Assembly: GCA_013298775.1 (NCBI GenBank)
Contig: JAAFIV010000011.1
Location: 1-64,000 of the forward strand
From: Ignavibacteria bacterium
GTDB lineage: Bacteria; Bacteroidota; Ignavibacteria; Kapaibacteriales; UBA4661
Direction: 5' to 3'
Length of the DNA stretch: 64,000 nucleotides
In this document: in pieces, positions 1-64,000 of the stretch
Position numbering within the stretch: the first letter of the stretch is position 1
Layout: each line of letters opens with the position of its first letter
Notes under the pieces: generated by a model
The model's input: only the letters and a program-made list of their open reading frames with translations
Told to the model about the DNA's origin: nothing
The model's database searches: none
Program-made: the position numbers and the translations under genes

Positions 1-255
1 CCGAAAGCTATATCGCCCCGTGAGAATACCAGCACGAGTGGGAGAGCAAACGGGATTCGACATGGCGTTTTGAAAGCGAATGCCTCTACTCACAAGTTTG
101 CGGATATTGGGCATGGGAGCAGTATCGGCGCGGTCTTCGTAGAAACCACAATAATCTGTTCCCAAGTCATCGGCGATGATAAGAATGACGTTTCGCTGCG
201 CATTTGCAGAGGTACATGAGATGACAAAGCAAAGGAGGAGCAATAAAAATTTCAT
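1..255 (-). CDS. Sulfatase, N-terminal part (cut by left edge)
   Basis: The 85 visible residues begin with a signal peptide (residues 1-19, ending near ANAQ; VISC at 11-14 is a possible lipobox). The family's opening strand NVILIIADDLG and its metal-binding Asp pair follow at about 22-32. The signature CSPTRAGILTGR lies at 70-81. Cys70 is the residue that becomes formylglycine in the CxPxR motif, so the protein should be a type I sulfatase cleaving sulfate esters in the periplasm or outside the cell. It is the last visible gene of a minus-strand group behind the YHYH protein, 25 bp away. The rest of the catalytic domain lies outside the window, so the substrate cannot be told. A formylglycine-generating enzyme would have to be encoded elsewhere. 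Confidence 0.9.
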   Translation of the reverse strand, partial: MKFLLLLLCFVISCTSANAQRNVILIIADDLGTDYCGFYEDRADTAPMPNIRKLVSRGIRFQNAMSNPVCSPTRAGILTGRYSFR

Positions 256-280
256 AGTGATATTCTTCAATTTTGGATTC

Positions 281-1363
281 TTAATATTTGGGAGTGCCTT
301 TGTAACAAGCAATGTTGTAGGGGAAATCGTATGTCCAGTGGTAGTGGTACAAATTGACCATTTTGCCATCCCACAACACGGGATGCGTGTGTCCATGGCA
401 TTCGTCAAGGTCTTTCGAGGAAAGTATTGCGCCATTTTCACCTCTGGGACCATAAATACCAAAACCATCATTCATATATCCCATGAGCGCAGAATGCCCT
501 GACGTTCCTGGGTCGAGCGCGTTAAGATGATTCTGTGTCAAAAAATGATAGTGATACATTTTCGTACCGTCCGGCTGCCCGCCTGATTTGTCCAGCATTT
601 CATACGCAGAAGCATCGGTAGCAAGCGTGGAAGAGGCATGATAAATATGACCACCAGTTAAGGAAATACCAGAAGGACCAAAGGCGAGACAAGAAGGTCG
701 TGCCGCAACTTGCGGAAGAACAGGTAAAATGTAAGTCATGTTGTGCGGTTCGATACCATTGGGGTTACGGTCGTATCTATACGCGATGCTGGCTGTATTT
801 ATCGGGAAAATGCCCGTCGGCGTACTCGGTATGCCGTTTGTAGTGACAACACGATTCCCGGAAGCATCAAACGTAACAGTAAAGACGCTGGACAACATCA
901 CGCTGCCATCCACCGTTGGTTTTCTGGTAAAATCCCACGTGCCATCGCTATTTGTCCAGTCTCTCGCGTTGGAATTCCCCGTCCCATTGGCAGGAACGGC
1001 GCAGAGCCAGAGTGAACCTAACACAGGTTGCGTTTGTCCTCTATCTCTGCGTAAAATTTTCGCATCGCCAAAAGGTAAACGGGTGAGGTCGAACGCCAGA
1101 GTCGCACTTGTTGCGGGGGTAACGGTAATACTATCCACTGCGCTAAATTCATACGATGAAGTTGAAGATGATACAGTGCTTGAAACCGTGATTCTTGTTC
1201 CAAATTTTATACTCCGAATGTCAGCTGCTCGAATTGACGTGGTTGTTCCTTTGCTATGGAAATTTACTGTTTGCGCACTCACCATTTGAACAGCATATCC
1301 AGTTGGTAAAAATACACATACGAAAATGAATAAGCGCATCGTCCGAAGAAAGGAATATCGCAT
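281..1363 (-). CDS. YHYH domain protein, secreted
   Basis: The protein has 360 residues and a signal peptide ending near VSAQ (about residue 31). A short segment after it (SKGTTTSIRAADIRSI) resembles the start of the neighbouring 1381-1923 protein. The C-terminal half holds the YHYH family landmarks: MYHYHF, DGFGIYGP, LDECHGHTHP and LYHYHWTYDFPY followed by a conserved Cys. The family is extracellular and His-rich, which suggests metal binding, but has no established reaction. It is often seen near sulfatases and other secreted hydrolases, and here the next gene downstream is a sulfatase. It lies 17 bp behind the T9SS cargo gene, so the three probably form one operon. No C-terminal T9SS sorting domain is evident. 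Confidence 0.85.
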   Translation of the reverse strand: MRYSFLRTMRLFIFVCVFLPTGYAVQMVSAQTVNFHSKGTTTSIRAADIRSIKFGTRITVSSTVSSSTSSYEFSAVDSITVTPATSATLAFDLTRLPFGDAKILRRDRGQTQPVLGSLWLCAVPANGTGNSNARDWTNSDGTWDFTRKPTVDGSVMLSSVFTVTFDASGNRVVTTNGIPSTPTGIFPINTASIAYRYDRNPNGIEPHNMTYILPVLPQVAARPSCLAFGPSGISLTGGHIYHASSTLATDASAYEMLDKSGGQPDGTKMYHYHFLTQNHLNALDPGTSGHSALMGYMNDGFGIYGPRGENGAILSSKDLDECHGHTHPVLWDGKMVNLYHYHWTYDFPYNIACYKGTPKY

Positions 1364-1380
1364 AGTTGCCTGTGATAAAT

Positions 1381-1923
1381 TTAGTGGATAATGATAAGTT
1401 TTTGCGTAAGTGTTTCCCCTGTATTTGTGCGTATCAAACAGCTGTACGTACCTGTTGGTACACTTGTGCTGCTATTGTTGAGAGTGTCCCATTCTACCTG
1501 ATGCGTACCGGCTACTTGCGTGCCAAGCCTAAGCGTTTTGATGATGTTGCCCATCACATCAGTAATCTGCATTTCCACCTCGGTAGGGCGCACCAGTTCA
1601 TATTCAATGACACTTGTAGCGTTTGCAGGATTGGGAAATGCTTTCAACAATAACAGCGTATTCACGGCGGACGATTGTTTGGAATCTCTCGCACTGGTAA
1701 GCTGGGTAAAAGTCATTCGCTGGAGGTCGGCGATATTGACGACTTGAGCGGTTCTATCTTTTCTGATGATAGTAACGGTTGTTGGTTGAATAGTTACGCT
1801 GTCAATATCGCTTGTTCTGATTTGTGTGGTACCGCTTTTTGTCATCAGATTCAATGTTTGGGCAGAGGCGATACTTCCCCCTGCCGAAAGTATAATAAGG
1901 CACAAAAAAATGATGTTCTTCAT
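1381..1923 (-). CDS. Small secreted protein with T9SS type A sorting domain
   Basis: This 180-residue protein starts at the ATG giving MKNIIFLCLII, a clean signal peptide ending in ASAQ. A longer upstream reading lacks a signal sequence and was rejected. The middle has a short segment (KSGTTQIRTSDIDSVTI) matching the start of the mature YHYH protein. The last 85 residues have the layout of a T9SS type A sorting domain: FPNPAN, IEYEL, DVMGNIIKTL, a VPTGTYSC turn and a final strand ending TQKLIIIH. The protein is therefore probably exported through the outer membrane and may be anchored or released there. Apart from the sorting domain there is little left, so it may be a small ligand or surface tag. 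It is first in the presumed operon with the YHYH protein and sulfatase. Confidence 0.8.
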   Translation of the reverse strand: MKNIIFLCLIILSAGGSIASAQTLNLMTKSGTTQIRTSDIDSVTIQPTTVTIIRKDRTAQVVNIADLQRMTFTQLTSARDSKQSSAVNTLLLLKAFPNPANATSVIEYELVRPTEVEMQITDVMGNIIKTLRLGTQVAGTHQVEWDTLNNSSTSVPTGTYSCLIRTNTGETLTQKLIIIH

Positions 1924-2285
1924 AACGCTTATCCTGTTGGTAAATATGGCAATAAAAACAGTTGCAAGAATACAAAACGTATCTCCCAACTCTTCAAAAT
2001 ATAGCCAATTCAGCCGATGTAAGCAAAGCATTTCCTCTTGGGTAGTAGCAAGTATTTGGGTACACAATATGCCAACATCCTTTCCCACACCCTGAACGCC
2101 TTGTCAGATATCTTTTCATATATTTTTTGTATTTACGGGGAACTGAGGAACTAATGCTCTCAAGAGTTCGTTTATATTTTTATTATAGACCTCTTCTACG
2201 ATATTGATTTTATTAAATTTATTTCGTATCGTAGCTCTGTGCTATTCTGCAATTTTTTCACCACGTGTGTTTTCTGGAGGCTACT
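1924..2285. promoter_or_regulatory. Divergent intergenic region upstream of the T9SS operon and the rhodopsin
   Basis: This 362-bp AT-rich stretch separates two divergently transcribed units and must hold both promoters. An inverted repeat with 8-bp perfect arms (CTACGATA at 2195-2202, TATCGTAG at 2227-2234) flanks an AT-rich 24-bp spacer about 50 bp before the rhodopsin start. It could be an operator. A strong Shine-Dalgarno GGAGG at 2276-2280 sits just before the rhodopsin ATG. No convincing -35/-10 or Bacteroidetes-type -33/-7 pair could be fixed. Confidence 0.4.
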
Positions 2286-3050
2286 ATGTCTGAATTGACT
2301 ATGGGGCAATATTCCCTTGTGTTCAATATGCTATCGTTCACGATAGCAACGATGTTGGCGGCGTTTGTATTCTTTATGATGGGTCAGTCGCGGCTTGCCC
2401 CAAAGTATAGAATTTCGATGATTGTGTCTTCGCTTGTTGTTGGTATTGCTGGATATCACTATTTCCGCATTGCCGAAAGCTGGGGTCATGCGTTTACCTT
2501 GACGGCTGGTAAATACATGGCAAGCGGCGTACCGTTTAATGATGCTTATCGGTATGTGGATTGGATGCTCACTGTACCGCTTCTTCTTGTTGAGCTGATT
2601 TTGGTGTTGAATTTAAGCCGCGAAAAAAGTGGTCCGATGCTCACAAAGCTCACCATTGCAGCCTTTTTGATGATTGTTACTGGTTATCCGGGTGAAATTT
2701 CCTCCGACACGACCACCCGCGCAGTATGGGGTTTTATCAGCACACTGCCATTTGCGTACATTGTGTATATTCTCTGGGTTGAACTCGGTAAAGTTATGGA
2801 GACCCAGCCAGAGCGGGTTCGCGTTTTATTTAGAAATATGCGGTTGCTTATTCTTGCGACATGGGGTTTTTATCCAATCGTCTATATGGCTCCGTTCTTT
2901 GGGCTTACGGGCGCGAATGTTACCGTCGGTGTGCAGATTGGTTATACCATCGCCGATGTCTTGGCAAAAGCGGGCTACGGAGTATTGATATACGCCGTTG
3001 CACGAGCTAAATCCGAGAATGACGGCTGGTCGCTTGAAGCCGCTCATTGA
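2286..3050 (+). CDS. Xanthorhodopsin/proteorhodopsin-type light-driven proton pump
   Basis: The 254-residue, seven-helix protein binds retinal through Lys228 in helix G (IADVLAKAGYG), with Asp224 four residues before it. Helix C reads RYVDWMLTVPLLLVE, giving Arg89, proton acceptor Asp92, Thr96 and proton donor Glu103. This is the DTE set of outward proton pumps. His58 in helix B fits the histidine that pairs with the acceptor. Leu100 is at the spectral-tuning site and predicts green absorption. Gly149 in helix E (RAVWGFISTLPF) fits the opening that lets xanthorhodopsins hold a carotenoid antenna; this is an inference. The ATG at 2286 follows GGAGG at 2276-2280, which decides it over the GTG at 2265. 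No carotenoid or retinal genes are nearby. A small membrane protein follows 43 bp downstream. Confidence 0.95.
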   Translation: MSELTMGQYSLVFNMLSFTIATMLAAFVFFMMGQSRLAPKYRISMIVSSLVVGIAGYHYFRIAESWGHAFTLTAGKYMASGVPFNDAYRYVDWMLTVPLLLVELILVLNLSREKSGPMLTKLTIAAFLMIVTGYPGEISSDTTTRAVWGFISTLPFAYIVYILWVELGKVMETQPERVRVLFRNMRLLILATWGFYPIVYMAPFFGLTGANVTVGVQIGYTIADVLAKAGYGVLIYAVARAKSENDGWSLEAAH

Positions 3051-3093
3051 ACAAATAATTCCATGAACTTTTGAACTCTTTTGCATCAATACC

Positions 3094-3324
3094 ATGCTCA
3101 ATATCATTCTGAAGTGGATTGTTCTCGGTATTCTTGGCGGAGCAATTTTTGGTGTTGCCTTTGGCATCATTGCTTCGATTTTCCGCAATGGACCAACCCC
3201 TCTGCAAGGAATAACGGAATCGTGGTGGTGGTTCGCACTCATCGGATGTTGTATGGCACTTGGTCATGCTCGCGCTCAAATTCGAGACGAAGCACATCCT
3301 GTCCGTACCGCTATTCGTTCTTGA
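3094..3324 (+). CDS. Small two-helix membrane protein downstream of rhodopsin
   Basis: This 76-residue protein has two predicted membrane helices, about residues 4-29 (Gly/Ile/Ala-rich) and 44-57 (WWWFALIGCCMALG). A short loop joins them and a basic, charged tail ends the protein (ARAQIRDEAHPVRTAIRS). I do not recognise the family. It lies 43 bp behind the rhodopsin on the same strand, and a rho-independent terminator follows about 35 bp later, so the two very likely share a transcript. It could be a rhodopsin accessory or an unrelated small membrane protein. No clear Shine-Dalgarno is seen before the ATG. Confidence 0.6.
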   Translation: MLNIILKWIVLGILGGAIFGVAFGIIASIFRNGPTPLQGITESWWWFALIGCCMALGHARAQIRDEAHPVRTAIRS

Positions 3325-3356
3325 TTGGCAGAAACGTTCACACCAAAGCCTCACAA

Positions 3357-3402
3357 AAAGCCCCTTACTCTTCTTTGTTTCAGAGTGAGGGGCTTTTTTT
3401 TA
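3357..3402 (+). terminator. Rho-independent terminator of the rhodopsin unit
   Basis: A stem of about 13 bp pairs AGCCCCTTACTCT with AGAGTGAGGGGCT (one G-U pair), followed by a run of eight T residues. It lies after the small membrane protein and before the convergent permease gene. Confidence 0.85.
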
Positions 3403-3447
3403 TTTGTGAATAAGAACATCCGTGCCGCGCCCAATATACGTGATGAG

Positions 3448-4764
3448 CTACGAACGCGAACGCCGAGTATTCCATACACTCAGCGCGTAGCCAAGCGCGA
3501 AAGTACAGACAATCATCGCAGATTCCGTCGGACGCTGCACCACGACTTGCGCGGTCATCCACAAACTAATTGCGGCAAAAATGACGGGTGTAATTGGATA
3601 GCCCCACGCCTTGTACGGACGCGGTGCATCAGGCATTTTGATACGCAACACAATCACACCGACAACAGCCAAAAGATTGAACAAATTCAGCAGAAATCCC
3701 GCATAGAGCAGAATTGTTTCAAAGGTCGAGGTAAGCACCATGAAAATGGCAATCGCCGCTTGGAGCGTAAACGCTTGTATTGGTGCGCCATTTGGGGCAA
3801 GTTTTGCAGCAAAACTGAACAATGGATAGTCCTCCCCCATCACCCGCCACACACGCGGCGCGAGAATGGTGTACGAACTCACCGTCGCCAGAAGAGCGCA
3901 TGAAATCAAGGCATTCATAATCATTGCGCCCTTTGTACCGAACAGTGCCGTTGCTGCGTAATTCCCCACGTCAATTTTTCCCGCAAACTCCTGCATTGGT
4001 GCGGTGCGTAGGAAAGCATAGTTCAACAAAAGATATAACGCCATCACGAGCAGTACACCCGACAGCACCGAGCGCGGCAAGGTTTTCTGCGGGTCTTTGA
4101 CTTCATCCAACACATAAATAGAAGAATTCCATCCCAAATACGCATAAATGACAAACACAAAACTGACCGCATAGCTTGGAGAGAGCATAAAATCTACATC
4201 TTTCGCATTTGGTACAATTTCCACCGACGTATTTTGTCCCCACACCAACGCCGCCACAATAAAGGAAAGAATAAGTGCGAAATTGAAAAAAGTAATGCCA
4301 CTGTGCAATAACGCACCCAGACGAATATGGGAAGAATGCACCACCGCAACCAGAACAACAACGCCTACACTCAGCACCGTTCCTAGTGTTTCGGGTGCGA
4401 GTGTGGTAAAATTGACCGCAACATTGCTTGCGTATTTTCCAAAGGCAACCGCCGCAACCGCTACGGGCGCAGCAATTCCCGCCACAATCGTCGAAAGCCC
4501 AGCAATGAAGCCGAGTGTGGGATGATAAATTTTGGAAAGCAAGTGGTATTCCCCTCCAGAGCGTGGCAACGCGGTACCGAGTTCCGCATACGCAAGTGCG
4601 CCGCAAAGCGAAGCAATGCCGCCTAAAATCCAGAGAAGCAGGACGGCTGAGGTGGAAGGAATTGCCTGTACTTGCAGCCCAAGCGACGTAAATACGCCTG
4701 TTCCGACCATTGCGGCAACAATAAGTGCTGTTGCTTCTTTGTAACCAAAAACGCGGTTTTGCAT
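3448..4764 (-). CDS. APC-superfamily amino acid permease
   Basis: The 438-residue protein has about 12 hydrophobic helices, starting with TALIVAAMVGTGVFTSLGL. The unwound helix-1 motif GxGxF and the RSGGEY motif after helix 2 are typical of the APC superfamily. The length fits a proton- or sodium-coupled amino acid transporter or exchanger of the inner membrane. The substrate cannot be read from the sequence. It is convergent with the rhodopsin unit and separated from the upstream sensor kinase by a terminator, so it is probably transcribed alone. Confidence 0.85.
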   Translation of the reverse strand: MQNRVFGYKEATALIVAAMVGTGVFTSLGLQVQAIPSTSAVLLLWILGGIASLCGALAYAELGTALPRSGGEYHLLSKIYHPTLGFIAGLSTIVAGIAAPVAVAAVAFGKYASNVAVNFTTLAPETLGTVLSVGVVVLVAVVHSSHIRLGALLHSGITFFNFALILSFIVAALVWGQNTSVEIVPNAKDVDFMLSPSYAVSFVFVIYAYLGWNSSIYVLDEVKDPQKTLPRSVLSGVLLVMALYLLLNYAFLRTAPMQEFAGKIDVGNYAATALFGTKGAMIMNALISCALLATVSSYTILAPRVWRVMGEDYPLFSFAAKLAPNGAPIQAFTLQAAIAIFMVLTSTFETILLYAGFLLNLFNLLAVVGVIVLRIKMPDAPRPYKAWGYPITPVIFAAISLWMTAQVVVQRPTESAMIVCTFALGYALSVWNTRRSRS

Positions 4765-4825
4765 GATGTTTGGAGCTTATGAGAAATGAAAATACGCTGC
4801 ACCAGAGCAATATACCACTCAGCAC

Positions 4826-4861
4826 AAAAAAACAGCGCAGACAAAATTCGTCTGCGCTGTT
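4826..4861 (-). terminator. Rho-independent terminator after the sensor kinase
   Basis: A perfect 10-bp stem (CAGCGCAGAC / GTCTGCGCTG, arms 4833-4842 and 4850-4859) with a 7-nt loop is followed on the minus strand by seven T residues (A residues at 4826-4832). It ends transcription coming from the kinase gene. Confidence 0.85.
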
Positions 4862-4924
4862 TGGATGATAGCTACTTTCCTAGAAACCCGTTCACCGCTT
4901 CGGAAAGCGCAGGACGGGAAGAGT

Positions 4925-4976
4925 ATTTAGGCAGGGTGTTTAGGCAGAGTGTTTAGGCAGAGTGTTTAGGCAGCCA
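4925..4976. repeat. 13-bp tandem repeat across the kinase stop codon
   Basis: About three and a half copies of the 13-bp unit TGTTTAGGCAGAG run head to tail. The innermost copy supplies the kinase's TAA stop (4966-4968), so the array begins in the last codons and extends into the 3' untranslated region. Confidence 0.8.
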
Positions 4977-5994
4977 TCGTTAAAGATTCTATTGGTGAGG
5001 CTTCCAGCGTTTTGGCGCACGAAAATTCAACAATAAACGTCGCCCCCGTTGAAAAACCGTTGCCGACTTCGGATTCGCACCAAATCTTGCCGTTCATGGC
5101 TTCCACTAATTTTTTAGCGATAGATAGCCCCAAGCCGCTTGAATGCTCGCCTCCTGTCGGCGTGGCGGAAAGGCGCGTGAAACGCTCGAAAAGACGCGAT
5201 TTATCTTCTTCGGTCAAGCCTGGTCCTTCGTCTTTGACGGCAATTTTTACCGTGTACAAATCGCTTGTCAGGCTGACCAATACTCGCTTTCCAAGAGGTG
5301 AGTATTTCACTGCATTCGACACAATATTTTCTACAACTTCTCGCGTTTTTGCAAAGTCGGCGTAAATATACGATTGCTCCATGAGTGCCGCATCGTATCT
5401 CAGTTCTAACGAAATTGCTTTTTCGGCAGCACGTTCCTCATATTCGGCAACAACTTCTTCGACGAGCATAACCGTATCGCAAGCATCCATGCGGAGTTTG
5501 AGCTTTCCCGATTCCAATGCGTTCATATCCAACAAGTCGGAAATGATAGTACGCATGCGCATTGCCGTTGATTCGATTTGCCGCAAGCGTTCATTGATGC
5601 GCTCTTCAGGCATATTTGCCATATTCTCTTTCAGCATTTCCGTTGAAAGAACAATGCTCGTGAGCGGATTTTTAAGGTCGTGTGCTGCAATTCCCAAAAA
5701 TTCATTGCGCTCGCGGTTCAGCGTCTCCAGCTCGGTATTGCGAGCTTGGAGTTGGGTGTTGATGGTCGCAATCTCCCATGCCTGCTCGCTTACGGTCTGG
5801 ATGTGCTTCTCAATTTCGCTATTCGCTTGCACTAAGCTATTATTCATATTTTGTAGCTCCATCGTGCGCAAGCGGACAAGCCACTCCAGCTCTTGCTTGC
5901 GGGATTGAGAATGTCGGAGATACAGCCAAAAAATTGCTCCGCCAAAGCATGCAGCTCCGATTATCGTTCCCGACATAGTTTGGATTTCACTCAT
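4966..5994 (-). CDS. Membrane-anchored sensor histidine kinase
   Basis: The 342-residue protein has one membrane helix at about 8-26, a long coiled coil (30-95), a HisKA domain with phospho-acceptor His105 (GIAAHDLKNPLTS) and a C-terminal HATPase domain. The last has an N-box (ENIVSNAVKYSPLGK), DEGPGL and GLGLSIAKK. There is almost no periplasmic part and no receiver domain. The ATG at 5994 is preceded by GAGGTG, which favours it over a TTG four codons earlier. The C-terminal block RLSATPTGGEHSSGLGL is shared with the kinases at 49.5-53.2 kb and 55.7-57.3 kb, so the three are paralogues. No response regulator lies nearby. Confidence 0.9.
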   Translation of the reverse strand: MSEIQTMSGTIIGAACFGGAIFWLYLRHSQSRKQELEWLVRLRTMELQNMNNSLVQANSEIEKHIQTVSEQAWEIATINTQLQARNTELETLNRERNEFLGIAAHDLKNPLTSIVLSTEMLKENMANMPEERINERLRQIESTAMRMRTIISDLLDMNALESGKLKLRMDACDTVMLVEEVVAEYEERAAEKAISLELRYDAALMEQSYIYADFAKTREVVENIVSNAVKYSPLGKRVLVSLTSDLYTVKIAVKDEGPGLTEEDKSRLFERFTRLSATPTGGEHSSGLGLSIAKKLVEAMNGKIWCESEVGNGFSTGATFIVEFSCAKTLEASPIESLTMAA

Positions 5995-6211
5995 AGAACA
6001 CCTCAATTGTAGAACACCTCAGTTTAAAACACTTCAATCTTCAGCACATCAGCAAAAACGTGATTTCCGAGTTACCACCCAAGCGTTGTTTGTCGTTTCA
6101 GTAGCAGTTCAATCGTTGTAACTCATTTCAATAAAAGCCTTTTGATGTACGCATGGTTACAAAAAAAGATTCACTTGCCGTGAAGGATGAAAACATTGCA
6201 GGACAGGCACG

Positions 6212-6251
6212 AAAAAACCCGCTTGAAAACAAGATTTCAAGCGGGTTTTTT
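6212..6251. terminator. Bidirectional terminator hairpin
   Basis: A 16-bp stem (arms about 6212-6228 and 6235-6251, core ACCCGCTTGAAA / TTTCAAGCGGGT) is flanked by A residues on one side and T residues on the other. It is placed to end the minus-strand pspA/YbjN-like unit, upstream of the kinase gene. Confidence 0.85.
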
Positions 6252-6281
6252 GAGATAATTTTTCACTATTCGATGAAGTGT

Positions 6282-6770
6282 TTAGGCTTCCAAATCCACG
6301 ATATTCAGGTCGGAAGCTCGCTTGCCGCCTGCTGCTGCGACGATTTCATCATCGTAATAATCGGAAATAATTGCCACCGACGCGAGTGCGGTGTGAAATT
6401 CTTCTTTATCCAAGTGCATACCCGGAAAGGAGTACGAATACGTGATGGTACCGTCGAACAACAGACCAAATCCGCCGAAGTGGAGTTCTGCATTTTTACG
6501 AAGCAAGAACTTCATAATTGCAGGGGAAATCTCCGCGCCAGAAACGACATTTGCGGTACATTCCACGCAGGTTTCCGATTCGGTAAAGGGACGCACAACC
6601 ACACTGACGACGCTCGAACCTTGACGAATGGTAAACGAACCATCACCAAAGCTCGCATAATCGGGGTACGTGTCTTTCAGCATCGCTTCGACGCGCTTTG
6701 CTGTTTCATGTATCATTTCTTCTGGCGTAGAAGAAGCATGAGTTTTTGTGAGAAAATCTTGAGTTGTCAT
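6282..6770 (-). CDS. YbjN/T3SS-chaperone-like protein, partner of PspA
   Basis: The 163-residue cytosolic protein has the alpha/beta layout of YbjN-like chaperone-fold proteins. Residues around MKFLLRKNAELHFGGFGLLFDG, followed by an acidic helix ending ISDYYDDEIVAAAGGKR, are the family's most typical part. These folds resemble type III secretion chaperones and bind peptides or partner proteins. It lies 37 bp behind pspA on the same strand and a terminator follows, so the two form an operon. A role in the envelope-stress response with PspA is inferred from this. The start is the ATG at 6770; a TTG eight codons earlier is less likely. Confidence 0.65.
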   Translation of the reverse strand: MTTQDFLTKTHASSTPEEMIHETAKRVEAMLKDTYPDYASFGDGSFTIRQGSSVVSVVVRPFTESETCVECTANVVSGAEISPAIMKFLLRKNAELHFGGFGLLFDGTITYSYSFPGMHLDKEEFHTALASVAIISDYYDDEIVAAAGGKRASDLNIVDLEA

Positions 6771-6807
6771 TATGATTGAGAAATGTTCGTTCAAAAAGAA
6801 AGAGGAA

Positions 6808-7575
6808 TTAGTGTCCGCTTGCGGGCGGAAGTTGTCCCATTTGCCGCTTCAATTCTTGCACGGCGGGGTCTTCGGCAGCAGAAGCCGAGCTTCCAGAATC
6901 GGAAGAGGCTGCCGGAAGTTTGCCCATGCTGGCTTTCAAAGCAAGCAAATCAGCATCCGTACCGGTGCGGTCGAGCTGCTTGAATTGGTCTTCCAATGCG
7001 GTGTTGTCTCCAGCAAGCTGACCAAAGGCATCGGCTTGAGATTCCAATTGTTCCACTTTCGATTCAAATTTATCAAACTTGCTAAAGGCATCGCCACCAA
7101 CGCCGCTAAAGGCTTGGGCAATTTGTTTTTGTGCCTTTGCTGCTTGCGAGCGAGCAATGAGCGTATTTTGGCGAGTACGCGCTTCGTCGAGCTTAGACTT
7201 CAAGGTGTCGAGCTGCGCACGCATTTTCACTGCCGTATCTTTGGCTTGCTGATACGTCGGTTCAAGGTCTTTGGTATTGCGGTCGTAGAGCGATTTTTTC
7301 TCAAGAGCAGCTTTCGCAAGGTCGTCGCGCCCAGCATTCACGGCTTGCATTGCCTTTTGTTGCCAGTTGTTTGATTCTTCGCGTGCTTTCAAGAGCTTGC
7401 GCTCGAGCGTTTTTTCATTCGCAATTGCATTACCAACAGCAAGCGTGGCTTTATTGACAGATTCCTCCATCTCAATAACCATTTGCTTGAGCATTTTTTC
7501 GGGGTCTTCGGCTTTATCAAGTGTGTCGTTCACATTCGCCTTGAAAATATCCGACATTCGGCTGAATATACCCAT
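6808..7575 (-). CDS. pspA: PspA/IM30 (Vipp1) family membrane-stress protein
   Basis: The 255-residue protein is almost entirely helical coiled coil. It opens with an amphipathic helix (MGIFSRMSDIFKANVNDTLDKAEDPEKMLKQ) typical of PspA/IM30, which binds stressed membranes and assembles into ESCRT-III-like rods and rings. A Gly/Ser/Ala-rich linker near residues 225-235 precedes a short C-terminal helix, as in IM30/Vipp1 proteins with an extra tail. A Shine-Dalgarno GGAGGTG lies just before the ATG. It is the first gene of a two-gene operon with the YbjN-like protein. No pspF-type activator or PspC is seen here. Confidence 0.9.
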   Translation of the reverse strand: MGIFSRMSDIFKANVNDTLDKAEDPEKMLKQMVIEMEESVNKATLAVGNAIANEKTLERKLLKAREESNNWQQKAMQAVNAGRDDLAKAALEKKSLYDRNTKDLEPTYQQAKDTAVKMRAQLDTLKSKLDEARTRQNTLIARSQAAKAQKQIAQAFSGVGGDAFSKFDKFESKVEQLESQADAFGQLAGDNTALEDQFKQLDRTGTDADLLALKASMGKLPAASSDSGSSASAAEDPAVQELKRQMGQLPPASGH

Positions 7576-7949
7576 TGTTCACCTCCGGAATTTGAAGAAA
7601 AATTTTTGAAAAATTTTGAGTATTGTTCGTTCTCTATTACGTTCAAGTATCACGTTGTTATCACGCGTCTGGTGCTGTTCTTGTACAAGTCGTGCATCGT
7701 TTCTTGCGTTGTACTATGTAGCAAATGACGTTGCTGACGTGTGTTTGTTGCATTCGAGAATGTGTTTGATTTTATCTGTACCACAAGATTACGCAAAAAT
7801 ACAATGCAAATCTACATTCAGCGCACTTTTATCGTAAAAAATCCAAAATATTTCCACATATTTTTCCAAAAAAATGCGACGGAAAACGCTGTGATTGCGT
7901 ATTTTCGTTGCTCTTTCTTTCCCTTTTCTCATCTATCTCACTTTCTGCT
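7576..7949. other. Divergent intergenic region between pspA and ybaB
   Basis: This 374-bp region contains no supported gene. It must hold promoters for both directions. The half nearest ybaB is AT-rich (7800-7900) with several A and T runs. I see no clear palindrome or RNA element. Confidence 0.4.
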
Positions 7950-8285
7950 ATGAACTTTGGCAATATGAATCTCGGCAACATGATGGAACAAATGAAAAAA
8001 ATCCAAGCTGATGTTGCAAAAACACAAGAAGATCTCTCGCGCAAAACCGTAACGGCGGAATCTGGCGCGGGCATGGTCAGCGTAACGATGAACGGCGCAA
8101 TGGAGCTGGTTTCGGTGCGCATTGACCCCGCAATTCTCAAGCCCGATGACGCACAAATGGTCCAAGACCTCGTTGTAGCGGCGGTGAATAAGGGTTTTGA
8201 GGAAGCACGTGCGCTGTCGGAATCGGAATTGAAGAAAATTAGCGGTTTGTTTCCCAATATTCCGGGAATGGATTTCTTGAAGTAA
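7950..8285 (+). CDS. ybaB: YbaB/EbfC family nucleoid-associated protein
   Basis: The 111-residue protein matches the YbaB/EbfC family. It has an N-terminal Met/Asn-rich stretch (MNFGNMNLGNMMEQMKKIQ), a helix, then the strand pair VSVTMNGAMELVSVRIDP and a final helix ending in a hydrophobic NIPGMDFLK tail. The family binds DNA as tweezer-like dimers. The ATG at 7950 gives the usual length; an upstream in-frame extension of 14 residues is not family-like. It is followed by recR 118 bp downstream, the classic bacterial ybaB-recR pairing. Confidence 0.9.
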   Translation: MNFGNMNLGNMMEQMKKIQADVAKTQEDLSRKTVTAESGAGMVSVTMNGAMELVSVRIDPAILKPDDAQMVQDLVVAAVNKGFEEARALSESELKKISGLFPNIPGMDFLK

Positions 8286-8296
8286 ACCTTGGTGAA

Positions 8297-8330
8297 GTGA
8301 GACCCTCACGAAGAAGCGAAAGCCTCACAC
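8297..8330. repeat. Dispersed repeat, family B, single copy
   Basis: This 34-bp element between ybaB and recR reads, on the minus strand, GTGTGAGG then CTTCTTCGTGAGGGTCTCAC. Related copies lie at 57559-57665 and 63309-63340. The ends form an imperfect palindrome (GTGAG.../...CTCAC). Confidence 0.6.
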
Positions 8331-8403
8331 CATTCCACCTTACAACGATATTATCAAAAGAAACATCTCTACACACCGCATAGAATCTCACGTTCAAGCA
8401 AAT

Positions 8404-9003
8404 ATGCTCTACACCTCCGAAGCAATCGAATCCGCAATAGAATCGCTGTCCTCCTTGCCCACCATCGGGCGCAAAACCGCACAACGTCTCGCCTTGCATC
8501 TTCTCCGCCAACCAAAAGAAGATGTGCAAAAACTCGCACACGCACTTTTGGACATGAAGGAAAAAGTGCGCTATTGCTCGCAGTGCTGCAATTTGACCGA
8601 ATCCGACCCATGTAATATCTGCACCTCGAACAAGCGCAATCGCACCATCATTTGCGCCGTGGAAGAACCCAGCGACCTCTTTGCGATTGAGCGCACCAAC
8701 GAGTATCAGGGCTTGTACCACGTGCTGCATGGCGCACTCAACCCGCTTGAGGGCATTGGTCCAAACGACCTAAAAATCAAGGAATTGCTCCAACGCCTGA
8801 GTTCAGGCGAGGTGCAGGAAATTATCTTGGCGACGAATCCCAACGTGGAAGGCGAAGTAACAACGCAGTATTTGATAAAACTCCTGAAGCCGCTCCACGT
8901 CAAGGTTTCCCGCCTTGCTCGCGGTATTCCAATGGGCAGCGATTTGGAATTTGCCGACGAAGCGACGGTTTCACGGGCGTTGCAGGGACGAGTGGAGGTT
9001 TAG
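8404..9003 (+). CDS. recR: Recombination mediator RecR
   Basis: The 199-residue protein is full length. It has an N-terminal helix-hairpin-helix (LPTIGRKTAQRLALHLL), a zinc finger with Cys58, Cys61, Cys70 and Cys73 (C-x2-C-x8-C-x2-C), and a Toprim domain beginning TIICAVEEPSDL. It closes with the family signature ARGIPMGSDLEFAD. With RecF/RecO it loads RecA onto SSB-coated single-stranded gaps. The gene follows ybaB and is followed 9 bp later by the toxin-like gene, so readthrough into that pair is likely. Confidence 0.95.
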   Translation: MLYTSEAIESAIESLSSLPTIGRKTAQRLALHLLRQPKEDVQKLAHALLDMKEKVRYCSQCCNLTESDPCNICTSNKRNRTIICAVEEPSDLFAIERTNEYQGLYHVLHGALNPLEGIGPNDLKIKELLQRLSSGEVQEIILATNPNVEGEVTTQYLIKLLKPLHVKVSRLARGIPMGSDLEFADEATVSRALQGRVEV

Positions 9004-9012
9004 GAATCTTAT

Positions 9013-9411
9013 ATGGCAAAGAAAAATTCTCCTTCACCAAGCGATGCAAAAGCGGAGTACAGTGTTGAATTCGTGAAGATGCAAAGTGCTTCAACTCCAT
9101 TTATCTCTTTTTTGGAGGAATTGAATACCCAAGAACGAGCGGAAATACTTGCGTATATTGAGGAATTTCGCGTAGCAAAATCGTCAGCTAGCCCAATAGC
9201 AGACGCACTTACGAAATATCTAGGCAATGGCATTTTAGAATTGCGTGTGCGACATACAAATCGCATTTCACGAAGTTTATTTTTTTATTTTGCAGGAAAA
9301 CGGATTATTTTTACGCATGGTTTCATTAAGAAAACCCGCACCACTCCTCGCGTTGAACTTGAAAAAGCCGAGCGGTATCGTAGTGAATTTTTACGTCAAA
9401 ATATTTCTTAA
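9013..9411 (+). CDS. RelE/ParE-superfamily (phage Gp49/HigB-like) toxin
   Basis: The 132-residue protein carries the Gp49/HigB-like toxin core in its C-terminal two thirds: FLEELNTQERAEILAYIEEF, then GILELRVRHTNRISRSLFFYF, then GKRIIFTHGFIKKTRTTP. A helix of charged residues (ELEKAERYRSEFL) follows. Members of this family act as ribosome-dependent mRNA endonucleases. An extra N-terminal segment of about 20 residues is rich in Lys, Ser and Pro. The gene begins 9 bp after recR and is followed 18 bp later by a short antitoxin-like gene, the toxin-first order usual for HigBA. Confidence 0.8.
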   Translation: MAKKNSPSPSDAKAEYSVEFVKMQSASTPFISFLEELNTQERAEILAYIEEFRVAKSSASPIADALTKYLGNGILELRVRHTNRISRSLFFYFAGKRIIFTHGFIKKTRTTPRVELEKAERYRSEFLRQNIS

Positions 9412-9429
9412 ATCTTCCATTCAAACACC

Positions 9430-9633
9430 ATGACAAATTTTGACCAATATCTGCAAACACAACTTGAAGACCCTGAATTTCGCGCTCATTACAGCCTTGC
9501 GCGTGAAAAAGCGCGTTTAGAAATGCTGGTCGAAACGCTCAAACAGCACGTTGAAGAAGAAAAGAGCCGCAGCACTATTTTACGTGATGTCAAGCGTATC
9601 GAGCAGCATCTTTCGCGTATTTCTCTTGTCTAG
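9430..9633 (+). CDS. Short HTH-less antitoxin-like protein
   Basis: This 67-residue protein begins like HigA-type antitoxins (FDQYLQTQLEDPEFRAHY). It then runs into a charged coiled coil (EMLVETLKQHVEEEKSRST...) instead of the helix-turn-helix expected after residue 30. It follows the toxin gene closely and ends 7 bp before the LptF/G gene. The N-terminus may neutralise the toxin while the DNA-binding, autoregulating part has been lost or replaced. It could also be an unrelated small helical protein. Confidence 0.55.
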   Translation: MTNFDQYLQTQLEDPEFRAHYSLAREKARLEMLVETLKQHVEEEKSRSTILRDVKRIEQHLSRISLV

Positions 9634-9640
9634 CCCATCA

Positions 9641-11218
9641 ATGCTCCTTTCCCTCTACATTCTCCGCGCCCACACGGGACCGTTTCTCTTCGGAACGCTC
9701 ACCGTTGCCTTTGTTTTCCTGCTCAATTTCCTCATCGTTTTTCTTCCGCAAATTGTTGGTAAAGGTTTGACGCTTTGGGTAATTATCCAACTCATCGCGC
9801 TGAACATGGCGTGGATAGTAACGATTGCCGTGCCGCTTGGTATCTTGGTTGCAACGCTGATGGCATTTGGCAATCTCTCCTCCACGAATGAAATTACCAT
9901 GATTCGCGCTGGCGGCGCGAGTTTATTGCAAATGATGTTTCCCGTCATACTGCTTGGTTTGGTGCTGTCTGCGGGCTTGTTTTGGTTCAATGATGAAGTT
10001 CTTCCTGAAGCAAATCACCGCGCACTCACGCTGCGTATGGACATTGAGCGTAAAAAACCGACCTTCGTGCTGGACAAAGGGCAATTTTCCACGCAACTCG
10101 AAGGATACAGCATTCTCTCGCGCGCACTCGACACCACGCAAGGAATGATGCTGGGTGTAACGATTTACGACAACACCAAATTCGACCAAATGAGCGTCCT
10201 CTCGGCAGATACTGGCTACATCAACTTTTCCAGCGATTACCGAAAAGTCGTTCTGATGCTGAAAAGCGGCGAACTCCACCAACTGAACCAGCAAAATCCC
10301 GCCGATTACCGCCGCGTGAGTTTCTCCAAACACCGCGTCCTCATGGATGCAAGCGGCTTCGACTTCTCGCGCTCCGACGCAAGCCTCACCTCGCGCGGCG
10401 ACCGCACCATGAAAATCCGCGAAATGCAGAAGGTCGTGCAGGAAAGTTTGGAAAACTCGGCACAATCCCGCGAGCGCGTGAAAATGATGATTGCCACGCA
10501 CACCAACGAAATAAGCCGCACACAGGTTATTGCTGTCAAAAAAGACTCCTCAAAATTAGCACCATTATCTGCATCTGAACTCCGCGCGATTCCTATTGCC
10601 GAAACGAAAAGTACGATAGCAACAAACGTTCTTCCTGCTCCCAAACATTCACCCAAAAGAAAGAGGCTTGCAAAGCGCATCAAAACTAGTCCATCACCTT
10701 CATTGAGCGGCAATCTTACCAATTCAAGCACCGCCACGCTTCCCGCTCCCAAGCCACTTTCCCGCAAAGAAGCCGCATGGCGAGCCGAAAGCCGCATAAC
10801 AGGGATGTTTTCAACGCTCGACAATGACGTTTTTTCCATCCGCGACCGCGAACTAAATGCGGATAAATACGTGGTGGAAATCCACAAAAAGTACGTGATT
10901 CCGCTTGCGTGTTTTGTGTTTGTGCTGATTGGCTGCCCGCTTGGGATTGTCACCAAGCGAGGAAATCTCGGCGTTTCGGGCTTAATTACGATTGGATTTT
11001 ACGTGGTCTATTGGGCATTGCTGATGACGGGCGAACGCTTTGCCGACCGAGGCTTGATAGAACCTCGTCTTGCGATGTGGCAAGCGGATATTATCTTGGC
11101 ATTGGTGGGAGTGTTTCTGATTATTCGCGTTGGGCGAGATTTGCCGCTTGTGAATGCTGCGCCGTTGTATCGGCTTTGGAGGCAGCTTTTCTCGCGGAAA
11201 AATTCATTAAATGTGTAA
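9641..11218 (+). CDS. LptF/LptG (YjgP/YjgQ) family LPS-export permease
   Basis: The 525-residue inner-membrane protein has three N-terminal helices, starting LSLYILRAHTGPFLFGTL. A periplasmic beta domain follows, then three C-terminal helices (about 420-520), the layout of LptF/LptG, which extract lipopolysaccharide for transport to the outer membrane. An insertion of roughly 120 residues (about 270-405), rich in Lys, Ser, Pro and Ala, lies between the beta domain and the last helices. It makes the protein longer than typical homologues. The ATG at 9641 is 7 bp after the antitoxin-like stop. An upstream in-frame extension of 30 residues overlaps that gene and was rejected. F and G cannot be told apart here. 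Confidence 0.85.
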   Translation: MLLSLYILRAHTGPFLFGTLTVAFVFLLNFLIVFLPQIVGKGLTLWVIIQLIALNMAWIVTIAVPLGILVATLMAFGNLSSTNEITMIRAGGASLLQMMFPVILLGLVLSAGLFWFNDEVLPEANHRALTLRMDIERKKPTFVLDKGQFSTQLEGYSILSRALDTTQGMMLGVTIYDNTKFDQMSVLSADTGYINFSSDYRKVVLMLKSGELHQLNQQNPADYRRVSFSKHRVLMDASGFDFSRSDASLTSRGDRTMKIREMQKVVQESLENSAQSRERVKMMIATHTNEISRTQVIAVKKDSSKLAPLSASELRAIPIAETKSTIATNVLPAPKHSPKRKRLAKRIKTSPSPSLSGNLTNSSTATLPAPKPLSRKEAAWRAESRITGMFSTLDNDVFSIRDRELNADKYVVEIHKKYVIPLACFVFVLIGCPLGIVTKRGNLGVSGLITIGFYVVYWALLMTGERFADRGLIEPRLAMWQADIILALVGVFLIIRVGRDLPLVNAAPLYRLWRQLFSRKNSLNV

Positions 11219-11529
11219 CAATGTAATGCGAATGGTCAGATTCCCAAATGTCCACGAATCGCACGAATTGACACGAATCAAGAACACGTTGTAACTGTCC
11301 ATGTCTTGATTTTTTTGACACAGATTTCCATGATTTCCATGATTTCCATAATTCTCACAGATGAAAACCGACTAAAATCCTCTTCATCATGGAAATCATG
11401 GTAATCTGTGTTCTCAAACCTGACCAGATACAATATGTTTTGAAAAATATTGCTCGAACCTCTTCATTCGTGAGGATTCGTGCGATTCGTGGATGATTTC
11501 TTGATACCCGACCAGATACAATACAAACT
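11219..11529. repeat. Nested inverted-repeat island upstream of czcA
   Basis: This gene-free 311-bp region is mostly repeat DNA. Outer arms at 11251-11268 (TCCACGAATCGCACGAAT) and 11476-11493 are exact inverted copies 18 bp long. Inner arms at 11318-11342 and 11387-11411 (starting ACACAGATT) match at 24 of 25 positions. Two direct copies of GACCAGATACAATA lie at 11422-11435 and 11510-11523, the second touching the czcA start. An inverted relative of the last motif (ATATTGTAACTGGTCAGG) lies near 21645. The region probably also carries the czcA promoter. Confidence 0.75.
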
Positions 11530-14500
11530 ATGCTCGACCGCATCATTCATTTTTCCATTCGCAATAAGCTCATCATTGCGCTTCTCACGCTCGCGCTTGT
11601 GGCGTGGGGCGCGTACTCGCTGACGCAACTGCCGATTGATGCCGTGCCGGATATTACCAACAACCAAGTACAGATTATCACGCGCAGTCCCGCGCTCGCA
11701 GCTCAGGAAATTGAGCGTTTGATAACCTTTCCCGTCGAAACGGCATTGGCAAATATCCCTGAACGCGAGGAAATACGCTCTTTTTCGCGCTTTGGTCTGT
11801 CGGTTGTTACCATCGTTTTCAAGGAAAATGTTGATATTTACTGGGCGCGTCAGCAAGTTTCGGAACGCATGAAAGAAGCGGAGGCGAACATTCCGAAAGG
11901 GATTGGTTCGCCTGAAATGGCTCCCGTGACGACGGGTTTAGGCGAAATTTATCAGTACATTCTTCAGCCCAAAGCGGGTTTCGCGGACAAGTTTTCACTC
12001 ATGGAATTGCGCTCCATTCAAGATTGGCAGGTGCGCCGCCAACTGCTCGGCACCGAAGGCGTAGCCGACGTAAGCAGCTTCGGCGGACGCTTGAAGCAAT
12101 ACGAAATCGCGCTCGACCCCGACCGACTTTGCGCTATGAACATCAGCATTCAAGAGGTGTTCACGGCATTGCAGCACAACAACCAAAACGCGGGCGGCGC
12201 GTACATTGATGCCGCCCACAAACCGCAAGCCTACTTCATCCGCACCGAAGGCTTGGCAAAAAATACGGAGGATTTGGGGAAAATTGTCGTCAAAACCAAT
12301 CCAAATGGCATTCCAATTCTGATACGCGACGTAGCAACGGTGCAGTTTGGCAGCGCGATTCGCTACGGCGCAATGACGCGCGTTGCACCGAACCAAGCAA
12401 GCAGTAAAGAAACAAGCAGTAAAGGAACAAGCGGTGAAGCCGTTGGCGGAATTGTGATGATGCTCAAAGGGGAAAATTCCTCGAAAGTCATTGGTCGCGT
12501 GAAAAAGCGCATTGCAGAGATTGAAACGTCCTTGCCCGAAGGCATAGAAATTGTCCCCTTTCTCGACCGCACAAAGCTCGTAAACAGCGCGATTTCTACG
12601 GTTGTAACCAATCTTGCCGAAGGTGCGCTAATTGTGTTGTTTGTGTTGGGATTGTTCCTCGGCAGTGTTCGTGCGGGTTTGGTGGTTGCTTCGACGATTC
12701 CGCTTTCGCTGCTGTTTGCCATTTCGCTGATGAATGTTTTTGGCGTGTCGGGCAATTTGATGTCGCTGGGTGCGATTGATTTTGGTATAATCGTGGACGG
12801 CGCGGTGATTATCGTGGAAGCCACTTTGCATCATCTCCACGTGCGCACACGCGCCCTGCAAGCCGCACAGAATCTTCATTTAAATCTACATCTCACGCAA
12901 ACAGAAATGGACGCGGAAGTGTATGATGCCGCCTCCAGCATCCGCTCCTCTGCTGCGTTTGGAGAGATTATCATTCTCATTGTCTATTTGCCCATTCTCG
13001 CGCTCGTCGGCGTAGAAGGCAAGATGTTTCGACCGATGGCGGAAACGGTTTCCTTCGCCATTTTGGGCGCGTTCATTCTTTCGCTCACGTATATTCCGAT
13101 GGTTTCCGCGCTGTTTTTGAGCAAAGACACGACTCCGAAAGAAACCTTTGCAGACCGCATGATGACTACGTTGCAGCGTTTGTACGAACCAATTTTGCAA
13201 TGGTCGTTGCGCAATAAAACGGTGGTTGTTGGCGCGTCGGTGGCAATGTTCGCGGGCGCACTCGTGCTGTTTTTGTCCTTAGGCGGTGAATTTATCCCAA
13301 CGCTCGACGAAGGAGATTTTGCCGTTGAAACCCGCGTAATGACTGGCTCTTCGCTCGAATATAGCATTGACAACGCGCTCAAAGCGGGTGCATTGCTGGT
13401 GAACAATTTTCCTGAAGTGGAACAGGTTGTTGGGAAAATTGGCTCCAGCGAAATTCCCACCGACCCTATGCCGATAGAATCCGCCGACTTAATGATAATT
13501 CTCAAGCCCAGAAGCCAGTGGACAAGCGCGTCTGCGCGGGATGAGCTTGCCGAAAAAATGCAACAAACCGTTGAGACAATTCCGGGCGTGGAGTTCGGAT
13601 TTCAACAGCCAATCCAAATGCGCTTCAACGAGCTGATGACGGGCGCGAGGCAAGATGTAGTGCTGAAATTGTATGGCGAAAATTTGGATGTCCTTGCCGC
13701 GCAAGCAAGCAAAATCGGCGCAATCGTGGGGACGTGCAAAGGCGCGGAAGATGTCTATGTCGAGCGCGTTACGGGGCTGCCGCAAATCGTGGTGCAGTTT
13801 CAGCGCGATGCCTTGGCGCGGTACGGCGTGGCGGTGGACGACGTAAACACAGCAATTCGCACAGCATTTGCGGGCGAAAGCGCGGGCTTGATGTTTGAAA
13901 ATGAACGCCGCTACGACCTCGTTGTACGCCTCGACACCGCGCACAGAACATCACTGGATGACGTGCAAAACCTCATCATTTCAACGCCGAGCGGCAATCA
14001 TATTCCCTTACGCGAAGTGGCTTCGGTGCAGATTGAGCTTGGACCGAATCAAATTCAGCACGAGGACGCGAAACGCCGCATCACGATTGGCTTTAACGTC
14101 CGCAACCGTGATGTGGAGAGCATTGTCGAAGAATTGCAAACGAAAATTAAAACACAAACCAAGCTGCCAACGGGCTATTTTATCACCTACGGCGGCAGTT
14201 TTGAAAATCTCATCGAAGCGAAAAAACGGCTTTCCGTTGCTGTGCCAATCGCACTGTTGCTCATTTTTACGCTGCTGTATTTTACCTTCGGTTCGGTTAA
14301 ATTTGGTGTGCTTATTTTCACTGCCATTCCGCTTTCCGCGATTGGCGGCGTTGTGGCATTGTCGCTGCGCGGAATGCCGTTTTCAATCTCTGCGGGCATA
14401 GGTTTTATCGCGCTTTTCGGCGTGTCGGTCTTGAATGGAATTGTGCTGATTGCGTATTTCAATCGTCTCAAAACCGACGGCATGACCGACCTACGCGATA

Positions 14501-14745
14501 TCGTCCTGCACGGAACGCGAGTACGCTTGCGTCCAGTGCTGATGACGGCTGCGGTTGCCTCGCTCGGTTTTTTACCAATGGCACTTTCCAACTCAAGCGG
14601 TGCGGAAGTCCAGAAACCGCTTGCAACGGTCGTTATTGGCGGTTTGGTGTCGGCGACGTTGCTCACGCTGTTGGTCTTGCCCGTGCTGTACGTGCTGGTA
14701 GAATCGTGGTCTGAGAAACGGCGTAGTGATGCGAGTTCTGAGTAG
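11530..14745 (+). CDS. czcA: CzcA-family heavy-metal efflux RND pump
   Basis: The 1,071-residue inner-membrane protein has the RND layout: helix 1 near residues 10-30, a large porter domain, six helices, a second porter domain and five more helices. The metal-family proton-relay motif DFGIIVDGAVIIVE (about 417-430) identifies the HME-RND group, which drives divalent or monovalent metal ions out using the proton gradient. LPIDAVPDITNNQVQI near the N-terminus is equally typical. Zn/Co/Cd versus Cu/Ag selectivity cannot be settled from the text. A small insertion at about 289-300 is a 15-bp tandem duplication (SSKETSSKGTS). The adaptor gene follows after a repeat island. No CzcC/TolC-type channel gene is present. 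Confidence 0.9.
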   Translation: MLDRIIHFSIRNKLIIALLTLALVAWGAYSLTQLPIDAVPDITNNQVQIITRSPALAAQEIERLITFPVETALANIPEREEIRSFSRFGLSVVTIVFKENVDIYWARQQVSERMKEAEANIPKGIGSPEMAPVTTGLGEIYQYILQPKAGFADKFSLMELRSIQDWQVRRQLLGTEGVADVSSFGGRLKQYEIALDPDRLCAMNISIQEVFTALQHNNQNAGGAYIDAAHKPQAYFIRTEGLAKNTEDLGKIVVKTNPNGIPILIRDVATVQFGSAIRYGAMTRVAPNQASSKETSSKGTSGEAVGGIVMMLKGENSSKVIGRVKKRIAEIETSLPEGIEIVPFLDRTKLVNSAISTVVTNLAEGALIVLFVLGLFLGSVRAGLVVASTIPLSLLFAISLMNVFGVSGNLMSLGAIDFGIIVDGAVIIVEATLHHLHVRTRALQAAQNLHLNLHLTQTEMDAEVYDAASSIRSSAAFGEIIILIVYLPILALVGVEGKMFRPMAETVSFAILGAFILSLTYIPMVSALFLSKDTTPKETFADRMMTTLQRLYEPILQWSLRNKTVVVGASVAMFAGALVLFLSLGGEFIPTLDEGDFAVETRVMTGSSLEYSIDNALKAGALLVNNFPEVEQVVGKIGSSEIPTDPMPIESADLMIILKPRSQWTSASARDELAEKMQQTVETIPGVEFGFQQPIQMRFNELMTGARQDVVLKLYGENLDVLAAQASKIGAIVGTCKGAEDVYVERVTGLPQIVVQFQRDALARYGVAVDDVNTAIRTAFAGESAGLMFENERRYDLVVRLDTAHRTSLDDVQNLIISTPSGNHIPLREVASVQIELGPNQIQHEDAKRRITIGFNVRNRDVESIVEELQTKIKTQTKLPTGYFITYGGSFENLIEAKKRLSVAVPIALLLIFTLLYFTFGSVKFGVLIFTAIPLSAIGGVVALSLRGMPFSISAGIGFIALFGVSVLNGIVLIAYFNRLKTDGMTDLRDIVLHGTRVRLRPVLMTAAVASLGFLPMALSNSSGAEVQKPLATVVIGGLVSATLLTLLVLPVLYVLVESWSEKRRSDASSE

Positions 14746-14773
14746 ATTTGCTACTGGTCGGATTCTTGATGAA

Positions 14774-14873
14774 GGAACGCGGATTTTGAGGACTCAAGAG
14801 GATTTTGAGGACTCAAAGTTTAAATACGCTAGAGTCCTGAGAAGTCCTCCAAAGTCCTCAAAATCCGCGTTCC
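14774..14873. repeat. Inverted repeat (family C) between czcA and czcB
   Basis: Arms at 14774-14794 and 14853-14873 are exact inverted copies of 21 bp (core GAACGCGGATTTTGAGGACT). Partial copies of TTTGAGGACTC and AGTCCT lie between them, so a long cruciform or hairpin could form in the transcript. A degenerate relative with AACGCGGAT arms lies at 53389-53470. Confidence 0.8.
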
Positions 14874-14912
14874 CCAACAATCATCTCAAATTCCATTTTC
14901 ATTTTGAATCGT

Positions 14913-16118
14913 ATGAACTCATCCCTCAAACGTGTACTCACCTGCCTCGCCACCGCACTAATCCTTGCTTCTTGCGGCAAAAAAGACGCGCCCGCAGAGC
15001 AACAACCACAGCAATCAGACCACGAACACAACCATACCGAACAAAAAGCTATGGTCGAATTTACCCCCGACCAATACCGCATGGCGGGCATAGAACTCGG
15101 TGCGGTGGAAATGAAAAATCTGAGTAGCGTTATCAAAGTAAACGGGATGTTGGATGTACCGCCGCAAAACCTTGTTGCGGTTTCGCCGCGCATTGGTGCG
15201 TACATTCGCTCAACGCCGCTTTTGCAGGGGCTTCGGGTGCGCAAGGGGCAAGTGCTGGCGGTGCTGGAGCATCAGGACGTGGCAATGCTTCATCAGGAAT
15301 ATCTGGAAACGCGCAGTCGTTTGGAGTTTGCCGAAGCAGAGTTTAAGCGGCAGGAGGAATTGCAAAAGGAAAATATCAACGCGCTCAAAACGTTTCAGCA
15401 AATCACGACGGAATATAAAAGTCTGCAATCCCGCTTCGCTGCTCTCACGCAACGCCTCGCGCTTATTGGCGTGAAGGGCGAAAAACTCCGCGATAACGAT
15501 GTGAGCGCGAAATACAGCATCACCTCCCCCATTGATGGCTACGTGGGCGAAGTACACATCACGTTGGGGCAATTTGTCGCGCCGAGCGATGTTCTTTGCC
15601 GCATCATCAACACCTCACATCTGCACGCCGAACTGACCGTCTTTGAGCGCGATGCACCGAAACTCCGCGTGGGACAACGTGTGCGCGTTACGCTCGAAAA
15701 TGAAACGCAAGAACGCACGGCGAAAGTGTATTTACTTGGACGAGAAATCACGCAAGAACGCACCGTGCGCGTCCATGCGCACTTGGACAACCCAGACCGA
15801 CAACTTTTACCAAACACCGCTCTCAAAGCCCTCATTGAGCTTGGCGAACAGGCGGTACCAGCCGTTCCAGAAGCGGCACTCGTGAGCGCGGATGGGAAAG
15901 AGTATATTTTTGTGGCTGCGGAGGCGGAAGAAAAAGGAAGTAAACACGTCGCATTTGAAATGCTCGAAGTGAGGCGTGGTGCGGCTGCGGGCGGTTTTGT
16001 GGAAGTGGTGCTGCCAGAGAATTTGAATCGTGCCACAGCAAAAATTGTCGTGAAGGGCGCGTATTCACTGCTTGCGAAGATGAAATCTGGTGAAGGTGGT
16101 GATGAGCATGGGCATTAA
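14913..16118 (+). CDS. RND efflux periplasmic adaptor lipoprotein (CzcB-like)
   Basis: The 401-residue protein has a lipoprotein signal with lipobox LASC (Cys21), a histidine cluster DHEHNHTE (about 36-43) and another at the C-terminus (GDEHGH). Between them are the membrane-fusion domains: beta-barrel, biotinyl-lipoyl half-motifs (GLRVRKGQVLAVLEHQDV and ITSPIDGYVGEV) around a helical hairpin, then the beta-barrel/MP domain. It should bridge the CzcA pump and an outer-membrane channel. The His clusters may bind the metal or present it to the pump. The ATG at 14913 is preferred over a TTG three codons earlier. It is 167 bp behind czcA, separated by the family C inverted repeat. Confidence 0.88.
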   Translation: MNSSLKRVLTCLATALILASCGKKDAPAEQQPQQSDHEHNHTEQKAMVEFTPDQYRMAGIELGAVEMKNLSSVIKVNGMLDVPPQNLVAVSPRIGAYIRSTPLLQGLRVRKGQVLAVLEHQDVAMLHQEYLETRSRLEFAEAEFKRQEELQKENINALKTFQQITTEYKSLQSRFAALTQRLALIGVKGEKLRDNDVSAKYSITSPIDGYVGEVHITLGQFVAPSDVLCRIINTSHLHAELTVFERDAPKLRVGQRVRVTLENETQERTAKVYLLGREITQERTVRVHAHLDNPDRQLLPNTALKALIELGEQAVPAVPEAALVSADGKEYIFVAAEAEEKGSKHVAFEMLEVRRGAAAGGFVEVVLPENLNRATAKIVVKGAYSLLAKMKSGEGGDEHGH

Positions 16119-16142
16119 AAAATTAACCAATGGGTAGAAAAG

Positions 16143-16191
16143 AAACGCCGCCATGCAGTTGTAATGCTGCGTAGCGGCGTTTTTGTTTTTG
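16143..16191. terminator. Terminator between convergent czcB and di-heme oxidoreductase genes
   Basis: Arms AAACGCCGC (16143-16151) and GCGGCGTTT (16174-16182), with an inner GCAG/CTGC pair, are followed by a T-rich run on the plus strand. It ends the czcAB unit and may also act on the convergent gene. Confidence 0.8.
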
Positions 16192-16212
16192 AAAAACAGA
16201 GAGCAAAAACCT

Positions 16213-17721
16213 TTACAACGATTCCAAAAACTTCATGAGTGCCGCACGGTCGCTGCTGTTCAAGCCTTTGAAATAGTCTTTGGATTGCCGTGCTTCGCCG
16301 TCGTGCCAGAGAATTGCTTCGGTCAAGTTGCGAGCGCGACCGTCGTGGAGGAGTTGCGTGTGCTTGTTCACCGTTTGCGTGAGACCAATGCCCCAAAGCG
16401 GCGCAGTACGCCATTCCCGACCATTTGCCAAGAAATCTGCGCGGTTATCCGCCAAGCCTTCGCCCATGTCATGCACGAGCATATCCGTGTAGGCGAAGAT
16501 GGTTTGGTTCGAGATTTCGGGCAGATTCGGCACATTGCCTGTGCGCATAGACGGCACGTGGCAAGCATTACACTTCGCATCAGCAAAGACGATTTTTCCG
16601 CGTTGAACGGCTGCATCGGTCGTGTTGCGACGCGCTGGAACGCCGAGTGTGCGTGTGTAGTGGTCCACGGCGCGAAGCGTTTGATTGTTCACCTCTGGCG
16701 CGTGTGCGGCGATTGCTTGCGGCTGTCCTGCGGAGTTTTCGGTCGGGAAAAGCTGGCTTGTTACGCCCATGTCACCATTGAAAGCAGCCGCGTTTTGCTG
16801 TTGCAAATGAGGCTGATTCGCCTTCCACCCGAAGCGTCCAAGCCGTGTCTGCTGCGCTTGCACATCCCAGACGTAGTTTGCTTTGCCCGAAATGCCGTCG
16901 CGGTTATTGTCGTTGGGGTCGGCATTGGCGAGAATGGTTTGCTCGTCCAATGCTTCGAGCAATCCCAAACCAAAAACTGGCGAGGCGACACGCGGCGAAA
17001 TAAGCGCGTTCTGAGGAACGGGCGCGTAACTATTTTGCAGCACATAGGTCGGAATACGCAGTGAATACGCCATTCCGTCATTGAACGCGCCACGCTGCTC
17101 GGTGTACTGAATGCGGAATTTCGATTCCACCTGTACGCCAGTAACAGCTTGGTCTTGAATCTGCCCGCCGAAGCCTGTGAGCGGTAAAGGTTCACCGTGT
17201 GCATCCATTCCAGCAATGCCAACGCGGAGCAACAGCGAGTTGTTCTCTCCCGCAGGTACAATCGGCTGTCCGCGACCATCGGCAATGTGGCAACCTTCGC
17301 ACGAAACATGGTTAAAAAGCGGTCCCAAGCCGCTCGGATGACCAGGCGTGGGACGCGCTGTATATTCCACCGCAAAGGCAGAATCACCGGCATCGTGCAA
17401 ACGAAGGCTTTGCTGAGACAGATTTGGTGCGGCTTGCCCGAATGCCTCTTCGGTTGTATTGAAAACAGTTGTGGCACCGCCTTGTAAGCGGTCGTCTGCG
17501 CCTTCAGGCGGCTGGGGCGGTTGCTGCGGGCGGCGAGCGGCGAGCGCGTCGTTGTTCAATGCAGATAAATCGGCTGTGTCGCTACACCCAACAACGAACA
17601 GTGACGAGGAGACCAGCATTGATGCGGTCAGTAGGCTGGCGCAATATTGCACAACAGCGAGCGAGGAGAATCGTTGCGGCTTGCTACGCAGAGCGATTCT
17701 CGAAATTATCCGTGTTTCCAT
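16213..17721 (-). CDS. Di-heme oxidoreductase family lipoprotein (DUF1111)
   Basis: The 502-residue protein begins with a long N-region and a lipobox FVVGC (Cys46). Two haem c sites follow: CEGCH (141-145) and CNACH in the C-terminal third. Family landmarks DGISGKANYVWD and LGRFGWKANQP lie between them. Proteins of this family are distant relatives of MauG and bacterial cytochrome c peroxidases. Their substrate is unknown, and they are often found with iron or organic-matter oxidation and with imelysin-like genes, none of which is visible here. It is transcribed alone, convergent with czcB. A Pro/Gln-rich linker (RRPQQPPQPPEGAD) follows the lipid anchor. Confidence 0.88.
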   Translation of the reverse strand: METRIISRIALRSKPQRFSSLAVVQYCASLLTASMLVSSSLFVVGCSDTADLSALNNDALAARRPQQPPQPPEGADDRLQGGATTVFNTTEEAFGQAAPNLSQQSLRLHDAGDSAFAVEYTARPTPGHPSGLGPLFNHVSCEGCHIADGRGQPIVPAGENNSLLLRVGIAGMDAHGEPLPLTGFGGQIQDQAVTGVQVESKFRIQYTEQRGAFNDGMAYSLRIPTYVLQNSYAPVPQNALISPRVASPVFGLGLLEALDEQTILANADPNDNNRDGISGKANYVWDVQAQQTRLGRFGWKANQPHLQQQNAAAFNGDMGVTSQLFPTENSAGQPQAIAAHAPEVNNQTLRAVDHYTRTLGVPARRNTTDAAVQRGKIVFADAKCNACHVPSMRTGNVPNLPEISNQTIFAYTDMLVHDMGEGLADNRADFLANGREWRTAPLWGIGLTQTVNKHTQLLHDGRARNLTEAILWHDGEARQSKDYFKGLNSSDRAALMKFLESL

Positions 17722-17946
17722 CGGAGTTCCCTTGAAAAAACAATAGAGCTAAAAGATGAATTACACCGCTAAATTCAACTTTTTTTCCTCGCCAAACATC
17801 TACCGAAAAGACACGACTTCATGCACCGAATAGTCATCATCGTCTCTACCAAAAAGTCATAGTCAGAATGAGGTAAAAATGCTAATTTAGATTCTTATCT
17901 CATTCGTATTTGTTCATTGTATGTTTCATTTAATCCTCCTGAAACC

Positions 17947-18654
17947 ATGATACAATCTCGTTTCTCCGCACTTGTCCTTGTTGGGGTTCTATTTTTTTCG
18001 GCACAATATTGGAGCATATTGCTTGCGTATCAAGAGCAGAAAGATAGCACTGAAATTATTCCCACAAGCCCACCAAAAGAAGAAGGAAATTTCCGCAAAG
18101 CAGATTTGGTCGAGCTTGTGAAGCTGGATAAAACCATCAAGTTGGATGTGCGCTACGCAAAAAAGAATAATTTTGTCGGGCGACCGCTCTACAAACAAGA
18201 ACGAGCATTCTTGCAGCGTCCAGCCGCAGAAGCACTGGTGAAAGCGCATCAGGAATTGAAAAAATCAGGCTACGGCTTGCTCATTTTCGATGGCTACCGC
18301 CCTTGGCGCGTAACGAAACTCTTTTGGGAAGTTACGCCCGCCGCGCTGAAGAAGTTTGTAGCAAATCCGAAAGCGGGTTCGCGGCATAATCGCGGCTGCG
18401 CGGTGGATTTATCCTTGTACGACCTCAAAACAGGCAAAGAAATCCCCATGCCCAGCGAATACGACGAAATGACCGACCGCGCCTATCCCGCCTACACAGG
18501 CGGAACACCAGAACAGACGCGCCTTCGCGACCTTTTGAAAGAAAAAATGGAAGAGCAAGGATATAAAGTATTTTCTATTGAATGGTGGCACTTCGACTAC
18601 AAAGATTGGAAAGAATATCCGATTTTGGATGTGGATTTTTCGCAGATAAAGTGA
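17947..18654 (+). CDS. D-Ala-D-Ala dipeptidase, VanX/DdpX type (peptidase M15D)
   Basis: The 235-residue protein has an N-terminal hydrophobic helix (about 8-27), so it is exported or membrane-anchored. All the VanX catalytic residues are present: Arg118 in FDGYRPW, zinc ligands His147 and Asp154 in SRHNRGCAVDLSL, and Glu212 with His215 in IEWWHFDY. It should cleave D-Ala-D-Ala dipeptide. In an export-targeted form without vanHA or vanRS neighbours, peptidoglycan recycling or nutrient use is more likely than vancomycin resistance. The start is the ATG at 17947. A TTG ten codons earlier would put unneeded residues before the signal. Confidence 0.9.
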   Translation: MIQSRFSALVLVGVLFFSAQYWSILLAYQEQKDSTEIIPTSPPKEEGNFRKADLVELVKLDKTIKLDVRYAKKNNFVGRPLYKQERAFLQRPAAEALVKAHQELKKSGYGLLIFDGYRPWRVTKLFWEVTPAALKKFVANPKAGSRHNRGCAVDLSLYDLKTGKEIPMPSEYDEMTDRAYPAYTGGTPEQTRLRDLLKEKMEEQGYKVFSIEWWHFDYKDWKEYPILDVDFSQIK

Positions 18655-18684
18655 TGATGTTTCTCAAATAAATTTCACCTGTGT

Positions 18685-20010
18685 ATGCTATACAAAAAAC
18701 TCCTCCTTACCCTGTCTGCCTTGCTATTGCTTGTGTTTGAGGCACAAGCGCAGGTGGAACTTGTCTTGTGGAATGATTCCACTACCATTAAACAGAATAA
18801 CGAAGCAGCGTGGGCTATTGAGGCTTCGGATAGTTTGATTTTTCTACAAGTATTGAACTATACCAGCTACCCAAATTCTTCAAGAATATACACTGCTTGC
18901 GGTTCTGGCTTTTATTCTTTGGATAATGGTCAATCATGGATTAAATCTATGTCTTGCCGGGTTGGTGCTGTTTCAGGAAAACAGTTGGTTGGTGGCGGAG
19001 GCTACAATCTTGTATCTTCAATCAACTTTGGTCGTACTTGGGAAACGGTAACAACATTGTCGTATGGAGTTTTTGATAGTTATAGATACTATTCGGGAGT
19101 AGCAATGAGCTATAAAAACGATTCTATTTTTTCTATTCGTGAAGAAGGTCCAAATTTCACACATCGCGGCACAAAATCACTGTATTTCTTTTGTACAGAT
19201 TTAAAGTCAAAAAAATTCAGAGAGTACGGTACAATCGGTATCAATACGTCTGTTGAGGGAAATAAAAGTATTTATTCTGTGACGGGAGCAACATTTATGA
19301 TGATTGGTTCGACACGATTATTACGAATGGGGCATGATACATCAGGACCTCTAGAATGTCAACTTTCTTCTGATAGTGTAAAAGTTATGCCGCGTTCAAT
19401 TATCGAAACACAGTCAGGAACAATGCTTGTTGGTACAGAGCAAGGATTGTATCGGTCGAGGAATTACGGAGATACTTGGGAAAAAGTAAAAATGGCATTG
19501 CCTGAGAGAAATAGCTGGGTTCATAGTTTTGCGAAAAAAGCAAATAGGGTCTTTGCTGCGTTAGCTCCCAGCGATGAGATATGGGCTTCTGATGATAATG
19601 GCTCAATATGGAATCGTTTACGTATTAGAAAATTTCCTCAAGTTCGTCAAATATCTGTTGTGAATGATTACCTATTTGTACTTGCAAATGACAGTCTGTG
19701 GCGCGTTCCCCTCTCTGCGCTGTCTCCGCTCGGACTGGCGCATACACCTTCCGAATCCGCGCTTTCCTGTACACCAAGCCCATTAAGCAATGCAGGTTTG
19801 GTGAAATACCGAGCAAAAGAAGCAGGATTTGTAACGATGGAAGTAGTTGATGTTCTAGGGCGGACAGTCAAGAAAATTTTTGAAGGTGTCGTCTCTTCAG
19901 AGCCTCATCAATACTCGCTTTCGGTGGAAGATTTGCCGAGCGGTGTGTATCAAATTATTGCTCGCTCTGCGTCCACCATTCAAGCTAAAAAAATAACGGT
20001 AATAAAGTAA
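18685..20010 (+). CDS. Secreted BNR/beta-propeller-like protein with T9SS sorting domain
   Basis: The 441-residue protein has a signal peptide ending AQAQ (about 23). Its body has repeated photosystem/sialidase-like motifs: FYSLDNGQSW, SINFGRTWE, LYRSRNYGDTWEKV and IWASDDNGSIWNRL. These imply a beta-propeller of BNR type blades. The final 80 residues form a T9SS type A sorting domain (SCTPSPLSNAG, VTMEVVDVLGRTVKKI, LPSGVYQIIARS, KKITVIK). It is thus a surface or secreted propeller of unknown ligand. It is 30 bp behind the VanX-type gene on the same strand and may be co-transcribed. The Asp-box residues suggest structure rather than proven sialidase activity. Confidence 0.8.
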   Translation: MLYKKLLLTLSALLLLVFEAQAQVELVLWNDSTTIKQNNEAAWAIEASDSLIFLQVLNYTSYPNSSRIYTACGSGFYSLDNGQSWIKSMSCRVGAVSGKQLVGGGGYNLVSSINFGRTWETVTTLSYGVFDSYRYYSGVAMSYKNDSIFSIREEGPNFTHRGTKSLYFFCTDLKSKKFREYGTIGINTSVEGNKSIYSVTGATFMMIGSTRLLRMGHDTSGPLECQLSSDSVKVMPRSIIETQSGTMLVGTEQGLYRSRNYGDTWEKVKMALPERNSWVHSFAKKANRVFAALAPSDEIWASDDNGSIWNRLRIRKFPQVRQISVVNDYLFVLANDSLWRVPLSALSPLGLAHTPSESALSCTPSPLSNAGLVKYRAKEAGFVTMEVVDVLGRTVKKIFEGVVSSEPHQYSLSVEDLPSGVYQIIARSASTIQAKKITVIK

Positions 20011-20015
20011 AAATA

Positions 20016-20039
20016 CTCCTGACATACCGTTGTCAGGAG
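20016..20039. other. Short hairpin after the propeller gene
   Basis: Perfect 9-bp arms CTCCTGACA and TGTCAGGAG with a 6-nt loop start 5 bp after the stop codon. There is no T run on the plus strand, so it is more likely a transcript-stabilising or weak pause hairpin than a full terminator. Confidence 0.5.
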
Positions 20040-20094
20040 CGACAATGTAAGTTTGTAGCATAACCAACGATTGTCGTTTTTTTTGAAAAATGCT

Positions 20095-20541
20095 ATGCCT
20101 ACACCAACACACGAAACACTCACAGCCCGCGCCAGTACAAGTCTCCACGCTGACCGAGCGCGTATTTGGGACTCGCTTACCAATCCCGACCGTATTCGAG
20201 AATATATGTTCGGTACCGAAATTACCTGTGATTGGCAGCTTGGCAGTACAATTTCTTTCAAAGGCGAGTGGGAAGGTAAACCCTACGAAGACAAAGGCGT
20301 GATTACGGCGGTGAAGCCGCTTCACCACGTGCAGTATAGCTATTGGAGTAATCTTTCTGGCACACCAGATACGCCAGAACATCACGCACTTGTATCGTAC
20401 ACCATTGATGGCACAAGCGATGGGGCGCATACGCTCACCATCACACAAACCAATTGCAAGACATCCGAAGAGCAGGAGAAATCAACCCAAAATTGGTTGT
20501 ATTTGCTGGAGCAAATCAAAATGCAGCTTGAAAACGCGTAA
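20095..20541 (+). CDS. SRPBCC/AHSA1-like domain protein
   Basis: The 148-residue cytosolic protein has the START-like SRPBCC fold. It opens with a first strand and helix ASTSLHADRARIWDSLTNPD, then IREYMFGTEI and LGSTISFKGEWEGKPY. Strands such as HHVQYSYWS follow, and a long C-terminal helix ends QNWLYLLEQIKMQLENA. This is the Aha1/AHSA1-type family, which binds hydrophobic ligands or co-chaperones. No specific function can be given. The ATG at 20095 gives the family start; a TTG eight codons upstream is less likely. A terminator follows. Confidence 0.85.
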   Translation: MPTPTHETLTARASTSLHADRARIWDSLTNPDRIREYMFGTEITCDWQLGSTISFKGEWEGKPYEDKGVITAVKPLHHVQYSYWSNLSGTPDTPEHHALVSYTIDGTSDGAHTLTITQTNCKTSEEQEKSTQNWLYLLEQIKMQLENA

Positions 20542-20556
20542 TTCTCACCTTCAAAT

Positions 20557-20603
20557 AAAAACGCCACGACTCTTGAGAACACAAGGCTCGTGGCGTTTTT
20601 ATT
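20557..20603 (+). terminator. Rho-independent terminator after the SRPBCC gene
   Basis: A stem of about 13 bp (AAAAACGCCACGA / TCGTGGCGTTTTT) with a 17-nt loop runs into five T residues. It ends the plus-strand unit before the convergent nuclease gene. Confidence 0.85.
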
Positions 20604-20725
20604 TCAGTGTAATGATTGTACTTCACCACTCCTACACATCGGCTGCATAACGCTGCTCTGTGTCGTTATTTCAAGCCGTAAAAATACTATCTTGCGGTGG
20701 TAGAACGTAAGTCCTGTGAGTATTT

Positions 20726-21574
20726 TCAGCTTTTTCTTTGATTGATTTCGCGAAGTTCTTGTACCCGCGCAAGCGGTAGATTGGTATGTTTGCAAATATC
20801 CTCATCAGAGAAATTCGAGCGAATGAGGCTGATAGCAAATGATTCTTGCGCTCGTTTTTCACCGCGTTTTTCACCACGTTTTTCACCGCGTTTTTCACCA
20901 ATAGCTTCGCCAAGTGCAACAATATCTTGATACACCTGCGTTTTTGAGAACTGTTGCCATGTTGGTTCAATCATTGCTTTTATCTCCTTCAGCGTAAGAA
21001 TGGGGAATTTTACTGAAATAATGCCAACGATAATTTCTTCAATTTCTCGCTCAATTCCAAAATCATTCAAGGTTTTGCGAGCATTTGCGAGTGCTTGATG
21101 CGCCTCCTCAACTGTTTCCTTCACCGAACCTTCCATGCGGATAAGCCGCAAAAGCGAGAGCGGATACTCATGCAGCATAGCATCGGACAATTCATCCAAA
21201 TACGCGATGTGAAGCCGCTCTGAGTGCGCAAGTTCTCGGTACGCGGGCGGAATGCCTGTGTCCACGCTGCGTGTGGGAAATATCACCAAAATACGCCACT
21301 CGCCGCTTGTTTCCTGCTCGCGGAGGAAGAGCATCAGTTCGGCAAAGAGGCGTGAATAGAACTTTGTATCTCGCTGAAACTGCACCTCAACAAGAAAAAA
21401 GCGTCCTTGATAATCGTCCGTGCTGAGAATACCATCAATCCGAAACGCTAAGTTTTTGATTTCAACCGAATGGAACGTGTAATCACGCGCTTGCGAGGTA
21501 TCTTCTTGCAAGAGTGCAAAAAGCGTCTCAGGACATACTTGAAAAATCTTGTAAAAAAGCGAATCGGATTTCAC
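20726..21574 (-). CDS. Rpn-type PD-(D/E)XK nuclease/transposase-like protein (DUF2887)
   Basis: The 282-residue protein matches the Rpn/DUF2887 group of restriction-fold proteins. It starts MKSDSLFYKIFQVCPE, and the catalytic core has FRIDGIL and FLVEVQFQRD, giving the Asp and Glu-x-Gln of a PD-(D/E)XK-type site. Related Rpn proteins are DNA endonucleases that promote recombination. The C-terminal third holds four tandem GEKR units (12-bp DNA repeats), then a helical segment. The start is a GTG at 21574 without a clear Shine-Dalgarno, chosen for the family-typical N-terminus. It lies just downstream of the 5,094-residue gene, on the same strand. Confidence 0.85.
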   Translation of the reverse strand: MKSDSLFYKIFQVCPETLFALLQEDTSQARDYTFHSVEIKNLAFRIDGILSTDDYQGRFFLVEVQFQRDTKFYSRLFAELMLFLREQETSGEWRILVIFPTRSVDTGIPPAYRELAHSERLHIAYLDELSDAMLHEYPLSLLRLIRMEGSVKETVEEAHQALANARKTLNDFGIEREIEEIIVGIISVKFPILTLKEIKAMIEPTWQQFSKTQVYQDIVALGEAIGEKRGEKRGEKRGEKRAQESFAISLIRSNFSDEDICKHTNLPLARVQELREINQRKS

Positions 21575-21697
21575 AATGGTTTATACGTGAAAGGTTCATA
21601 CAATCTTGCATTTGGGCGACGTATCTTCTCTCATTTCCAAGAAATATTGTAACTGGTCAGGTCTTCCCGACAGGCGTGATAATCGCTGTGTTTGATA

Positions 21698-24600
21698 TTA
21701 CTTCACTACCTCCACGCGCCGCCGCACTACGCCACTTTGCGTCTGCAAGACAAGGAAATACGTGCCAGACGGAACTGCCTTCACATCCAGCATCATGCTG
21801 TATTCTCCTGCTTCGGCATAGCCCTCAGCCAGCACCGATACTTGCTTGCCAGACATATCTACCATCACAAAGGCGATATTTCCATCCTCGCGCAAGGCGT
21901 ACTGTATTTCCGCTACATCTTTCACGGGATTTGGTCGCGCAATAGCCACGCTATTTGGCTGTGCTGTGGTTGTAAGCCGCACTCCACCTGCCTCGCAGGG
22001 TCGAGCGGTAAACGTGCTGTTTATTGGTGATTCCACAAATAAATTTGGTGCGCTTGCCGACCACTCTGCTTGCTCTACTTCCAGCGTAGTTGTTGCTGTT
22101 GAGCCGCTTACAGAGCGACCTTTGAGGGAAGTAAGGACGAAATCACGCTTTGTTTCGGAAATATTTCGCAGTGTGGAAATATCAAACGTTGCAGGAGGAA
22201 TGTTCACAAACACACGATTGACAACGCCAATGTACCGCCGTTGCTGGGCGCGACGCTCGGTCGTGTCCAGTATCAGTACATTCGGATCCATATTGAATCG
22301 AGCTTGATATTGCAGCAAATTGTCAAACGCACGAATGAGGTCGCTGGTTTTGCCCATATCAATTTTACCAAACAATTCTACATCCACCAAGCCGCCTGGA
22401 GCGATAGATTCCTGCTTCTCCTTCGGACGCACGCCAAAGCGCATCACCACATCGCCTTCTTTGAAAGCACGAGCATCGGCGCGGATTTCAGCACGAACCG
22501 AATCGTTATCACCCAAGACCAGCACCCCATTAAATTTCCGTCCTGCATTCGGCGGCGAGCAGCGAACAAGAAGCAAGAGCGTATCAAGTGCTTGGATGGT
22601 AAAAGAACGATTGCCCAAATAGCCTTCCACGCTGAAAATACGGTCGTTGTCGCGGGCGCGGGCTTGCTGCACTGTTACTGGGCGCGGGCTGGTGTTTATC
22701 AACAACGCGCTTTTCAGCGTCGTTCCGCCTGCTCGCACAATGCCAAAATCAACATCAGTCAATTTCAGCGCAACGCCTGTTCCCTGCAAGATATTCACGA
22801 CCGAATCAATCCGCTCTGGGCGCAAGGATTCGTTATAGCGCAGCAGTGTTGTTGCCAGTTTCACGCCCGTCGAGCGAGGTGCAAAGCGGACGCGCACGGT
22901 CAGATATTTTCCGGCTGGAATAATCACTTGCTGAACATTGTCTAGTATCGCGAAGCTCAAGTTACGGTCTTCAAGACCGATATCTTGTAGTGTTTGCGAC
23001 ACATTGGAGAAATTCACCACCAATGCTTCGCCTTCGACAGAATCCGCCAGCGACACGCGCCCAAAATCAATTGAGGTCATTTGCATTGGTCTGTCGTTTG
23101 TTCCTGTTGTAAAGAAGTCCGACGACCACGCGCTGCGCTGCCCTTCCGCGCCAATGCCCCGCACACGCCAGTAGTAGCGCGTTCCTGGGCGGAGACCGCT
23201 CACCGACAGCGTTGTCGAGGAAATCGTTGCGTTGCTCGCAAGCACGGAGAAATCAGACAGAAGCGAGAATTGCGCTTCGTACACCGCCGCGCCGAGCGCA
23301 CGCCGCCATGTAAGCGGCAACTCATACGGCATATTGCGCCCCGCCGGATACGGGAAAACAAGTCGTGGCGCAGCCACTTGATTCGCCAACACCGCTTCAT
23401 TCGTGGGTTCGGCGGTATCTACGCGGACGGTAAGCGGACGGGCGTACAAGGTCAAATCCCGCGCCAAGCTGTTCGTAATGCGGCATTCGTACACGCCTGA
23501 ATTCCCCGCCAGTGCTGCCCTTGTGAGCGTAAACTCTGGCGATTCCTGCGCATCGGTAGCAGCCACGCCGTTTCTAAACCATTGATAACGATTGAATGCG
23601 CCGCCAACGCTGAAGTTGAAGGTGATGGGACTGCCTACCAGCACAAATCGGCTAGAAGCCTCACCAACACTATCTTGTGGCGAATAGGTAAAATTCCGCA
23701 ACTGTACACTTGTTTCAATACTTTCAAAGGTGAGCATATTCCGCTCAAGGCGCGTAGAATCAAGCGTTTGGCGGAGTGCGTTCAAACTCGGCACCGTGCG
23801 CAAACGATTTTGCGACAAGCCCAGCACGCGCAAGCTCGCCATTCGCGCAAGTTCGGTCGGTGCATTGCCCGCAAAGCTGTTGTTGTCAAGTTCCAAACGC
23901 TGGAGCGAAGGAATCTGCACAAATGAGCTAGGAATGATGCCGCTTATACGATTGTTCCGCACGGAGAATTCGCGTAGCGAGCGCATTGCCCCGACATTTT
24001 CCCACAATTCGCCCGAAAGCTGATTTTGTGCGGCATTGAAGATTTCGAGCGCGGTAAGTGCGGGAATAGTTTGCGGCAAGCTGCCAGAAAATTGATTGTT
24101 ATGAAGTAAAAGAATTTTCATGCCGCGTGATTGCGCAATACCATTCGGAATTGTGCCAGAGAGCTGATTATTACTTACGTCGAAGAGTTCCAATTGCGTA
24201 AGCGCGTTTGTTTCACTGGTTTGTTTTCCTGCGAATACGGCAAACGTAGTGGAATCCAAACTGCGCGGAAGCTCGCCTGACAAGCGGTTTCGCGCCACGA
24301 CAAACTCGCGCAAATTCGCCAGACGGTTGATACCTTCAGGGATGCGGTTAATAAATTGATTATCTTCCAAACGCAAAATCTGCAAGCGCGTAAACTGCAC
24401 AATACATGGTGGAATCTCGCCCGTGAGCATGTTCGAGGCAACACGAATCTCGCGCAGCGCGTAATTGCGGACGCTTTGACCAAACACGGTACAGAAAACA
24501 TCGCCAAGCGTCCCATCGAAGCGGTTCGAGTCCAGTTTCAGAACTTCCAAACTGTCCAAGGTGCCAAGTTCGACGGGAATTCTACCCGACAAGCCTGTAT

Positions 24601-27600
24601 TGGCGAGGTTCAGCGAGCGGACGCTCCGCAAACCAGCAACTACGCTACCGAGCGTTCCTTGTAAAGTATTGTTCGATAAATTCACCGTTTGCAATGCCGT
24701 CATTTGCGACAACGCGATAATTGCATTGGTAACAGAAACTGCCGAACTTGCACTACCACCGCCACCTGAAGAACCGACATTTTGTGCGGGAACCGAGACG
24801 TTATTACCTGGCAAATTCACGGCAATAATCCGTCCAGCATTCGCGCCACTTTGCGCAATGGTCAAGCCGAACCAGCGATTAAGCGGTTGCTGCGGCACAA
24901 GCCAGTTCGCGCTCGTTGTCCACGTCGCGCCATTGGTTGCGCGGTAGAAATTCACTGCCGCCAGAGAATCCAACTGCTGCGGCGTGAGATACGTGAAAGT
25001 CCGCATAGATTCGCCCGTTCCCGTTGTAGAGCGCACACGCACTGTTCCCGAACCACCCGCCCCAACAATAGCAACAATGCGGCTTGGCGACTCAACACGG
25101 AAACTTTGCGCTGGAGTGCCACCAAAACTTACCGCCGTTACATCCACAAAGCCACGCCCCGTGATAACAATCGTTGAACCAATTGTACCTGTGTCGGGCG
25201 TAAAATCTATGTTGGCAGGAATAACCGTTGCTGGAAGCAAGCGAACAAGCGTATTTTGGAGCGTTGCTGTTCCAAATGGCGTAGTTGCTTGTAGCACAGC
25301 CCCTGTGGAAGCCACAACGAGCGCATTCGTGCTAAAGCTCACACGCACCTCCGTTGGCGAGACCACTTCGACGGTTGCTGCCGTTACGTCGCCCAGCGTG
25401 ATGGTCATTCCTGGAACAAAATTCGTTCCCGTCAAAACCAGTGTTTGTCCTACTTCTGGGCTGCTCGTGTTTACGGCGGTAAGCGTTGGCGGTGCAGCAA
25501 TGGCGATGGCTTGTGTAGAAAGGACGAGGCATCCATTACCAGATTCCAAGCGCAAGGGCGCAGTAATGACCTGCGCTTGCGTGGAAACTCGTAGCGTCAT
25601 TGTGGTCGCACTTTGCGAGAGAATTTGCAAGGTATTCGGGAAAAGCTGTGCTGCTTGGGTGAATTGCAAATTCCGCCCCGTAACCGTCAGCGTGCCGCCT
25701 GTACCGACAATACTTGGAGAAATACCAGTAATGATGGGCGTTTGAATAAGCATAATATTCAGCACAGCAGTACCAGCGCGGTTTTGCAGCGTTACAATGC
25801 CGTTATCGGCATTTTGCGGAACAACAGCTTCCACCTGCCCACGCTCATTCACGCGGAAAGAAGCAGCTGGCACTGAGCCGACAAATACTTGTTGTACATC
25901 GGCAATGTTCGTGCCTGTGATAGTGAGCGTCTGCCCTGCGCACGCGCTTGGTGGCTGAATGCCAAGTAAGGTTGGAAATTCCACAAAGTTGAATGTTCCA
26001 ATTGATTCGCCAAAACCAAAACTGTTCGTCAGCACGATAGTTCCTGATGTTCCGGCAGCGACCACAAGCGAAACTTGATTGGCGGAATTCACCGTAAAGC
26101 TCTGCACAGGCACGCCCGCAACAGCGGCACCCGTTAAACCCATCAAGCCTGTACCACGCACGGTTACTATTGTTCCCGTCGCGCCGGTGCTTGGTGAGAA
26201 GGAAATGACTTGTGGCTCAAGTGGCTCGCGGAGCAAGGTGAGCGTTACGTTGGTAGCGGACAATATCGCAGGTCCTTCGCTCACAAGGCGCAGTGTTACT
26301 TGCGTGGAGACGGCTGTTTCAGGTGCATTCAACCAAACAATGCGAAGATTATTAAAAATGCCCGTTGCAGCATTGGCAATGCCAGAAAGCAGATTTGGCG
26401 TACCATTCAGCGTGAAGTTGCCTTCTTGTCCTTGCGTGTTGAAAGCGCGGAGACGGAGGGTTGCGTCGGTTGCAGCAAGCTCGTTCCAGCCGTTCCACGC
26501 GCCAAAAGCGAGGTTCATAGGTCGTCCGCTTGCGGAGAGCAATTGCCCTTGATTGAAGGCACCAAAATTCACGCCCTGCGTGCCAGTACTGGAGCTTTGC
26601 GAAAATGCCAAAGCACGCGGGAATGCGGATTCCGCAATAACTGTTACTGTAATTTGCGTTGCATTCAAAAGACCCGCAAAGGTCGGCGAAACCGTAATCA
26701 CTGCCGTTGTTACACCGCCACGCACGGGAGCATTTCTCCACACAAACGTCGCAATGGTGCTAATGCTGCTCGCATTGTTGATGGTGCCTTGCGATGAGCC
26801 AGTAATGCTGAATTGTGCATTTCCGCCACCAGCCGCTTGAATACTATATTGCAGCGTAGCTGAGGTATTGGAAAGATTTGTTTTGCCTAAGAATGAGCCA
26901 ATCGTGAACGGCGTTTGTGTGCGGCTGACAATAACGGGATTGTTATTGTTGAAAAGATTGGTGAATCCAGCATTGGTGAGGCTGAACGCCAATCCAGCAT
27001 CGCCTTGATTCATCATCACTGAGGTTGTGTTTGAAGCGGAATTCGCGCTCGCAAAATCGAGGTCGCCATCGCCGTCGAGGTCGGCAAATGCTACGCCAAA
27101 AGGCTGCATTCCCAAGCCATATGGAGAGCCGCTTGCCGTTTGACTGAAAAAGCCCGAACCGTCATTTTTCCAAAGAGTGGCAGTATTTGCACCATTGTTG
27201 ATAGAAACAAGGTCGAGGTCGCCGTCGCCGTCCACGTCGCCAAGCCCAACATCGCTAGGGCTTGCGCCAACGGCATGTGTGCTTGCGAGCGTGAATGCGC
27301 CCATGGTATTGCGGTAGATAAGCGCGTTGTCGGGCGTGGTGGTTACAAGGGCAATGTCGTTATCGCCGTCGTTGTCGAGGTCGCCAACGGCAACGCCTTC
27401 GGGCGCGGATGGCGTAACAATCGGCGTTCCGGGCATGAGACTGAGATTGCCATTGCCGTCGTTTAGTGCGATTGCCAAGCCGCTTGTACCGCCGTTGTTG
27501 GCGGCTGCTACGTCGAGGTCGCCGTCGTTGTCGAGGTCGGCGACAGCAAGATTTGCGGGCGTTCCTGAAATACCCGTTGCTGCGCCGAGCGTGAATGCGG

Positions 27601-30600
27601 CGGCATCAATGTTGTTGTTCACAAGGCGGATTTGGCTTGCGGCGCGGTCGGCAAGCACGAGGTCGAGGTCGCCGTCGGCGTTCATGTCGCCCCAGGCAAT
27701 ATCAACCATATTTCCACCAACGGCGAGCGGAAAGCCCGACATGGTTGTAAATACGCCCATGCCGTTGTTCAGCAGCACGCTCACGCTTGCGCCGCCCGCG
27801 ACGGCAATATCAAGGTCGCCGTCGTTGTCAGCATCGCCAAGTGCGATGGCGGCTGGGCTTGCAATGGTAGGAATGGTGATGTTGTTTGCAGTGAAATTTC
27901 CTGTACCGTCGTTCAAACGCCGCACAATACCTGAAGCGGTCGCCGTGAGCATATCCACGCGCCCGTCGCCGTTGATGTCGCCAAGCGCGACATCCTGCGG
28001 GTTCGTGCCGCTTGCGTAGGGCGAAAATTCTTGATTACCAAAAATAGCGGGTCCAATTCCTGCACGGACGCGGTAGCTGTACACGAAGGGGCGCACATTC
28101 ACGCGAGCAAGCGAGGCTTGCGCAGAGGTCATCGTTACCATCACTTCTTCGCCATTCAAGAAACGGCGGGAAAGATTGAAACTTGCGGTTGTCGCTGCCA
28201 TTGCGTAACTCCACGCGCCGCCGCTTGCGGTATTGCGCTGCCCCGTCATCATACCGAAAATGCGGAGAGGACCTTGCGCCGCGCCAATAGCGGAGTACGT
28301 TGCGGCGGTAATTTGCTCGGTGAATTGCCAGGTCATTGCCGCTTGGTTTGGTGCGGTGTTGGTACTGCGCTGCGGAGAAATTGCGCGGGTGTAGGTTGGC
28401 GGACCGCAATCGGTGGAGCTTGTGCAGACGAGGCGTGGTTGTGTGGCGTTGAAGAGAATAGAAATATCGTTATTTCCTTGATTGGGAACGACCAAATCCA
28501 TATCACCATCACCGTCAAAATCTCCTGCTGCCAGATGCTGAGGTGCTGCGGCAACGCTTCCAGGAAGTCCCGCCGCAAACGAACCCATGCCATTATTGAT
28601 GCCAATGCCTACCTGCCCTGCATTCAGCGACACGGCAATATCCATATCGCCATCACCATCAACATCGGCTGGAATGATAGCATTGGCGGGGTCGCCAAGC
28701 GCGGGCGATATTGCGGCGGTGAAGAGAGCATTTCCATTATTCAAATATGCCGTTATCACGCCGAGCGCACCAATAGCAACAATGTCATTGTTTCTGTCAT
28801 TATTTGCATCAACAATGCAGAATCTCCCGCCTGCGAGAGTAGGTCCAGCGGAAAATGTTCCCAAACCACTATTCACATACACCGTAATATTGCTTGCAAG
28901 AGAATTTTCGACTGCTATATCCATATCACCATCATTGTCAAAATCTCCTGCCTGAATAGTTCTTGGATTTCCTCCTGTTCCAAGCAGCAAGCCAGAGGTA
29001 AACGTACCCAAACCATTATTTGTCATAAACTGTACATTGCCGCCACAAATCGAAACGGCAAGGTCGAGGTCGCCGTCGGCATCGGCATCAAGAGCCGCGA
29101 GACCGTTTCCTAAACAGCCGACTGTTGGAGAGCTTGCTAATGTGAATACTCCGCCAGCATTTGTCCATAACTCCACAAACGTTGAGCCTGCATACGAAAC
29201 AATCATATCAACATCACCATCATTGTCAAAATCTCCGCCGATAACCGCACTTGGATTCGCTCCAGTAACAGCTAAATTTGCTCCTGGCGTAAAGACTCCT
29301 GCATTATTGATGTAGATTCTGCCATTTGCTCCCGAATTGAACACCGCAATATCCACATCATTATCTTGGTCGAAATCGCCTACACAGGTCAGTGTTGGTA
29401 AGGCTCCTGCACCTACAAAGGGACGCTGTACTTCGTGAAATTGTCCCGGTCCCATACCTGCGCGGGCGCGGAAGCTATACACGTAGGGACGCACAGCAAT
29501 GCCGCTTGCAGCGCGGGCATTGGTAACGCTGACCATCATTTCCTCGCCTGGCAACATTGCTCGAAGCGGCATAAGCGTCGCGGTGGTGTTTGGCGAAAGA
29601 GCAGTGTACGTCCATGGTCCAGAACCGCCGCCATTCACGCTGCGGCTAGCGCGCATATTGCCGAAGACGCGGATGGGTCCCTCTGTTCCTGCGGGTGGCG
29701 CGGCTGTTGGGAAGGAGGCGGTTGCGGTGGTCATCGGCTCGGTGAATTGCCATGTGAATAATGAGCTTGTAATGGCAGTATGCACGTTGCGCTGCGGCGT
29801 AATCATGGGCGTATATGTCGGCGGACCGCAATCTACCATGCTATTACACACAAAACGCGGCTGCGTGGCGTTCAGCCAAACTTGAACGGTGTTGTCGGCG
29901 GCAATCAAAATATCCAAATCGCCGTCGTTGTCCACGTCGGCGATGGCTTGACTGAGGTTCACCGTACCAACTTGATTTGGTGCGGATAACGCAGGAAATG
30001 TTCCCGAATTATTGCCCAGCCCCACCACGAAATTGCCCGGAGTGCGCTGAAGCACGGTAATATCCTGCTGCGCGTCGCCGTTAAAGTCGCCCAGCAAAGG
30101 ACGGTTTGAAGTAGTCGGGATTGCGAGCGTTGCGGCGGCGGGAAAAATGGTGGGCATTCCTGTATTCAAGAAAATATTCACATTCGCATTTGGACCGCCC
30201 ACGACCGCATCAATACGGCTGTCGTTGTTAATATCCATGAGCTGGATATTGGTTGGATTGGTGACGGTTGTCACGTAGGGCGAGCCAGCAGCTTGGATGT
30301 CAAAATTTCCTGCACCGTTATTTAAGCGAATAGAGACAGAGTTTGCAATACCGTTGGTAATGACCCAATCTAAATCGCCGTCGTTGTCCATGTCGGCAAA
30401 GGCAGTCTCTTCGCGAGGGTTCACTCCCTGCACATACACTTGTGCGGGCTGCATATTTCCATCACCAATATTCAGATGAATACCGATGTTATTGGAATTA
30501 TAGGAAACACCAATATCAAGCGCACCATCGCCGTTTACATCACCAATCGCTAATCCACGAGGGTTTACAAAATCGGTGGGAACATTGATGGTGGTCGCAA

Positions 30601-33600
30601 CAGGAAAAATACCAGCACCGTTATTTTGATGAATGGTAATCTGCGCAGCACCAAGAGCGTTTGAATGGATAATATCCACATCGCCATCGTTGTCCATATC
30701 ACCAAGTGCCATTCTTCGGTCTGCGGGAGCAGTGCCGGGTGTAGTCACGGTACCAGCTGCTGTAAATGTTCCATTCGCATTTCCAAAATACACTCGCAGT
30801 GTGGTATTACTTTCTGAGGTAACAAAGTCCATGCGACCATCTCTATTGAAATCAGCAGTAAGAATTATACTTGTATTACTTGGTGTCGGAATGGGCGATT
30901 GAAAATGTTGGAAAAATGTCGCTGGTCCCGTACCAGCTTTTGTCCAAAACTGCCGCACGGTTCCTGTGGTCATCGGTACAGTGTTTGTTACGCCTGGCGG
31001 CGCGGCTATGTACGTGTGCGTCGAAGCGATAAATTCTACTTTTTCACCCGGATAATAACGAATGGAGGTAAACGGCGAAAGAGTATTCGCACTAAATGTG
31101 GCTTGATTGATTGGCGGAGCAGGAGACGACCACGTGCCGCCACCTGCACGAGAACGCCCACCCGTCATGTTGCCGAAAACACGGAGCGGTCCAGTTGGTG
31201 GAAGCGAGGCGGTATTGGTGGTTACGTTTTGGTTGAATATCGTGGTAATTGCCACCGGAAGCGCGACACTGCTTGCGTTTGCGAGCGGCGAGGTGGCTTG
31301 TACTTTGAGTTCGGGCTGGTGGTTGAAGAGAATGGCGGTGCGTCTGCCATCCAAAAGCGGAATGGCGAGGTCGAGGTCGCCGTCGCCATCAATGTCGCCC
31401 ACGGCGGGTTGCGAGGTTATTGCTACTTGCGAGGTTGCTTCGAGGAGTTCCATCGAAATGGGTAAGTTGAAGGCAGCACCGCCCGCACCTTTGTAGAACA
31501 GCACTCGCGTATCGGGCGCGTCGCCTGGCTTCCATGCGACAATATCCAGCACGCCATCACCATCGAAATCGCCGACAAGCGGCGTAACACCAGGCGAACC
31601 AGTATTATACGTTACGGCAAAATTAAAGGTACCAGTACCATTGGCTTGATTTGTAAGAGTATAGAAATTATTGTTTGCGAGTGTACCAACAGCAAGGTCT
31701 GTATAGCCATCATTATTAAAATCACCCGTTGCTATGTCCGTAGAATTCATCGTAAAATATGTCAACGGCAGAGTTGCATTAAACAAGGAATTCAGCCCCG
31801 TATTTGCGCCCCTATTCAGCCAAATTCGCACAAGTGTACCATTGCACGTCGCCAAATCCATATCGCCGTCGTTGTCGGCATCCAACGCAACAACACCTCG
31901 CGTAGAAACAGCAAGATTGACGGCAAGGCTAAACGTTGCACCGTTTCCGTCATTAAGATAAATAAAAAGACCAGTATTTGAGGCAGCTGCTATGTCCATA
32001 TCGCCATCGCCATCAAAATCGGCGGCGACAATTCTATCCAAAACTCCACCAGGCGTAAAGGTTGCCAATGGCGTAGCAAAACTTCCAAGCGGATTATTCC
32101 GTCGAAGGACGACGGATCCCGCCCCCACATCAATAAAGGCAATATCTGGTCTACCATCGCTATCGAAATCTGCTGAAATACACTGGGGAACACTTGCTCC
32201 AAAAATATTCGTTGCTGGATTGGCAAAGGACGTAGGATTTCCCAACGGATTATTTTGCAATCGCAGATTCAAACCATTGGAACTTCCTTGCATCATATCA
32301 ATTTTGCCATCCAAATCGAAGTCTGCAAGAGCCACACACTGTGCAACACCAGCGTCGTCCCACCTGCGCGAATCCACAAATCGTCCATTACCGCCGCTCG
32401 GCGCGACCGTAAAGGCGTACACCGTCGGCGAGGTAGAAAATACTTGCCCTCCAGGCGTACTTGCTTGCGCATTCGTAACTGTTACCATGACCGTTTCACC
32501 AGCACGGAAGGGGTTCGCAGCAGGCGGTATGTATTCGGCAGTTCTTGTGGCAGCGATATAGTTCCATGTCCCCAGTGCTGAAAGCGTGGAGCGGTGTCCG
32601 GTCATGCTGCCATGAATGCGAATTGCACCAGGAGTTGTTGCCATAGGCGAGGGCGGTAACACGTTTGGAAAGGCTGCTGTTGCTGATGTTACTGGCTGGT
32701 CGAACGTCACTCGCACGGGAAATGCGCCAAAGGTCTGGGTATGGCTGTTGCGCTGAGGACCGACTTCGCGTTGATAGTCCCAGCGATTGCCGATGGGAAG
32801 TGGGAGTGGTGGTCCGATAGGATTGATGCGGGGCGGACGGGCGTTGAGAAGAATGGAAACGTTGTTGCTTCCTTGATTTGCCACAGCGAGGTCGAGGTCG
32901 CCGTCGCCATCGACATCACCAAAATTGACTGACCGCAAGCCTGTTCCTGCGAGAAAAGGCGAGCCGCTTGCTGGCGTGAAAGAACCGTTACCATCGTTCA
33001 GTAGAAGTGCTGCATTGCCACTATTTGCTACGGCAAGGTCGAGATCGCCGTCGCCGTCCACATCGCCTAAGGAAGTAGAGCGAGGGGTCGTACCTCCTGT
33101 GGCAAAAGGCGAACCTGCAACGGGCGTATATAAACCACTGCCGTTGTTGAGTAGTACGCTTACGTTATTGCTTCCAAAATTCGCCGTTACAATGTCAAGT
33201 CCGTTCATGCCGTCCACATCGCCCAAGGAAATGAATTGTGGGTTTGTCCCCACGGCAAACGGAGAACCTGCTGCGGGAGAATACAAACCCGCGCCACTAT
33301 TGAGCAAGAGCGTTACATCATTGCTTGTAGCATTTGCTATTGCGAGGTCGAGGTCGCCATCGCTATCCACATCGCCGAAAGAAGCCACAACTGGTGCTGT
33401 TCCTGCTGCAAAGGGCGAGCCTGGTGCTGCTGTGTATGAACCCGTGCCGTTGTTAAGCAAAAGAGTTACATTGTTCACGCCACTTTTTGCCGCCGCGATA
33501 TCAAGGTCGCCGTCGCCGTCTGCATCGCCGAAGGCAACGGAAGTTGTCGTACCACCCGCCCCAAAGGGTGAACCTGGTGCTGGTGTGTACGAACCAGCAC

Positions 33601-36600
33601 CATTGTTGAGAAGAACGGTTATGTTGACACTCCCAAAACTTGATGTAGCAAGGTCGAGGTCGCCATCATTGTCCACATCGCCCAAAGCAACAAATTGAGG
33701 ACTTGCACCTACCGCAAAAGGCGAACCAGCAACTGGCGAATACACACCAGAGCCATTATTGAGCAATACAGTTACGTTTGCACTTCCAAAATTTGACGCA
33801 ACAACATCAAGGTCGCCGTCGCCGTCCACATCACCAAGGGCAACGGAATATGTGCCTGTTCCCGCTGCAAAAGGCGAGCCAGGTACCTGACCGTCAAATC
33901 TGCCTGGTCCCACAGCCGTATTCGTCCGAAACTGCCGCACGTGTCCGCCAATATTCGTTGCCGTACCGCTTGTAATCGGCACAAAACGGAGGCTCTTTAC
34001 GGCATTAGTCTGGAAATTTGGAATACTCACGCTCACAAGCTCGCCTGGATAAAACTGATTCGCCGATGACGGTCCAGTAAGATTATTCGGCGTGAAGGTT
34101 GCGTTGTTTGTTCCCGAACCCGCCCACGTGCCGCCCACGCCAATGCGACTGCGCCCGCCAGTCATATTGCCAAAAATGCGTATTGGTCCGCCCTGCAATG
34201 GCGCAGGTGTAATTGCATCTACGAGTGATGCCGTTCCAGTGGTCATGCTCGTTGAAAAGGTTTGGCTCATCGGTGCGCTTGTACGATTGACATTTTGCGC
34301 GTTGATGACGGGTCCGAACGTTGTAGGGGTTGGCTGCTGCTCATTGCGCAAGACCGCCACATATGGGAATGCTGCGCCAGCGTTGTAGCCAACGAGCGCG
34401 TCCAAATCGCCGTCGCCGTCGAGGTCGCAGAGGTTGATGCACGACGCATTGGAATTAACCAAGCCCACCGTTCCTCCCGCAAGTCCCGCCGCACCAAACA
34501 CGCCGACACCGTTATTTCTGAACCACGCCATTCGGCTGGGAGTGGGAGCATTATCAAGACTCGCGCTTACCACATCCAGCGAGCCTGAACCATCAATATC
34601 GCCAAGTTCTATACCGCCGACCGTTCCTGCAATGCCAGGAGTGGTGTAAGGAGTAGCTGTAACAAACGAACCAAGTGCGGTATTTGGTAAGAAGTAAGCC
34701 CTCGACGGTGCCATTGGTACGAAAGCAAGGATATCTGTTCCAGGTACGTTGTCAATGTTTCCTGTAACTAATTGGATTGGTGGACTAGGTAGTATCTGGT
34801 TCACGGGCGTTTGAATCATCCTCCCGCCGCCATCGTTGTGATAGGTCAGAATGTTATTCACAGAGAAACCCACAGCGATATCCAACGAGGCATCGTTATT
34901 GAAATCACCTTTGGCAAGGGCTGTTGGTGGATTAGGTAAGGTTGTTGTAGAATGTACTGCTAAGGCAAAAAGCGGTGCATTTGGCGGATTGACCCAAAGA
35001 TTCCGATAAATTATGATAGATGGTGCCGATGTAATCACTGCCACGTCAATATCGCCATCACCATCGAAATCCCCTGTTTCTATCTTTTGCGCTCCTGTTG
35101 CGGTAATGCCGGGAGCCAAAACAGCTGCGGTTAAGTTTCCGGGTGTACTTGTGTTTTGTCGGATAAAGAGCGTCGCTCCATCGGTATAAATCCAATCAGG
35201 CTTACCATCGTTGTCCATATCGGCAGCTTTGAGGTCGAGAAGTCCCGCCGCCGCAATATCCAAGAACTCCCCCGCCGCTACCGTCTTTGCAAAATTCCCA
35301 TAGTTCATGTTCCGTCGCACCGCAACGCGCCCTGCGGAATTTGAGGCAGCAGCGAAATCTACATAACCGTCGCCGTCGAAATCTGCCGGGGCTATTGCTA
35401 CTGCATCCCCGCCGATGGTTGCGTAGGTGGAAAGGACGAAGTTTACGCCGCCCGCAGGCACAGCCGCACTCGTGCGATAGCTCGACACAAAGGGTGTAGC
35501 TCGTGCCAAAGGACGAAAACCGTTCAAAAATGGCTTATTCCCCGCACTACTACTTGCGCCATCGCCAAGCGTCGCACCTGTGGCAATAGTAAACTCTACT
35601 TTTTCACCACCAAAGTACGGGCTTGCGGCTGCGGGTGTGAAGGACGGCGTGGTCATACCACCGCCTGCAAACGTGCCATTCTTCAAGCCCGACATTCCGC
35701 CAAAGGCACGAAAATTTATTGCGGTAAGAAGATTCATGGCTTGATTAAAGGTCGGCGTGATAGGCTGAAGCGTAGAGGCGATGTTAGCGGCAATGTTTGG
35801 GGAGATGCTGGTGATGGAGGGGAGGTTTTGGTCGAACACAAGAATGCGATTATTTAAGCGGTCGCATACAAAAAGCTGCGTCCCGGAGAAGCACAGACCA
35901 TATGCACTGCCGCCCGCGCCATTGGCAAAATATTCACGGCATTGTGGTGTGGGATTGGTGTTAGTGGTAAAAATTTGCTGACCGAGAACATTATCTGCAT
36001 TTGCACCATTGGGCTTCGCTGCGGCATTATTAAAAATCAGAACACGAGCATTATCGCGGTCGCCAACGTAAAGATTGTTCGCAGCATCCGTAGCGAGATA
36101 GGAGCAAAAATTCATCTGCGAGATGGTACAGGTAGCAACGTTGGACATAAAGTTTATTTGCCCAAGGACACCGTTTGCGGCTGCGGAGCTAACAAAGCCT
36201 GCATTAAATCGCAGAACACGGTGATTCGCCCCGTCGCCCACAAACAGATTTCCGGCTGCGTCGAACGCCAAGCCAGAGGGTGCGCTCATACCATTGGCAG
36301 TAAGGGCGGCAGCGTTTGTAACAAAACCTGGTTGCCCCAAAACGAGGTCAGCCGCATCACTGCTTATTCCAAGATTTGCTTGAGGAAAGCGGGTAACCCG
36401 ATTATTTGCCCCTTCGGCAACAAACATATCGCCTACGGCATTGAATTTTACATTGAGCGGCTGGTTCATACCAGCAGCAGAAGTCGCCGTTAGATTAGAT
36501 ATAAAGTCTGCTTGTCCCTTGACCACGTCTGCTGCCGCGCCACTCGCTGCCGCCCAAGGCATTGGGAAGCGAATAACACGATGATTATTACGGTCAGACA

Positions 36601-36982
36601 CCCATAAATTCCCCGCAAGATCCACCGCAATACCGCTCGGCGCATTTAATTGGGTGGCAGAAAGCCCTGGCGCACTCGTGCCGAAAGCAGCCTGCCCCAA
36701 AACAATTTCGGGTGCTTGATTATTGCTTGTTATCGGCAGCCCAAAGCGCAAAATACGGTTGTTATTGAAATCTGCAACATAGAGTTTATTACGAACTGCA
36801 TCTACGGCAACATCGTAAGGCTGATTGAGATTGATATTCGCATTTCCGGCAGCAGTGGCGGTAAAATTTGGCTGCCCAATCACCCACGTCGCAGGCTGCC
36901 CATTCACCCACGTTTGCGCGGGCAACAATGCAGGCAAAAAGACGCACAAACAGCACAGCAGAAGTGTAGAAAAGCGTTTCAT
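21698..36982 (-). CDS. Giant secreted mosaic protein (NHL, VCBS, IPT/TIG, LRR, T9SS), 5,094 residues
   Basis: A single uninterrupted frame codes 5,094 residues. In order: signal peptide (1-22); NHL-type propeller (about 25-385); then six units, each an Ig/Big_5-like domain (often with GPxRxFGNMTGxRS) followed by VCBS/FG-GAP repeats with DxDxDGDxD calcium loops (about 390-3325). After these come a beta-rich segment, IPT/TIG domains (about 3590-3995), leucine-rich repeats (about 4030-4430), an Ig-like domain, a fibronectin III domain (about 4540-4620), two ASH-like domains (DFGxV, about 4630-4845) and a T9SS type A sorting domain (5011-5094). Integrin-like propellers, LRR and IPT folds all point to binding other surfaces, so an adhesin or predation/aggregation factor is inferred. 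It sits 63 bp behind an Rpn-type gene and may be transcribed from that promoter. Confidence 0.92.
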   Translation of the reverse strand: MKRFSTLLLCCLCVFLPALLPAQTWVNGQPATWVIGQPNFTATAAGNANINLNQPYDVAVDAVRNKLYVADFNNNRILRFGLPITSNNQAPEIVLGQAAFGTSAPGLSATQLNAPSGIAVDLAGNLWVSDRNNHRVIRFPMPWAAASGAAADVVKGQADFISNLTATSAAGMNQPLNVKFNAVGDMFVAEGANNRVTRFPQANLGISSDAADLVLGQPGFVTNAAALTANGMSAPSGLAFDAAGNLFVGDGANHRVLRFNAGFVSSAAANGVLGQINFMSNVATCTISQMNFCSYLATDAANNLYVGDRDNARVLIFNNAAAKPNGANADNVLGQQIFTTNTNPTPQCREYFANGAGGSAYGLCFSGTQLFVCDRLNNRILVFDQNLPSITSISPNIAANIASTLQPITPTFNQAMNLLTAINFRAFGGMSGLKNGTFAGGGMTTPSFTPAAASPYFGGEKVEFTIATGATLGDGASSSAGNKPFLNGFRPLARATPFVSSYRTSAAVPAGGVNFVLSTYATIGGDAVAIAPADFDGDGYVDFAAASNSAGRVAVRRNMNYGNFAKTVAAGEFLDIAAAGLLDLKAADMDNDGKPDWIYTDGATLFIRQNTSTPGNLTAAVLAPGITATGAQKIETGDFDGDGDIDVAVITSAPSIIIYRNLWVNPPNAPLFALAVHSTTTLPNPPTALAKGDFNNDASLDIAVGFSVNNILTYHNDGGGRMIQTPVNQILPSPPIQLVTGNIDNVPGTDILAFVPMAPSRAYFLPNTALGSFVTATPYTTPGIAGTVGGIELGDIDGSGSLDVVSASLDNAPTPSRMAWFRNNGVGVFGAAGLAGGTVGLVNSNASCINLCDLDGDGDLDALVGYNAGAAFPYVAVLRNEQQPTPTTFGPVINAQNVNRTSAPMSQTFSTSMTTGTASLVDAITPAPLQGGPIRIFGNMTGGRSRIGVGGTWAGSGTNNATFTPNNLTGPSSANQFYPGELVSVSIPNFQTNAVKSLRFVPITSGTATNIGGHVRQFRTNTAVGPGRFDGQVPGSPFAAGTGTYSVALGDVDGDGDLDVVASNFGSANVTVLLNNGSGVYSPVAGSPFAVGASPQFVALGDVDNDGDLDLATSSFGSVNITVLLNNGAGSYTPAPGSPFGAGGTTTSVAFGDADGDGDLDIAAAKSGVNNVTLLLNNGTGSYTAAPGSPFAAGTAPVVASFGDVDSDGDLDLAIANATSNDVTLLLNSGAGLYSPAAGSPFAVGTNPQFISLGDVDGMNGLDIVTANFGSNNVSVLLNNGSGLYTPVAGSPFATGGTTPRSTSLGDVDGDGDLDLAVANSGNAALLLNDGNGSFTPASGSPFLAGTGLRSVNFGDVDGDGDLDLAVANQGSNNVSILLNARPPRINPIGPPLPLPIGNRWDYQREVGPQRNSHTQTFGAFPVRVTFDQPVTSATAAFPNVLPPSPMATTPGAIRIHGSMTGHRSTLSALGTWNYIAATRTAEYIPPAANPFRAGETVMVTVTNAQASTPGGQVFSTSPTVYAFTVAPSGGNGRFVDSRRWDDAGVAQCVALADFDLDGKIDMMQGSSNGLNLRLQNNPLGNPTSFANPATNIFGASVPQCISADFDSDGRPDIAFIDVGAGSVVLRRNNPLGSFATPLATFTPGGVLDRIVAADFDGDGDMDIAAASNTGLFIYLNDGNGATFSLAVNLAVSTRGVVALDADNDGDMDLATCNGTLVRIWLNRGANTGLNSLFNATLPLTYFTMNSTDIATGDFNNDGYTDLAVGTLANNNFYTLTNQANGTGTFNFAVTYNTGSPGVTPLVGDFDGDGVLDIVAWKPGDAPDTRVLFYKGAGGAAFNLPISMELLEATSQVAITSQPAVGDIDGDGDLDLAIPLLDGRRTAILFNHQPELKVQATSPLANASSVALPVAITTIFNQNVTTNTASLPPTGPLRVFGNMTGGRSRAGGGTWSSPAPPINQATFSANTLSPFTSIRYYPGEKVEFIASTHTYIAAPPGVTNTVPMTTGTVRQFWTKAGTGPATFFQHFQSPIPTPSNTSIILTADFNRDGRMDFVTSESNTTLRVYFGNANGTFTAAGTVTTPGTAPADRRMALGDMDNDGDVDIIHSNALGAAQITIHQNNGAGIFPVATTINVPTDFVNPRGLAIGDVNGDGALDIGVSYNSNNIGIHLNIGDGNMQPAQVYVQGVNPREETAFADMDNDGDLDWVITNGIANSVSIRLNNGAGNFDIQAAGSPYVTTVTNPTNIQLMDINNDSRIDAVVGGPNANVNIFLNTGMPTIFPAAATLAIPTTSNRPLLGDFNGDAQQDITVLQRTPGNFVVGLGNNSGTFPALSAPNQVGTVNLSQAIADVDNDGDLDILIAADNTVQVWLNATQPRFVCNSMVDCGPPTYTPMITPQRNVHTAITSSLFTWQFTEPMTTATASFPTAAPPAGTEGPIRVFGNMRASRSVNGGGSGPWTYTALSPNTTATLMPLRAMLPGEEMMVSVTNARAASGIAVRPYVYSFRARAGMGPGQFHEVQRPFVGAGALPTLTCVGDFDQDNDVDIAVFNSGANGRIYINNAGVFTPGANLAVTGANPSAVIGGDFDNDGDVDMIVSYAGSTFVELWTNAGGVFTLASSPTVGCLGNGLAALDADADGDLDLAVSICGGNVQFMTNNGLGTFTSGLLLGTGGNPRTIQAGDFDNDGDMDIAVENSLASNITVYVNSGLGTFSAGPTLAGGRFCIVDANNDRNNDIVAIGALGVITAYLNNGNALFTAAISPALGDPANAIIPADVDGDGDMDIAVSLNAGQVGIGINNGMGSFAAGLPGSVAAAPQHLAAGDFDGDGDMDLVVPNQGNNDISILFNATQPRLVCTSSTDCGPPTYTRAISPQRSTNTAPNQAAMTWQFTEQITAATYSAIGAAQGPLRIFGMMTGQRNTASGGAWSYAMAATTASFNLSRRFLNGEEVMVTMTSAQASLARVNVRPFVYSYRVRAGIGPAIFGNQEFSPYASGTNPQDVALGDINGDGRVDMLTATASGIVRRLNDGTGNFTANNITIPTIASPAAIALGDADNDGDLDIAVAGGASVSVLLNNGMGVFTTMSGFPLAVGGNMVDIAWGDMNADGDLDLVLADRAASQIRLVNNNIDAAAFTLGAATGISGTPANLAVADLDNDGDLDVAAANNGGTSGLAIALNDGNGNLSLMPGTPIVTPSAPEGVAVGDLDNDGDNDIALVTTTPDNALIYRNTMGAFTLASTHAVGASPSDVGLGDVDGDGDLDLVSINNGANTATLWKNDGSGFFSQTASGSPYGLGMQPFGVAFADLDGDGDLDFASANSASNTTSVMMNQGDAGLAFSLTNAGFTNLFNNNNPVIVSRTQTPFTIGSFLGKTNLSNTSATLQYSIQAAGGGNAQFSITGSSQGTINNASSISTIATFVWRNAPVRGGVTTAVITVSPTFAGLLNATQITVTVIAESAFPRALAFSQSSSTGTQGVNFGAFNQGQLLSASGRPMNLAFGAWNGWNELAATDATLRLRAFNTQGQEGNFTLNGTPNLLSGIANAATGIFNNLRIVWLNAPETAVSTQVTLRLVSEGPAILSATNVTLTLLREPLEPQVISFSPSTGATGTIVTVRGTGLMGLTGAAVAGVPVQSFTVNSANQVSLVVAAGTSGTIVLTNSFGFGESIGTFNFVEFPTLLGIQPPSACAGQTLTITGTNIADVQQVFVGSVPAASFRVNERGQVEAVVPQNADNGIVTLQNRAGTAVLNIMLIQTPIITGISPSIVGTGGTLTVTGRNLQFTQAAQLFPNTLQILSQSATTMTLRVSTQAQVITAPLRLESGNGCLVLSTQAIAIAAPPTLTAVNTSSPEVGQTLVLTGTNFVPGMTITLGDVTAATVEVVSPTEVRVSFSTNALVVASTGAVLQATTPFGTATLQNTLVRLLPATVIPANIDFTPDTGTIGSTIVITGRGFVDVTAVSFGGTPAQSFRVESPSRIVAIVGAGGSGTVRVRSTTGTGESMRTFTYLTPQQLDSLAAVNFYRATNGATWTTSANWLVPQQPLNRWFGLTIAQSGANAGRIIAVNLPGNNVSVPAQNVGSSGGGGSASSAVSVTNAIIALSQMTALQTVNLSNNTLQGTLGSVVAGLRSVRSLNLANTGLSGRIPVELGTLDSLEVLKLDSNRFDGTLGDVFCTVFGQSVRNYALREIRVASNMLTGEIPPCIVQFTRLQILRLEDNQFINRIPEGINRLANLREFVVARNRLSGELPRSLDSTTFAVFAGKQTSETNALTQLELFDVSNNQLSGTIPNGIAQSRGMKILLLHNNQFSGSLPQTIPALTALEIFNAAQNQLSGELWENVGAMRSLREFSVRNNRISGIIPSSFVQIPSLQRLELDNNSFAGNAPTELARMASLRVLGLSQNRLRTVPSLNALRQTLDSTRLERNMLTFESIETSVQLRNFTYSPQDSVGEASSRFVLVGSPITFNFSVGGAFNRYQWFRNGVAATDAQESPEFTLTRAALAGNSGVYECRITNSLARDLTLYARPLTVRVDTAEPTNEAVLANQVAAPRLVFPYPAGRNMPYELPLTWRRALGAAVYEAQFSLLSDFSVLASNATISSTTLSVSGLRPGTRYYWRVRGIGAEGQRSAWSSDFFTTGTNDRPMQMTSIDFGRVSLADSVEGEALVVNFSNVSQTLQDIGLEDRNLSFAILDNVQQVIIPAGKYLTVRVRFAPRSTGVKLATTLLRYNESLRPERIDSVVNILQGTGVALKLTDVDFGIVRAGGTTLKSALLINTSPRPVTVQQARARDNDRIFSVEGYLGNRSFTIQALDTLLLLVRCSPPNAGRKFNGVLVLGDNDSVRAEIRADARAFKEGDVVMRFGVRPKEKQESIAPGGLVDVELFGKIDMGKTSDLIRAFDNLLQYQARFNMDPNVLILDTTERRAQQRRYIGVVNRVFVNIPPATFDISTLRNISETKRDFVLTSLKGRSVSGSTATTTLEVEQAEWSASAPNLFVESPINSTFTARPCEAGGVRLTTTAQPNSVAIARPNPVKDVAEIQYALREDGNIAFVMVDMSGKQVSVLAEGYAEAGEYSMMLDVKAVPSGTYFLVLQTQSGVVRRRVEVVK
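32830..33900 (-). repeat. Seven tandem 153-bp repeats inside the giant gene
   Basis: Seven consecutive copies of a repeat of about 51 residues (about 1028-1385 of the giant protein) follow the pattern SPFAxGTxPxxVALGDVDGDGDLD then NVTVLLNNGxGxYTPAxG. Similarity is visible in the DNA, with AGGCGAGCC and AGGTCGAGGTCGCC recurring at a period of about 153 bp. Seven blades are what a closed integrin-like beta-propeller needs. The other five VCBS blocks are more diverged. Confidence 0.85.
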
Positions 36983-37045
36983 TTGAGTATCGTAAAAGTG
37001 GAGACGGTAAAGTTCGTTAGTTGTTGGAGTGGAGCGGCTTCCAGC

Positions 37046-37966
37046 TTAGAGCGTGGCGAGGTCGCTTTCGCTCATTCCTGTGATGGTAGCAATTTCGCTT
37101 ATTGGCAAACCGCGTTCTCGTAAATTTTGAGCAATGGCAAGTTTCTCCATGCGCACGTTCTCACGCGCTTCCTCACGCCCTTGCTCTAAGCCCTTTTCAA
37201 GACCTCTTGCCTCTGCCTCGACAGATGCTTCTTTCACAGCGTCCTTCACAGCTTGCTCAATCGCATAATCCATCGTGTTCTTCAAATCACGATAGATTTT
37301 AAGCGATTGTTCATAGTAATCACGTTGCTCGTCGTTGAACTGCGTCAACTCCGCCGTGTGGAAAGCGTGTTCAAAGAGTGATGATTGCAAAGGCGCGGGA
37401 ATATCCTGAAAGTCTGGCAAATACTTGAGGAAGTAGAGCCATTTGTCGGTATTGCTTACGAGTTCCGCTTCGGTCTTCGTGAAATTCGGCATTTCGAGAT
37501 AGATAAACGTCAATTTATCGTAGAAGACACGATTTTGCTGGTTCTTGAGTTGGACAGTGTGCAAGTATTCGGTGCTTCCTTTGTCCTCATCGAACACAAA
37601 ATCCAACACGCCGACGCAATAGACTGCCGCTAACTCGAAGTTCCAATTCCCGCGTTCGCCCTGCTCTCGAATGGGAAAGGTTGAATAATACACACTGCGT
37701 TCTTTGAAATAATTTTGTTTTGCTTTCTGCAATTCCACAATGAAGCGTTCGCCCGTATCACTCGTGCAGGTAATATCCATGATTGCACGACGCGCATCGG
37801 CGTTGCCACCCATATACTCATTGCGAGTGTACTGCACATCGCGGATGCGGTGCTTCGGCGGCAGAAGTGCGTTCAGAAAATCTATAAGCAAGATTTTCTG
37901 CGCCTCCTCGCCGAAGAGCTTTTTGAAACCGAAATCGGTAAAGGGATTGAGGTAGCGGTCTTTCAT
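37046..37966 (-). CDS. Rpn/PD-(D/E)XK nuclease family transposase-like protein
   Basis: The 306-residue protein begins MKDRYLNPFTDFGFKKLFGEE, the hallmark of the PD-(D/E)XK nuclease-family transposase group (PF12784 type). Core motifs are RRAIMDITC and RFIVELQKAKQ, supplying the Asp and Glu-x-Gln-Lys of the active site. A C-terminal helix with charged repeats (EARGLEKGLEQGREEAREN) ends in a small helical domain (ISEIATITGMSESDL). Homologues are encoded in many cyanobacteria and Bacteroidota, often in many copies. The ATG at 37966 gives the family N-terminus; the 45-residue upstream extension does not look coding. It is 63 bp upstream of the giant gene on the same strand. Confidence 0.85.
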   Translation of the reverse strand: MKDRYLNPFTDFGFKKLFGEEAQKILLIDFLNALLPPKHRIRDVQYTRNEYMGGNADARRAIMDITCTSDTGERFIVELQKAKQNYFKERSVYYSTFPIREQGERGNWNFELAAVYCVGVLDFVFDEDKGSTEYLHTVQLKNQQNRVFYDKLTFIYLEMPNFTKTEAELVSNTDKWLYFLKYLPDFQDIPAPLQSSLFEHAFHTAELTQFNDEQRDYYEQSLKIYRDLKNTMDYAIEQAVKDAVKEASVEAEARGLEKGLEQGREEARENVRMEKLAIAQNLRERGLPISEIATITGMSESDLATL

Positions 37967-38116
37967 GGGCAAAATATGTTTGAATGGACTGCACATCTCG
38001 CACAAAGAATACCAAGGAAATACGCGGCAAGGTGCAGCGCATTGGAGCGCATCTGAGAAGGCGTAAGTTACGAAAATCTTTGGAGAAAAGCCAGTTACCA
38101 AAAGTCATAATTTTAT

Positions 38117-38158
38117 GAAAAAACCCACAATGCTCTGTAAACGAACATCGTGGGTTTG
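38117..38158 (-). terminator. Terminator after the Uma2-type pair
   Basis: Arms AACCCACAATG (38122-38132) and CATCGTGGGTT (38146-38156) pair with one wobble. On the minus strand they are followed by six T residues. It separates the Uma2-type genes from the Rpn gene. Confidence 0.75.
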
Positions 38159-38186
38159 CAATACTGTCGGAGGCGGAGAAATAAGG

Positions 38187-39026
38187 CTACACTTCAGGGT
38201 GAATGCCTAATGCGCGAAGCTGCTCGGCAAGACGCTCTGCACGTGATTCGGCGGTATCGGCACGAGACTTTTCCTGCTCTGCACGAGATTTTTCCTGCTC
38301 CGCACGTGCCTGCTCCGCATCGCCGCGTTCCTTACCTGTGGGAATAACCTTTCCGCGTGCATCACACCAGCGAAGCCAGTGTGTGCGAGCATCTTCGTAC
38401 ACGCCATCCCAAAGGCGAATACCAAGTCCGACCGACTCCAACCAAAAATCTTTCATTGGCAAATACGATGAGCCATGCAGCTCGTAAATGAGTAAAGATT
38501 CGCCATCCATTTCCTTCGTCATTTCGCCAAAGGGGTCGAATACGACATAGTATGGAATGTGCATCTGTGCGTAGTCCAGCATTTTTTTACTCATTTCCTT
38601 GCCTTTGCGATTCGAGACAATTTCAATCACGACATCGGGCATTTTGCCAAATTCCCACGAAAAATATGAACGTAAATATGCGTAATCAACGCGCTGTTCC
38701 TCGTCATGCGGGAGTTCTACGTCCATGCTGAGTAATACATCAGGTACGATTGCTGGATTCTTCAGACTGGCAAAAAGACCTACATTTGCCATCACGACAA
38801 ATGTTCGCCCCGCCTCGTTCCACGCCTCAGAGCTATTGCGAAGCGTTTCGACAAGTAGGCGCTGTTGTTGTTCAGAAAAAATATTATCCACAGGGTTTTC
38901 ATCCTCCGTAATAAGATGCGACGTGTCGGGAATGGGAATTTCAACGGTTTCAATCGTCGTTACTTTCAATTCGTTGTACGCCTTCCCATCACGCACAATG
39001 CGTTTGGTTGTGTGTTGGACTTCCAT
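38187..39026 (-). CDS. Uma2-family (DUF820) restriction-fold protein, copy 1
   Basis: The 279-residue protein has the Uma2 core: IVPDVLLSMDVELP, then MPDVVIEIVSNRKGKEMSKK (catalytic-type Asp, Glu and Lys) and YAQMHIPYYVVFDP. It ends with a charged coiled coil containing repeats of the form ARAEQEKSRAEQEKSRA. The family has a PD-(D/E)XK fold and is assumed to cut nucleic acid, but few members have been tested. It is a tandem paralogue of the next gene (39074-39937): the ITEDENPVDNIFSEQQQRLL region and the core align without gaps. The ATG at 39026 is preferred to a GTG 13 codons earlier. Confidence 0.85.
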   Translation of the reverse strand: MEVQHTTKRIVRDGKAYNELKVTTIETVEIPIPDTSHLITEDENPVDNIFSEQQQRLLVETLRNSSEAWNEAGRTFVVMANVGLFASLKNPAIVPDVLLSMDVELPHDEEQRVDYAYLRSYFSWEFGKMPDVVIEIVSNRKGKEMSKKMLDYAQMHIPYYVVFDPFGEMTKEMDGESLLIYELHGSSYLPMKDFWLESVGLGIRLWDGVYEDARTHWLRWCDARGKVIPTGKERGDAEQARAEQEKSRAEQEKSRADTAESRAERLAEQLRALGIHPEV

Positions 39027-39073
39027 AATACTTCTTGAATAGTCTTTGAAAAAATAAGGAATCACCGTACTTA

Positions 39074-39937
39074 CTAGACATCATCGGGACTCAGCCCAAG
39101 TGCGCGAAGTTTCTCTGCCAAACGACGACTTTTGTCGCGCTCGACATCTAACTCGCTGAGGGCGGATTGGGCGCGAGCTTTCTCCTCTTCTGCGCGGGCT
39201 TTCTCCTGCTCTGCGCGGGCTTTCTCCTGCTCTGCACGAGCTTTCTCCTGCTCTGCGCGAGTGATAGCCGCTCCAGAAAGTTCTTTGCCACTTTGGAGGA
39301 CATTACCTTTCACGTCGCACCAGCGCAGCCATTCCGAGTGCATTCCTTCATATTCACCTTCCCACAGACGCAGCCCTAAGCCAATATCTTCCATCCAAAA
39401 ATCTTGGAGCGGCTTATAGCCTGTGCCATTGAGAGTATAGATTTGCAGACGCTCGCCGCGAAAAACATCAAAGGGGTCGAACACCGCATAGAATGGGATG
39501 TGCAGCTTGGCATATTCCGTCATTTTGCGCTTCATTTCCCCACCTTTGCGGTTCGAGACGATTTCCACAACAATATCGGGCGTTTTGGCGAAAACCCACA
39601 CAAAATAGGAGCGGATTTTCGTATAATCAAACACCTCTGGCATTTTGATATTCATACTCAAAAACGCATCGGGAACAAGCGGCGGCTCGGTTGGTGAGAT
39701 AAAAACACCGACATTCGCATCGGCGATAAACGGCACAGAATCTGGGTTCCAGAGTGCTGTATTTGCATACAACGTTTCGACGAGGAAACGCTGTTGTTTG
39801 GCAGAAAAGACATTATCCACAGGCTCATCATCCTCCGTAATTAAGGTTTCAATGTCGGGAATAAGCATATCCTCCACCATGCGGAGATGCGGCGGCATGG
39901 ACAGCAGTTCGTCGTGAAGTACGGGTGAATTGCTCAT
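39074..39937 (-). CDS. Uma2-family (DUF820) restriction-fold protein, copy 2
   Basis: The 287-residue protein shares the whole layout of copy 1: ITEDDEPVDNVFSAKQQRFL, VPDAFLSMNIKMP, then TPDIVVEIVSNRKGGEMKRK and YAKLHIPFYAVFDPF. The C-terminal coiled coil holds about four near-identical seven-residue units (ARAEQEK, 21-bp DNA repeats at about 39165-39262) before RRLAEKLRALGLSPDDV. The same last motif ends copy 1. The gene is first in the pair, 47 bp before copy 1, so they are likely one transcript that ended at the 38117-38158 terminator. The ATG at 39937 is used; a TTG four codons earlier is possible. Confidence 0.85.
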   Translation of the reverse strand: MSNSPVLHDELLSMPPHLRMVEDMLIPDIETLITEDDEPVDNVFSAKQQRFLVETLYANTALWNPDSVPFIADANVGVFISPTEPPLVPDAFLSMNIKMPEVFDYTKIRSYFVWVFAKTPDIVVEIVSNRKGGEMKRKMTEYAKLHIPFYAVFDPFDVFRGERLQIYTLNGTGYKPLQDFWMEDIGLGLRLWEGEYEGMHSEWLRWCDVKGNVLQSGKELSGAAITRAEQEKARAEQEKARAEQEKARAEEEKARAQSALSELDVERDKSRRLAEKLRALGLSPDDV

Positions 39938-40028
39938 TGTCGTGTTCAAAAAATTGTCCTAAAAAATGGCGAAAGAGCAAGAACGATGCTCGCAAACGAA
40001 TATACGATTTCTCTCAAAGAAAGTCCAA

Positions 40029-40067
40029 TAAAAAAGCCGCTTAAAAACAAGATTCTAAGCGGCTTTT
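40029..40067 (-). terminator. Rho-independent terminator of the OmpA-family gene
   Basis: A stem of about 12 bp (AAAAGCCGCTTA / TAAGCGGCTTTT) with a 13-nt loop is followed by T residues on the minus strand. It lies about 70 bp after the OmpA-family stop. Between them are short imperfect direct repeats of ATCAAAATATTTT. Confidence 0.85.
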
Positions 40068-40135
40068 GAACATTTTTATCAAAATATTTTCATCAAAATA
40101 TTTTTATCGCAATATTTCCACATTTCCACCAAAAA

Positions 40136-42310
40136 CTATTTGTTGTAATCCACTGGTGTTTCCACACGAACCTCTACAGTACGATTGTAGAAGCGTCCCT
40201 CTGGCAAATCGTTGCTGTACAAGGGGCGGCGGTTGCCCACGCCGAGCGAGCTTACCTTTCCTGCTTTCAGCGACTTTGCAACGCTACCAGCGCGTCCGTC
40301 GGAGAGTTTTTGATTTACTTCTTCTTTGCCGAGTTTGTCCGTGTAGCCCGTTGCGACGACCTTCGATTCGCCCGTCAAGTACGGATTGATGTACTTTTTC
40401 ACCGTTTCATCGTTCAATTTACCCATCTGCACGGAGTTGAACGGGAACGAAATAAGACGGAACACGTCCACCGATTTGTCCTTGATGCCTTGCGCTTTTT
40501 TCTTCTTGATACTAAGCTGATCTACTGGCACTGCACCATCGGGAATGTAGGTTTGACCAGCTTTATCGCGCAATTCCAATTCAAATTTCAACTCGCCATC
40601 GGCTTTGGGCATACTCTGCGGCTCGTCTTTCACGTTCCAGTCGTAGTAGGCTGGCGGCGCACCCTCAAAGGCAACATCTTTGAGAAGTTTTGGTCCCGTT
40701 TCGGTGGATTGTTCCGCACGCATAAAGGTTTGTGTTAAACCAGCCTCCGAAAAACTTTTCATGCGAACACGAATTTTCGGTACTTCCGCGACCGAAAGTG
40801 TATCGAAAATAAGAAGCGGCTCAAGGACGGTTGGGTCGTTGGTAGTGATTTCCACACGACGATTTTCTTCCGCGCCTTCCAACGTATCCACCGACGACGT
40901 AGCATATTCAGGCAATTCGCGAGACTTGACCGTAACGCGCTTGGGGTCAATATCCCAAGAATCTTTTAGATATTGCCGCACCGCTTCCGCTCGCCCAAGC
41001 GATAGTCCCAGATTACCCTTTTCATAGCCCGGAAGCCCGTCGTTACAGCCCGTCAGCGTTATTTTCGCATTCTGTTTTTCTTTCAAGCGTTGCCCAATCA
41101 CGTTCAAAACGTTGTAGTACACGCTCATCATGTCAGAATTGTAAAATTTATTCTGAAAGTTTTCCAATTCCCCCGTAAAATCTATACTATTCGGGTCTGG
41201 CTTGTTGTACCGCTTGTAGCGCGTGGGAAGCGAATCGTTTTTAGTCTCGAAGAAAATAAACGGCAAAATCGGGTATAACTGCTTCGAGGTAACTTCTTCC
41301 ACCTTGAAGCGAACAAGCGGAAACTCCGCGCCATTACTATCCACGCGGAAAGCAGCAATTTCGCCGTCCAATTTTGGTGGCGGTGGCGGTGGTGGTGGTG
41401 GTGGTGGCGGTGGTGGTGGTGGTGGAATCGGTGGTTCGGGAATAACGAAACGAGCCGTTACGCCGACCCGTGCAACGTTCACATTCCACTGAACACCAGT
41501 AACGGCGGGCGTGAAAGCATAGGCGTAGGTGAGTTCGGGAGAAATCATCATGCGAGCGCGACCGAATTTGACGGGAATATCATACGCAAGCCCAGCAACA
41601 GCGTACAATTGCGGCACAGGCGATGTAAGCGCGCCAGAAGTATCATTCCGCGTAATTTGCTCGTTGTTGTATTTCAAATCGGGGTTTTGCGCCAGACTGA
41701 GGCTGTCGAGCGAAAGAATTGTTTCCTTTTGCCGAAAGCTGGGAGTAAGGTACGTTCCCGCTTCCACGCCAAGCATAATGCGAAAATCTGGTACGGATTC
41801 TATTGGACGAATAATTGCCATCACTTGCGCGGAAATAAGATTGAGTGTTGGCGAAATATCCCACCCAATGTTCGCATTCGCAAAGACCACATTCGCACCA
41901 TTGTTTGTTAGGAATCCTACCCGCTCTTTCTCCCCTGCCGTAACCGAAGCACCGAGTGAGGAAAAAAGCAATCGCGCACCGATACCAAAGGCGGGTGAAA
42001 TCGGGAAATCGCCCACAAGACCAGCAGTGAAGCCGTACCCAAAGCTATTACCAAAGGTAATCGGCGCACGTGGCTGTGTTCGCACCGGAACGCCCGGGAG
42101 CTGGGAAAAGCTGGCAAGGTGCTGGTTCAAATTTCCACCCGCAATGATTCCGACACCCGGTCGCATTCGCATCGCGGAATCCGTCATTTCGGGCAATTCT
42201 TGCGATGGAACTTGCGCGTGAACGACCATTACCAGATGAGGCGATGTCGTGAAGAACAAACTCGCGCAGATAAGCATCCACGCACGAATACGATGTTTAT
42301 TCTTGTACAT
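40136..42310 (-). CDS. Outer-membrane protein with barrel, 17-proline linker and two OmpA-like domains
   Basis: The 724-residue protein has a signal peptide (to about 33, VHAQ) and an N-terminal beta-barrel-like region (about 45-290). A linker PEPPI followed by 17 prolines (about 295-311) leads to a beta region, then two OmpA-like peptidoglycan-binding domains. The first has LSLGRAEAVRQYL and ENRRVEI (about 400-490), and the second has GYTDKLGKEEVNQKLSDGRA and YNRTVEV (about 630-720). It should anchor the outer membrane to the cell wall, the poly-proline stretch spanning the space. Two OmpA domains in one chain are unusual. Three in-frame ATGs are possible at 42310, 42322 and 42343. The first gives the cleanest signal peptide. 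Confidence 0.8.
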   Translation of the reverse strand: MYKNKHRIRAWMLICASLFFTTSPHLVMVVHAQVPSQELPEMTDSAMRMRPGVGIIAGGNLNQHLASFSQLPGVPVRTQPRAPITFGNSFGYGFTAGLVGDFPISPAFGIGARLLFSSLGASVTAGEKERVGFLTNNGANVVFANANIGWDISPTLNLISAQVMAIIRPIESVPDFRIMLGVEAGTYLTPSFRQKETILSLDSLSLAQNPDLKYNNEQITRNDTSGALTSPVPQLYAVAGLAYDIPVKFGRARMMISPELTYAYAFTPAVTGVQWNVNVARVGVTARFVIPEPPIPPPPPPPPPPPPPPPPPKLDGEIAAFRVDSNGAEFPLVRFKVEEVTSKQLYPILPFIFFETKNDSLPTRYKRYNKPDPNSIDFTGELENFQNKFYNSDMMSVYYNVLNVIGQRLKEKQNAKITLTGCNDGLPGYEKGNLGLSLGRAEAVRQYLKDSWDIDPKRVTVKSRELPEYATSSVDTLEGAEENRRVEITTNDPTVLEPLLIFDTLSVAEVPKIRVRMKSFSEAGLTQTFMRAEQSTETGPKLLKDVAFEGAPPAYYDWNVKDEPQSMPKADGELKFELELRDKAGQTYIPDGAVPVDQLSIKKKKAQGIKDKSVDVFRLISFPFNSVQMGKLNDETVKKYINPYLTGESKVVATGYTDKLGKEEVNQKLSDGRAGSVAKSLKAGKVSSLGVGNRRPLYSNDLPEGRFYNRTVEVRVETPVDYNK
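41375..41426 (-). repeat. Trinucleotide repeat encoding poly-proline
   Basis: Seventeen consecutive proline codons (mostly CCA on the coding strand, three CCG) form a (TGG)n-like tract on the plus strand. Slippage here would change linker length without breaking the frame. Confidence 0.9.
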
Positions 42311-42702
42311 CTTCTCTCGCATATTTTGGCATATTTTTTGCATAAACTTTACTCAGATTGATGAGTAGCTTCGTTGGTCATAGAATTTTTCACTACAAGT
42401 GATTCATTCAAAAATTATGCCAACAAACCTTTCATCAAAGATTTCTCGTACAATGTTCTTGAAAATGTGCATTTTTGTAATGCAAACACGACAAAAATAC
42501 GAACTTTTCACGGGATTAGGAAGGATTCATCACCTTTTCCCTGTTTGATTTCCTATTTTTCTGTATTATTGCTGCCTTTGCTTGGTGGAATTGTTTCAAA
42601 ATGGTATCTCTTAGGCAGTCTCTCTCCCGTTCTACCGTTTCTAAACGGTAGAACGGGAAAATATAATAAAACGACCTACACTCTTTCCTCATTTAATCCC
42701 GA
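42311..42702. promoter_or_regulatory. Divergent intergenic region with a perfect 32-bp palindrome
   Basis: This region separates the OmpA-family gene from the TerB-FHA-ABCG gene. At 42626-42657, arms CCCGTTCTACCGTTT and AAACGGTAGAACGGG pair perfectly over 15 bp around a 2-nt centre, 46 bp before the transporter start. Such a long exact palindrome is a strong candidate operator, or a hairpin in the transporter's leader. It lacks a T run, so a terminator is unlikely. The rest is AT-rich with no gene. Confidence 0.65.
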
Positions 42703-45700
42703 ATGGTGTTTGCTATGGCAACCAGCGATACACATGCACCCGTAACCGGCACCCCCACTGGTGATGCGATTCAGCAGAGTTTTGAGAACTCGCTCATTGT
42801 CAATACTATCAAGCTCTTTAGCGTTCTGACGCTTGCCGATGGTATTGTCTCCGATGCTGAACGTGCTTACGTAAGCAATTACCTCGATTCGCTCTATTTA
42901 CCGCCCATTTCCGACTATCTCTACGAGCAGTTTGAGAAATACGTGGAAACTGGCGCAGAGGTAGAATCGGCAGCACGGCAAATCCGCGAAGGCTTTTCCT
43001 ACGAAAACCGCATCTTTATTTTGATGAAGGTGTACGAGCTTGCTGCTTCCGATAAAATGGAAGAGGCTGAACGCGAGACAGCACGCGCTATTGGGCAGGA
43101 AATCGGCATTACCATTGAGGATATTGCGTACATTGAAAAAATCTTCGATGTGCCAGAAGCTGCCGATATTGAAACAGGAAAGCCCGCAAGCATTGAATCG
43201 CTTCGTATTGCAGATATTCCGGGCTATGCCGATATCGTGATGCCCTTTCCGCGTCTGCATCTTGAGTTGCTGAAAATGAACAGCATCTTTGTCGCGCTCT
43301 TGAAAAGCGGTCCACACCCAGTAGTGATTGGCAGCGCGACTTCCATGTCGAAGCAGCTTTTGCCGATGCTCGCAAACAAAGTGCAGCACAATCAAAACAT
43401 TAGCATTGGTGATTACACCATCAACTTTGAAGACCTTAACTTTTACTTCCAACTCAAGAGCAAATTCCTCCTGCCTGTAACGCTATACGTGGCAAAAGGT
43501 ATGAATTTGGAAGGCAAAGAAGAGTTTATCATTTCGCAAATGTCAAGCTATGAAGACATTCTCACGATTGAGTTTAACAAGCTCATGATTACGCTGCGTC
43601 CGCTTACGCCAATGACCAATTTGAGCGTAAACGGAATGCCGATTGACGACCAAATTTATGTGAATTTGAACGACGATATTTCCGTTGATAACTGCCCTAT
43701 CAATCTTCGTAAAATCGCCTTCCAACAAGGCTTGGCAAGCGATACGTTCTCGCTTGAAGAGGAAAAACTGGAATACACGATTGGCAATCACAAAAAATGT
43801 ACAATTGTGCTAAAGGACGAAGCACCAAAAGAGTGGAGTTGCCGCATCGTGCGCTCGAAAGCTCTGGATGGCTCATCGGTACTTACGTTGGAGCCGAAAG
43901 GCTGCCCGTATAATATCTTCCACAATTCCAAAATTCTGAAGAAACCCGCACAAATAGCCGACCGTAGCGTTGTTCTGATTGATAAATTTGTTCTCATTTT
44001 GAATTTCAGCACCGGTATCTGCTCGGTCGAGCCATTCCGTTTCAAGGACTTTATTTGTCGCCAAATTACCTACCAATTCCAAGACGGTTCGCGGGGTCTG
44101 GACGATTTGACCTTTGAAATTGACTACGGCGATTTGGTTGCGGTCATGGGACCCTCAGGCTGCGGTAAATCCACGCTCCTCAACATCATCAACGGCTACA
44201 ACAAGCCCACCAACGGCACGGTGGAACTGAATGCGTATAATCTGCACAAGCTCTACCCGTCGCTGCGCGACCACTTAGGCTATGTACCGCAAGACGACTT
44301 GCTGTTCGAGAATTTAACGGTCTTTGAAAACCTCTTTTACAACGCAAAACTCCGCTACCCGCGCAAAAGCGACGACGAAATAAAAGTCCTCGTCGAAGAC
44401 GTGCTGGTGGATATTGACCTCCACGAAAAGCGTGATATTCCCGCCGGAAGCCCCACACAGCGCACGCTTTCGGGCGGTCAGCGCAAACGCTTGAACATTG
44501 GTTTGGAGCTGCTCTCTGGCGCGGATGTGTATTTCCTCGACGAACCTACATCGGGCTTGTCATCAAAAGATTCCGAGAAAATTATTGAGCTATTGCGCCG
44601 TTTGTCCTTGCAAGGAAAAATCGTGTTTGTGGTTATTCACCAGCCAAGCTCAAAAATTTACAAGATGTTCGACAAAACCTTGTTCCTCGATAAGGGCGGT
44701 AAAATGGCGTTCTTTGGCGATTCCATGATGGCTCTCGCCTACTTCAAAGCGCACTCGGCGCATATCCAATCCTCCGACCTTTTGAACAATAAACAGTTCG
44801 ATGTCATCACGGTTGCCGCGCAGCGTCCTTTCGTGGAACAGACCGAACCAGATATGCTCTTGGAAGTCCTTGAAGAACCCCTTCGAGACATTGACGGCGT
44901 GCCGCTTCCACAGCGGAAATACTCGCCAGAATACTGGAAAGACCGCTTCAATGAATATCGCTCCACCGTAAAACGCATTACTGTTGAAGACAGCAACCGC
45001 GTCCCGCTTCCGCCCGCAAACGAAAGCTCGTTTGCCGATAAATGGCGGCAATTCAGCACCTTGCTTTCGCGGAATTTCAAAAACAAAGTCCGTGACCGCT
45101 CGAACCTCGTCATTACCTTCTTTGAAGCACCGCTCTTGGCGATTGCAGTGAGCCTGATTCTGCGCCTCTTGCCGAGCGCGGCTTCGGAATACAATCTCTA
45201 CCAAAACGATAACTTACGCGTCTTCATCTTCCTTGCAACGATTATCTCAATGTTCCTCGCCATGACGAACAGCGTGGATGAAATCATCAAGGATGCCGCA
45301 ATTCTCTTGCGCGAACGCATGATGAACATTCGGAATACCGCCTATTACGCTTCAAAGTTTTTGACGCTCTTTGTTTTCTGTACCGTGCAGAATATCTTGT
45401 TCTTGGCGGTGTCGTTCCCGATTTTAGGCTTGCAGGAATTATTTTTCCAATATCTCGGTTTCCTTACTATTGTTTCGTTCAATGGCATAGCACTGGGCTT
45501 GTTCATCTCGGCAATACCAAATCTCTCGACCAAAGCGGCGTTCAACATCGTTCCCTTGCTGCTTATCCCGCAGATTATTTTTGCTGGTGCGCTCATTCCA
45601 TATAGCCAAATGGACCACCTCAAAATCCACAAAGACCGCGAAATTCCTGAGGTGTGCCAGTTTGTTCCCTCGCGCTGGGCGTATGAAGGTTTGCTGACGA

Positions 45701-46608
45701 TTCAGTATTCGTACAATCGCTTCCAGCCCAAAGCCGACGCGCTCGCCAAGCAACTCCAACGCGCAAATAATCTTTCCGATGAAGCAGACAAAGCACAACA
45801 GGAACAGGACTCGCTTGATGCAGCATTTTCAGCACAAGTTCAGACGGATACCACCAATCGCACAACAAAGCTCGTCGAACTCGAACAGAAAATTACCGAC
45901 CGCCGTGCGCGGCTTGATTCCATGCAGCGTATGAAGTCTTCGCTGGATTCGGCAATTGACGCAAACCGCCAAATGGTAAAGCGCAGTGCTGGAAACCCGC
46001 AAGAACTCAAGAAGCGTATTGCGGAATTGCAAGAAGAGGCGCAGAAAACCTTGTCGCAATACAACGAATTAGACGCAGCAGAAATGGAGAAGAAAAACAC
46101 CGTTGCGTACTACGACAGCAAGATAAAATCAGACAGCATGAACTATGTAGCGCGACGGGCTGCCCTCAGCGAGCGCATAGAAAAAGCGGAAATGCTCTTG
46201 AAAGATTTCCAACAATTCAAACCCATGCTGGATTCCATGACCGATGCACACAGAGCGCAATTCCAGAAAGAATATGGCAACCAAGAAGTGGCGCGGCTTG
46301 TACGTATTTCCAATGACAAACATCAGGATTTGATTACCGCCGTTGAGAAAAAGCAGCACCATCGCATTACCGATATTAGCTTGTGGGATTATCCCCTGCT
46401 CGTAACGGAAAAAATGATGCCGGCACTCGCACTCATTAGCCCTTGGTTCAAAGCCGTACCAACGCCTATTTTCAACAGCGTAGTGTTGCTGCTGATGTCG
46501 GTTGTTGCGTCCTTCGGCACGTTGGGAATGCTTGGTTTGCGTGATACTCTAAGTACCTTATTCCAACGCATTCGCCCCAAAAAACGCCAAGCTGCGCCGA
46601 GCAACTAA
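42703..46608 (+). CDS. TerB-FHA-ABCG fusion ABC transporter with long coiled-coil loop
   Basis: The 1,301-residue protein starts with a TerB-like helical domain (about 25-150, FSVLTLADGIVSDAERAYV). A central beta-rich region (about 200-450) holds two degenerate FHA-like segments (e.g. LEYTIGNHKKCTIVLKDE). An ABCG-type ATPase follows, with Walker A GPSGCGKST (about 482-490), Q-loop VPQDDLL, signature LSGGQRKRLN and Walker B VYFLDEPTSGLSS. The membrane domain has about six helices from residue 790. Between helices 5 and 6 lies an extracytoplasmic region of about 200 residues, mostly coiled coil (about 1010-1215). Export of lipid, polymer or signal is inferred from the ABCG fold. TerB and FHA parts suggest control by phosphorylation or membrane stress. 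An ATG at 42715 is the alternative start. Confidence 0.85.
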   Translation: MVFAMATSDTHAPVTGTPTGDAIQQSFENSLIVNTIKLFSVLTLADGIVSDAERAYVSNYLDSLYLPPISDYLYEQFEKYVETGAEVESAARQIREGFSYENRIFILMKVYELAASDKMEEAERETARAIGQEIGITIEDIAYIEKIFDVPEAADIETGKPASIESLRIADIPGYADIVMPFPRLHLELLKMNSIFVALLKSGPHPVVIGSATSMSKQLLPMLANKVQHNQNISIGDYTINFEDLNFYFQLKSKFLLPVTLYVAKGMNLEGKEEFIISQMSSYEDILTIEFNKLMITLRPLTPMTNLSVNGMPIDDQIYVNLNDDISVDNCPINLRKIAFQQGLASDTFSLEEEKLEYTIGNHKKCTIVLKDEAPKEWSCRIVRSKALDGSSVLTLEPKGCPYNIFHNSKILKKPAQIADRSVVLIDKFVLILNFSTGICSVEPFRFKDFICRQITYQFQDGSRGLDDLTFEIDYGDLVAVMGPSGCGKSTLLNIINGYNKPTNGTVELNAYNLHKLYPSLRDHLGYVPQDDLLFENLTVFENLFYNAKLRYPRKSDDEIKVLVEDVLVDIDLHEKRDIPAGSPTQRTLSGGQRKRLNIGLELLSGADVYFLDEPTSGLSSKDSEKIIELLRRLSLQGKIVFVVIHQPSSKIYKMFDKTLFLDKGGKMAFFGDSMMALAYFKAHSAHIQSSDLLNNKQFDVITVAAQRPFVEQTEPDMLLEVLEEPLRDIDGVPLPQRKYSPEYWKDRFNEYRSTVKRITVEDSNRVPLPPANESSFADKWRQFSTLLSRNFKNKVRDRSNLVITFFEAPLLAIAVSLILRLLPSAASEYNLYQNDNLRVFIFLATIISMFLAMTNSVDEIIKDAAILLRERMMNIRNTAYYASKFLTLFVFCTVQNILFLAVSFPILGLQELFFQYLGFLTIVSFNGIALGLFISAIPNLSTKAAFNIVPLLLIPQIIFAGALIPYSQMDHLKIHKDREIPEVCQFVPSRWAYEGLLTIQYSYNRFQPKADALAKQLQRANNLSDEADKAQQEQDSLDAAFSAQVQTDTTNRTTKLVELEQKITDRRARLDSMQRMKSSLDSAIDANRQMVKRSAGNPQELKKRIAELQEEAQKTLSQYNELDAAEMEKKNTVAYYDSKIKSDSMNYVARRAALSERIEKAEMLLKDFQQFKPMLDSMTDAHRAQFQKEYGNQEVARLVRISNDKHQDLITAVEKKQHHRITDISLWDYPLLVTEKMMPALALISPWFKAVPTPIFNSVVLLLMSVVASFGTLGMLGLRDTLSTLFQRIRPKKRQAAPSN

Positions 46609-46675
46609 AGAGAAGAATGAAATATGAAAACTGAGGGATGAAATTTCTTCAGGAAATTTGCAGGAGAAAAATGAG

Positions 46676-46717
46676 AAAGCTCGCATGAATACTTGATTTG
46701 TGCGGGCTTTTTTGTTT
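46676..46717 (+). terminator. Rho-independent terminator of the ABC transporter
   Basis: Arms AAAGCTCGCA and TGCGGGCTTT (one G-U pair) with a 15-nt loop are followed by six T residues. The convergent gene's stop codon comes directly after. Confidence 0.8.
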
Positions 46718-46719
46718 TC

Positions 46720-47427
46720 TTACACCACACTCGCAAATGGCATAAATCCTTGAGGCAAAGCAGCAAACTCCGCGACATCATCATTCACCGTTACCAAGTA
46801 CAATCCCGATGCGAATACCGCCTCCTGTTGCGCTTTCGAGACCACATCCACTGCCGCTATCACGCCATAGAGCGTCATCCCTTTGTACTCAGGATGAAAC
46901 TCCCCGAAGAGGCGTATTTGCTTGAGTGTTTGCTCTATGCTGCGTTTTTCCAATATACTTTTTACTTCCACCACAAAACCGATATTTTTCTCACCATTGA
47001 CAAAACCAAATCCGTCCAACTCCTGCCATTCCTCGCCACGACGGGTTTTTACACGCGTGGAAAAATTCGTAACGCCAAATCGCTCACGCAGCATTGTTTC
47101 GACCGATGGTAAAAGTAAACCTTCGGTGAAATATCCAAATTTATTTCCCAAGCCGCCCATCTGCTTGCCGAGGTCGTCTATGCGTTGTTTGAGACGGCGC
47201 GAATCCTCAGCAGCGGCTTCCATGCGGCGGTCGGCGGCTTCTTGCGAGGCTGCCATTTGCGCTTTGAACGCTTCGGTACTCAATTTGAGTTGTCGTGTGT
47301 CTTCGGCAGCGGACTCCATGCGACGGTCAGCGGCTTCTTGCGAGGCTGCCAATTGTGCTTTGAACGCTTCGGTACTCAAGATACTTTGCGCCACCAATGC
47401 TTGTAAATCTTCTAGTGTTGTTGTCAT
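46720..47427 (-). CDS. PD-(D/E)XK-type protein with duplicated coiled coil (DUF3782-like)
   Basis: The 235-residue protein has an N-terminal helical half made of two near-identical copies of LSTEAFKAQ(L/M)AASQEA plus ADRRMExAAEDxR (33 residues, about 99 bp each, near 47215-47390). A hydrophobic helix (GGLGNKFGYFTEGLLLPSVE) leads to a restriction-fold core, ELDGFGFV then IGFVVEVKSIL, giving Asp and Glu-x-Lys. This is the layout of DUF3782-type proteins found in cyanobacteria and Bacteroidota. A nuclease role is inferred. The ATG at 47427 is used; the longer upstream frame lacks family similarity. Confidence 0.75.
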   Translation of the reverse strand: MTTTLEDLQALVAQSILSTEAFKAQLAASQEAADRRMESAAEDTRQLKLSTEAFKAQMAASQEAADRRMEAAAEDSRRLKQRIDDLGKQMGGLGNKFGYFTEGLLLPSVETMLRERFGVTNFSTRVKTRRGEEWQELDGFGFVNGEKNIGFVVEVKSILEKRSIEQTLKQIRLFGEFHPEYKGMTLYGVIAAVDVVSKAQQEAVFASGLYLVTVNDDVAEFAALPQGFMPFASVV

Positions 47428-47718
47428 AGCGTTACTTCTTGGTAAAATGAGGAGAGTTTCTCTCCACAAAAATACGCATTTTCCTTGATTTCCCGCCCAG
47501 CTCCATAGCGCGAGCAAACGAGCGATGAACAAAAAGTTTCTTCCTCAGTTCTCGCAAAAGTGTTATATTTGCGTTTCTGTGGGGTAATTTTTGATGTGTT
47601 CCTTGTTTGCATTAAACTTTTTTCCGTGTTCTGCAACTCTAATCTTCAGAACGCCCACAGATACGTTCTTCCAACGCAAATTCGCAATATTTCATTTCAC
47701 AATTTACGGTGATGTTCT
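47428..47718. other. Divergent intergenic region
   Basis: No gene is visible in these 291 bp between divergent genes. TATATTTG at 47564-47571 fits the -7 element (TAnnTTTG) of Bacteroidota promoters for the downstream secreted-protein gene, but no -33 TTTG at the expected distance is seen, so the call is weak. Confidence 0.3.
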
Positions 47719-48522
47719 ATGAAACGCAGTTCCAATATCGCTCGTACCCTTGCAGCTTTTGTTCTTGCTGTTTTGGCGACAGGCATTGTTGAACTTTTGG
47801 GAGCTTCCCCGCTCTCGGCACAAACTCAAGAAAAAGTCTTTGTTCCCTCAGCACGACTGGTGTTTCGTGCGTTGGATTCTTTGTCGAAATCACAAGTAAG
47901 CTGGAAAAATCTTTCAACGTACAGCAAAACCAGCACCTACAATAGCCGCTATCTTATCGCGCTCAATCTTGGTTCACGCGTAAGCGATGCCTTTGTAGCC
48001 TCCCAAGCGAAAGACGACAATAACTTCTTGCAAATGGCACTCACCATGGGCGAACTCAGTGCGAAACTTGGCGTGGAGGTAGATGCAAGCCTCAATCAAA
48101 AAATGCTCGACCTCGTGAAAGCGGCAAACTGGACGGAAGTGCGCAATATGCTCGATAAACAGCAAGAAGAAACCAAGCGCAAATTGAACCGCCTCGACCG
48201 CGATGCTTCTGTGTTGGTCGTCGTTGGTGGCTGGCTTGAAGGCTTGCATGCAACGGCAAAAGCACTTTCCAACAACTACAACGCTGGAGCAACAACCATT
48301 CTCGCAAATCCGAAATTGATTGACTATTTGATTAGCGAATTAGGCAACGTTAGCCAAGCGGCGAAAAACAACGGCACCGTGCGCAAACTCGGACCGCAGC
48401 TTACGGAAATCAAGAATTTGGTGAACGTCGAGAAAGGTAAACCGATTGCGCAAGAAAACGTCAAAAAAATCGTAACGATTGCTTCTGGTCTTATCAAGGA
48501 AATTGAGAACTCGAAAGATTAA
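47719..48522 (+). CDS. Secreted all-helical protein of unknown function
   Basis: The 267-residue protein has a signal peptide ending LSAQ (about 35). The rest is nearly all amphipathic helix, with a Gly-rich turn VVVGGWLEGLHATAKAL at about 168-184. I recognise it only as a type of conserved secreted helical protein of Bacteroidota-like genomes without an assigned role. No lipobox, sorting domain or catalytic motif is seen. It is transcribed alone and followed by a strong terminator. Confidence 0.75.
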   Translation: MKRSSNIARTLAAFVLAVLATGIVELLGASPLSAQTQEKVFVPSARLVFRALDSLSKSQVSWKNLSTYSKTSTYNSRYLIALNLGSRVSDAFVASQAKDDNNFLQMALTMGELSAKLGVEVDASLNQKMLDLVKAANWTEVRNMLDKQQEETKRKLNRLDRDASVLVVVGGWLEGLHATAKALSNNYNAGATTILANPKLIDYLISELGNVSQAAKNNGTVRKLGPQLTEIKNLVNVEKGKPIAQENVKKIVTIASGLIKEIENSKD

Positions 48523-48548
48523 ACGAAACGTCGCACGTTTCAAAATGC

Positions 48549-48583
48549 AAAAAGCCCGTCAAGACTTGCTTGACGGGCTTTTG
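48549..48583 (+). terminator. Rho-independent terminator after the secreted helical protein
   Basis: A perfect 11-bp stem (AGCCCGTCAAG / CTTGACGGGCT, arms 48553-48563 and 48569-48579) with a 5-nt loop is flanked by A and T runs. Confidence 0.9.
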
Positions 48584-48696
48584 TATTTTTGGAAATGAAA
48601 TGCGGAGAGGAAGCGATCTCTGCTTAAAGCAAGAAACGGTAATACTTTCAGCCCTCATCCCTCTCTAAGCGTTGCGCTCAGACTTCATCCTTCTCT

Positions 48697-49101
48697 TTAG
48701 TGTGTAATTTTACGCTCCAATGTCTTCGCTTCGGCAACCCATTTTGCAACAGTTGCAGCCGAAGGAACGGCATTGGTGAGATTTTTCGCGGCGTTTACTT
48801 CTGCCATTTTTGCAGCAAGATTTTCCGCATTGCGCTGGGCGAGTTCTGGTACGGTATCTACGCCAGAAGCCTCCAAAAGCTCGGCATATTGCCCAGCTAC
48901 ACCCGTAATACGGAACAAATCCGCATGATTCACCCATTTCAAAATGAGCTTTTCTGAAATGCCTGTGCTGTCAGCAAGTGCGGCACGACCTTTTCCACTT
49001 GCGCCTTGCTCCAAAAGTGCTTCCACAGTGGCTACTCCTGCCGTCTTCAGTTTTGCGGCGTAACCTTCGCCAACGCCTTCGATATCTGCGATATTTGCCA
49101 T
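48697..49101 (-). CDS. DUF4332 helix-hairpin-helix protein
   Basis: The 134-residue protein is made of helix-hairpin-helix units: ADIEGVGEGYAAKLKTAGV near the start and FRITGVAGQYAELLEASGV in the middle. These correspond to the two halves of DUF4332, a family with a fold like the DNA-binding HhH modules of polymerases and RecA-interacting proteins. No catalytic residues are visible. DNA or RNA binding is inferred from the fold only. It stands alone, convergent with the secreted-protein gene. Confidence 0.85.
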   Translation of the reverse strand: MANIADIEGVGEGYAAKLKTAGVATVEALLEQGASGKGRAALADSTGISEKLILKWVNHADLFRITGVAGQYAELLEASGVDTVPELAQRNAENLAAKMAEVNAAKNLTNAVPSAATVAKWVAEAKTLERKITH

Positions 49102-49490
49102 ACAGTGTTCTCCAAAAAAATAGACCTAAAAAGGGATACTATGAATTGAAGCCCTGAAAATAGCACTCTTTCATGGGATTTCCAATCCATACAGTAAAAA
49201 AATCCACGCCCTGCTGAATAATTGCCTTTCCCTCACTACCCTACGCACCGCATAAAATGTGAACTTCACCTTTGTACACGACAAAACCTCTGAAAAGCTC
49301 GTAGAATCAGGCTTCAGTGGCTTGAGACTTTCTGTCTGTGTTTCTCACCCGAATCCCGCACCAACACTCACAGACAAGAATGTCTGTGCCACTGCTGAAG
49401 AAGTTTTGTCGTGTACAAAGGAACTTCACCACATACTCGCCTCCGGCGCACTGGTTTATGTCACGACCAGAGCAAGCATACAAATACAAC
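49102..49490. repeat. Repeat island, family A composite
   Basis: This gene-free 389-bp region holds a nested repeat. Outer arms carry an exact 19-bp inverted match (CCTTTGTACACGACAAAAC near 49268-49286, inverse near 49403-49421). The inner part is an inverted pair of the CACAGACAAGAATGTCTGTG palindrome, intact on the right (49369-49393) and degenerate on the left (49314-49340). The motif CGCATAAAAT lies at 49249-49258, as beside other islands. A related composite lies at 63351-63501. Confidence 0.75.
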
Positions 49491-52400
49491 TCAAGAAACA
49501 GCCTTCTCTCCAGCCGCCGCTGGCAATGCCACAAAAAACGTCGCGCCCTTCCCCACTTCTGATTCGCACCACACTCGCCCCTGCATTGCGCCAGCAAGAC
49601 GGCGCACAATTGCCAGCCCCAAACCGCTTGAATGCTCGCCTCCTGTCGGCTTTGCCGAGAGACGGGCGAATTTCCCGAAAAGCTGCGCTTGGTCTTCCGC
49701 GCTAATTCCCGGACCTTCGTCCTTTACCGCAATCACGATTTCTTTTCGTACATCCCGCGCATCCTCCTTGCAGACTGGCGTGCGAGCAATTTCTAACGTA
49801 ACGGTACTGTTTTTCGGGGAGAATTTTATCGCATTCGAGAGCAGATTATCGAGTATTTGTCCCGTGCGGCGGTAGTCCGCAACAGCCCGCCATTGCTCGT
49901 GTGTAGATTGCTCGTGTGTAGATTGCTCGTGTGTGGGAGGAGTTGCTCCAGACGGTTGCCGCTCGTTTACCACTAATCGGATATGCTTCGAGGCGGCGTA
50001 TTCAGCGAGTCCGTCCGCGCATTTTTCCGCAAGTTCTTTAAGAGAAATCGCCTCAATGTGCAGACGGATATTGCCAGAATCTATCGCGCTTACATCCAGC
50101 AAATCCTCAATAAAATTCACCATGTTCAAGGAGGTCTGCTTGATAGATTTTATGCGGTCGAATATCTGCTCGCGATTCATGCGTTCCCAGTATGCCTCCA
50201 GATTCGAGGTTGCCAAAATCACGCCCGAAAGTGGCGTTTTCAGGTCATGTGCAACCACGCCCAAAAGCATGTTTTTTTCCTCGTTCAATGTTCCCAGTTC
50301 CACATTCATTGTTTGCAATTCGGAATTTGCCAACTCAATTTCCACCGTCTGTTCGCTTAAAATGCCTAGCTGCCGCGTAATTTCCCCATTTGCAGCCACA
50401 AGTTGCGATTCCGATGCCTTCAACTCGGCAGTGCGAACACCCACAAGCCGCTCCAATTCTGCATTGCGACGCTTTATGCGCTGCAAGCGTTGCCAATACA
50501 TTCCAGCGGCAAGCACGGCAACTCCTAGCACCAGCCCAAGACGGAACCACCATGCACGCCACAGCGGAGGCACTATCACAAGGCGCACCCGTGCTTCGTT
50601 CTCGCTCCATTTACCGTCATTGTTTGCCGCAATCACGCGAAAGGTGTAGGTTCCGCCATCCAGATTCGTGTACGTCGCCTCGTGGCGCGTCCCCGCATCA
50701 ATCCACGCATCGTCGCTCTCATTACCCAAACCTTCCAGCATATACTTGTACGAATTTCGCTCTGGAAATGTGTACGAAAGCGCGGCAAATTCAAAGGTTA
50801 AGGTGTTATCAGAATACGGAAGCGTGATTTCACGCGCTTGTTCAATAGCAGTGTCGAGTGCCGCCGTTTTATTGAACTTCCGAAAGCCCGTCAATACAAC
50901 GGGTGGCGAATACGAATTGTGAGGAATTGTCCCCGCTTGAATGATATTAAACCCCTGAATGCCGCCAAAAATCAGGCTTCCGTCGTTGCGGCGCAAATAT
51001 GCACCTGTATTAAATTCATTACTTTGCAAACCGTCATTGCGGTCGAAGTTCCGTACGGTGCGGCTTTTGGGGTTCAGGCACGATACGCCTTTATTCGTAC
51101 TCATCCAGTATTGACCAAGTTCATCGGGCAGCACAGCATTGATAATTTCATTGGGCAAGCCGTCCTTCGCGCCATAGTTTTTCAGTGTTTTCGTGCGTTT
51201 ATCGTACACACTAAAGCCACCATCCGTGCCGATAAGGAGCCGCTCTGCACCCGCATCATTGCTGAGAAATAATACGTAATCGCTGGGAAGCGTTGTCGAA
51301 TCGTCGCGCCGAGAACGAATCGCCTCCAGAACCGCACCTGTTCTTGCGTCCAGCCGATTCACACCGCCACCATCCGTACCAAACCAGACTGTGCCATCTT
51401 TTTCTGGCACAATACCAAAAATAAGATTATTGGTTAATGAATTACTTGATGAATTACTTGATGAATTACTTGACGAGGAATGAGCTGAGGCGCGAGTATT
51501 GGCGGCACCTTCCGCCCGAAATTGCCGCCAGAGATTTTGCTGCGGAGTAAAGCTCGATGCACCTTCAAAGGTTCCCACCCAAAGCGTTCCAGCAGCATCG
51601 TCCAGCGCAAGAGAAATGATGCGATTGCTCACCAGCGATGCAGTATTGGCGGGGTTTGCACGGTATAATTTCCATTCGCTTTTTGCAATATCGAAAGAAT
51701 TTATGCCATTATCTGTGCCAATCCACATCACGCGTCGCCGCTTGTCGAAAGCGAATGCGCGAATATGGTCATTGCCGAGAAGCGGTGTGTTTGCTTGCGT
51801 GTAGATGCGCACTGTGCGTTTGCCTTTTTCGGCAAGGTGAATTCCTTTTTCCGTGCCAATCCACAGCGCGTCCGTATCGTCCTCCGCAAAGGCGTTGCAA
51901 TGGTCATCCGTGAGGAGAATTGGACTGTGCGGCGAGGAATTGACAAGAGGAAAGCGGTGCGAAAACACATCGTACACGCTAAAACCACCGCCCGACGTGC
52001 CGAACCATATCACGCCAGAACGGTCCTGCAGCATCGTCATCACAAAGTTGTCGCTCATGCTGTACGCGTCGTCTTCAGAGTTCTGAAAGCGAGTAGCAGT
52101 CAGGCTTTGACGGTCAAATAAATGTAATCCATTTTTTGTTCCGACCCAAAAATTCCCCGTGCGGTCTTCCAAAAGCGATTGCACATTTCCGCTCGCAAGG
52201 CGCGTTGGATTGGCAGCATCCACAGGAACAAGACGCAGCGTCAAGTCTTGATGTGGTGCGCCCTCGAAGATATTGTAGTGCAAGGGTAGTGGTGCGGCAA
52301 AAAGCCCGCCGCGTGTGCCAATCCACAGTGTTCCAGAGGCATCCTGTAAAAACACTTGGACAAGATTGAGCAATGCGTCCGGAGACCGCTCTATTCCTTG

Positions 52401-53228
52401 CTTTGTTTCTTGCTTTGTTTCTTGTTTTTTTGCTTGTTGTCTTGCTTGTTTTATTCCATCGTTCATTAGAAAATCTGCTTGCTGACGGGCGTACAGTTGG
52501 GCGAGGTCGAAGGAACGAAGTTCGCGTGTGCGAGGCTGAAACACTGCGAAGCCCCCGCGTGTGCCAATCCAGAGATTTCCCTGTCTATCACTTGAAAGCG
52601 TGGTGATTGCTTGGTTTGGCAAGGGCATGGTGCATATATCGGAAAATCGTGTCATTGCTCCGGTGCGCGTATTCATGCGGCAGAGACCGCGCGAGGTGCC
52701 AATCCAGAGCATCTGCTGATTATCCACAAAAAGTGCAGTAATTTCATCGGATGGCAACATGCTATCGGCACGAAAGCTGGTAAAATCTCGCTTTGCAGAA
52801 TTATAGCGAGCAAGACCGCCACCGTTTGTCCCCACCCAAAGCGTGCCAGAAGCGTCCTCGCAAAGCGCACTCACCCAGTTTTTGGGTAATGATTTTTTAT
52901 CTGAAATGCTGTGGCGAAAGACCAAAAAGCCTGTTCCATCGTAGCGATTCAAGCCATCGTAACTACCCGACCAAATGAACCCTCGCTTGTCTTGTAAGGC
53001 AGCAAGGACGCTGTTTTGCGACATTCCCTCTTCCACGCCAAGCGTCCGAAAGCGGATGTTTTGAAAATCGCTGCTTTGCTGCAACGCCTGTTTTGATGCG
53101 GCGTGTGGTTTTTTGCTGATGGATTCTTGCGCAGGAACAATGATATTTCCAAAGAGAAAAAACGCCGCCACAAACGCACGCAAAAGCCCCACACCACAGT
53201 AACGGTGAGGCATTTGGGATGTGTGCAT
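49491..53228 (-). CDS. Reg_prop/Y_Y_Y sensor histidine kinase (HTCS-like, without receiver)
   Basis: The roughly 1,245-residue protein has a signal peptide (VPAQ near 34), then two-component-regulator propeller repeats (WIGTxxGL and FxVGTxNGL type, to about 730). A Y_Y_Y domain follows (YKYMLEGLGNESDDAWIDAG, YTFRVIAANNDGKWSE), then a membrane helix (about 885-905) and a coiled coil. HisKA with His near 993 (GVVAHDLKTPLSG) and HATPase (DEGPGISAED, SGLGLAIVRR) complete it. This is the sensor half of Bacteroidota hybrid systems, often sensing glycans, but the receiver and AraC domains are missing. Three coding tandem repeats insert low-complexity stretches: SSSN units, KQET units and THEQS units. 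The start is uncertain (53228 or 53213); the longer frame runs into repeat DNA. Confidence 0.85.
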   Translation of the reverse strand: MHTSQMPHRYCGVGLLRAFVAAFFLFGNIIVPAQESISKKPHAASKQALQQSSDFQNIRFRTLGVEEGMSQNSVLAALQDKRGFIWSGSYDGLNRYDGTGFLVFRHSISDKKSLPKNWVSALCEDASGTLWVGTNGGGLARYNSAKRDFTSFRADSMLPSDEITALFVDNQQMLWIGTSRGLCRMNTRTGAMTRFSDICTMPLPNQAITTLSSDRQGNLWIGTRGGFAVFQPRTRELRSFDLAQLYARQQADFLMNDGIKQARQQAKKQETKQETKQGIERSPDALLNLVQVFLQDASGTLWIGTRGGLFAAPLPLHYNIFEGAPHQDLTLRLVPVDAANPTRLASGNVQSLLEDRTGNFWVGTKNGLHLFDRQSLTATRFQNSEDDAYSMSDNFVMTMLQDRSGVIWFGTSGGGFSVYDVFSHRFPLVNSSPHSPILLTDDHCNAFAEDDTDALWIGTEKGIHLAEKGKRTVRIYTQANTPLLGNDHIRAFAFDKRRRVMWIGTDNGINSFDIAKSEWKLYRANPANTASLVSNRIISLALDDAAGTLWVGTFEGASSFTPQQNLWRQFRAEGAANTRASAHSSSSNSSSNSSSNSLTNNLIFGIVPEKDGTVWFGTDGGGVNRLDARTGAVLEAIRSRRDDSTTLPSDYVLFLSNDAGAERLLIGTDGGFSVYDKRTKTLKNYGAKDGLPNEIINAVLPDELGQYWMSTNKGVSCLNPKSRTVRNFDRNDGLQSNEFNTGAYLRRNDGSLIFGGIQGFNIIQAGTIPHNSYSPPVVLTGFRKFNKTAALDTAIEQAREITLPYSDNTLTFEFAALSYTFPERNSYKYMLEGLGNESDDAWIDAGTRHEATYTNLDGGTYTFRVIAANNDGKWSENEARVRLVIVPPLWRAWWFRLGLVLGVAVLAAGMYWQRLQRIKRRNAELERLVGVRTAELKASESQLVAANGEITRQLGILSEQTVEIELANSELQTMNVELGTLNEEKNMLLGVVAHDLKTPLSGVILATSNLEAYWERMNREQIFDRIKSIKQTSLNMVNFIEDLLDVSAIDSGNIRLHIEAISLKELAEKCADGLAEYAASKHIRLVVNERQPSGATPPTHEQSTHEQSTHEQWRAVADYRRTGQILDNLLSNAIKFSPKNSTVTLEIARTPVCKEDARDVRKEIVIAVKDEGPGISAEDQAQLFGKFARLSAKPTGGEHSSGLGLAIVRRLAGAMQGRVWCESEVGKGATFFVALPAAAGEKAVS

Positions 53229-53531
53229 GTAACGAATGGCGTGCAAACCAAGCATAGAGTTTAAGAAGAACAGAGAGAGCAAACGAAAAAACACGAAAGA
53301 AGAAGATACGAAGGATAGACGCGCTTTACAACGATTTTTCTTTTCTCGTATTGGCAGATGATTCTTGAATGAGGCAATGATTATTTTTAACGCGGATGAA
53401 GCCCAGACTATCGGATGTTGAGGACGTTTTTCCATCCTCACCATCCTCTTGAGGTCCTCAAATCCGCGTTCTTTCTCATATTGAGCTTGTCGAAGGGTTT
53501 GCTCATTTGCAGAATGATTATTGCTTGCTGC
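53229..53531. repeat. Repeat-containing gap, family C relative
   Basis: Arms AACGCGGAT (53389-53397) and ATCCGCGTT (53462-53470) flank a segment rich in GAGGAC and CATCCTC. This is a degenerate copy of the family C inverted repeat at 14774-14873. The rest, 53471-53531, has no recognisable element; 53229-53388 is the kinase leader and probably holds its promoter. Confidence 0.6.
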
Positions 53532-55478
53532 TTACCCCATTGCACGGATATTCGTGCCAATCAAATAATACGTTTTCATTTGTCCTTTGCCTTTTACCTT
53601 GATTTCACCACGTTCTTCAAAGAGAAAGCGCGGTGTTTGCTCGTTTGCAAGGGGAATTTCATGCAAGAGATGATACACCGCGTGGCTCAAATGAATTTTC
53701 CCCGCTTCACCGTGCGACTCCATACGTGATGCGGTATTTACAGTATCGCCCCAGAGGTCGTAGGTAAATTTCTTTTTGCCAATCACGCCCGCCACCACCG
53801 CCCCGACGTGAATACCGATGCGTATTTGCAGGATATTGGCAACTTTTTGTGGCTCGTCGGGACTTGCGGAAAAAGAGCCGTATTTGTGCATCACCGTCAT
53901 CATATCAAGGGCGAAACGGGCTATACGCTCGGCGTGGTCTGGGGTGTAGAGCGGCACGCCACTAACCACCATGTAGGCATCGCCAATCGTTTTTATTTTT
54001 TCTAAATCGTACTTTTCAGCAAGCGCGTCGAAGTCCGAGAAGATAGCATCCAAGAGGTTTACAACGTCGGCAGCACTGCTTCGCGAGGAAATATCGGTAA
54101 ACCCCACAATATCGGCAAACAGCACCGTTGCTTCGCTGAAGCTCTCGGCAATGGTTGTTTCGCCACGTTTCATGCGCTCGGCAATGACCGATGGCAGCAC
54201 GTTTAAGAGAAGCTGGTCGGAGCGTTCGCGCTCTTGCTCTACCTTGCGATTCTGCGCTTGCAATGCTTTATTTGCCTCGCGACGCTGATTATTGAAGCGA
54301 ATAAGCACGAGAAGCAAAACCGCCAGCAACAGCACCCCAGCTAATAAACCGTAGAGAACGATTGATTGCAAACGGCGAGCATCGTTCAGAGATTGAATTT
54401 CCGCCTCGCGCTTTTCGGCTTCATATTCTGTGCGGAGAAGGCTTAGTTGCTTGTTTGTCTCGTCATTATCCAACGAATCTTTCAAACGTAAAAAGCGTGT
54501 TTGCCAGCGAAATGCTTCTTGAAAATCTCCCGTTTTTGCGTGCGCATCGTAGAGAATTTTCAGGGCATCTTTTACTTCGCGCATTGCACCTGCGCCTTCT
54601 GCTGCGCCGAGAGCTTCTTGCGCATACGCGAGTGCCGTTGCGACGTTGCCAAGTTCAGCATACACGGTTGCCGCGCCAATCAAGCTCGCAGCCAAGCCCT
54701 TTTTGTGGGATAATTCTCGCTCAATCGAAATAGATTTTTGATAATTTTCCAGCGACTTCCCGTACTCTTTCATCTGCCGTAAAATATTCGCCAAACCGTT
54801 CAAAGGCGTGATTAAACCTTCCTTGTCGCCAAGCTCGGTGCGCAAACGCAAGGACTCCTGATAATTTTCGATTGCTTGCTCCCGCATTCCCTGTTTTTCA
54901 TACACTTCTCCCATGCGCAAATGCGCATAGCCCGCACCACGCTTATCGCCCAGACGTTGGAAGGAAGCGAGTGATTTCAGCGTATTTTCAAGTGAAAGCG
55001 TGTATTGCTTCTGGATAAGGTACAAATTTCCAATGTTATTGTACGCATACGCAATCTCTTTTTCGTTTTGATTTTTCTCCGCCAATTCCAAGGCTTTCAG
55101 ATAAAAGGACATTGCTTGCGGGTAATTGCTGATGTTGCGATAAATCACGCCGATATAATTGTACGAGCGAATGCGTTCTGCGTCCCAGCCCATCTTTTCT
55201 GCTAGTTGCGCAGCTTGCTGTCCATATTCCAATGCTCGAAGCGTCTGCACACCACGAAATTCCCATGCAAGGGCATTCAAAAGCCGAACCCGCGTAGAAT
55301 CGTCGGTAGCAGACAGAATTGCTCGTTGTAAACTATCAGTAGAATTCTTTGCTTTTTGGTCTTGGGCAAAGACGTGCAACGAGGAGCAGAACACAACACA
55401 AAACGCAAACACGAGATTCCATGCGTAGCGTAGTGCTGAACAAGAATGAAACCGTTCTATTGAAAAAGTGAATTGCAT
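53532..55478 (-). CDS. TPR-sensor class III adenylate cyclase, copy 1
   Basis: The 648-residue protein has a signal peptide (to VFAQ, about 39) and about seven TPR units in the periplasm (e.g. SYNYIGVIYRNISNYPQAMSFY). A membrane helix (about 385-410), a coiled-coil connector with NVLPSVIAERMKRGE, and a class III cyclase domain (about 450-620) follow. Metal-binding Asp residues are in FADIVGFT and KTIGDAYM. The substrate-base pair is Lys (EKIKTIGD) and Asp (YDLWGDTVN), which predicts ATP. The transition-state Asn and Arg are in NTASRM. It should make cAMP in response to a periplasmic signal. It lies 303 bp upstream of the propeller kinase on the same strand. The ATG at 55478 gives a clean signal peptide. 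Confidence 0.88.
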   Translation of the reverse strand: MQFTFSIERFHSCSALRYAWNLVFAFCVVFCSSLHVFAQDQKAKNSTDSLQRAILSATDDSTRVRLLNALAWEFRGVQTLRALEYGQQAAQLAEKMGWDAERIRSYNYIGVIYRNISNYPQAMSFYLKALELAEKNQNEKEIAYAYNNIGNLYLIQKQYTLSLENTLKSLASFQRLGDKRGAGYAHLRMGEVYEKQGMREQAIENYQESLRLRTELGDKEGLITPLNGLANILRQMKEYGKSLENYQKSISIERELSHKKGLAASLIGAATVYAELGNVATALAYAQEALGAAEGAGAMREVKDALKILYDAHAKTGDFQEAFRWQTRFLRLKDSLDNDETNKQLSLLRTEYEAEKREAEIQSLNDARRLQSIVLYGLLAGVLLLAVLLLVLIRFNNQRREANKALQAQNRKVEQERERSDQLLLNVLPSVIAERMKRGETTIAESFSEATVLFADIVGFTDISSRSSAADVVNLLDAIFSDFDALAEKYDLEKIKTIGDAYMVVSGVPLYTPDHAERIARFALDMMTVMHKYGSFSASPDEPQKVANILQIRIGIHVGAVVAGVIGKKKFTYDLWGDTVNTASRMESHGEAGKIHLSHAVYHLLHEIPLANEQTPRFLFEERGEIKVKGKGQMKTYYLIGTNIRAMG

Positions 55479-55592
55479 GAGTGGTGATGCGGTATAAAGG
55501 AATTTTTGGGAAATATTTTGAAGCATTAGACTTTATCTACGTCAGGAAAATTACAAATGAGCTTACGCTGAAAGCGCATAAAATCTGTCTTT

Positions 55593-55666
55593 AGTGGCAC
55601 AGACATTCTTGTCTGTGATTCTTCAAACCCGCATAAAGACTCACAGACAAGAATGTCTGTGCCACT
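55593..55666. repeat. Family A inverted repeat, exact 25-bp arms
   Basis: Arms at 55593-55617 and 55642-55666 are perfect inverted copies over 25 bp, with a 24-bp spacer. Each arm itself is an imperfect palindrome (CACAGACATTCTTGTCTGTG). CGCATAAAATC lies just before at 55576-55586. The whole gap 55479-55719 holds nothing else recognisable. Confidence 0.9.
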
Positions 55667-55719
55667 GAGAATTAACGTAGATAATATCTATTGAACTATT
55701 GAACTATTGAACAACAACT

Positions 55720-57336
55720 CTACGCCTCAACCGGCAAAGCCACAAAAAAAGTCGCGCCGTTACCCAATTCAGATTCACACCAGACGCGCCCTTGCATGGC
55801 TTCCGCCATTTTTTTCACAATCGAAAGCCCTAAACCAGTGGAATGTTCCCCGCCTGTCGGACGCGCTGAAAGTCGCATAAATTTTCCAAAGAGCTTGGTT
55901 TTATCCTGTTCCGACAGCCCTGGTCCTTCATCGCGGACGAACATCACGAGTTCTTTTTTGCCCTCTGGTGCATTCGCATACGAAACCCGTTCCTCTGCGC
56001 CCACCCACACATTTTTGCCGTGTGGAGAGTATTTTACGGCATTGGAAACGAGATTATCTAAAATTTGTTCTACTGCAAGAAAGTCTGCAAACACCAGTGT
56101 CTGTGCGGGGAGTTCCTGAAGATGCACGGTAATTCCTTTTTCCGCACCACGCCCATTATACAAATTCACCGCATTATCCAGCAACGGATGAACGTTGAAT
56201 TGCTGTGCTACAAACTGCTGCCCGCCACGCTCCAAGGCGTTCACATCCAACAAATTTTTGATGAGTTCAAACATTTTGAGCGAGCTTTTGAAAATTGTTT
56301 CCGCAATCGTAGGAATGGTCTCTGGAGCGGCAACATTACTCATCAGCAACTCAGAAAGCCCTTGAATTCCCGTGAGTGGGTTTTTCAAATCGTGCGCGGC
56401 AATACCCAAAAACTCGTCTTTTTCATTGCTGAGTTCCTTCAAAGCGAGATTTTGCGCCTGAATCCGGTCATTCGCGCTCGAAAGCTCCATTGTGCGCAAT
56501 TCCAATTGAGTATTTGCTGTCTCAACAAAATCATTCACAATTTCCATTTGCTTATTTGCCGTCAGAAGGTCTTCCTGTGCGGCTTCCAAGCGATTCATCA
56601 TGGAATTAAAGGCACGAGAGAGAACACCCGGCTCGCTTTCTCCCATCCAGCCCTTCACCTCTGGCGCACGCTCCCGCAAATCCCCCTCCGCAACGCGCTC
56701 GGTTACGTGAAATAAGGTACGAAGCGGCTTTGTGAGCCATTGCGCAATCACAAGCGACATTCCGCCCGCAAACAAGGCTAACACTGCTCCCCAGACCAAG
56801 GAAACAATGCGCGAGCGAGCGATATTTGCATTCATTACCGTTGGTTTTACGCCAATGAGAACCTCGCCAATGCGGTCGTTTCCCACCAGCATTCGTATTG
56901 GCGCGGCAACCGTTACATCGCCATCATTTTCAATAAATGTGCGCACCGAATCAAGCGGCATAAGCTGTGCGCCCGCTTGCAGTGCCTTTGGTGCAAGGGC
57001 AAAATTACGTGTGTACAAGGTATCGCCGTTGTTGTGGCGGATGATGAGCCATGAAAAATCTTGCAAGCCCTCCACACCATGCGCAGCGCGGGCGAGGAGC
57101 TTTTTATCAGCAAACGTAACGCCATCGCTGCTCCCAGCCGCAACCAGAAGCCCGATAGAGCGCGCCTGTGCGAGCATCAGCTCTCGTCCGCTTATTTCCT
57201 GCCGCCACGCACTAAAGAAAAATGCGAGCAACGAGGAAAATAGCACCAGCACAACCATTGCTGCGCCAATCTGCGCACCCATGGAGTAGCGCAGCGAAAA
57301 ACGATTACGTGTAGATGTTGAGAATGTGAGGGACAT
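55720..57336 (-). CDS. HAMP-domain sensor histidine kinase
   Basis: The 538-residue protein has a first membrane helix (about 20-45), a periplasmic sensor of roughly 120 residues and a second helix (about 165-187). A HAMP domain, coiled coil, HisKA with His near 314 (GIAAHDLKNPLTG) and an HATPase domain (DNLVSNAVKYSPHGK, DEGPGLSEQD, GLGLSIVKK) follow. The periplasmic part resembles a Cache-like sensor (RTFIENDGDVTVAAPI). The C-terminal 60 residues are nearly the same as in the propeller kinase (RLSARPTGGEHS...GRVWCESELGNGATFF). It lies between the two adenylate cyclase genes on the same strand. The ATG at 57336 is used; the 67-residue upstream extension is in repeat DNA. Confidence 0.9.
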   Translation of the reverse strand: MSLTFSTSTRNRFSLRYSMGAQIGAAMVVLVLFSSLLAFFFSAWRQEISGRELMLAQARSIGLLVAAGSSDGVTFADKKLLARAAHGVEGLQDFSWLIIRHNNGDTLYTRNFALAPKALQAGAQLMPLDSVRTFIENDGDVTVAAPIRMLVGNDRIGEVLIGVKPTVMNANIARSRIVSLVWGAVLALFAGGMSLVIAQWLTKPLRTLFHVTERVAEGDLRERAPEVKGWMGESEPGVLSRAFNSMMNRLEAAQEDLLTANKQMEIVNDFVETANTQLELRTMELSSANDRIQAQNLALKELSNEKDEFLGIAAHDLKNPLTGIQGLSELLMSNVAAPETIPTIAETIFKSSLKMFELIKNLLDVNALERGGQQFVAQQFNVHPLLDNAVNLYNGRGAEKGITVHLQELPAQTLVFADFLAVEQILDNLVSNAVKYSPHGKNVWVGAEERVSYANAPEGKKELVMFVRDEGPGLSEQDKTKLFGKFMRLSARPTGGEHSTGLGLSIVKKMAEAMQGRVWCESELGNGATFFVALPVEA

Positions 57337-57844
57337 AGCGTGAATACGTGATAGCAGAAGGTTTAGAACAAAACAAAGAATAGGATATTTTGAAGTTGAG
57401 ATAAAATTCTGTACCCCGCATAAAACCTCGTTTCTGCGCTTGCCCTCACCCAACCCTCTCCCAGAGGGCTGATAAGGGTAGATATTACTGGAAGCCTGAT
57501 AAAATCTCGTGTTTATGACAACACATCGAAAATACACGACTAAGATTTTACACTAGGTGTGAGGGTCTCAATTCTTATTGAGGCTCTCACTTCTTATTGA
57601 GGCTCTCACTTCTTCTTCTTCTCTGTGAAGAAAGTAAGAGCCTCAATAAGAAGTGAGACCCTCACACAGAACATCAGTTTTTATGCGCCTTCTGGAATAC
57701 CTACCCTTGTTAGCTCCCAGAGGGAGATAGCTTCAGAAACGTTTAATTTTCTTAGTCTTAGCACCTTTTCCCTCTGGGAGAAGGCAGGGGATAAGGGTGA
57801 GAACGGGCAGTTTTATCTAAACTTCAAATGTTGCAATGAAAATG
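57337..57844. repeat. Large nested palindromic repeat island
   Basis: This 508-bp gene-free region combines several repeat types. An outer pair contains CCCTCACCCAACCCTCTCCC near 57444-57470 and its rough inverse near 57763-57800 (CTCTGGGAGAAGG then GATAAGGGTGAG). An inner pair is family B: GTGAGGGTCTCA at 57559 followed by a second half-copy, and the inverse at 57637-57665, matching 28 of 29 positions. CGCATAAAACCTCG lies at 57418-57431 and TGATAAAATCTCGTG near 57498. The island could fold into a very long hairpin between the HAMP kinase and the second cyclase. Confidence 0.8.
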
Positions 57845-59773
57845 TTACGACGGTTCTTCCGATGCGGAAGCCATTTCTTTCAGCAAATATGCGCGAGTAC
57901 GAAGATTTCCCTTGAGATGAAGTTCCCCTCGCTCTTCAAAAATACATTTTTTATGCAGCATTTCATAGCTTACCTGAGAACATTGAATCTCTCCCGCTTC
58001 TGCGTGCGATTGTAGGCGCGATGCGATGTTTACGGTTTCGCCCCAGAGGTCGAAGGAGAATTTCTTTTTGCCAATCACGCCCGCTACCACTGCGCCTGTG
58101 TGAATGCCAATCCGCACGCGCACGGGGAGAATTTCGCCAGAAGGCGCATCAATACTATAATTCCCCATAATACGCTGAATATCAAGAGCGAAGCGTGCAA
58201 CGCGCTCTGCGTGGTCGGCGCACGGCTCTGGTACGCCCGCCACTGCCAAATATGCATCGCCAATGGTTTTAATTTTTTCTAAACCATTGCGTTCGGCGAG
58301 AGCATCGAAATCGCTGAAAACCGCATCCAACAAGGTTACAAGCTCCTCAGGAGAGATTTGCGAAGCAAGTCTTGTAAATCCCACAATATCGGCAAAGAGT
58401 ACCGTTACCTCGCTAAACCGCTCTGCTATGCGCTGTTCACCAGCTTGCATCCGCCGTGCAATGGGCGCAGGAAGAACGTTTTCCAGAAGCTGTTCGATAA
58501 GTTCATTTTTCGCGCTCAATTGCCCATTTGCCGCTTGCAGAGCCGCTTCCGAGCGTTTTTTCAATCGAAACCGATTTGCCAACAACACAATACCAATCAA
58601 TCCAAGAAGCATCATTATTATCAAACTATTCCGAAGCAAGGATTGGCGGTCTTTCTCGGACGTAAGCAGGGCAATTTCTTTCGCCCTCAGTTCCGCATCA
58701 TATTTCGCATTGAACTCGGCAGACTTTGTATCAGCCTCTTCCGAAAAGAGCGAATCCTTCAACGCCTCGTAGCGACGCACGTTGTAGTACGCACCCGAAA
58801 AATTACCGATGCGCTCTTCAATATGCGCCAAAAGCTCGTAACAATCGCGCAATTCTTTTCGGGCATTCAAGCCCTGAGCCAGCACCATTGCTACGTCCAG
58901 CGACCGTAATGCTTCATCATTTTTCTTCAACGCAAAAAGAGCTTTCGCCGCTCCAAAGTGAGCATCTACCAAGCCTTTGCGGTTATCATTCTTCTCATAC
59001 AGCGCGATTGCTTGCTTGTGGTATTCCAATGCGCGTCCCTGCTCGCCTGTTTCCTGCAAGAGTGTTCCGAGCGAAGTATAGGTAAGCGCGAAACCGTTGC
59101 TGTTATTCGAGCCGTCCAAAACCCTGAGTGCCGCTTGGTGCATAGCTTGGGCGGAATCATACATTTTTTTATTGCGATACACAATCCCGATATTATTGTA
59201 CGCCGCAGCCATGCTGCTTTTCGCGGGAATACGCTGATAGACCGATAAGGCTTGATACAAGTATTTGAGCGCGTCATCGAACTTTTTCTGTGTGGAATAA
59301 ATGAGTCCGATATTATTCAATGAGCTTCCAACCCCGCGTGAATCCTGAATCTCTCGGCGCAATATGAGGGATTTCTGGTAATACTCCAGCGCAATATCAT
59401 ACCATCCTTGATAAAAATATGCTACGCCGATTGTATTCAACGAATTGGCTATACCGCGCTTAAAATCAGCTCGTTCAGCAATTCCTAAGGCTTCAAACGC
59501 ATACCGTCTGGCATCTTTGGGAGCCGTTGCCCAGAGTTCGCGGGCGAGGTCAATAAGTGCCAGAACCCGCAGAGAATCAGGCACATTGCCAGACGAATAC
59601 TTTTGAACAATTTGCTGCAAACTATCTATTTTTAATGCAGGAAGGGGAGACGATTGAGAGGAAGCAGCTAGAAAATTTTTAGGAGTTTGAGCCAGAATAC
59701 GAGGAATGAAGCCACTAAAAGAGCAGCTAACGAACATCAGCAACCAACACATGTTTGCATAGCAAGATTTCAT
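57845..59773 (-). CDS. TPR-sensor class III adenylate cyclase, copy 2
   Basis: The 642-residue protein is a paralogue of copy 1. It has a signal peptide (to ILAQ, about 29), about seven TPR units (e.g. GVGSSLNNIGLIYSTQKKFD), a membrane helix (about 385-405), the connector NVLPAPIARRMQAGE and a cyclase domain (about 458-630). Catalytic residues are kept: Asp in FADIVGFT and TIGDAYL, Lys in EKIKTIGD and Asp in FDLWGETVN for the adenine base, and Asn/Arg in NIASRL. It should make cAMP. It is the most upstream gene of the four-gene signalling array. The ATG at 59773 gives the signal peptide directly. Confidence 0.88.
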   Translation of the reverse strand: MKSCYANMCWLLMFVSCSFSGFIPRILAQTPKNFLAASSQSSPLPALKIDSLQQIVQKYSSGNVPDSLRVLALIDLARELWATAPKDARRYAFEALGIAERADFKRGIANSLNTIGVAYFYQGWYDIALEYYQKSLILRREIQDSRGVGSSLNNIGLIYSTQKKFDDALKYLYQALSVYQRIPAKSSMAAAYNNIGIVYRNKKMYDSAQAMHQAALRVLDGSNNSNGFALTYTSLGTLLQETGEQGRALEYHKQAIALYEKNDNRKGLVDAHFGAAKALFALKKNDEALRSLDVAMVLAQGLNARKELRDCYELLAHIEERIGNFSGAYYNVRRYEALKDSLFSEEADTKSAEFNAKYDAELRAKEIALLTSEKDRQSLLRNSLIIMMLLGLIGIVLLANRFRLKKRSEAALQAANGQLSAKNELIEQLLENVLPAPIARRMQAGEQRIAERFSEVTVLFADIVGFTRLASQISPEELVTLLDAVFSDFDALAERNGLEKIKTIGDAYLAVAGVPEPCADHAERVARFALDIQRIMGNYSIDAPSGEILPVRVRIGIHTGAVVAGVIGKKKFSFDLWGETVNIASRLQSHAEAGEIQCSQVSYEMLHKKCIFEERGELHLKGNLRTRAYLLKEMASASEEPS

Positions 59774-59857
59774 GCGCTATCCCTGTAACAAACGCTAAAA
59801 TCAGTAATCTGGTAAAACTCGTTCCAGAATATCGGTGCAATACCCTTAGAGTGTCGT

Positions 59858-59885
59858 GTGGCGCAGACAGGAGTGTCTGCGCCAC
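59858..59885. repeat. Single REP-like hairpin, family A variant
   Basis: Perfect 12-bp arms GTGGCGCAGACA and TGTCTGCGCCAC flank a 4-nt loop. Compared with the main family A palindrome, A-T pairs have been exchanged for G-C on both sides, so pairing is kept. It sits between the PorD-like stop and the second cyclase and has no T run. Confidence 0.75.
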
Positions 59886-59901
59886 CATCAAGCATCAATA
59901 C

Positions 59902-60888
59902 CTACCGCCCCTTCTGCGCTTGCTCGTAGGGCAAGGTATGCGAAGGGTCAATATATTTGAGCTTTTCCCAAACTTTGGGATATTTGGTTGTTCCCTTGAA
60001 CAAATCGCAAAACTCACGGTATTTCGCATCGGAAATGATTTGCATCAGCATACTGCGCGATGGGTATTTATCTTTGAAGTCGGCAAATTTCGTGAAAAGC
60101 GCGTCAATACTTGCTTTTGCTTCATCGGGTTTATCGCTGAGATAATCCATACCATTCAAGTAATATGCCGCTAACAAGCGACGAAATGGCTCAACACGAA
60201 CATCCAGCAATTCATTCACCAAACCCGCACGTGTAATCATGCTTGGATTATCAGGATTGACGCGGTATCCAGCGGAAGAAAAATTCTGACCGCTTGGGTC
60301 GCTGTAATTCGCGCCCATTTGCACAATCTGCTGCGCACGTTGAAAATAGGACGTTCCAGCAAGTTCGCTGTACGAATCCATATCTAAACCAATGGCAATG
60401 AACGCAAAGAAATCCAGAAAACTTGCCAATTCATCGAAACGAAGTGGCTGAAAACTGGGCGACGCACCGCGTGAATACAGGAACGACCAGCTATTGTCGA
60501 GGTATTGAAAGGTAACGCTTTTTTGCTGCGAACCAAAGAGCGGACGCTGCGCGGTAACAATCACTTTGGCGTTATACCGCCCCGTATTCTGGCTTCCGCT
60601 CATAATAAACACGCTCACATTCATCACCACTGGCTCGTCTTTCCACTTGATTTTATCCGCTTCGCTCTTGTATTCTTTGCCCGTAAAGGATTGGGAATTC
60701 AAGTAATTCTGCAATTCAAATTGTAAGGACGAGAGATTTTCGCGCTCATTCGGCACGTCCATTTGGTCGAGATTGACCGTAACCGTAGCTTTTAATTCCT
60801 GAGCAGTGAGATTTGGTGCGGGTTGCAGAGCATTCATCACGATACCGACAACGAACACCAACAGGCTATTTCTATACGACAATTTCAT
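59902..60888 (-). CDS. DUF4835/PorD-like T9SS accessory protein
   Basis: The 328-residue periplasmic protein has a signal peptide (to LTAQ, about 30) and the DUF4835 layout. Early strands KATVTVNLDQMD and a mid-region with LASFLDFFAFIAIGLDMDSYSELAG match the family, as does a C-terminal helical part ending YPSRSMLMQIISDAKYREFCDLF. The family is tied to type IX secretion (PorD) in Bacteroidota. That fits the sorting domains on three proteins encoded here. It is encoded singly, divergent from the barrel gene. The ATG at 60888 is preferred; the 11-residue extension weakens the signal peptide. Confidence 0.8.
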   Translation of the reverse strand: MKLSYRNSLLVFVVGIVMNALQPAPNLTAQELKATVTVNLDQMDVPNERENLSSLQFELQNYLNSQSFTGKEYKSEADKIKWKDEPVVMNVSVFIMSGSQNTGRYNAKVIVTAQRPLFGSQQKSVTFQYLDNSWSFLYSRGASPSFQPLRFDELASFLDFFAFIAIGLDMDSYSELAGTSYFQRAQQIVQMGANYSDPSGQNFSSAGYRVNPDNPSMITRAGLVNELLDVRVEPFRRLLAAYYLNGMDYLSDKPDEAKASIDALFTKFADFKDKYPSRSMLMQIISDAKYREFCDLFKGTTKYPKVWEKLKYIDPSHTLPYEQAQKGR

Positions 60889-61057
60889 GCAGATTGTGAG
60901 GAGTTTGTTTGGGAAGAACATGGAATTATGCTAGATTCTGTGCGCTTGCAAGGATATTCCTCGTACAACAGAATCTGACGTACAATATGCAATATGAGGA
61001 AGTTTACGCAACCTCACAACTACATAATTTGCCACCTATTCTTTGACGGAATAGCGC

Positions 61058-63277
61058 ATGAAAACGTTTATTTTCCCTCTACGATTCGTGCTTCTTGTGC
61101 CTTTTTTTACATGCGTATTCACCACTCGTGGGAATGCGCAAGAAAAACCACAAGAAAAACTACAAAGACAATCACCCACAAAGCGCACCAATACGAGTTT
61201 AGAGCAGGTATTAGAATTTCTCGCTATCAATGCTACAAATGTGCCGAATCTCGACGCATTGGAATACTACGCCGCATATCCACTCGTGTTACAGAAGATT
61301 TCCGCGTCAGACCTGGAAGAACTTGCCGTTTTTTCTCGCGAAACTGCCGAGCGTATTGTTGAGTATTTCCAGCGCAATCCCGCATCACGCCTAACACAAC
61401 TCACCAACGACCTCCAACTTTCTCCTCTCCAAATCCTTGTTTTGAAGGCTTGCACAACCGACAAACCATCGCGTTCAAAGGCAAGCCGAAACAACCTTGA
61501 TAGCACCCAAACACCGCTCCACGTCTGGTATCGCGCCAGAACACGTTTTCTTGCAACACCACAACGCGGCTTCACATCTGATGCGACGGCAAGCCAGCAA
61601 TTTCAAGGTTCGCCATTGGAATTGTACCAACGCCTCAGCATCAGGTATGATGCGCCTTCTACGCTATTTATGCCGAATGATTCGTTAAATAATTTCACCA
61701 GCGCAGAACAAAAAAACGCAGTCATTGAAGGAAATATCACGCTGGCAAAAGATGCTGGAGAGCGTACGATTACTGATTTTGCGAGTGCATATCTTCGAGC
61801 AAATGTTGGCAATACGCATATCATTTTGGGAGATTTTCTCGTGGAAAGCGGCATGGGAACTGCCTTGTGGAGTATTTATGGCAATGGCAAAAGTGCCGAT
61901 GTGCTTACGCCCACCACACAGCAAAAATTCCGCATTGTTCCCTACCGCTCTTCGACTGAACAGCAGTATTTTCGCGGCATTGCAGCACAAACATCCTTGC
62001 CAATTCCGCGCACAACCATCAATCGCACAACGGGAATGATGAAGCGTGATTCTCTTCGATTTGACGTGAAAGGCTGGTATTCCTCACAAAGCCGTGCAGC
62101 CCGCATTGATACTGCGCTTGGCGTTGCAACGTCGCTGAACTTCGACGGACTTTTTCGCACGCGCTCAGAGATTTCCCTTCTCGGTGGCTTGCAAGAGCGT
62201 GTTGGTGGGCTTGGTGCGGAAATACGAGGCGTGGAAAATTCACAGGAAGAACGCACGGAAACCGCATGGTCGCTCGGTGCGACAGCATTTTTGGTGGACT
62301 ATGATAAAGAAATTATTTCGCGCTCCTCACAAGTTTTTTTTGGACAACGTGGCGTGAACGCGAGCATGTACGGTATGTTTCGGCGCGGTGCATTCCTCTT
62401 GAACGCTGAAATGAGCATGGATGGGCAGCAGCATCTTGGAGGGCGCATCAATGCTGAATTTTTCATTCATCAAGGGAAATCAAAGGAATGGGAATTTGCT
62501 ACCTCCGCACGGTACTTCCCCGCGAGCTTTCGTGCGCCTTTCGGGGTGAATTTTGGCGAAAATAGAAAACCTACGAATGAAGCAGGTTTGTACGCCAGCG
62601 CAATTTGGAACGGCGCGGAAAATCTTCGCTGCGTGGCGTATATGGATGCGTACACGAGCATTACCAGCACTGCAACCGTGCCTGTGGAAGTACGTGGAAT
62701 TGACTTTTTTACCGAGACTGTCTGGGAAGCGTCCGATGCAATCAGCCTCACAGCCCGTCTTCGCCACGAAACCAAGACGGATGCTCTCACGCAAGGTACA
62801 GGACGCAATCGGCAACGCATCGTTTTTGCTCGCGGTAAGTCATCGCTGCGCTTGCACGGAGATTTCACGCTTTCGCCCGAACTCCGCTTGCAATCTCGCT
62901 TGGAAGGCGTTTTAGTTAATTTTGAAAATGCCGAGCCACAGGAAACAGGTGTGTTAGCGTTTGTGGGTGCGGAATGGAGACCTTTGGAGCAACTCGCCGT
63001 CTTTGTGCGCTGTGCAGGATTTTCCACGCAGAGCTTTGATTCTGCTTTGTGGCAATACGAGCGCACTATCGCTGGAACGCTCTCCAATCCTGCCTTGTAC
63101 GGTCAGGGTGTGCGGGCGTATTGCCTTGTGGAAGCGGCAGTTATTCCTGACTGCCTCGTGTCGCTACGCGGCGCAGTTACACGGCGTTTCGATGTTTCCA
63201 CGCTAGGAAGCGGCGCAACGCAAATCAACAGCAATACCGATGCGCAACTCTTGGTGCAAGTGGATGTGAAGTTTTGA
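61058..63277 (+). CDS. Outer-membrane beta-barrel protein with N-terminal helix-hairpin-helix motifs
   Basis: The 739-residue protein has a signal peptide (to GNAQ, about 28) and an N-terminal helical part (about 45-140). Helix-hairpin-helix-like repeats there include LVLQKISASDLEELAVFSRE and ASRLTQLTNDLQLSPLQILVL. A long beta-strand-rich region ends with a polar-aromatic strand (VQVDVKF), as expected for an outer-membrane barrel. The repeat EKPQEKLQ follows the signal. I know related HhH-plus-barrel proteins only as uncharacterised Bacteroidota proteins. A role in DNA uptake or T9SS assembly would be speculation. Confidence 0.7.
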   Translation: MKTFIFPLRFVLLVPFFTCVFTTRGNAQEKPQEKLQRQSPTKRTNTSLEQVLEFLAINATNVPNLDALEYYAAYPLVLQKISASDLEELAVFSRETAERIVEYFQRNPASRLTQLTNDLQLSPLQILVLKACTTDKPSRSKASRNNLDSTQTPLHVWYRARTRFLATPQRGFTSDATASQQFQGSPLELYQRLSIRYDAPSTLFMPNDSLNNFTSAEQKNAVIEGNITLAKDAGERTITDFASAYLRANVGNTHIILGDFLVESGMGTALWSIYGNGKSADVLTPTTQQKFRIVPYRSSTEQQYFRGIAAQTSLPIPRTTINRTTGMMKRDSLRFDVKGWYSSQSRAARIDTALGVATSLNFDGLFRTRSEISLLGGLQERVGGLGAEIRGVENSQEERTETAWSLGATAFLVDYDKEIISRSSQVFFGQRGVNASMYGMFRRGAFLLNAEMSMDGQQHLGGRINAEFFIHQGKSKEWEFATSARYFPASFRAPFGVNFGENRKPTNEAGLYASAIWNGAENLRCVAYMDAYTSITSTATVPVEVRGIDFFTETVWEASDAISLTARLRHETKTDALTQGTGRNRQRIVFARGKSSLRLHGDFTLSPELRLQSRLEGVLVNFENAEPQETGVLAFVGAEWRPLEQLAVFVRCAGFSTQSFDSALWQYERTIAGTLSNPALYGQGVRAYCLVEAAVIPDCLVSLRGAVTRRFDVSTLGSGATQINSNTDAQLLVQVDVKF

Positions 63278-63524
63278 AACGATGAGGATACCCTAAAATA
63301 ACGTAGCAGTGAGGGTCTGACTTCTTCGTCAGGCTATCACTACTATTTGCCTTTGTACATGACAATACTTCTTTCATAGTGGCACAGACATTCTTGTCTG
63401 TGAGTATTAGTGTAAGTTTCAAGCGACAAACACAGGCAAGAATGCCTGTGCCACTGAAGCCTGATTTTACGAGCGTCTCAGAGGTTTTGTCGTGTACAAA
63501 GACTATTTGCTTCATTTCATACCA
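63278..63524. repeat. Repeat island with family B and family A elements
   Basis: Family B occurs at 63309-63340 (GTGAGGGTCTGACTTCTTCG...). Family A occurs as an inverted pair at 63378-63402 and 63431-63455. The right arm reads CACAGGCAAGAATGCCTGTG, with two linked changes that keep its palindrome. Outer arms with TTTGTACATGACAA (63353-63366) and TTGTCGTGTACAAAG (63487-63501) match the outer arms of the 49.3 kb island. Confidence 0.85.
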
Positions 63525-63561
63525 CAAAAAAGCCCTGCATTCACCGTGAATACAGGGCTTG
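63525..63561 (-). terminator. Rho-independent terminator after the DUF1573-like gene
   Basis: Arms AAGCCCTGCATTCAC and GTGAATACAGGGCTT pair almost fully. On the minus strand they are followed by six T residues (A residues at 63525-63530). Confidence 0.85.
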
Positions 63562-63601
63562 AGAGATTTTATTGCGTCATCTTTTATTCCACCATCAACA
63601 A

Positions 63602-64000
63602 TTACTGACCGCCACCAGTAGGAAGCATTGCTGGAGAGCTTGCTGGAGCGGGTGTTGGTGCGGGTTTGATGTCGCCATAGGCGCGAATTTCCAAGAGCGG
63701 ATAGACTTTATTGTCCGTCTTTGCCAGCACTGTACCGTAGAACGGACCTGCTTGCGCGGGACCAACCACTTTAATCGGAATATCTACTTCGCCGTTTGCT
63801 GGAATCGTAAACGGTGCTTTTTTACCGACGGTCAAACCGTTATTCACCGTGAATTCAAGCACTTTTACGGGTTCTTTACTGTTGTTTTTGATTTTCGCTG
63901 TTGTTGCCGATTCTTTGCCAATCCACAACGGATAGAAGCTGATAAATTGCGGGTCCACCGTCAAAAGGCGTTGGATGTTTGCTTTCAAGAACACGACTTT
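63602..64000 (-). CDS. DUF1573-like secreted protein, C-terminal part (cut by right edge)
   Basis: The visible 132 residues are the end of a protein whose start is beyond the window; the frame stays open to base 64000. It shows an immunoglobulin-like domain: VDPQFISFYPLWIGKES, then ATTAKIKNNSKEPVKVLEF and PFTIPANGEVDIPIKVVGP. This matches DUF1573/ASH-like repeats of Bacteroidota, in which the preceding KVVFLKANIQR joins two such domains. A Pro/Ala-rich tail (KPAPTPAPASSP) ends it. The protein is probably periplasmic or surface-located; no function is known. Confidence 0.7.
   Translation of the reverse strand, partial: KVVFLKANIQRLLTVDPQFISFYPLWIGKESATTAKIKNNSKEPVKVLEFTVNNGLTVGKKAPFTIPANGEVDIPIKVVGPAQAGPFYGTVLAKTDNKVYPLLEIRAYGDIKPAPTPAPASSPAMLPTGGGQ

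Follow-up and report, generated by a model that had tools for sequence, protein, structure and literature searches.

A REPIN family in an Ignavibacteria genome and its probable RAYT transposase, nested in frame in recG of sister species

Family-A hairpins within the window

The window, that is the whole stretch of 64,000 nucleotides analysed here (contig JAAFIV010000011.1 of an Ignavibacteria bacterium), carries several copies of a short palindrome. Read with its foot, the repeated unit consists of GTGG followed by the hairpin CACAGACA-TTCT-TGTCTGTG, and is referred to as family A. Exact copies of the palindrome lie at 49369(-), 55598(+), 55642(-) and 63383(+), and a copy with two mismatches lies at 63431(-). 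These five matches compare with 0.01 expected by chance, and none of 100 shuffled sequences contained as many. The family-A pairs formed by these copies are mirror-symmetric, with their feet pointing outwards.

A preliminary description of this DNA had proposed inverted pairs at 49.3, 55.6 and 63.4 kb, and all three are located as claimed. The 55.6-kb pair is a perfect REPIN of 72 bp (55594..55665), composed of a REP at 55594-55617(+), a spacer and a REP at 55642-55665(-). The identity of its arms over 25 bp, also part of that description, holds when the GTGG foot is counted (55593-55617 and 55642-55666). The 63.4-kb REPIN spans 76 bp (63379..63454, with REPs at 63379-63402(+) and 63431-63454(-)), and its right arm, CACAGGCAAGAATGCCTGTG, indeed carries the suggested stem-keeping change, a linked A->G / T->C exchange converting an A:T into a G:C pair. 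At 49.3 kb (49317..49392) the right REP is exact (49369-49392), and the left partner is present but degenerate (GTGGCTTGAGACTTTCTGTCTGTG, 49317-49340).

A single hairpin with a double foot, GTGGCGCAGACA GGAG TGTCTGCGCCAC, is found by sequence match on the minus strand at 59858..59885. This 59.9-kb copy, GTGGCGCAGACAGGAGTGTCTGCGCCAC, had been regarded as a variant with paired base changes that keep the stem. It is single and its stem is kept, but it matches a second, sister subfamily, A2, defined by GTAG-CGCAGACACTCTTGTCTGCG, and its changes are therefore partly subfamily differences rather than just mutations of a family-A copy. At sample loci of the window's genome (G000), the GTAG-tagged A2 elements pair with their feet inwards, the opposite of family A.

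Two of the REPINs are enclosed by further inverted repeats. Outer 22-bp arms surround the 49.3-kb REPIN (49270..49420; CTTTGTACACGACAAAACCTCT at 49270-49291 and AGAAGTTTTGTCGTGTACAAAG at 49399-49420), and outer arms also flank the 63.4-kb REPIN (63351..63501; 63351-63372 and 63480-63501). The window additionally contains a family-B REPIN at 57557-57667 (GTGAGGGTCTCAATTCTTATTGAGGCTCTCAC), a family that also surrounds the only intact RAYT gene of the genome. In Rfam, the region matched only microRNA models and two sRNA models; none of these matches reached its gathering score, and they were set aside as generic hairpin matches.

Copy number, pairing and conservation of family A

The window's genome comprises 5.19 Mb in 95 contigs, from which a 569-kb sample was used for detailed counts. 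Genome-wide, 725 family-A hairpins were found within three mismatches, against one for a reversed control; 298 exact 24-mers of GTGG plus hairpin and 75 REPINs with both arms perfect were counted. The genome-wide check of copy number and pairing that had been suggested for a REPIN family thus came out in its favour. The sample holds 129 copies, 87 with the foot GTGG and 36 with GTAG (123/129 with either). Inverted pairs with outward feet number 45 in the sample, of which 31 share a 48-bp step. Although the sample is 83% coding, none of the 125 copies that could be placed falls inside a predicted coding sequence.

Conservation within the element is uneven. Across 31 equally long REPINs, divergence from the consensus is 2.3% in the arms and 22% in the spacer. 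Part of this gap follows from the search itself, which picked copies by the similarity of their arms; the eight foot columns played no role in it and differ by just 0-6%. Two-sided compensatory changes in the stem occur 27 times, compared with a mean of 4.0 and a maximum of 10 in 2000 shuffles. The earlier argument that linked, stem-keeping changes are a sign that the folded hairpin matters is thereby borne out far above chance at the scale of the genome. The observed copy number in the hundreds, inverted pairing at fixed spacing, intergenic location and compensated stems agree with the REPIN reading of the palindrome, and the population in the window's genome is still homogeneous.

The outer arms offer a different way of defining the mobile unit. 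Outer inverted arms of 17-22 bp (TTTGTACACGACAAAAC) around some family-A REPINs produce units of 150 bp, of which dozens of copies are found in a congener (G005). In one possible reading, family A is the MITE of a DDE transposon; the unit would then be the whole 150-bp element including its outer arms, CTTTGTACACGACAAAAC, with the REP hairpins as passengers. The outer arms around the 49.3- and 63.4-kb copies and the recurrence of the unit in G005 fit this possibility, as does the distribution of the arm itself: of 28 copies in 569 kb, 23 lie no more than 120 bp from a family-A REP, and nine pairs occur at 132-133 bp. Most family-A copies, however, have no outer arms and their REPs are still perfect, the GTGG-tagged hairpin is the conserved part, as is the case for Y1 substrates, and family-A hairpins flank a transposase that is a Y1 RAYT (see below). 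We therefore consider a MITE origin very unlikely.

Among 61 genomes searched, large copy numbers of family A (84 to 565) were found only in G000, G001, G005, G006 and G007, all of one genus, and none were found in other families. Between congeners the number varies from 0 to several hundred. The genes at 53.5-63.3 kb of the window are collinear with contig C55 of G005, at 79-84% identity, yet the 55.6-kb REPIN is not present between the same genes there, and the spacers of this G005 region hold different palindromes. Elsewhere in G005, the reading frame of an OmpA-type outer-membrane protein runs through a complete family-A REPIN within its signal-peptide region (L247, C60, 4467-4539).

Conservation of a hairpin could also reflect a function in RNA, with the copies being kept mainly as host terminators or stabilisers. 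The compensated stems fit this, and the copies of the sample are all intergenic and mostly lie between co-directional genes. Their context (101 tandem, 14 divergent, 10 convergent) nevertheless mirrors the intergenic mix of the genome itself (241/43/38). Pairing with fixed foot and spacing, lineage-specific copy number and the in-frame copies in recG and in the outer-membrane protein gene all fit mobility better, and we give the RNA explanation hardly any weight.

Y1 transposase genes in the window's genome

A RAYT linked to the palindrome had been named as the second check on a REPIN family, and here the outcome is mixed: the genome itself holds two Y1 genes, both flanked by other palindromes, and a RAYT flanked by family A is found inside recG in three sister species. 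One resident gene is intact (C8:7869-8444) and is surrounded by family-B palindromes, GTGAGGGTCTCAATTCTTATTGAGGCTCTCAC; the other carries an in-frame TAA (C1:198417-198971) and is surrounded by family-C palindromes, GTGCGAGGCTCTCGC... With these flanks, both were ruled out as family-A transposases. No RAYT flanked by family A was found in the 95-contig assembly, in which loss and an assembly gap cannot be distinguished; the gene is either lost from recG or hidden in such a gap. The link between enzyme and substrate therefore is one of association in sister species, and the REPIN assignment relies on taking family A across species as one family.

The recG gene of the window's genome is itself not free of palindromes. 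The loop that holds the RAYT in sister species is occupied here by an in-frame REPIN of a fourth family, CCAACCCTTCTCCCAGAGGGAGAAGG...CCCTCTCCTTCTGGGAGAGGG (L104, G000:C78 3358-3440). This element encodes PSPSGRGLGEG peptides and has about 20-26 matches in 569 kb.

A RAYT nested in recG of three congeners

A profile search of the genus at a permissive E-value returned full-length matches to the family-A RAYT at exactly three places, G005:C139, G006:C10 and G007:C58 (E about 1e-97 to 1e-103). Each genome has one copy, situated in frame and without a stop within its only recG gene, and each copy has family-A REPs on both sides in inverted orientation. The insertion site is a variable loop of RecG between motif II (DEQH) and motif III (SAT), bounded by DEQHRFGVLQRAELKKKATASF and SPHIMVMSATPIPRT. 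In the RecG frame the flanking REPs read as VAQTFLSV and QTRMSVP. Given the in-frame position, REP, RAYT and REP would all be translated as part of RecG, although expression as a fusion is inferred. The gene is thus embedded in another reading frame rather than free-standing, the latter being usual for a RAYT but not strictly defining.

The same loop is observed short and without a RAYT in G001, G004, G002 and G018, and G003 and G009 carry different short loops. The closest sisters of two of the carriers have no recG-borne RAYT (G001 vs G006; G000 vs G005), and the RecG of G001 is nearly identical to that of G006. The recG gene of G007 is split over contigs C20 and C58, whose ends overlap at the duplicated REP. 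Assembly chimeras are unlikely, as three separate congener assemblies agree, the G007 contigs join at that REP, and nesting is also seen in G012, a genome assembled as a single contig.

The identity of the nested gene is supported in several ways. Against NCBIfam NF047646 (REP-associated tyrosine transposase) it scores 79.2 bits (E=2.7e-22), the cut-off being 80. Its top PDB relative, both by sequence and by the fold of a predicted model (mean pLDDT 85.5), is 4er8, a TnpA_REP bound to a REP hairpin. Across 44 relatives, neither the H-x-H (HUH) motif nor the tyrosine varies. When the whole RecG::RAYT protein is modelled, the RecG lobes and a RAYT-like fold are both recovered, connected by linkers of low confidence, but confidence in the model as a whole is low (mean pLDDT 67). 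By predicted fold, motif and REP flanks, the recG-borne gene is identified as a RAYT / TnpA_REP; its catalytic activity, including REP binding and cleavage, is inferred.

Pairwise pN/pS values among the three recG-borne RAYTs range from 0.31/0.73 to 0.35/0.86. Synonymous sites are saturated while pN stays at 0.31-0.35, which shows conservation at the protein level. Selection for RecG accounts for the lack of stops, but not for the conserved catalytic residues. The frame could just as well have persisted because the RAYT was taken up as a useful domain of RecG. With dN of about 0.40 against 0.05-0.13 for their recG genes, the RAYTs are far more divergent than their hosts, and a single ancestral insertion is therefore not established.

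Nested relatives in other phyla

The 80 nearest relatives of this RAYT were collected from 84,980 species genomes, taking an open frame of at least 500 aa around the RAYT as the signal of nesting. Such a frame is observed in 26 of the 80, across phyla. The hosts named by NCBIfam are RecG (4, in Verrucomicrobiota and in another RecG loop), AlaS (4), IleS (2), MetH (2) and PurH (3), together with GcvP, PriA, RarA, RdgB, a SNF2-like helicase and several methyltransferases. In most nested cases the host family was matched both before and after the RAYT, with a few truncated at contig ends; this double match rules out high-GC accidents as the source of most long frames. Within one host, insertions are found at corresponding places. 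Nearly every nested case comes from a metagenome-assembled genome that lacks expression data.

A scan of 395 genomes from the window's phylum widened the range of hosts to DNA methyltransferases and one subunit of a type I restriction system. In 18 genomes chosen for having a nested RAYT, further close copies are mostly nested too. Two RAYTs are nested in one MetH (methionine synthase) frame, where the contig end truncates the first of them (L200). A more distant Y1 domain lies in frame at the corresponding place of PglX/Eco57I-like methyltransferases of two genera (L080 in G027, L081 in G001), and in G001 it is near a different palindromic peptide, KGACSLV.

Inverted repeats of the GTGG type flank nested and standalone RAYTs alike. 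On the tree, nested and free states are clustered, but the best tree requires 11 or more changes between them, two of which are forced by strongly supported branches. One verrucomicrobial clade of RAYTs (99% support) interleaves RecG, AlaS and MetH hosts. The simplest reading of these sequences is that the RAYT unit itself may move between permissive loops.

Conserved catalytic residues and a preserved frame would also be seen if RecG::RAYT were a domesticated fusion instead of a selfish nest, with the HUH nuclease put to use on hairpins or branched DNA where forks have stalled. It adds to the appeal of such a role that the fork-remodelling proteins RecG, PriA and RarA are repeatedly found as hosts, and that REPs inside repair genes were noted by Di Nocera 2013 (PMC3733652). 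The RAYT is missing, however, from the closest sister species of G006 and G005, the hosts AlaS, IleS, MetH, PurH and GcvP have no connection to hairpins, and related RAYTs switch hosts. Domestication is, in our judgement, unlikely, without being negligible.

Proposed mechanism

Taken together, the data are best explained by family A being a REPIN population, that is non-autonomous pairs of GTGG hairpins, copied by the RAYT/TnpA_REP nested in recG of its congeners, a reading to which we assign a probability of roughly 85%. The copying step itself is inferred. A REP-RAYT-REP unit would land in frame in a loop that tolerates it, within a gene the cell requires, after which the host gene would transcribe and translate the nested RAYT. 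Most frame-breaking mutations would be purged, because the host protein would also be broken. Carried on flexible REP-encoded linkers, the RAYT domain may act in trans on REP hairpins in single-stranded DNA, the presumed substrate being single-stranded GTGG-CACAGACATTCTTGTCTGTG. Short REPINs would pile up mainly between genes, where their cost is low. Loss of the RAYT, as suggested by the window's genome, would leave an orphan REPIN population.

More broadly, we lean towards a branch of RAYTs that are in-frame, apparently non-splicing residents of housekeeping proteins, in which REP-RAYT-REP moves between loops and copies REPINs between genes. An inferred advantage of such hitch-hiking is suggested by the fact that a disrupted RAYT copy also disrupts a needed gene, which would make the RAYT hard to lose.

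Comparison with known systems

REPINs, GTGG tags and intragenic REPs are already known (PMC3116915, PMC3733652). No description of RAYTs nested in frame in housekeeping genes was found in the open literature searched. RAYTs have been described as single-copy, vertically inherited genes (PMC8049555), with no evidence of tnpA_REP mobility (PMC8266576), and it is an open question how REPINs spread and why their transposase, seemingly immobile and low in copy number, is retained. The recG-nested RAYT, the RAYT-less loops of sister species and the AlaS, MetH and RecG hosts within one clade point to RAYT mobility. If true, this would be direct evidence of such mobility and a reason for low-copy persistence. 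Nested RAYTs may also explain the very long 'transposase fusion' proteins that a survey of TnpA_Y1 left out, having taken such 'unexpectedly long proteins' for fusions or mistakes in annotation (PMC6006769).

Family A resembles the REPIN/RAYT system of Pseudomonas (Bertels & Rainey 2011, PMC3116915; PMC8049555) in its tagged hairpins, inverted and intergenic pairs, copies in the hundreds, a spacer less conserved than the arms, and a single-copy Y1 transposase flanked by its own REP. Unlike Pseudomonas RAYTs, that of family A lies in frame inside recG in three congeners, the loop is RAYT-less in sister species, and the cognate RAYT was not found in the assembly of the window's own genome. The GTRG tag and REPs in frame inside repair genes are shared with the GTAG/GTGG-tagged REPs of Di Nocera 2013 (PMC3733652), a survey that reports GTGG for most O. 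terrae GTAG-20 elements; what its consulted passages describe inside genes are REPs of 20-82 residues and not a transposase gene. Palindromic repeats in frame in conserved genes are likewise known as Rickettsia palindromic elements. Of these, RPE-4 and RPE-6 are CGTC-tagged, and CGTC repeats have no association with transposase genes (PMC3733652), in contrast to family A with its GTGG tag and Y1 transposase. Finally, family scans of the nested RAYT proteins recognised no splicing domain. As with inteins and homing endonucleases, a mobile enzyme domain sits in frame within conserved housekeeping proteins; unlike inteins, the nested RAYT lies in variable loops and its domain is apparently retained in the host protein.
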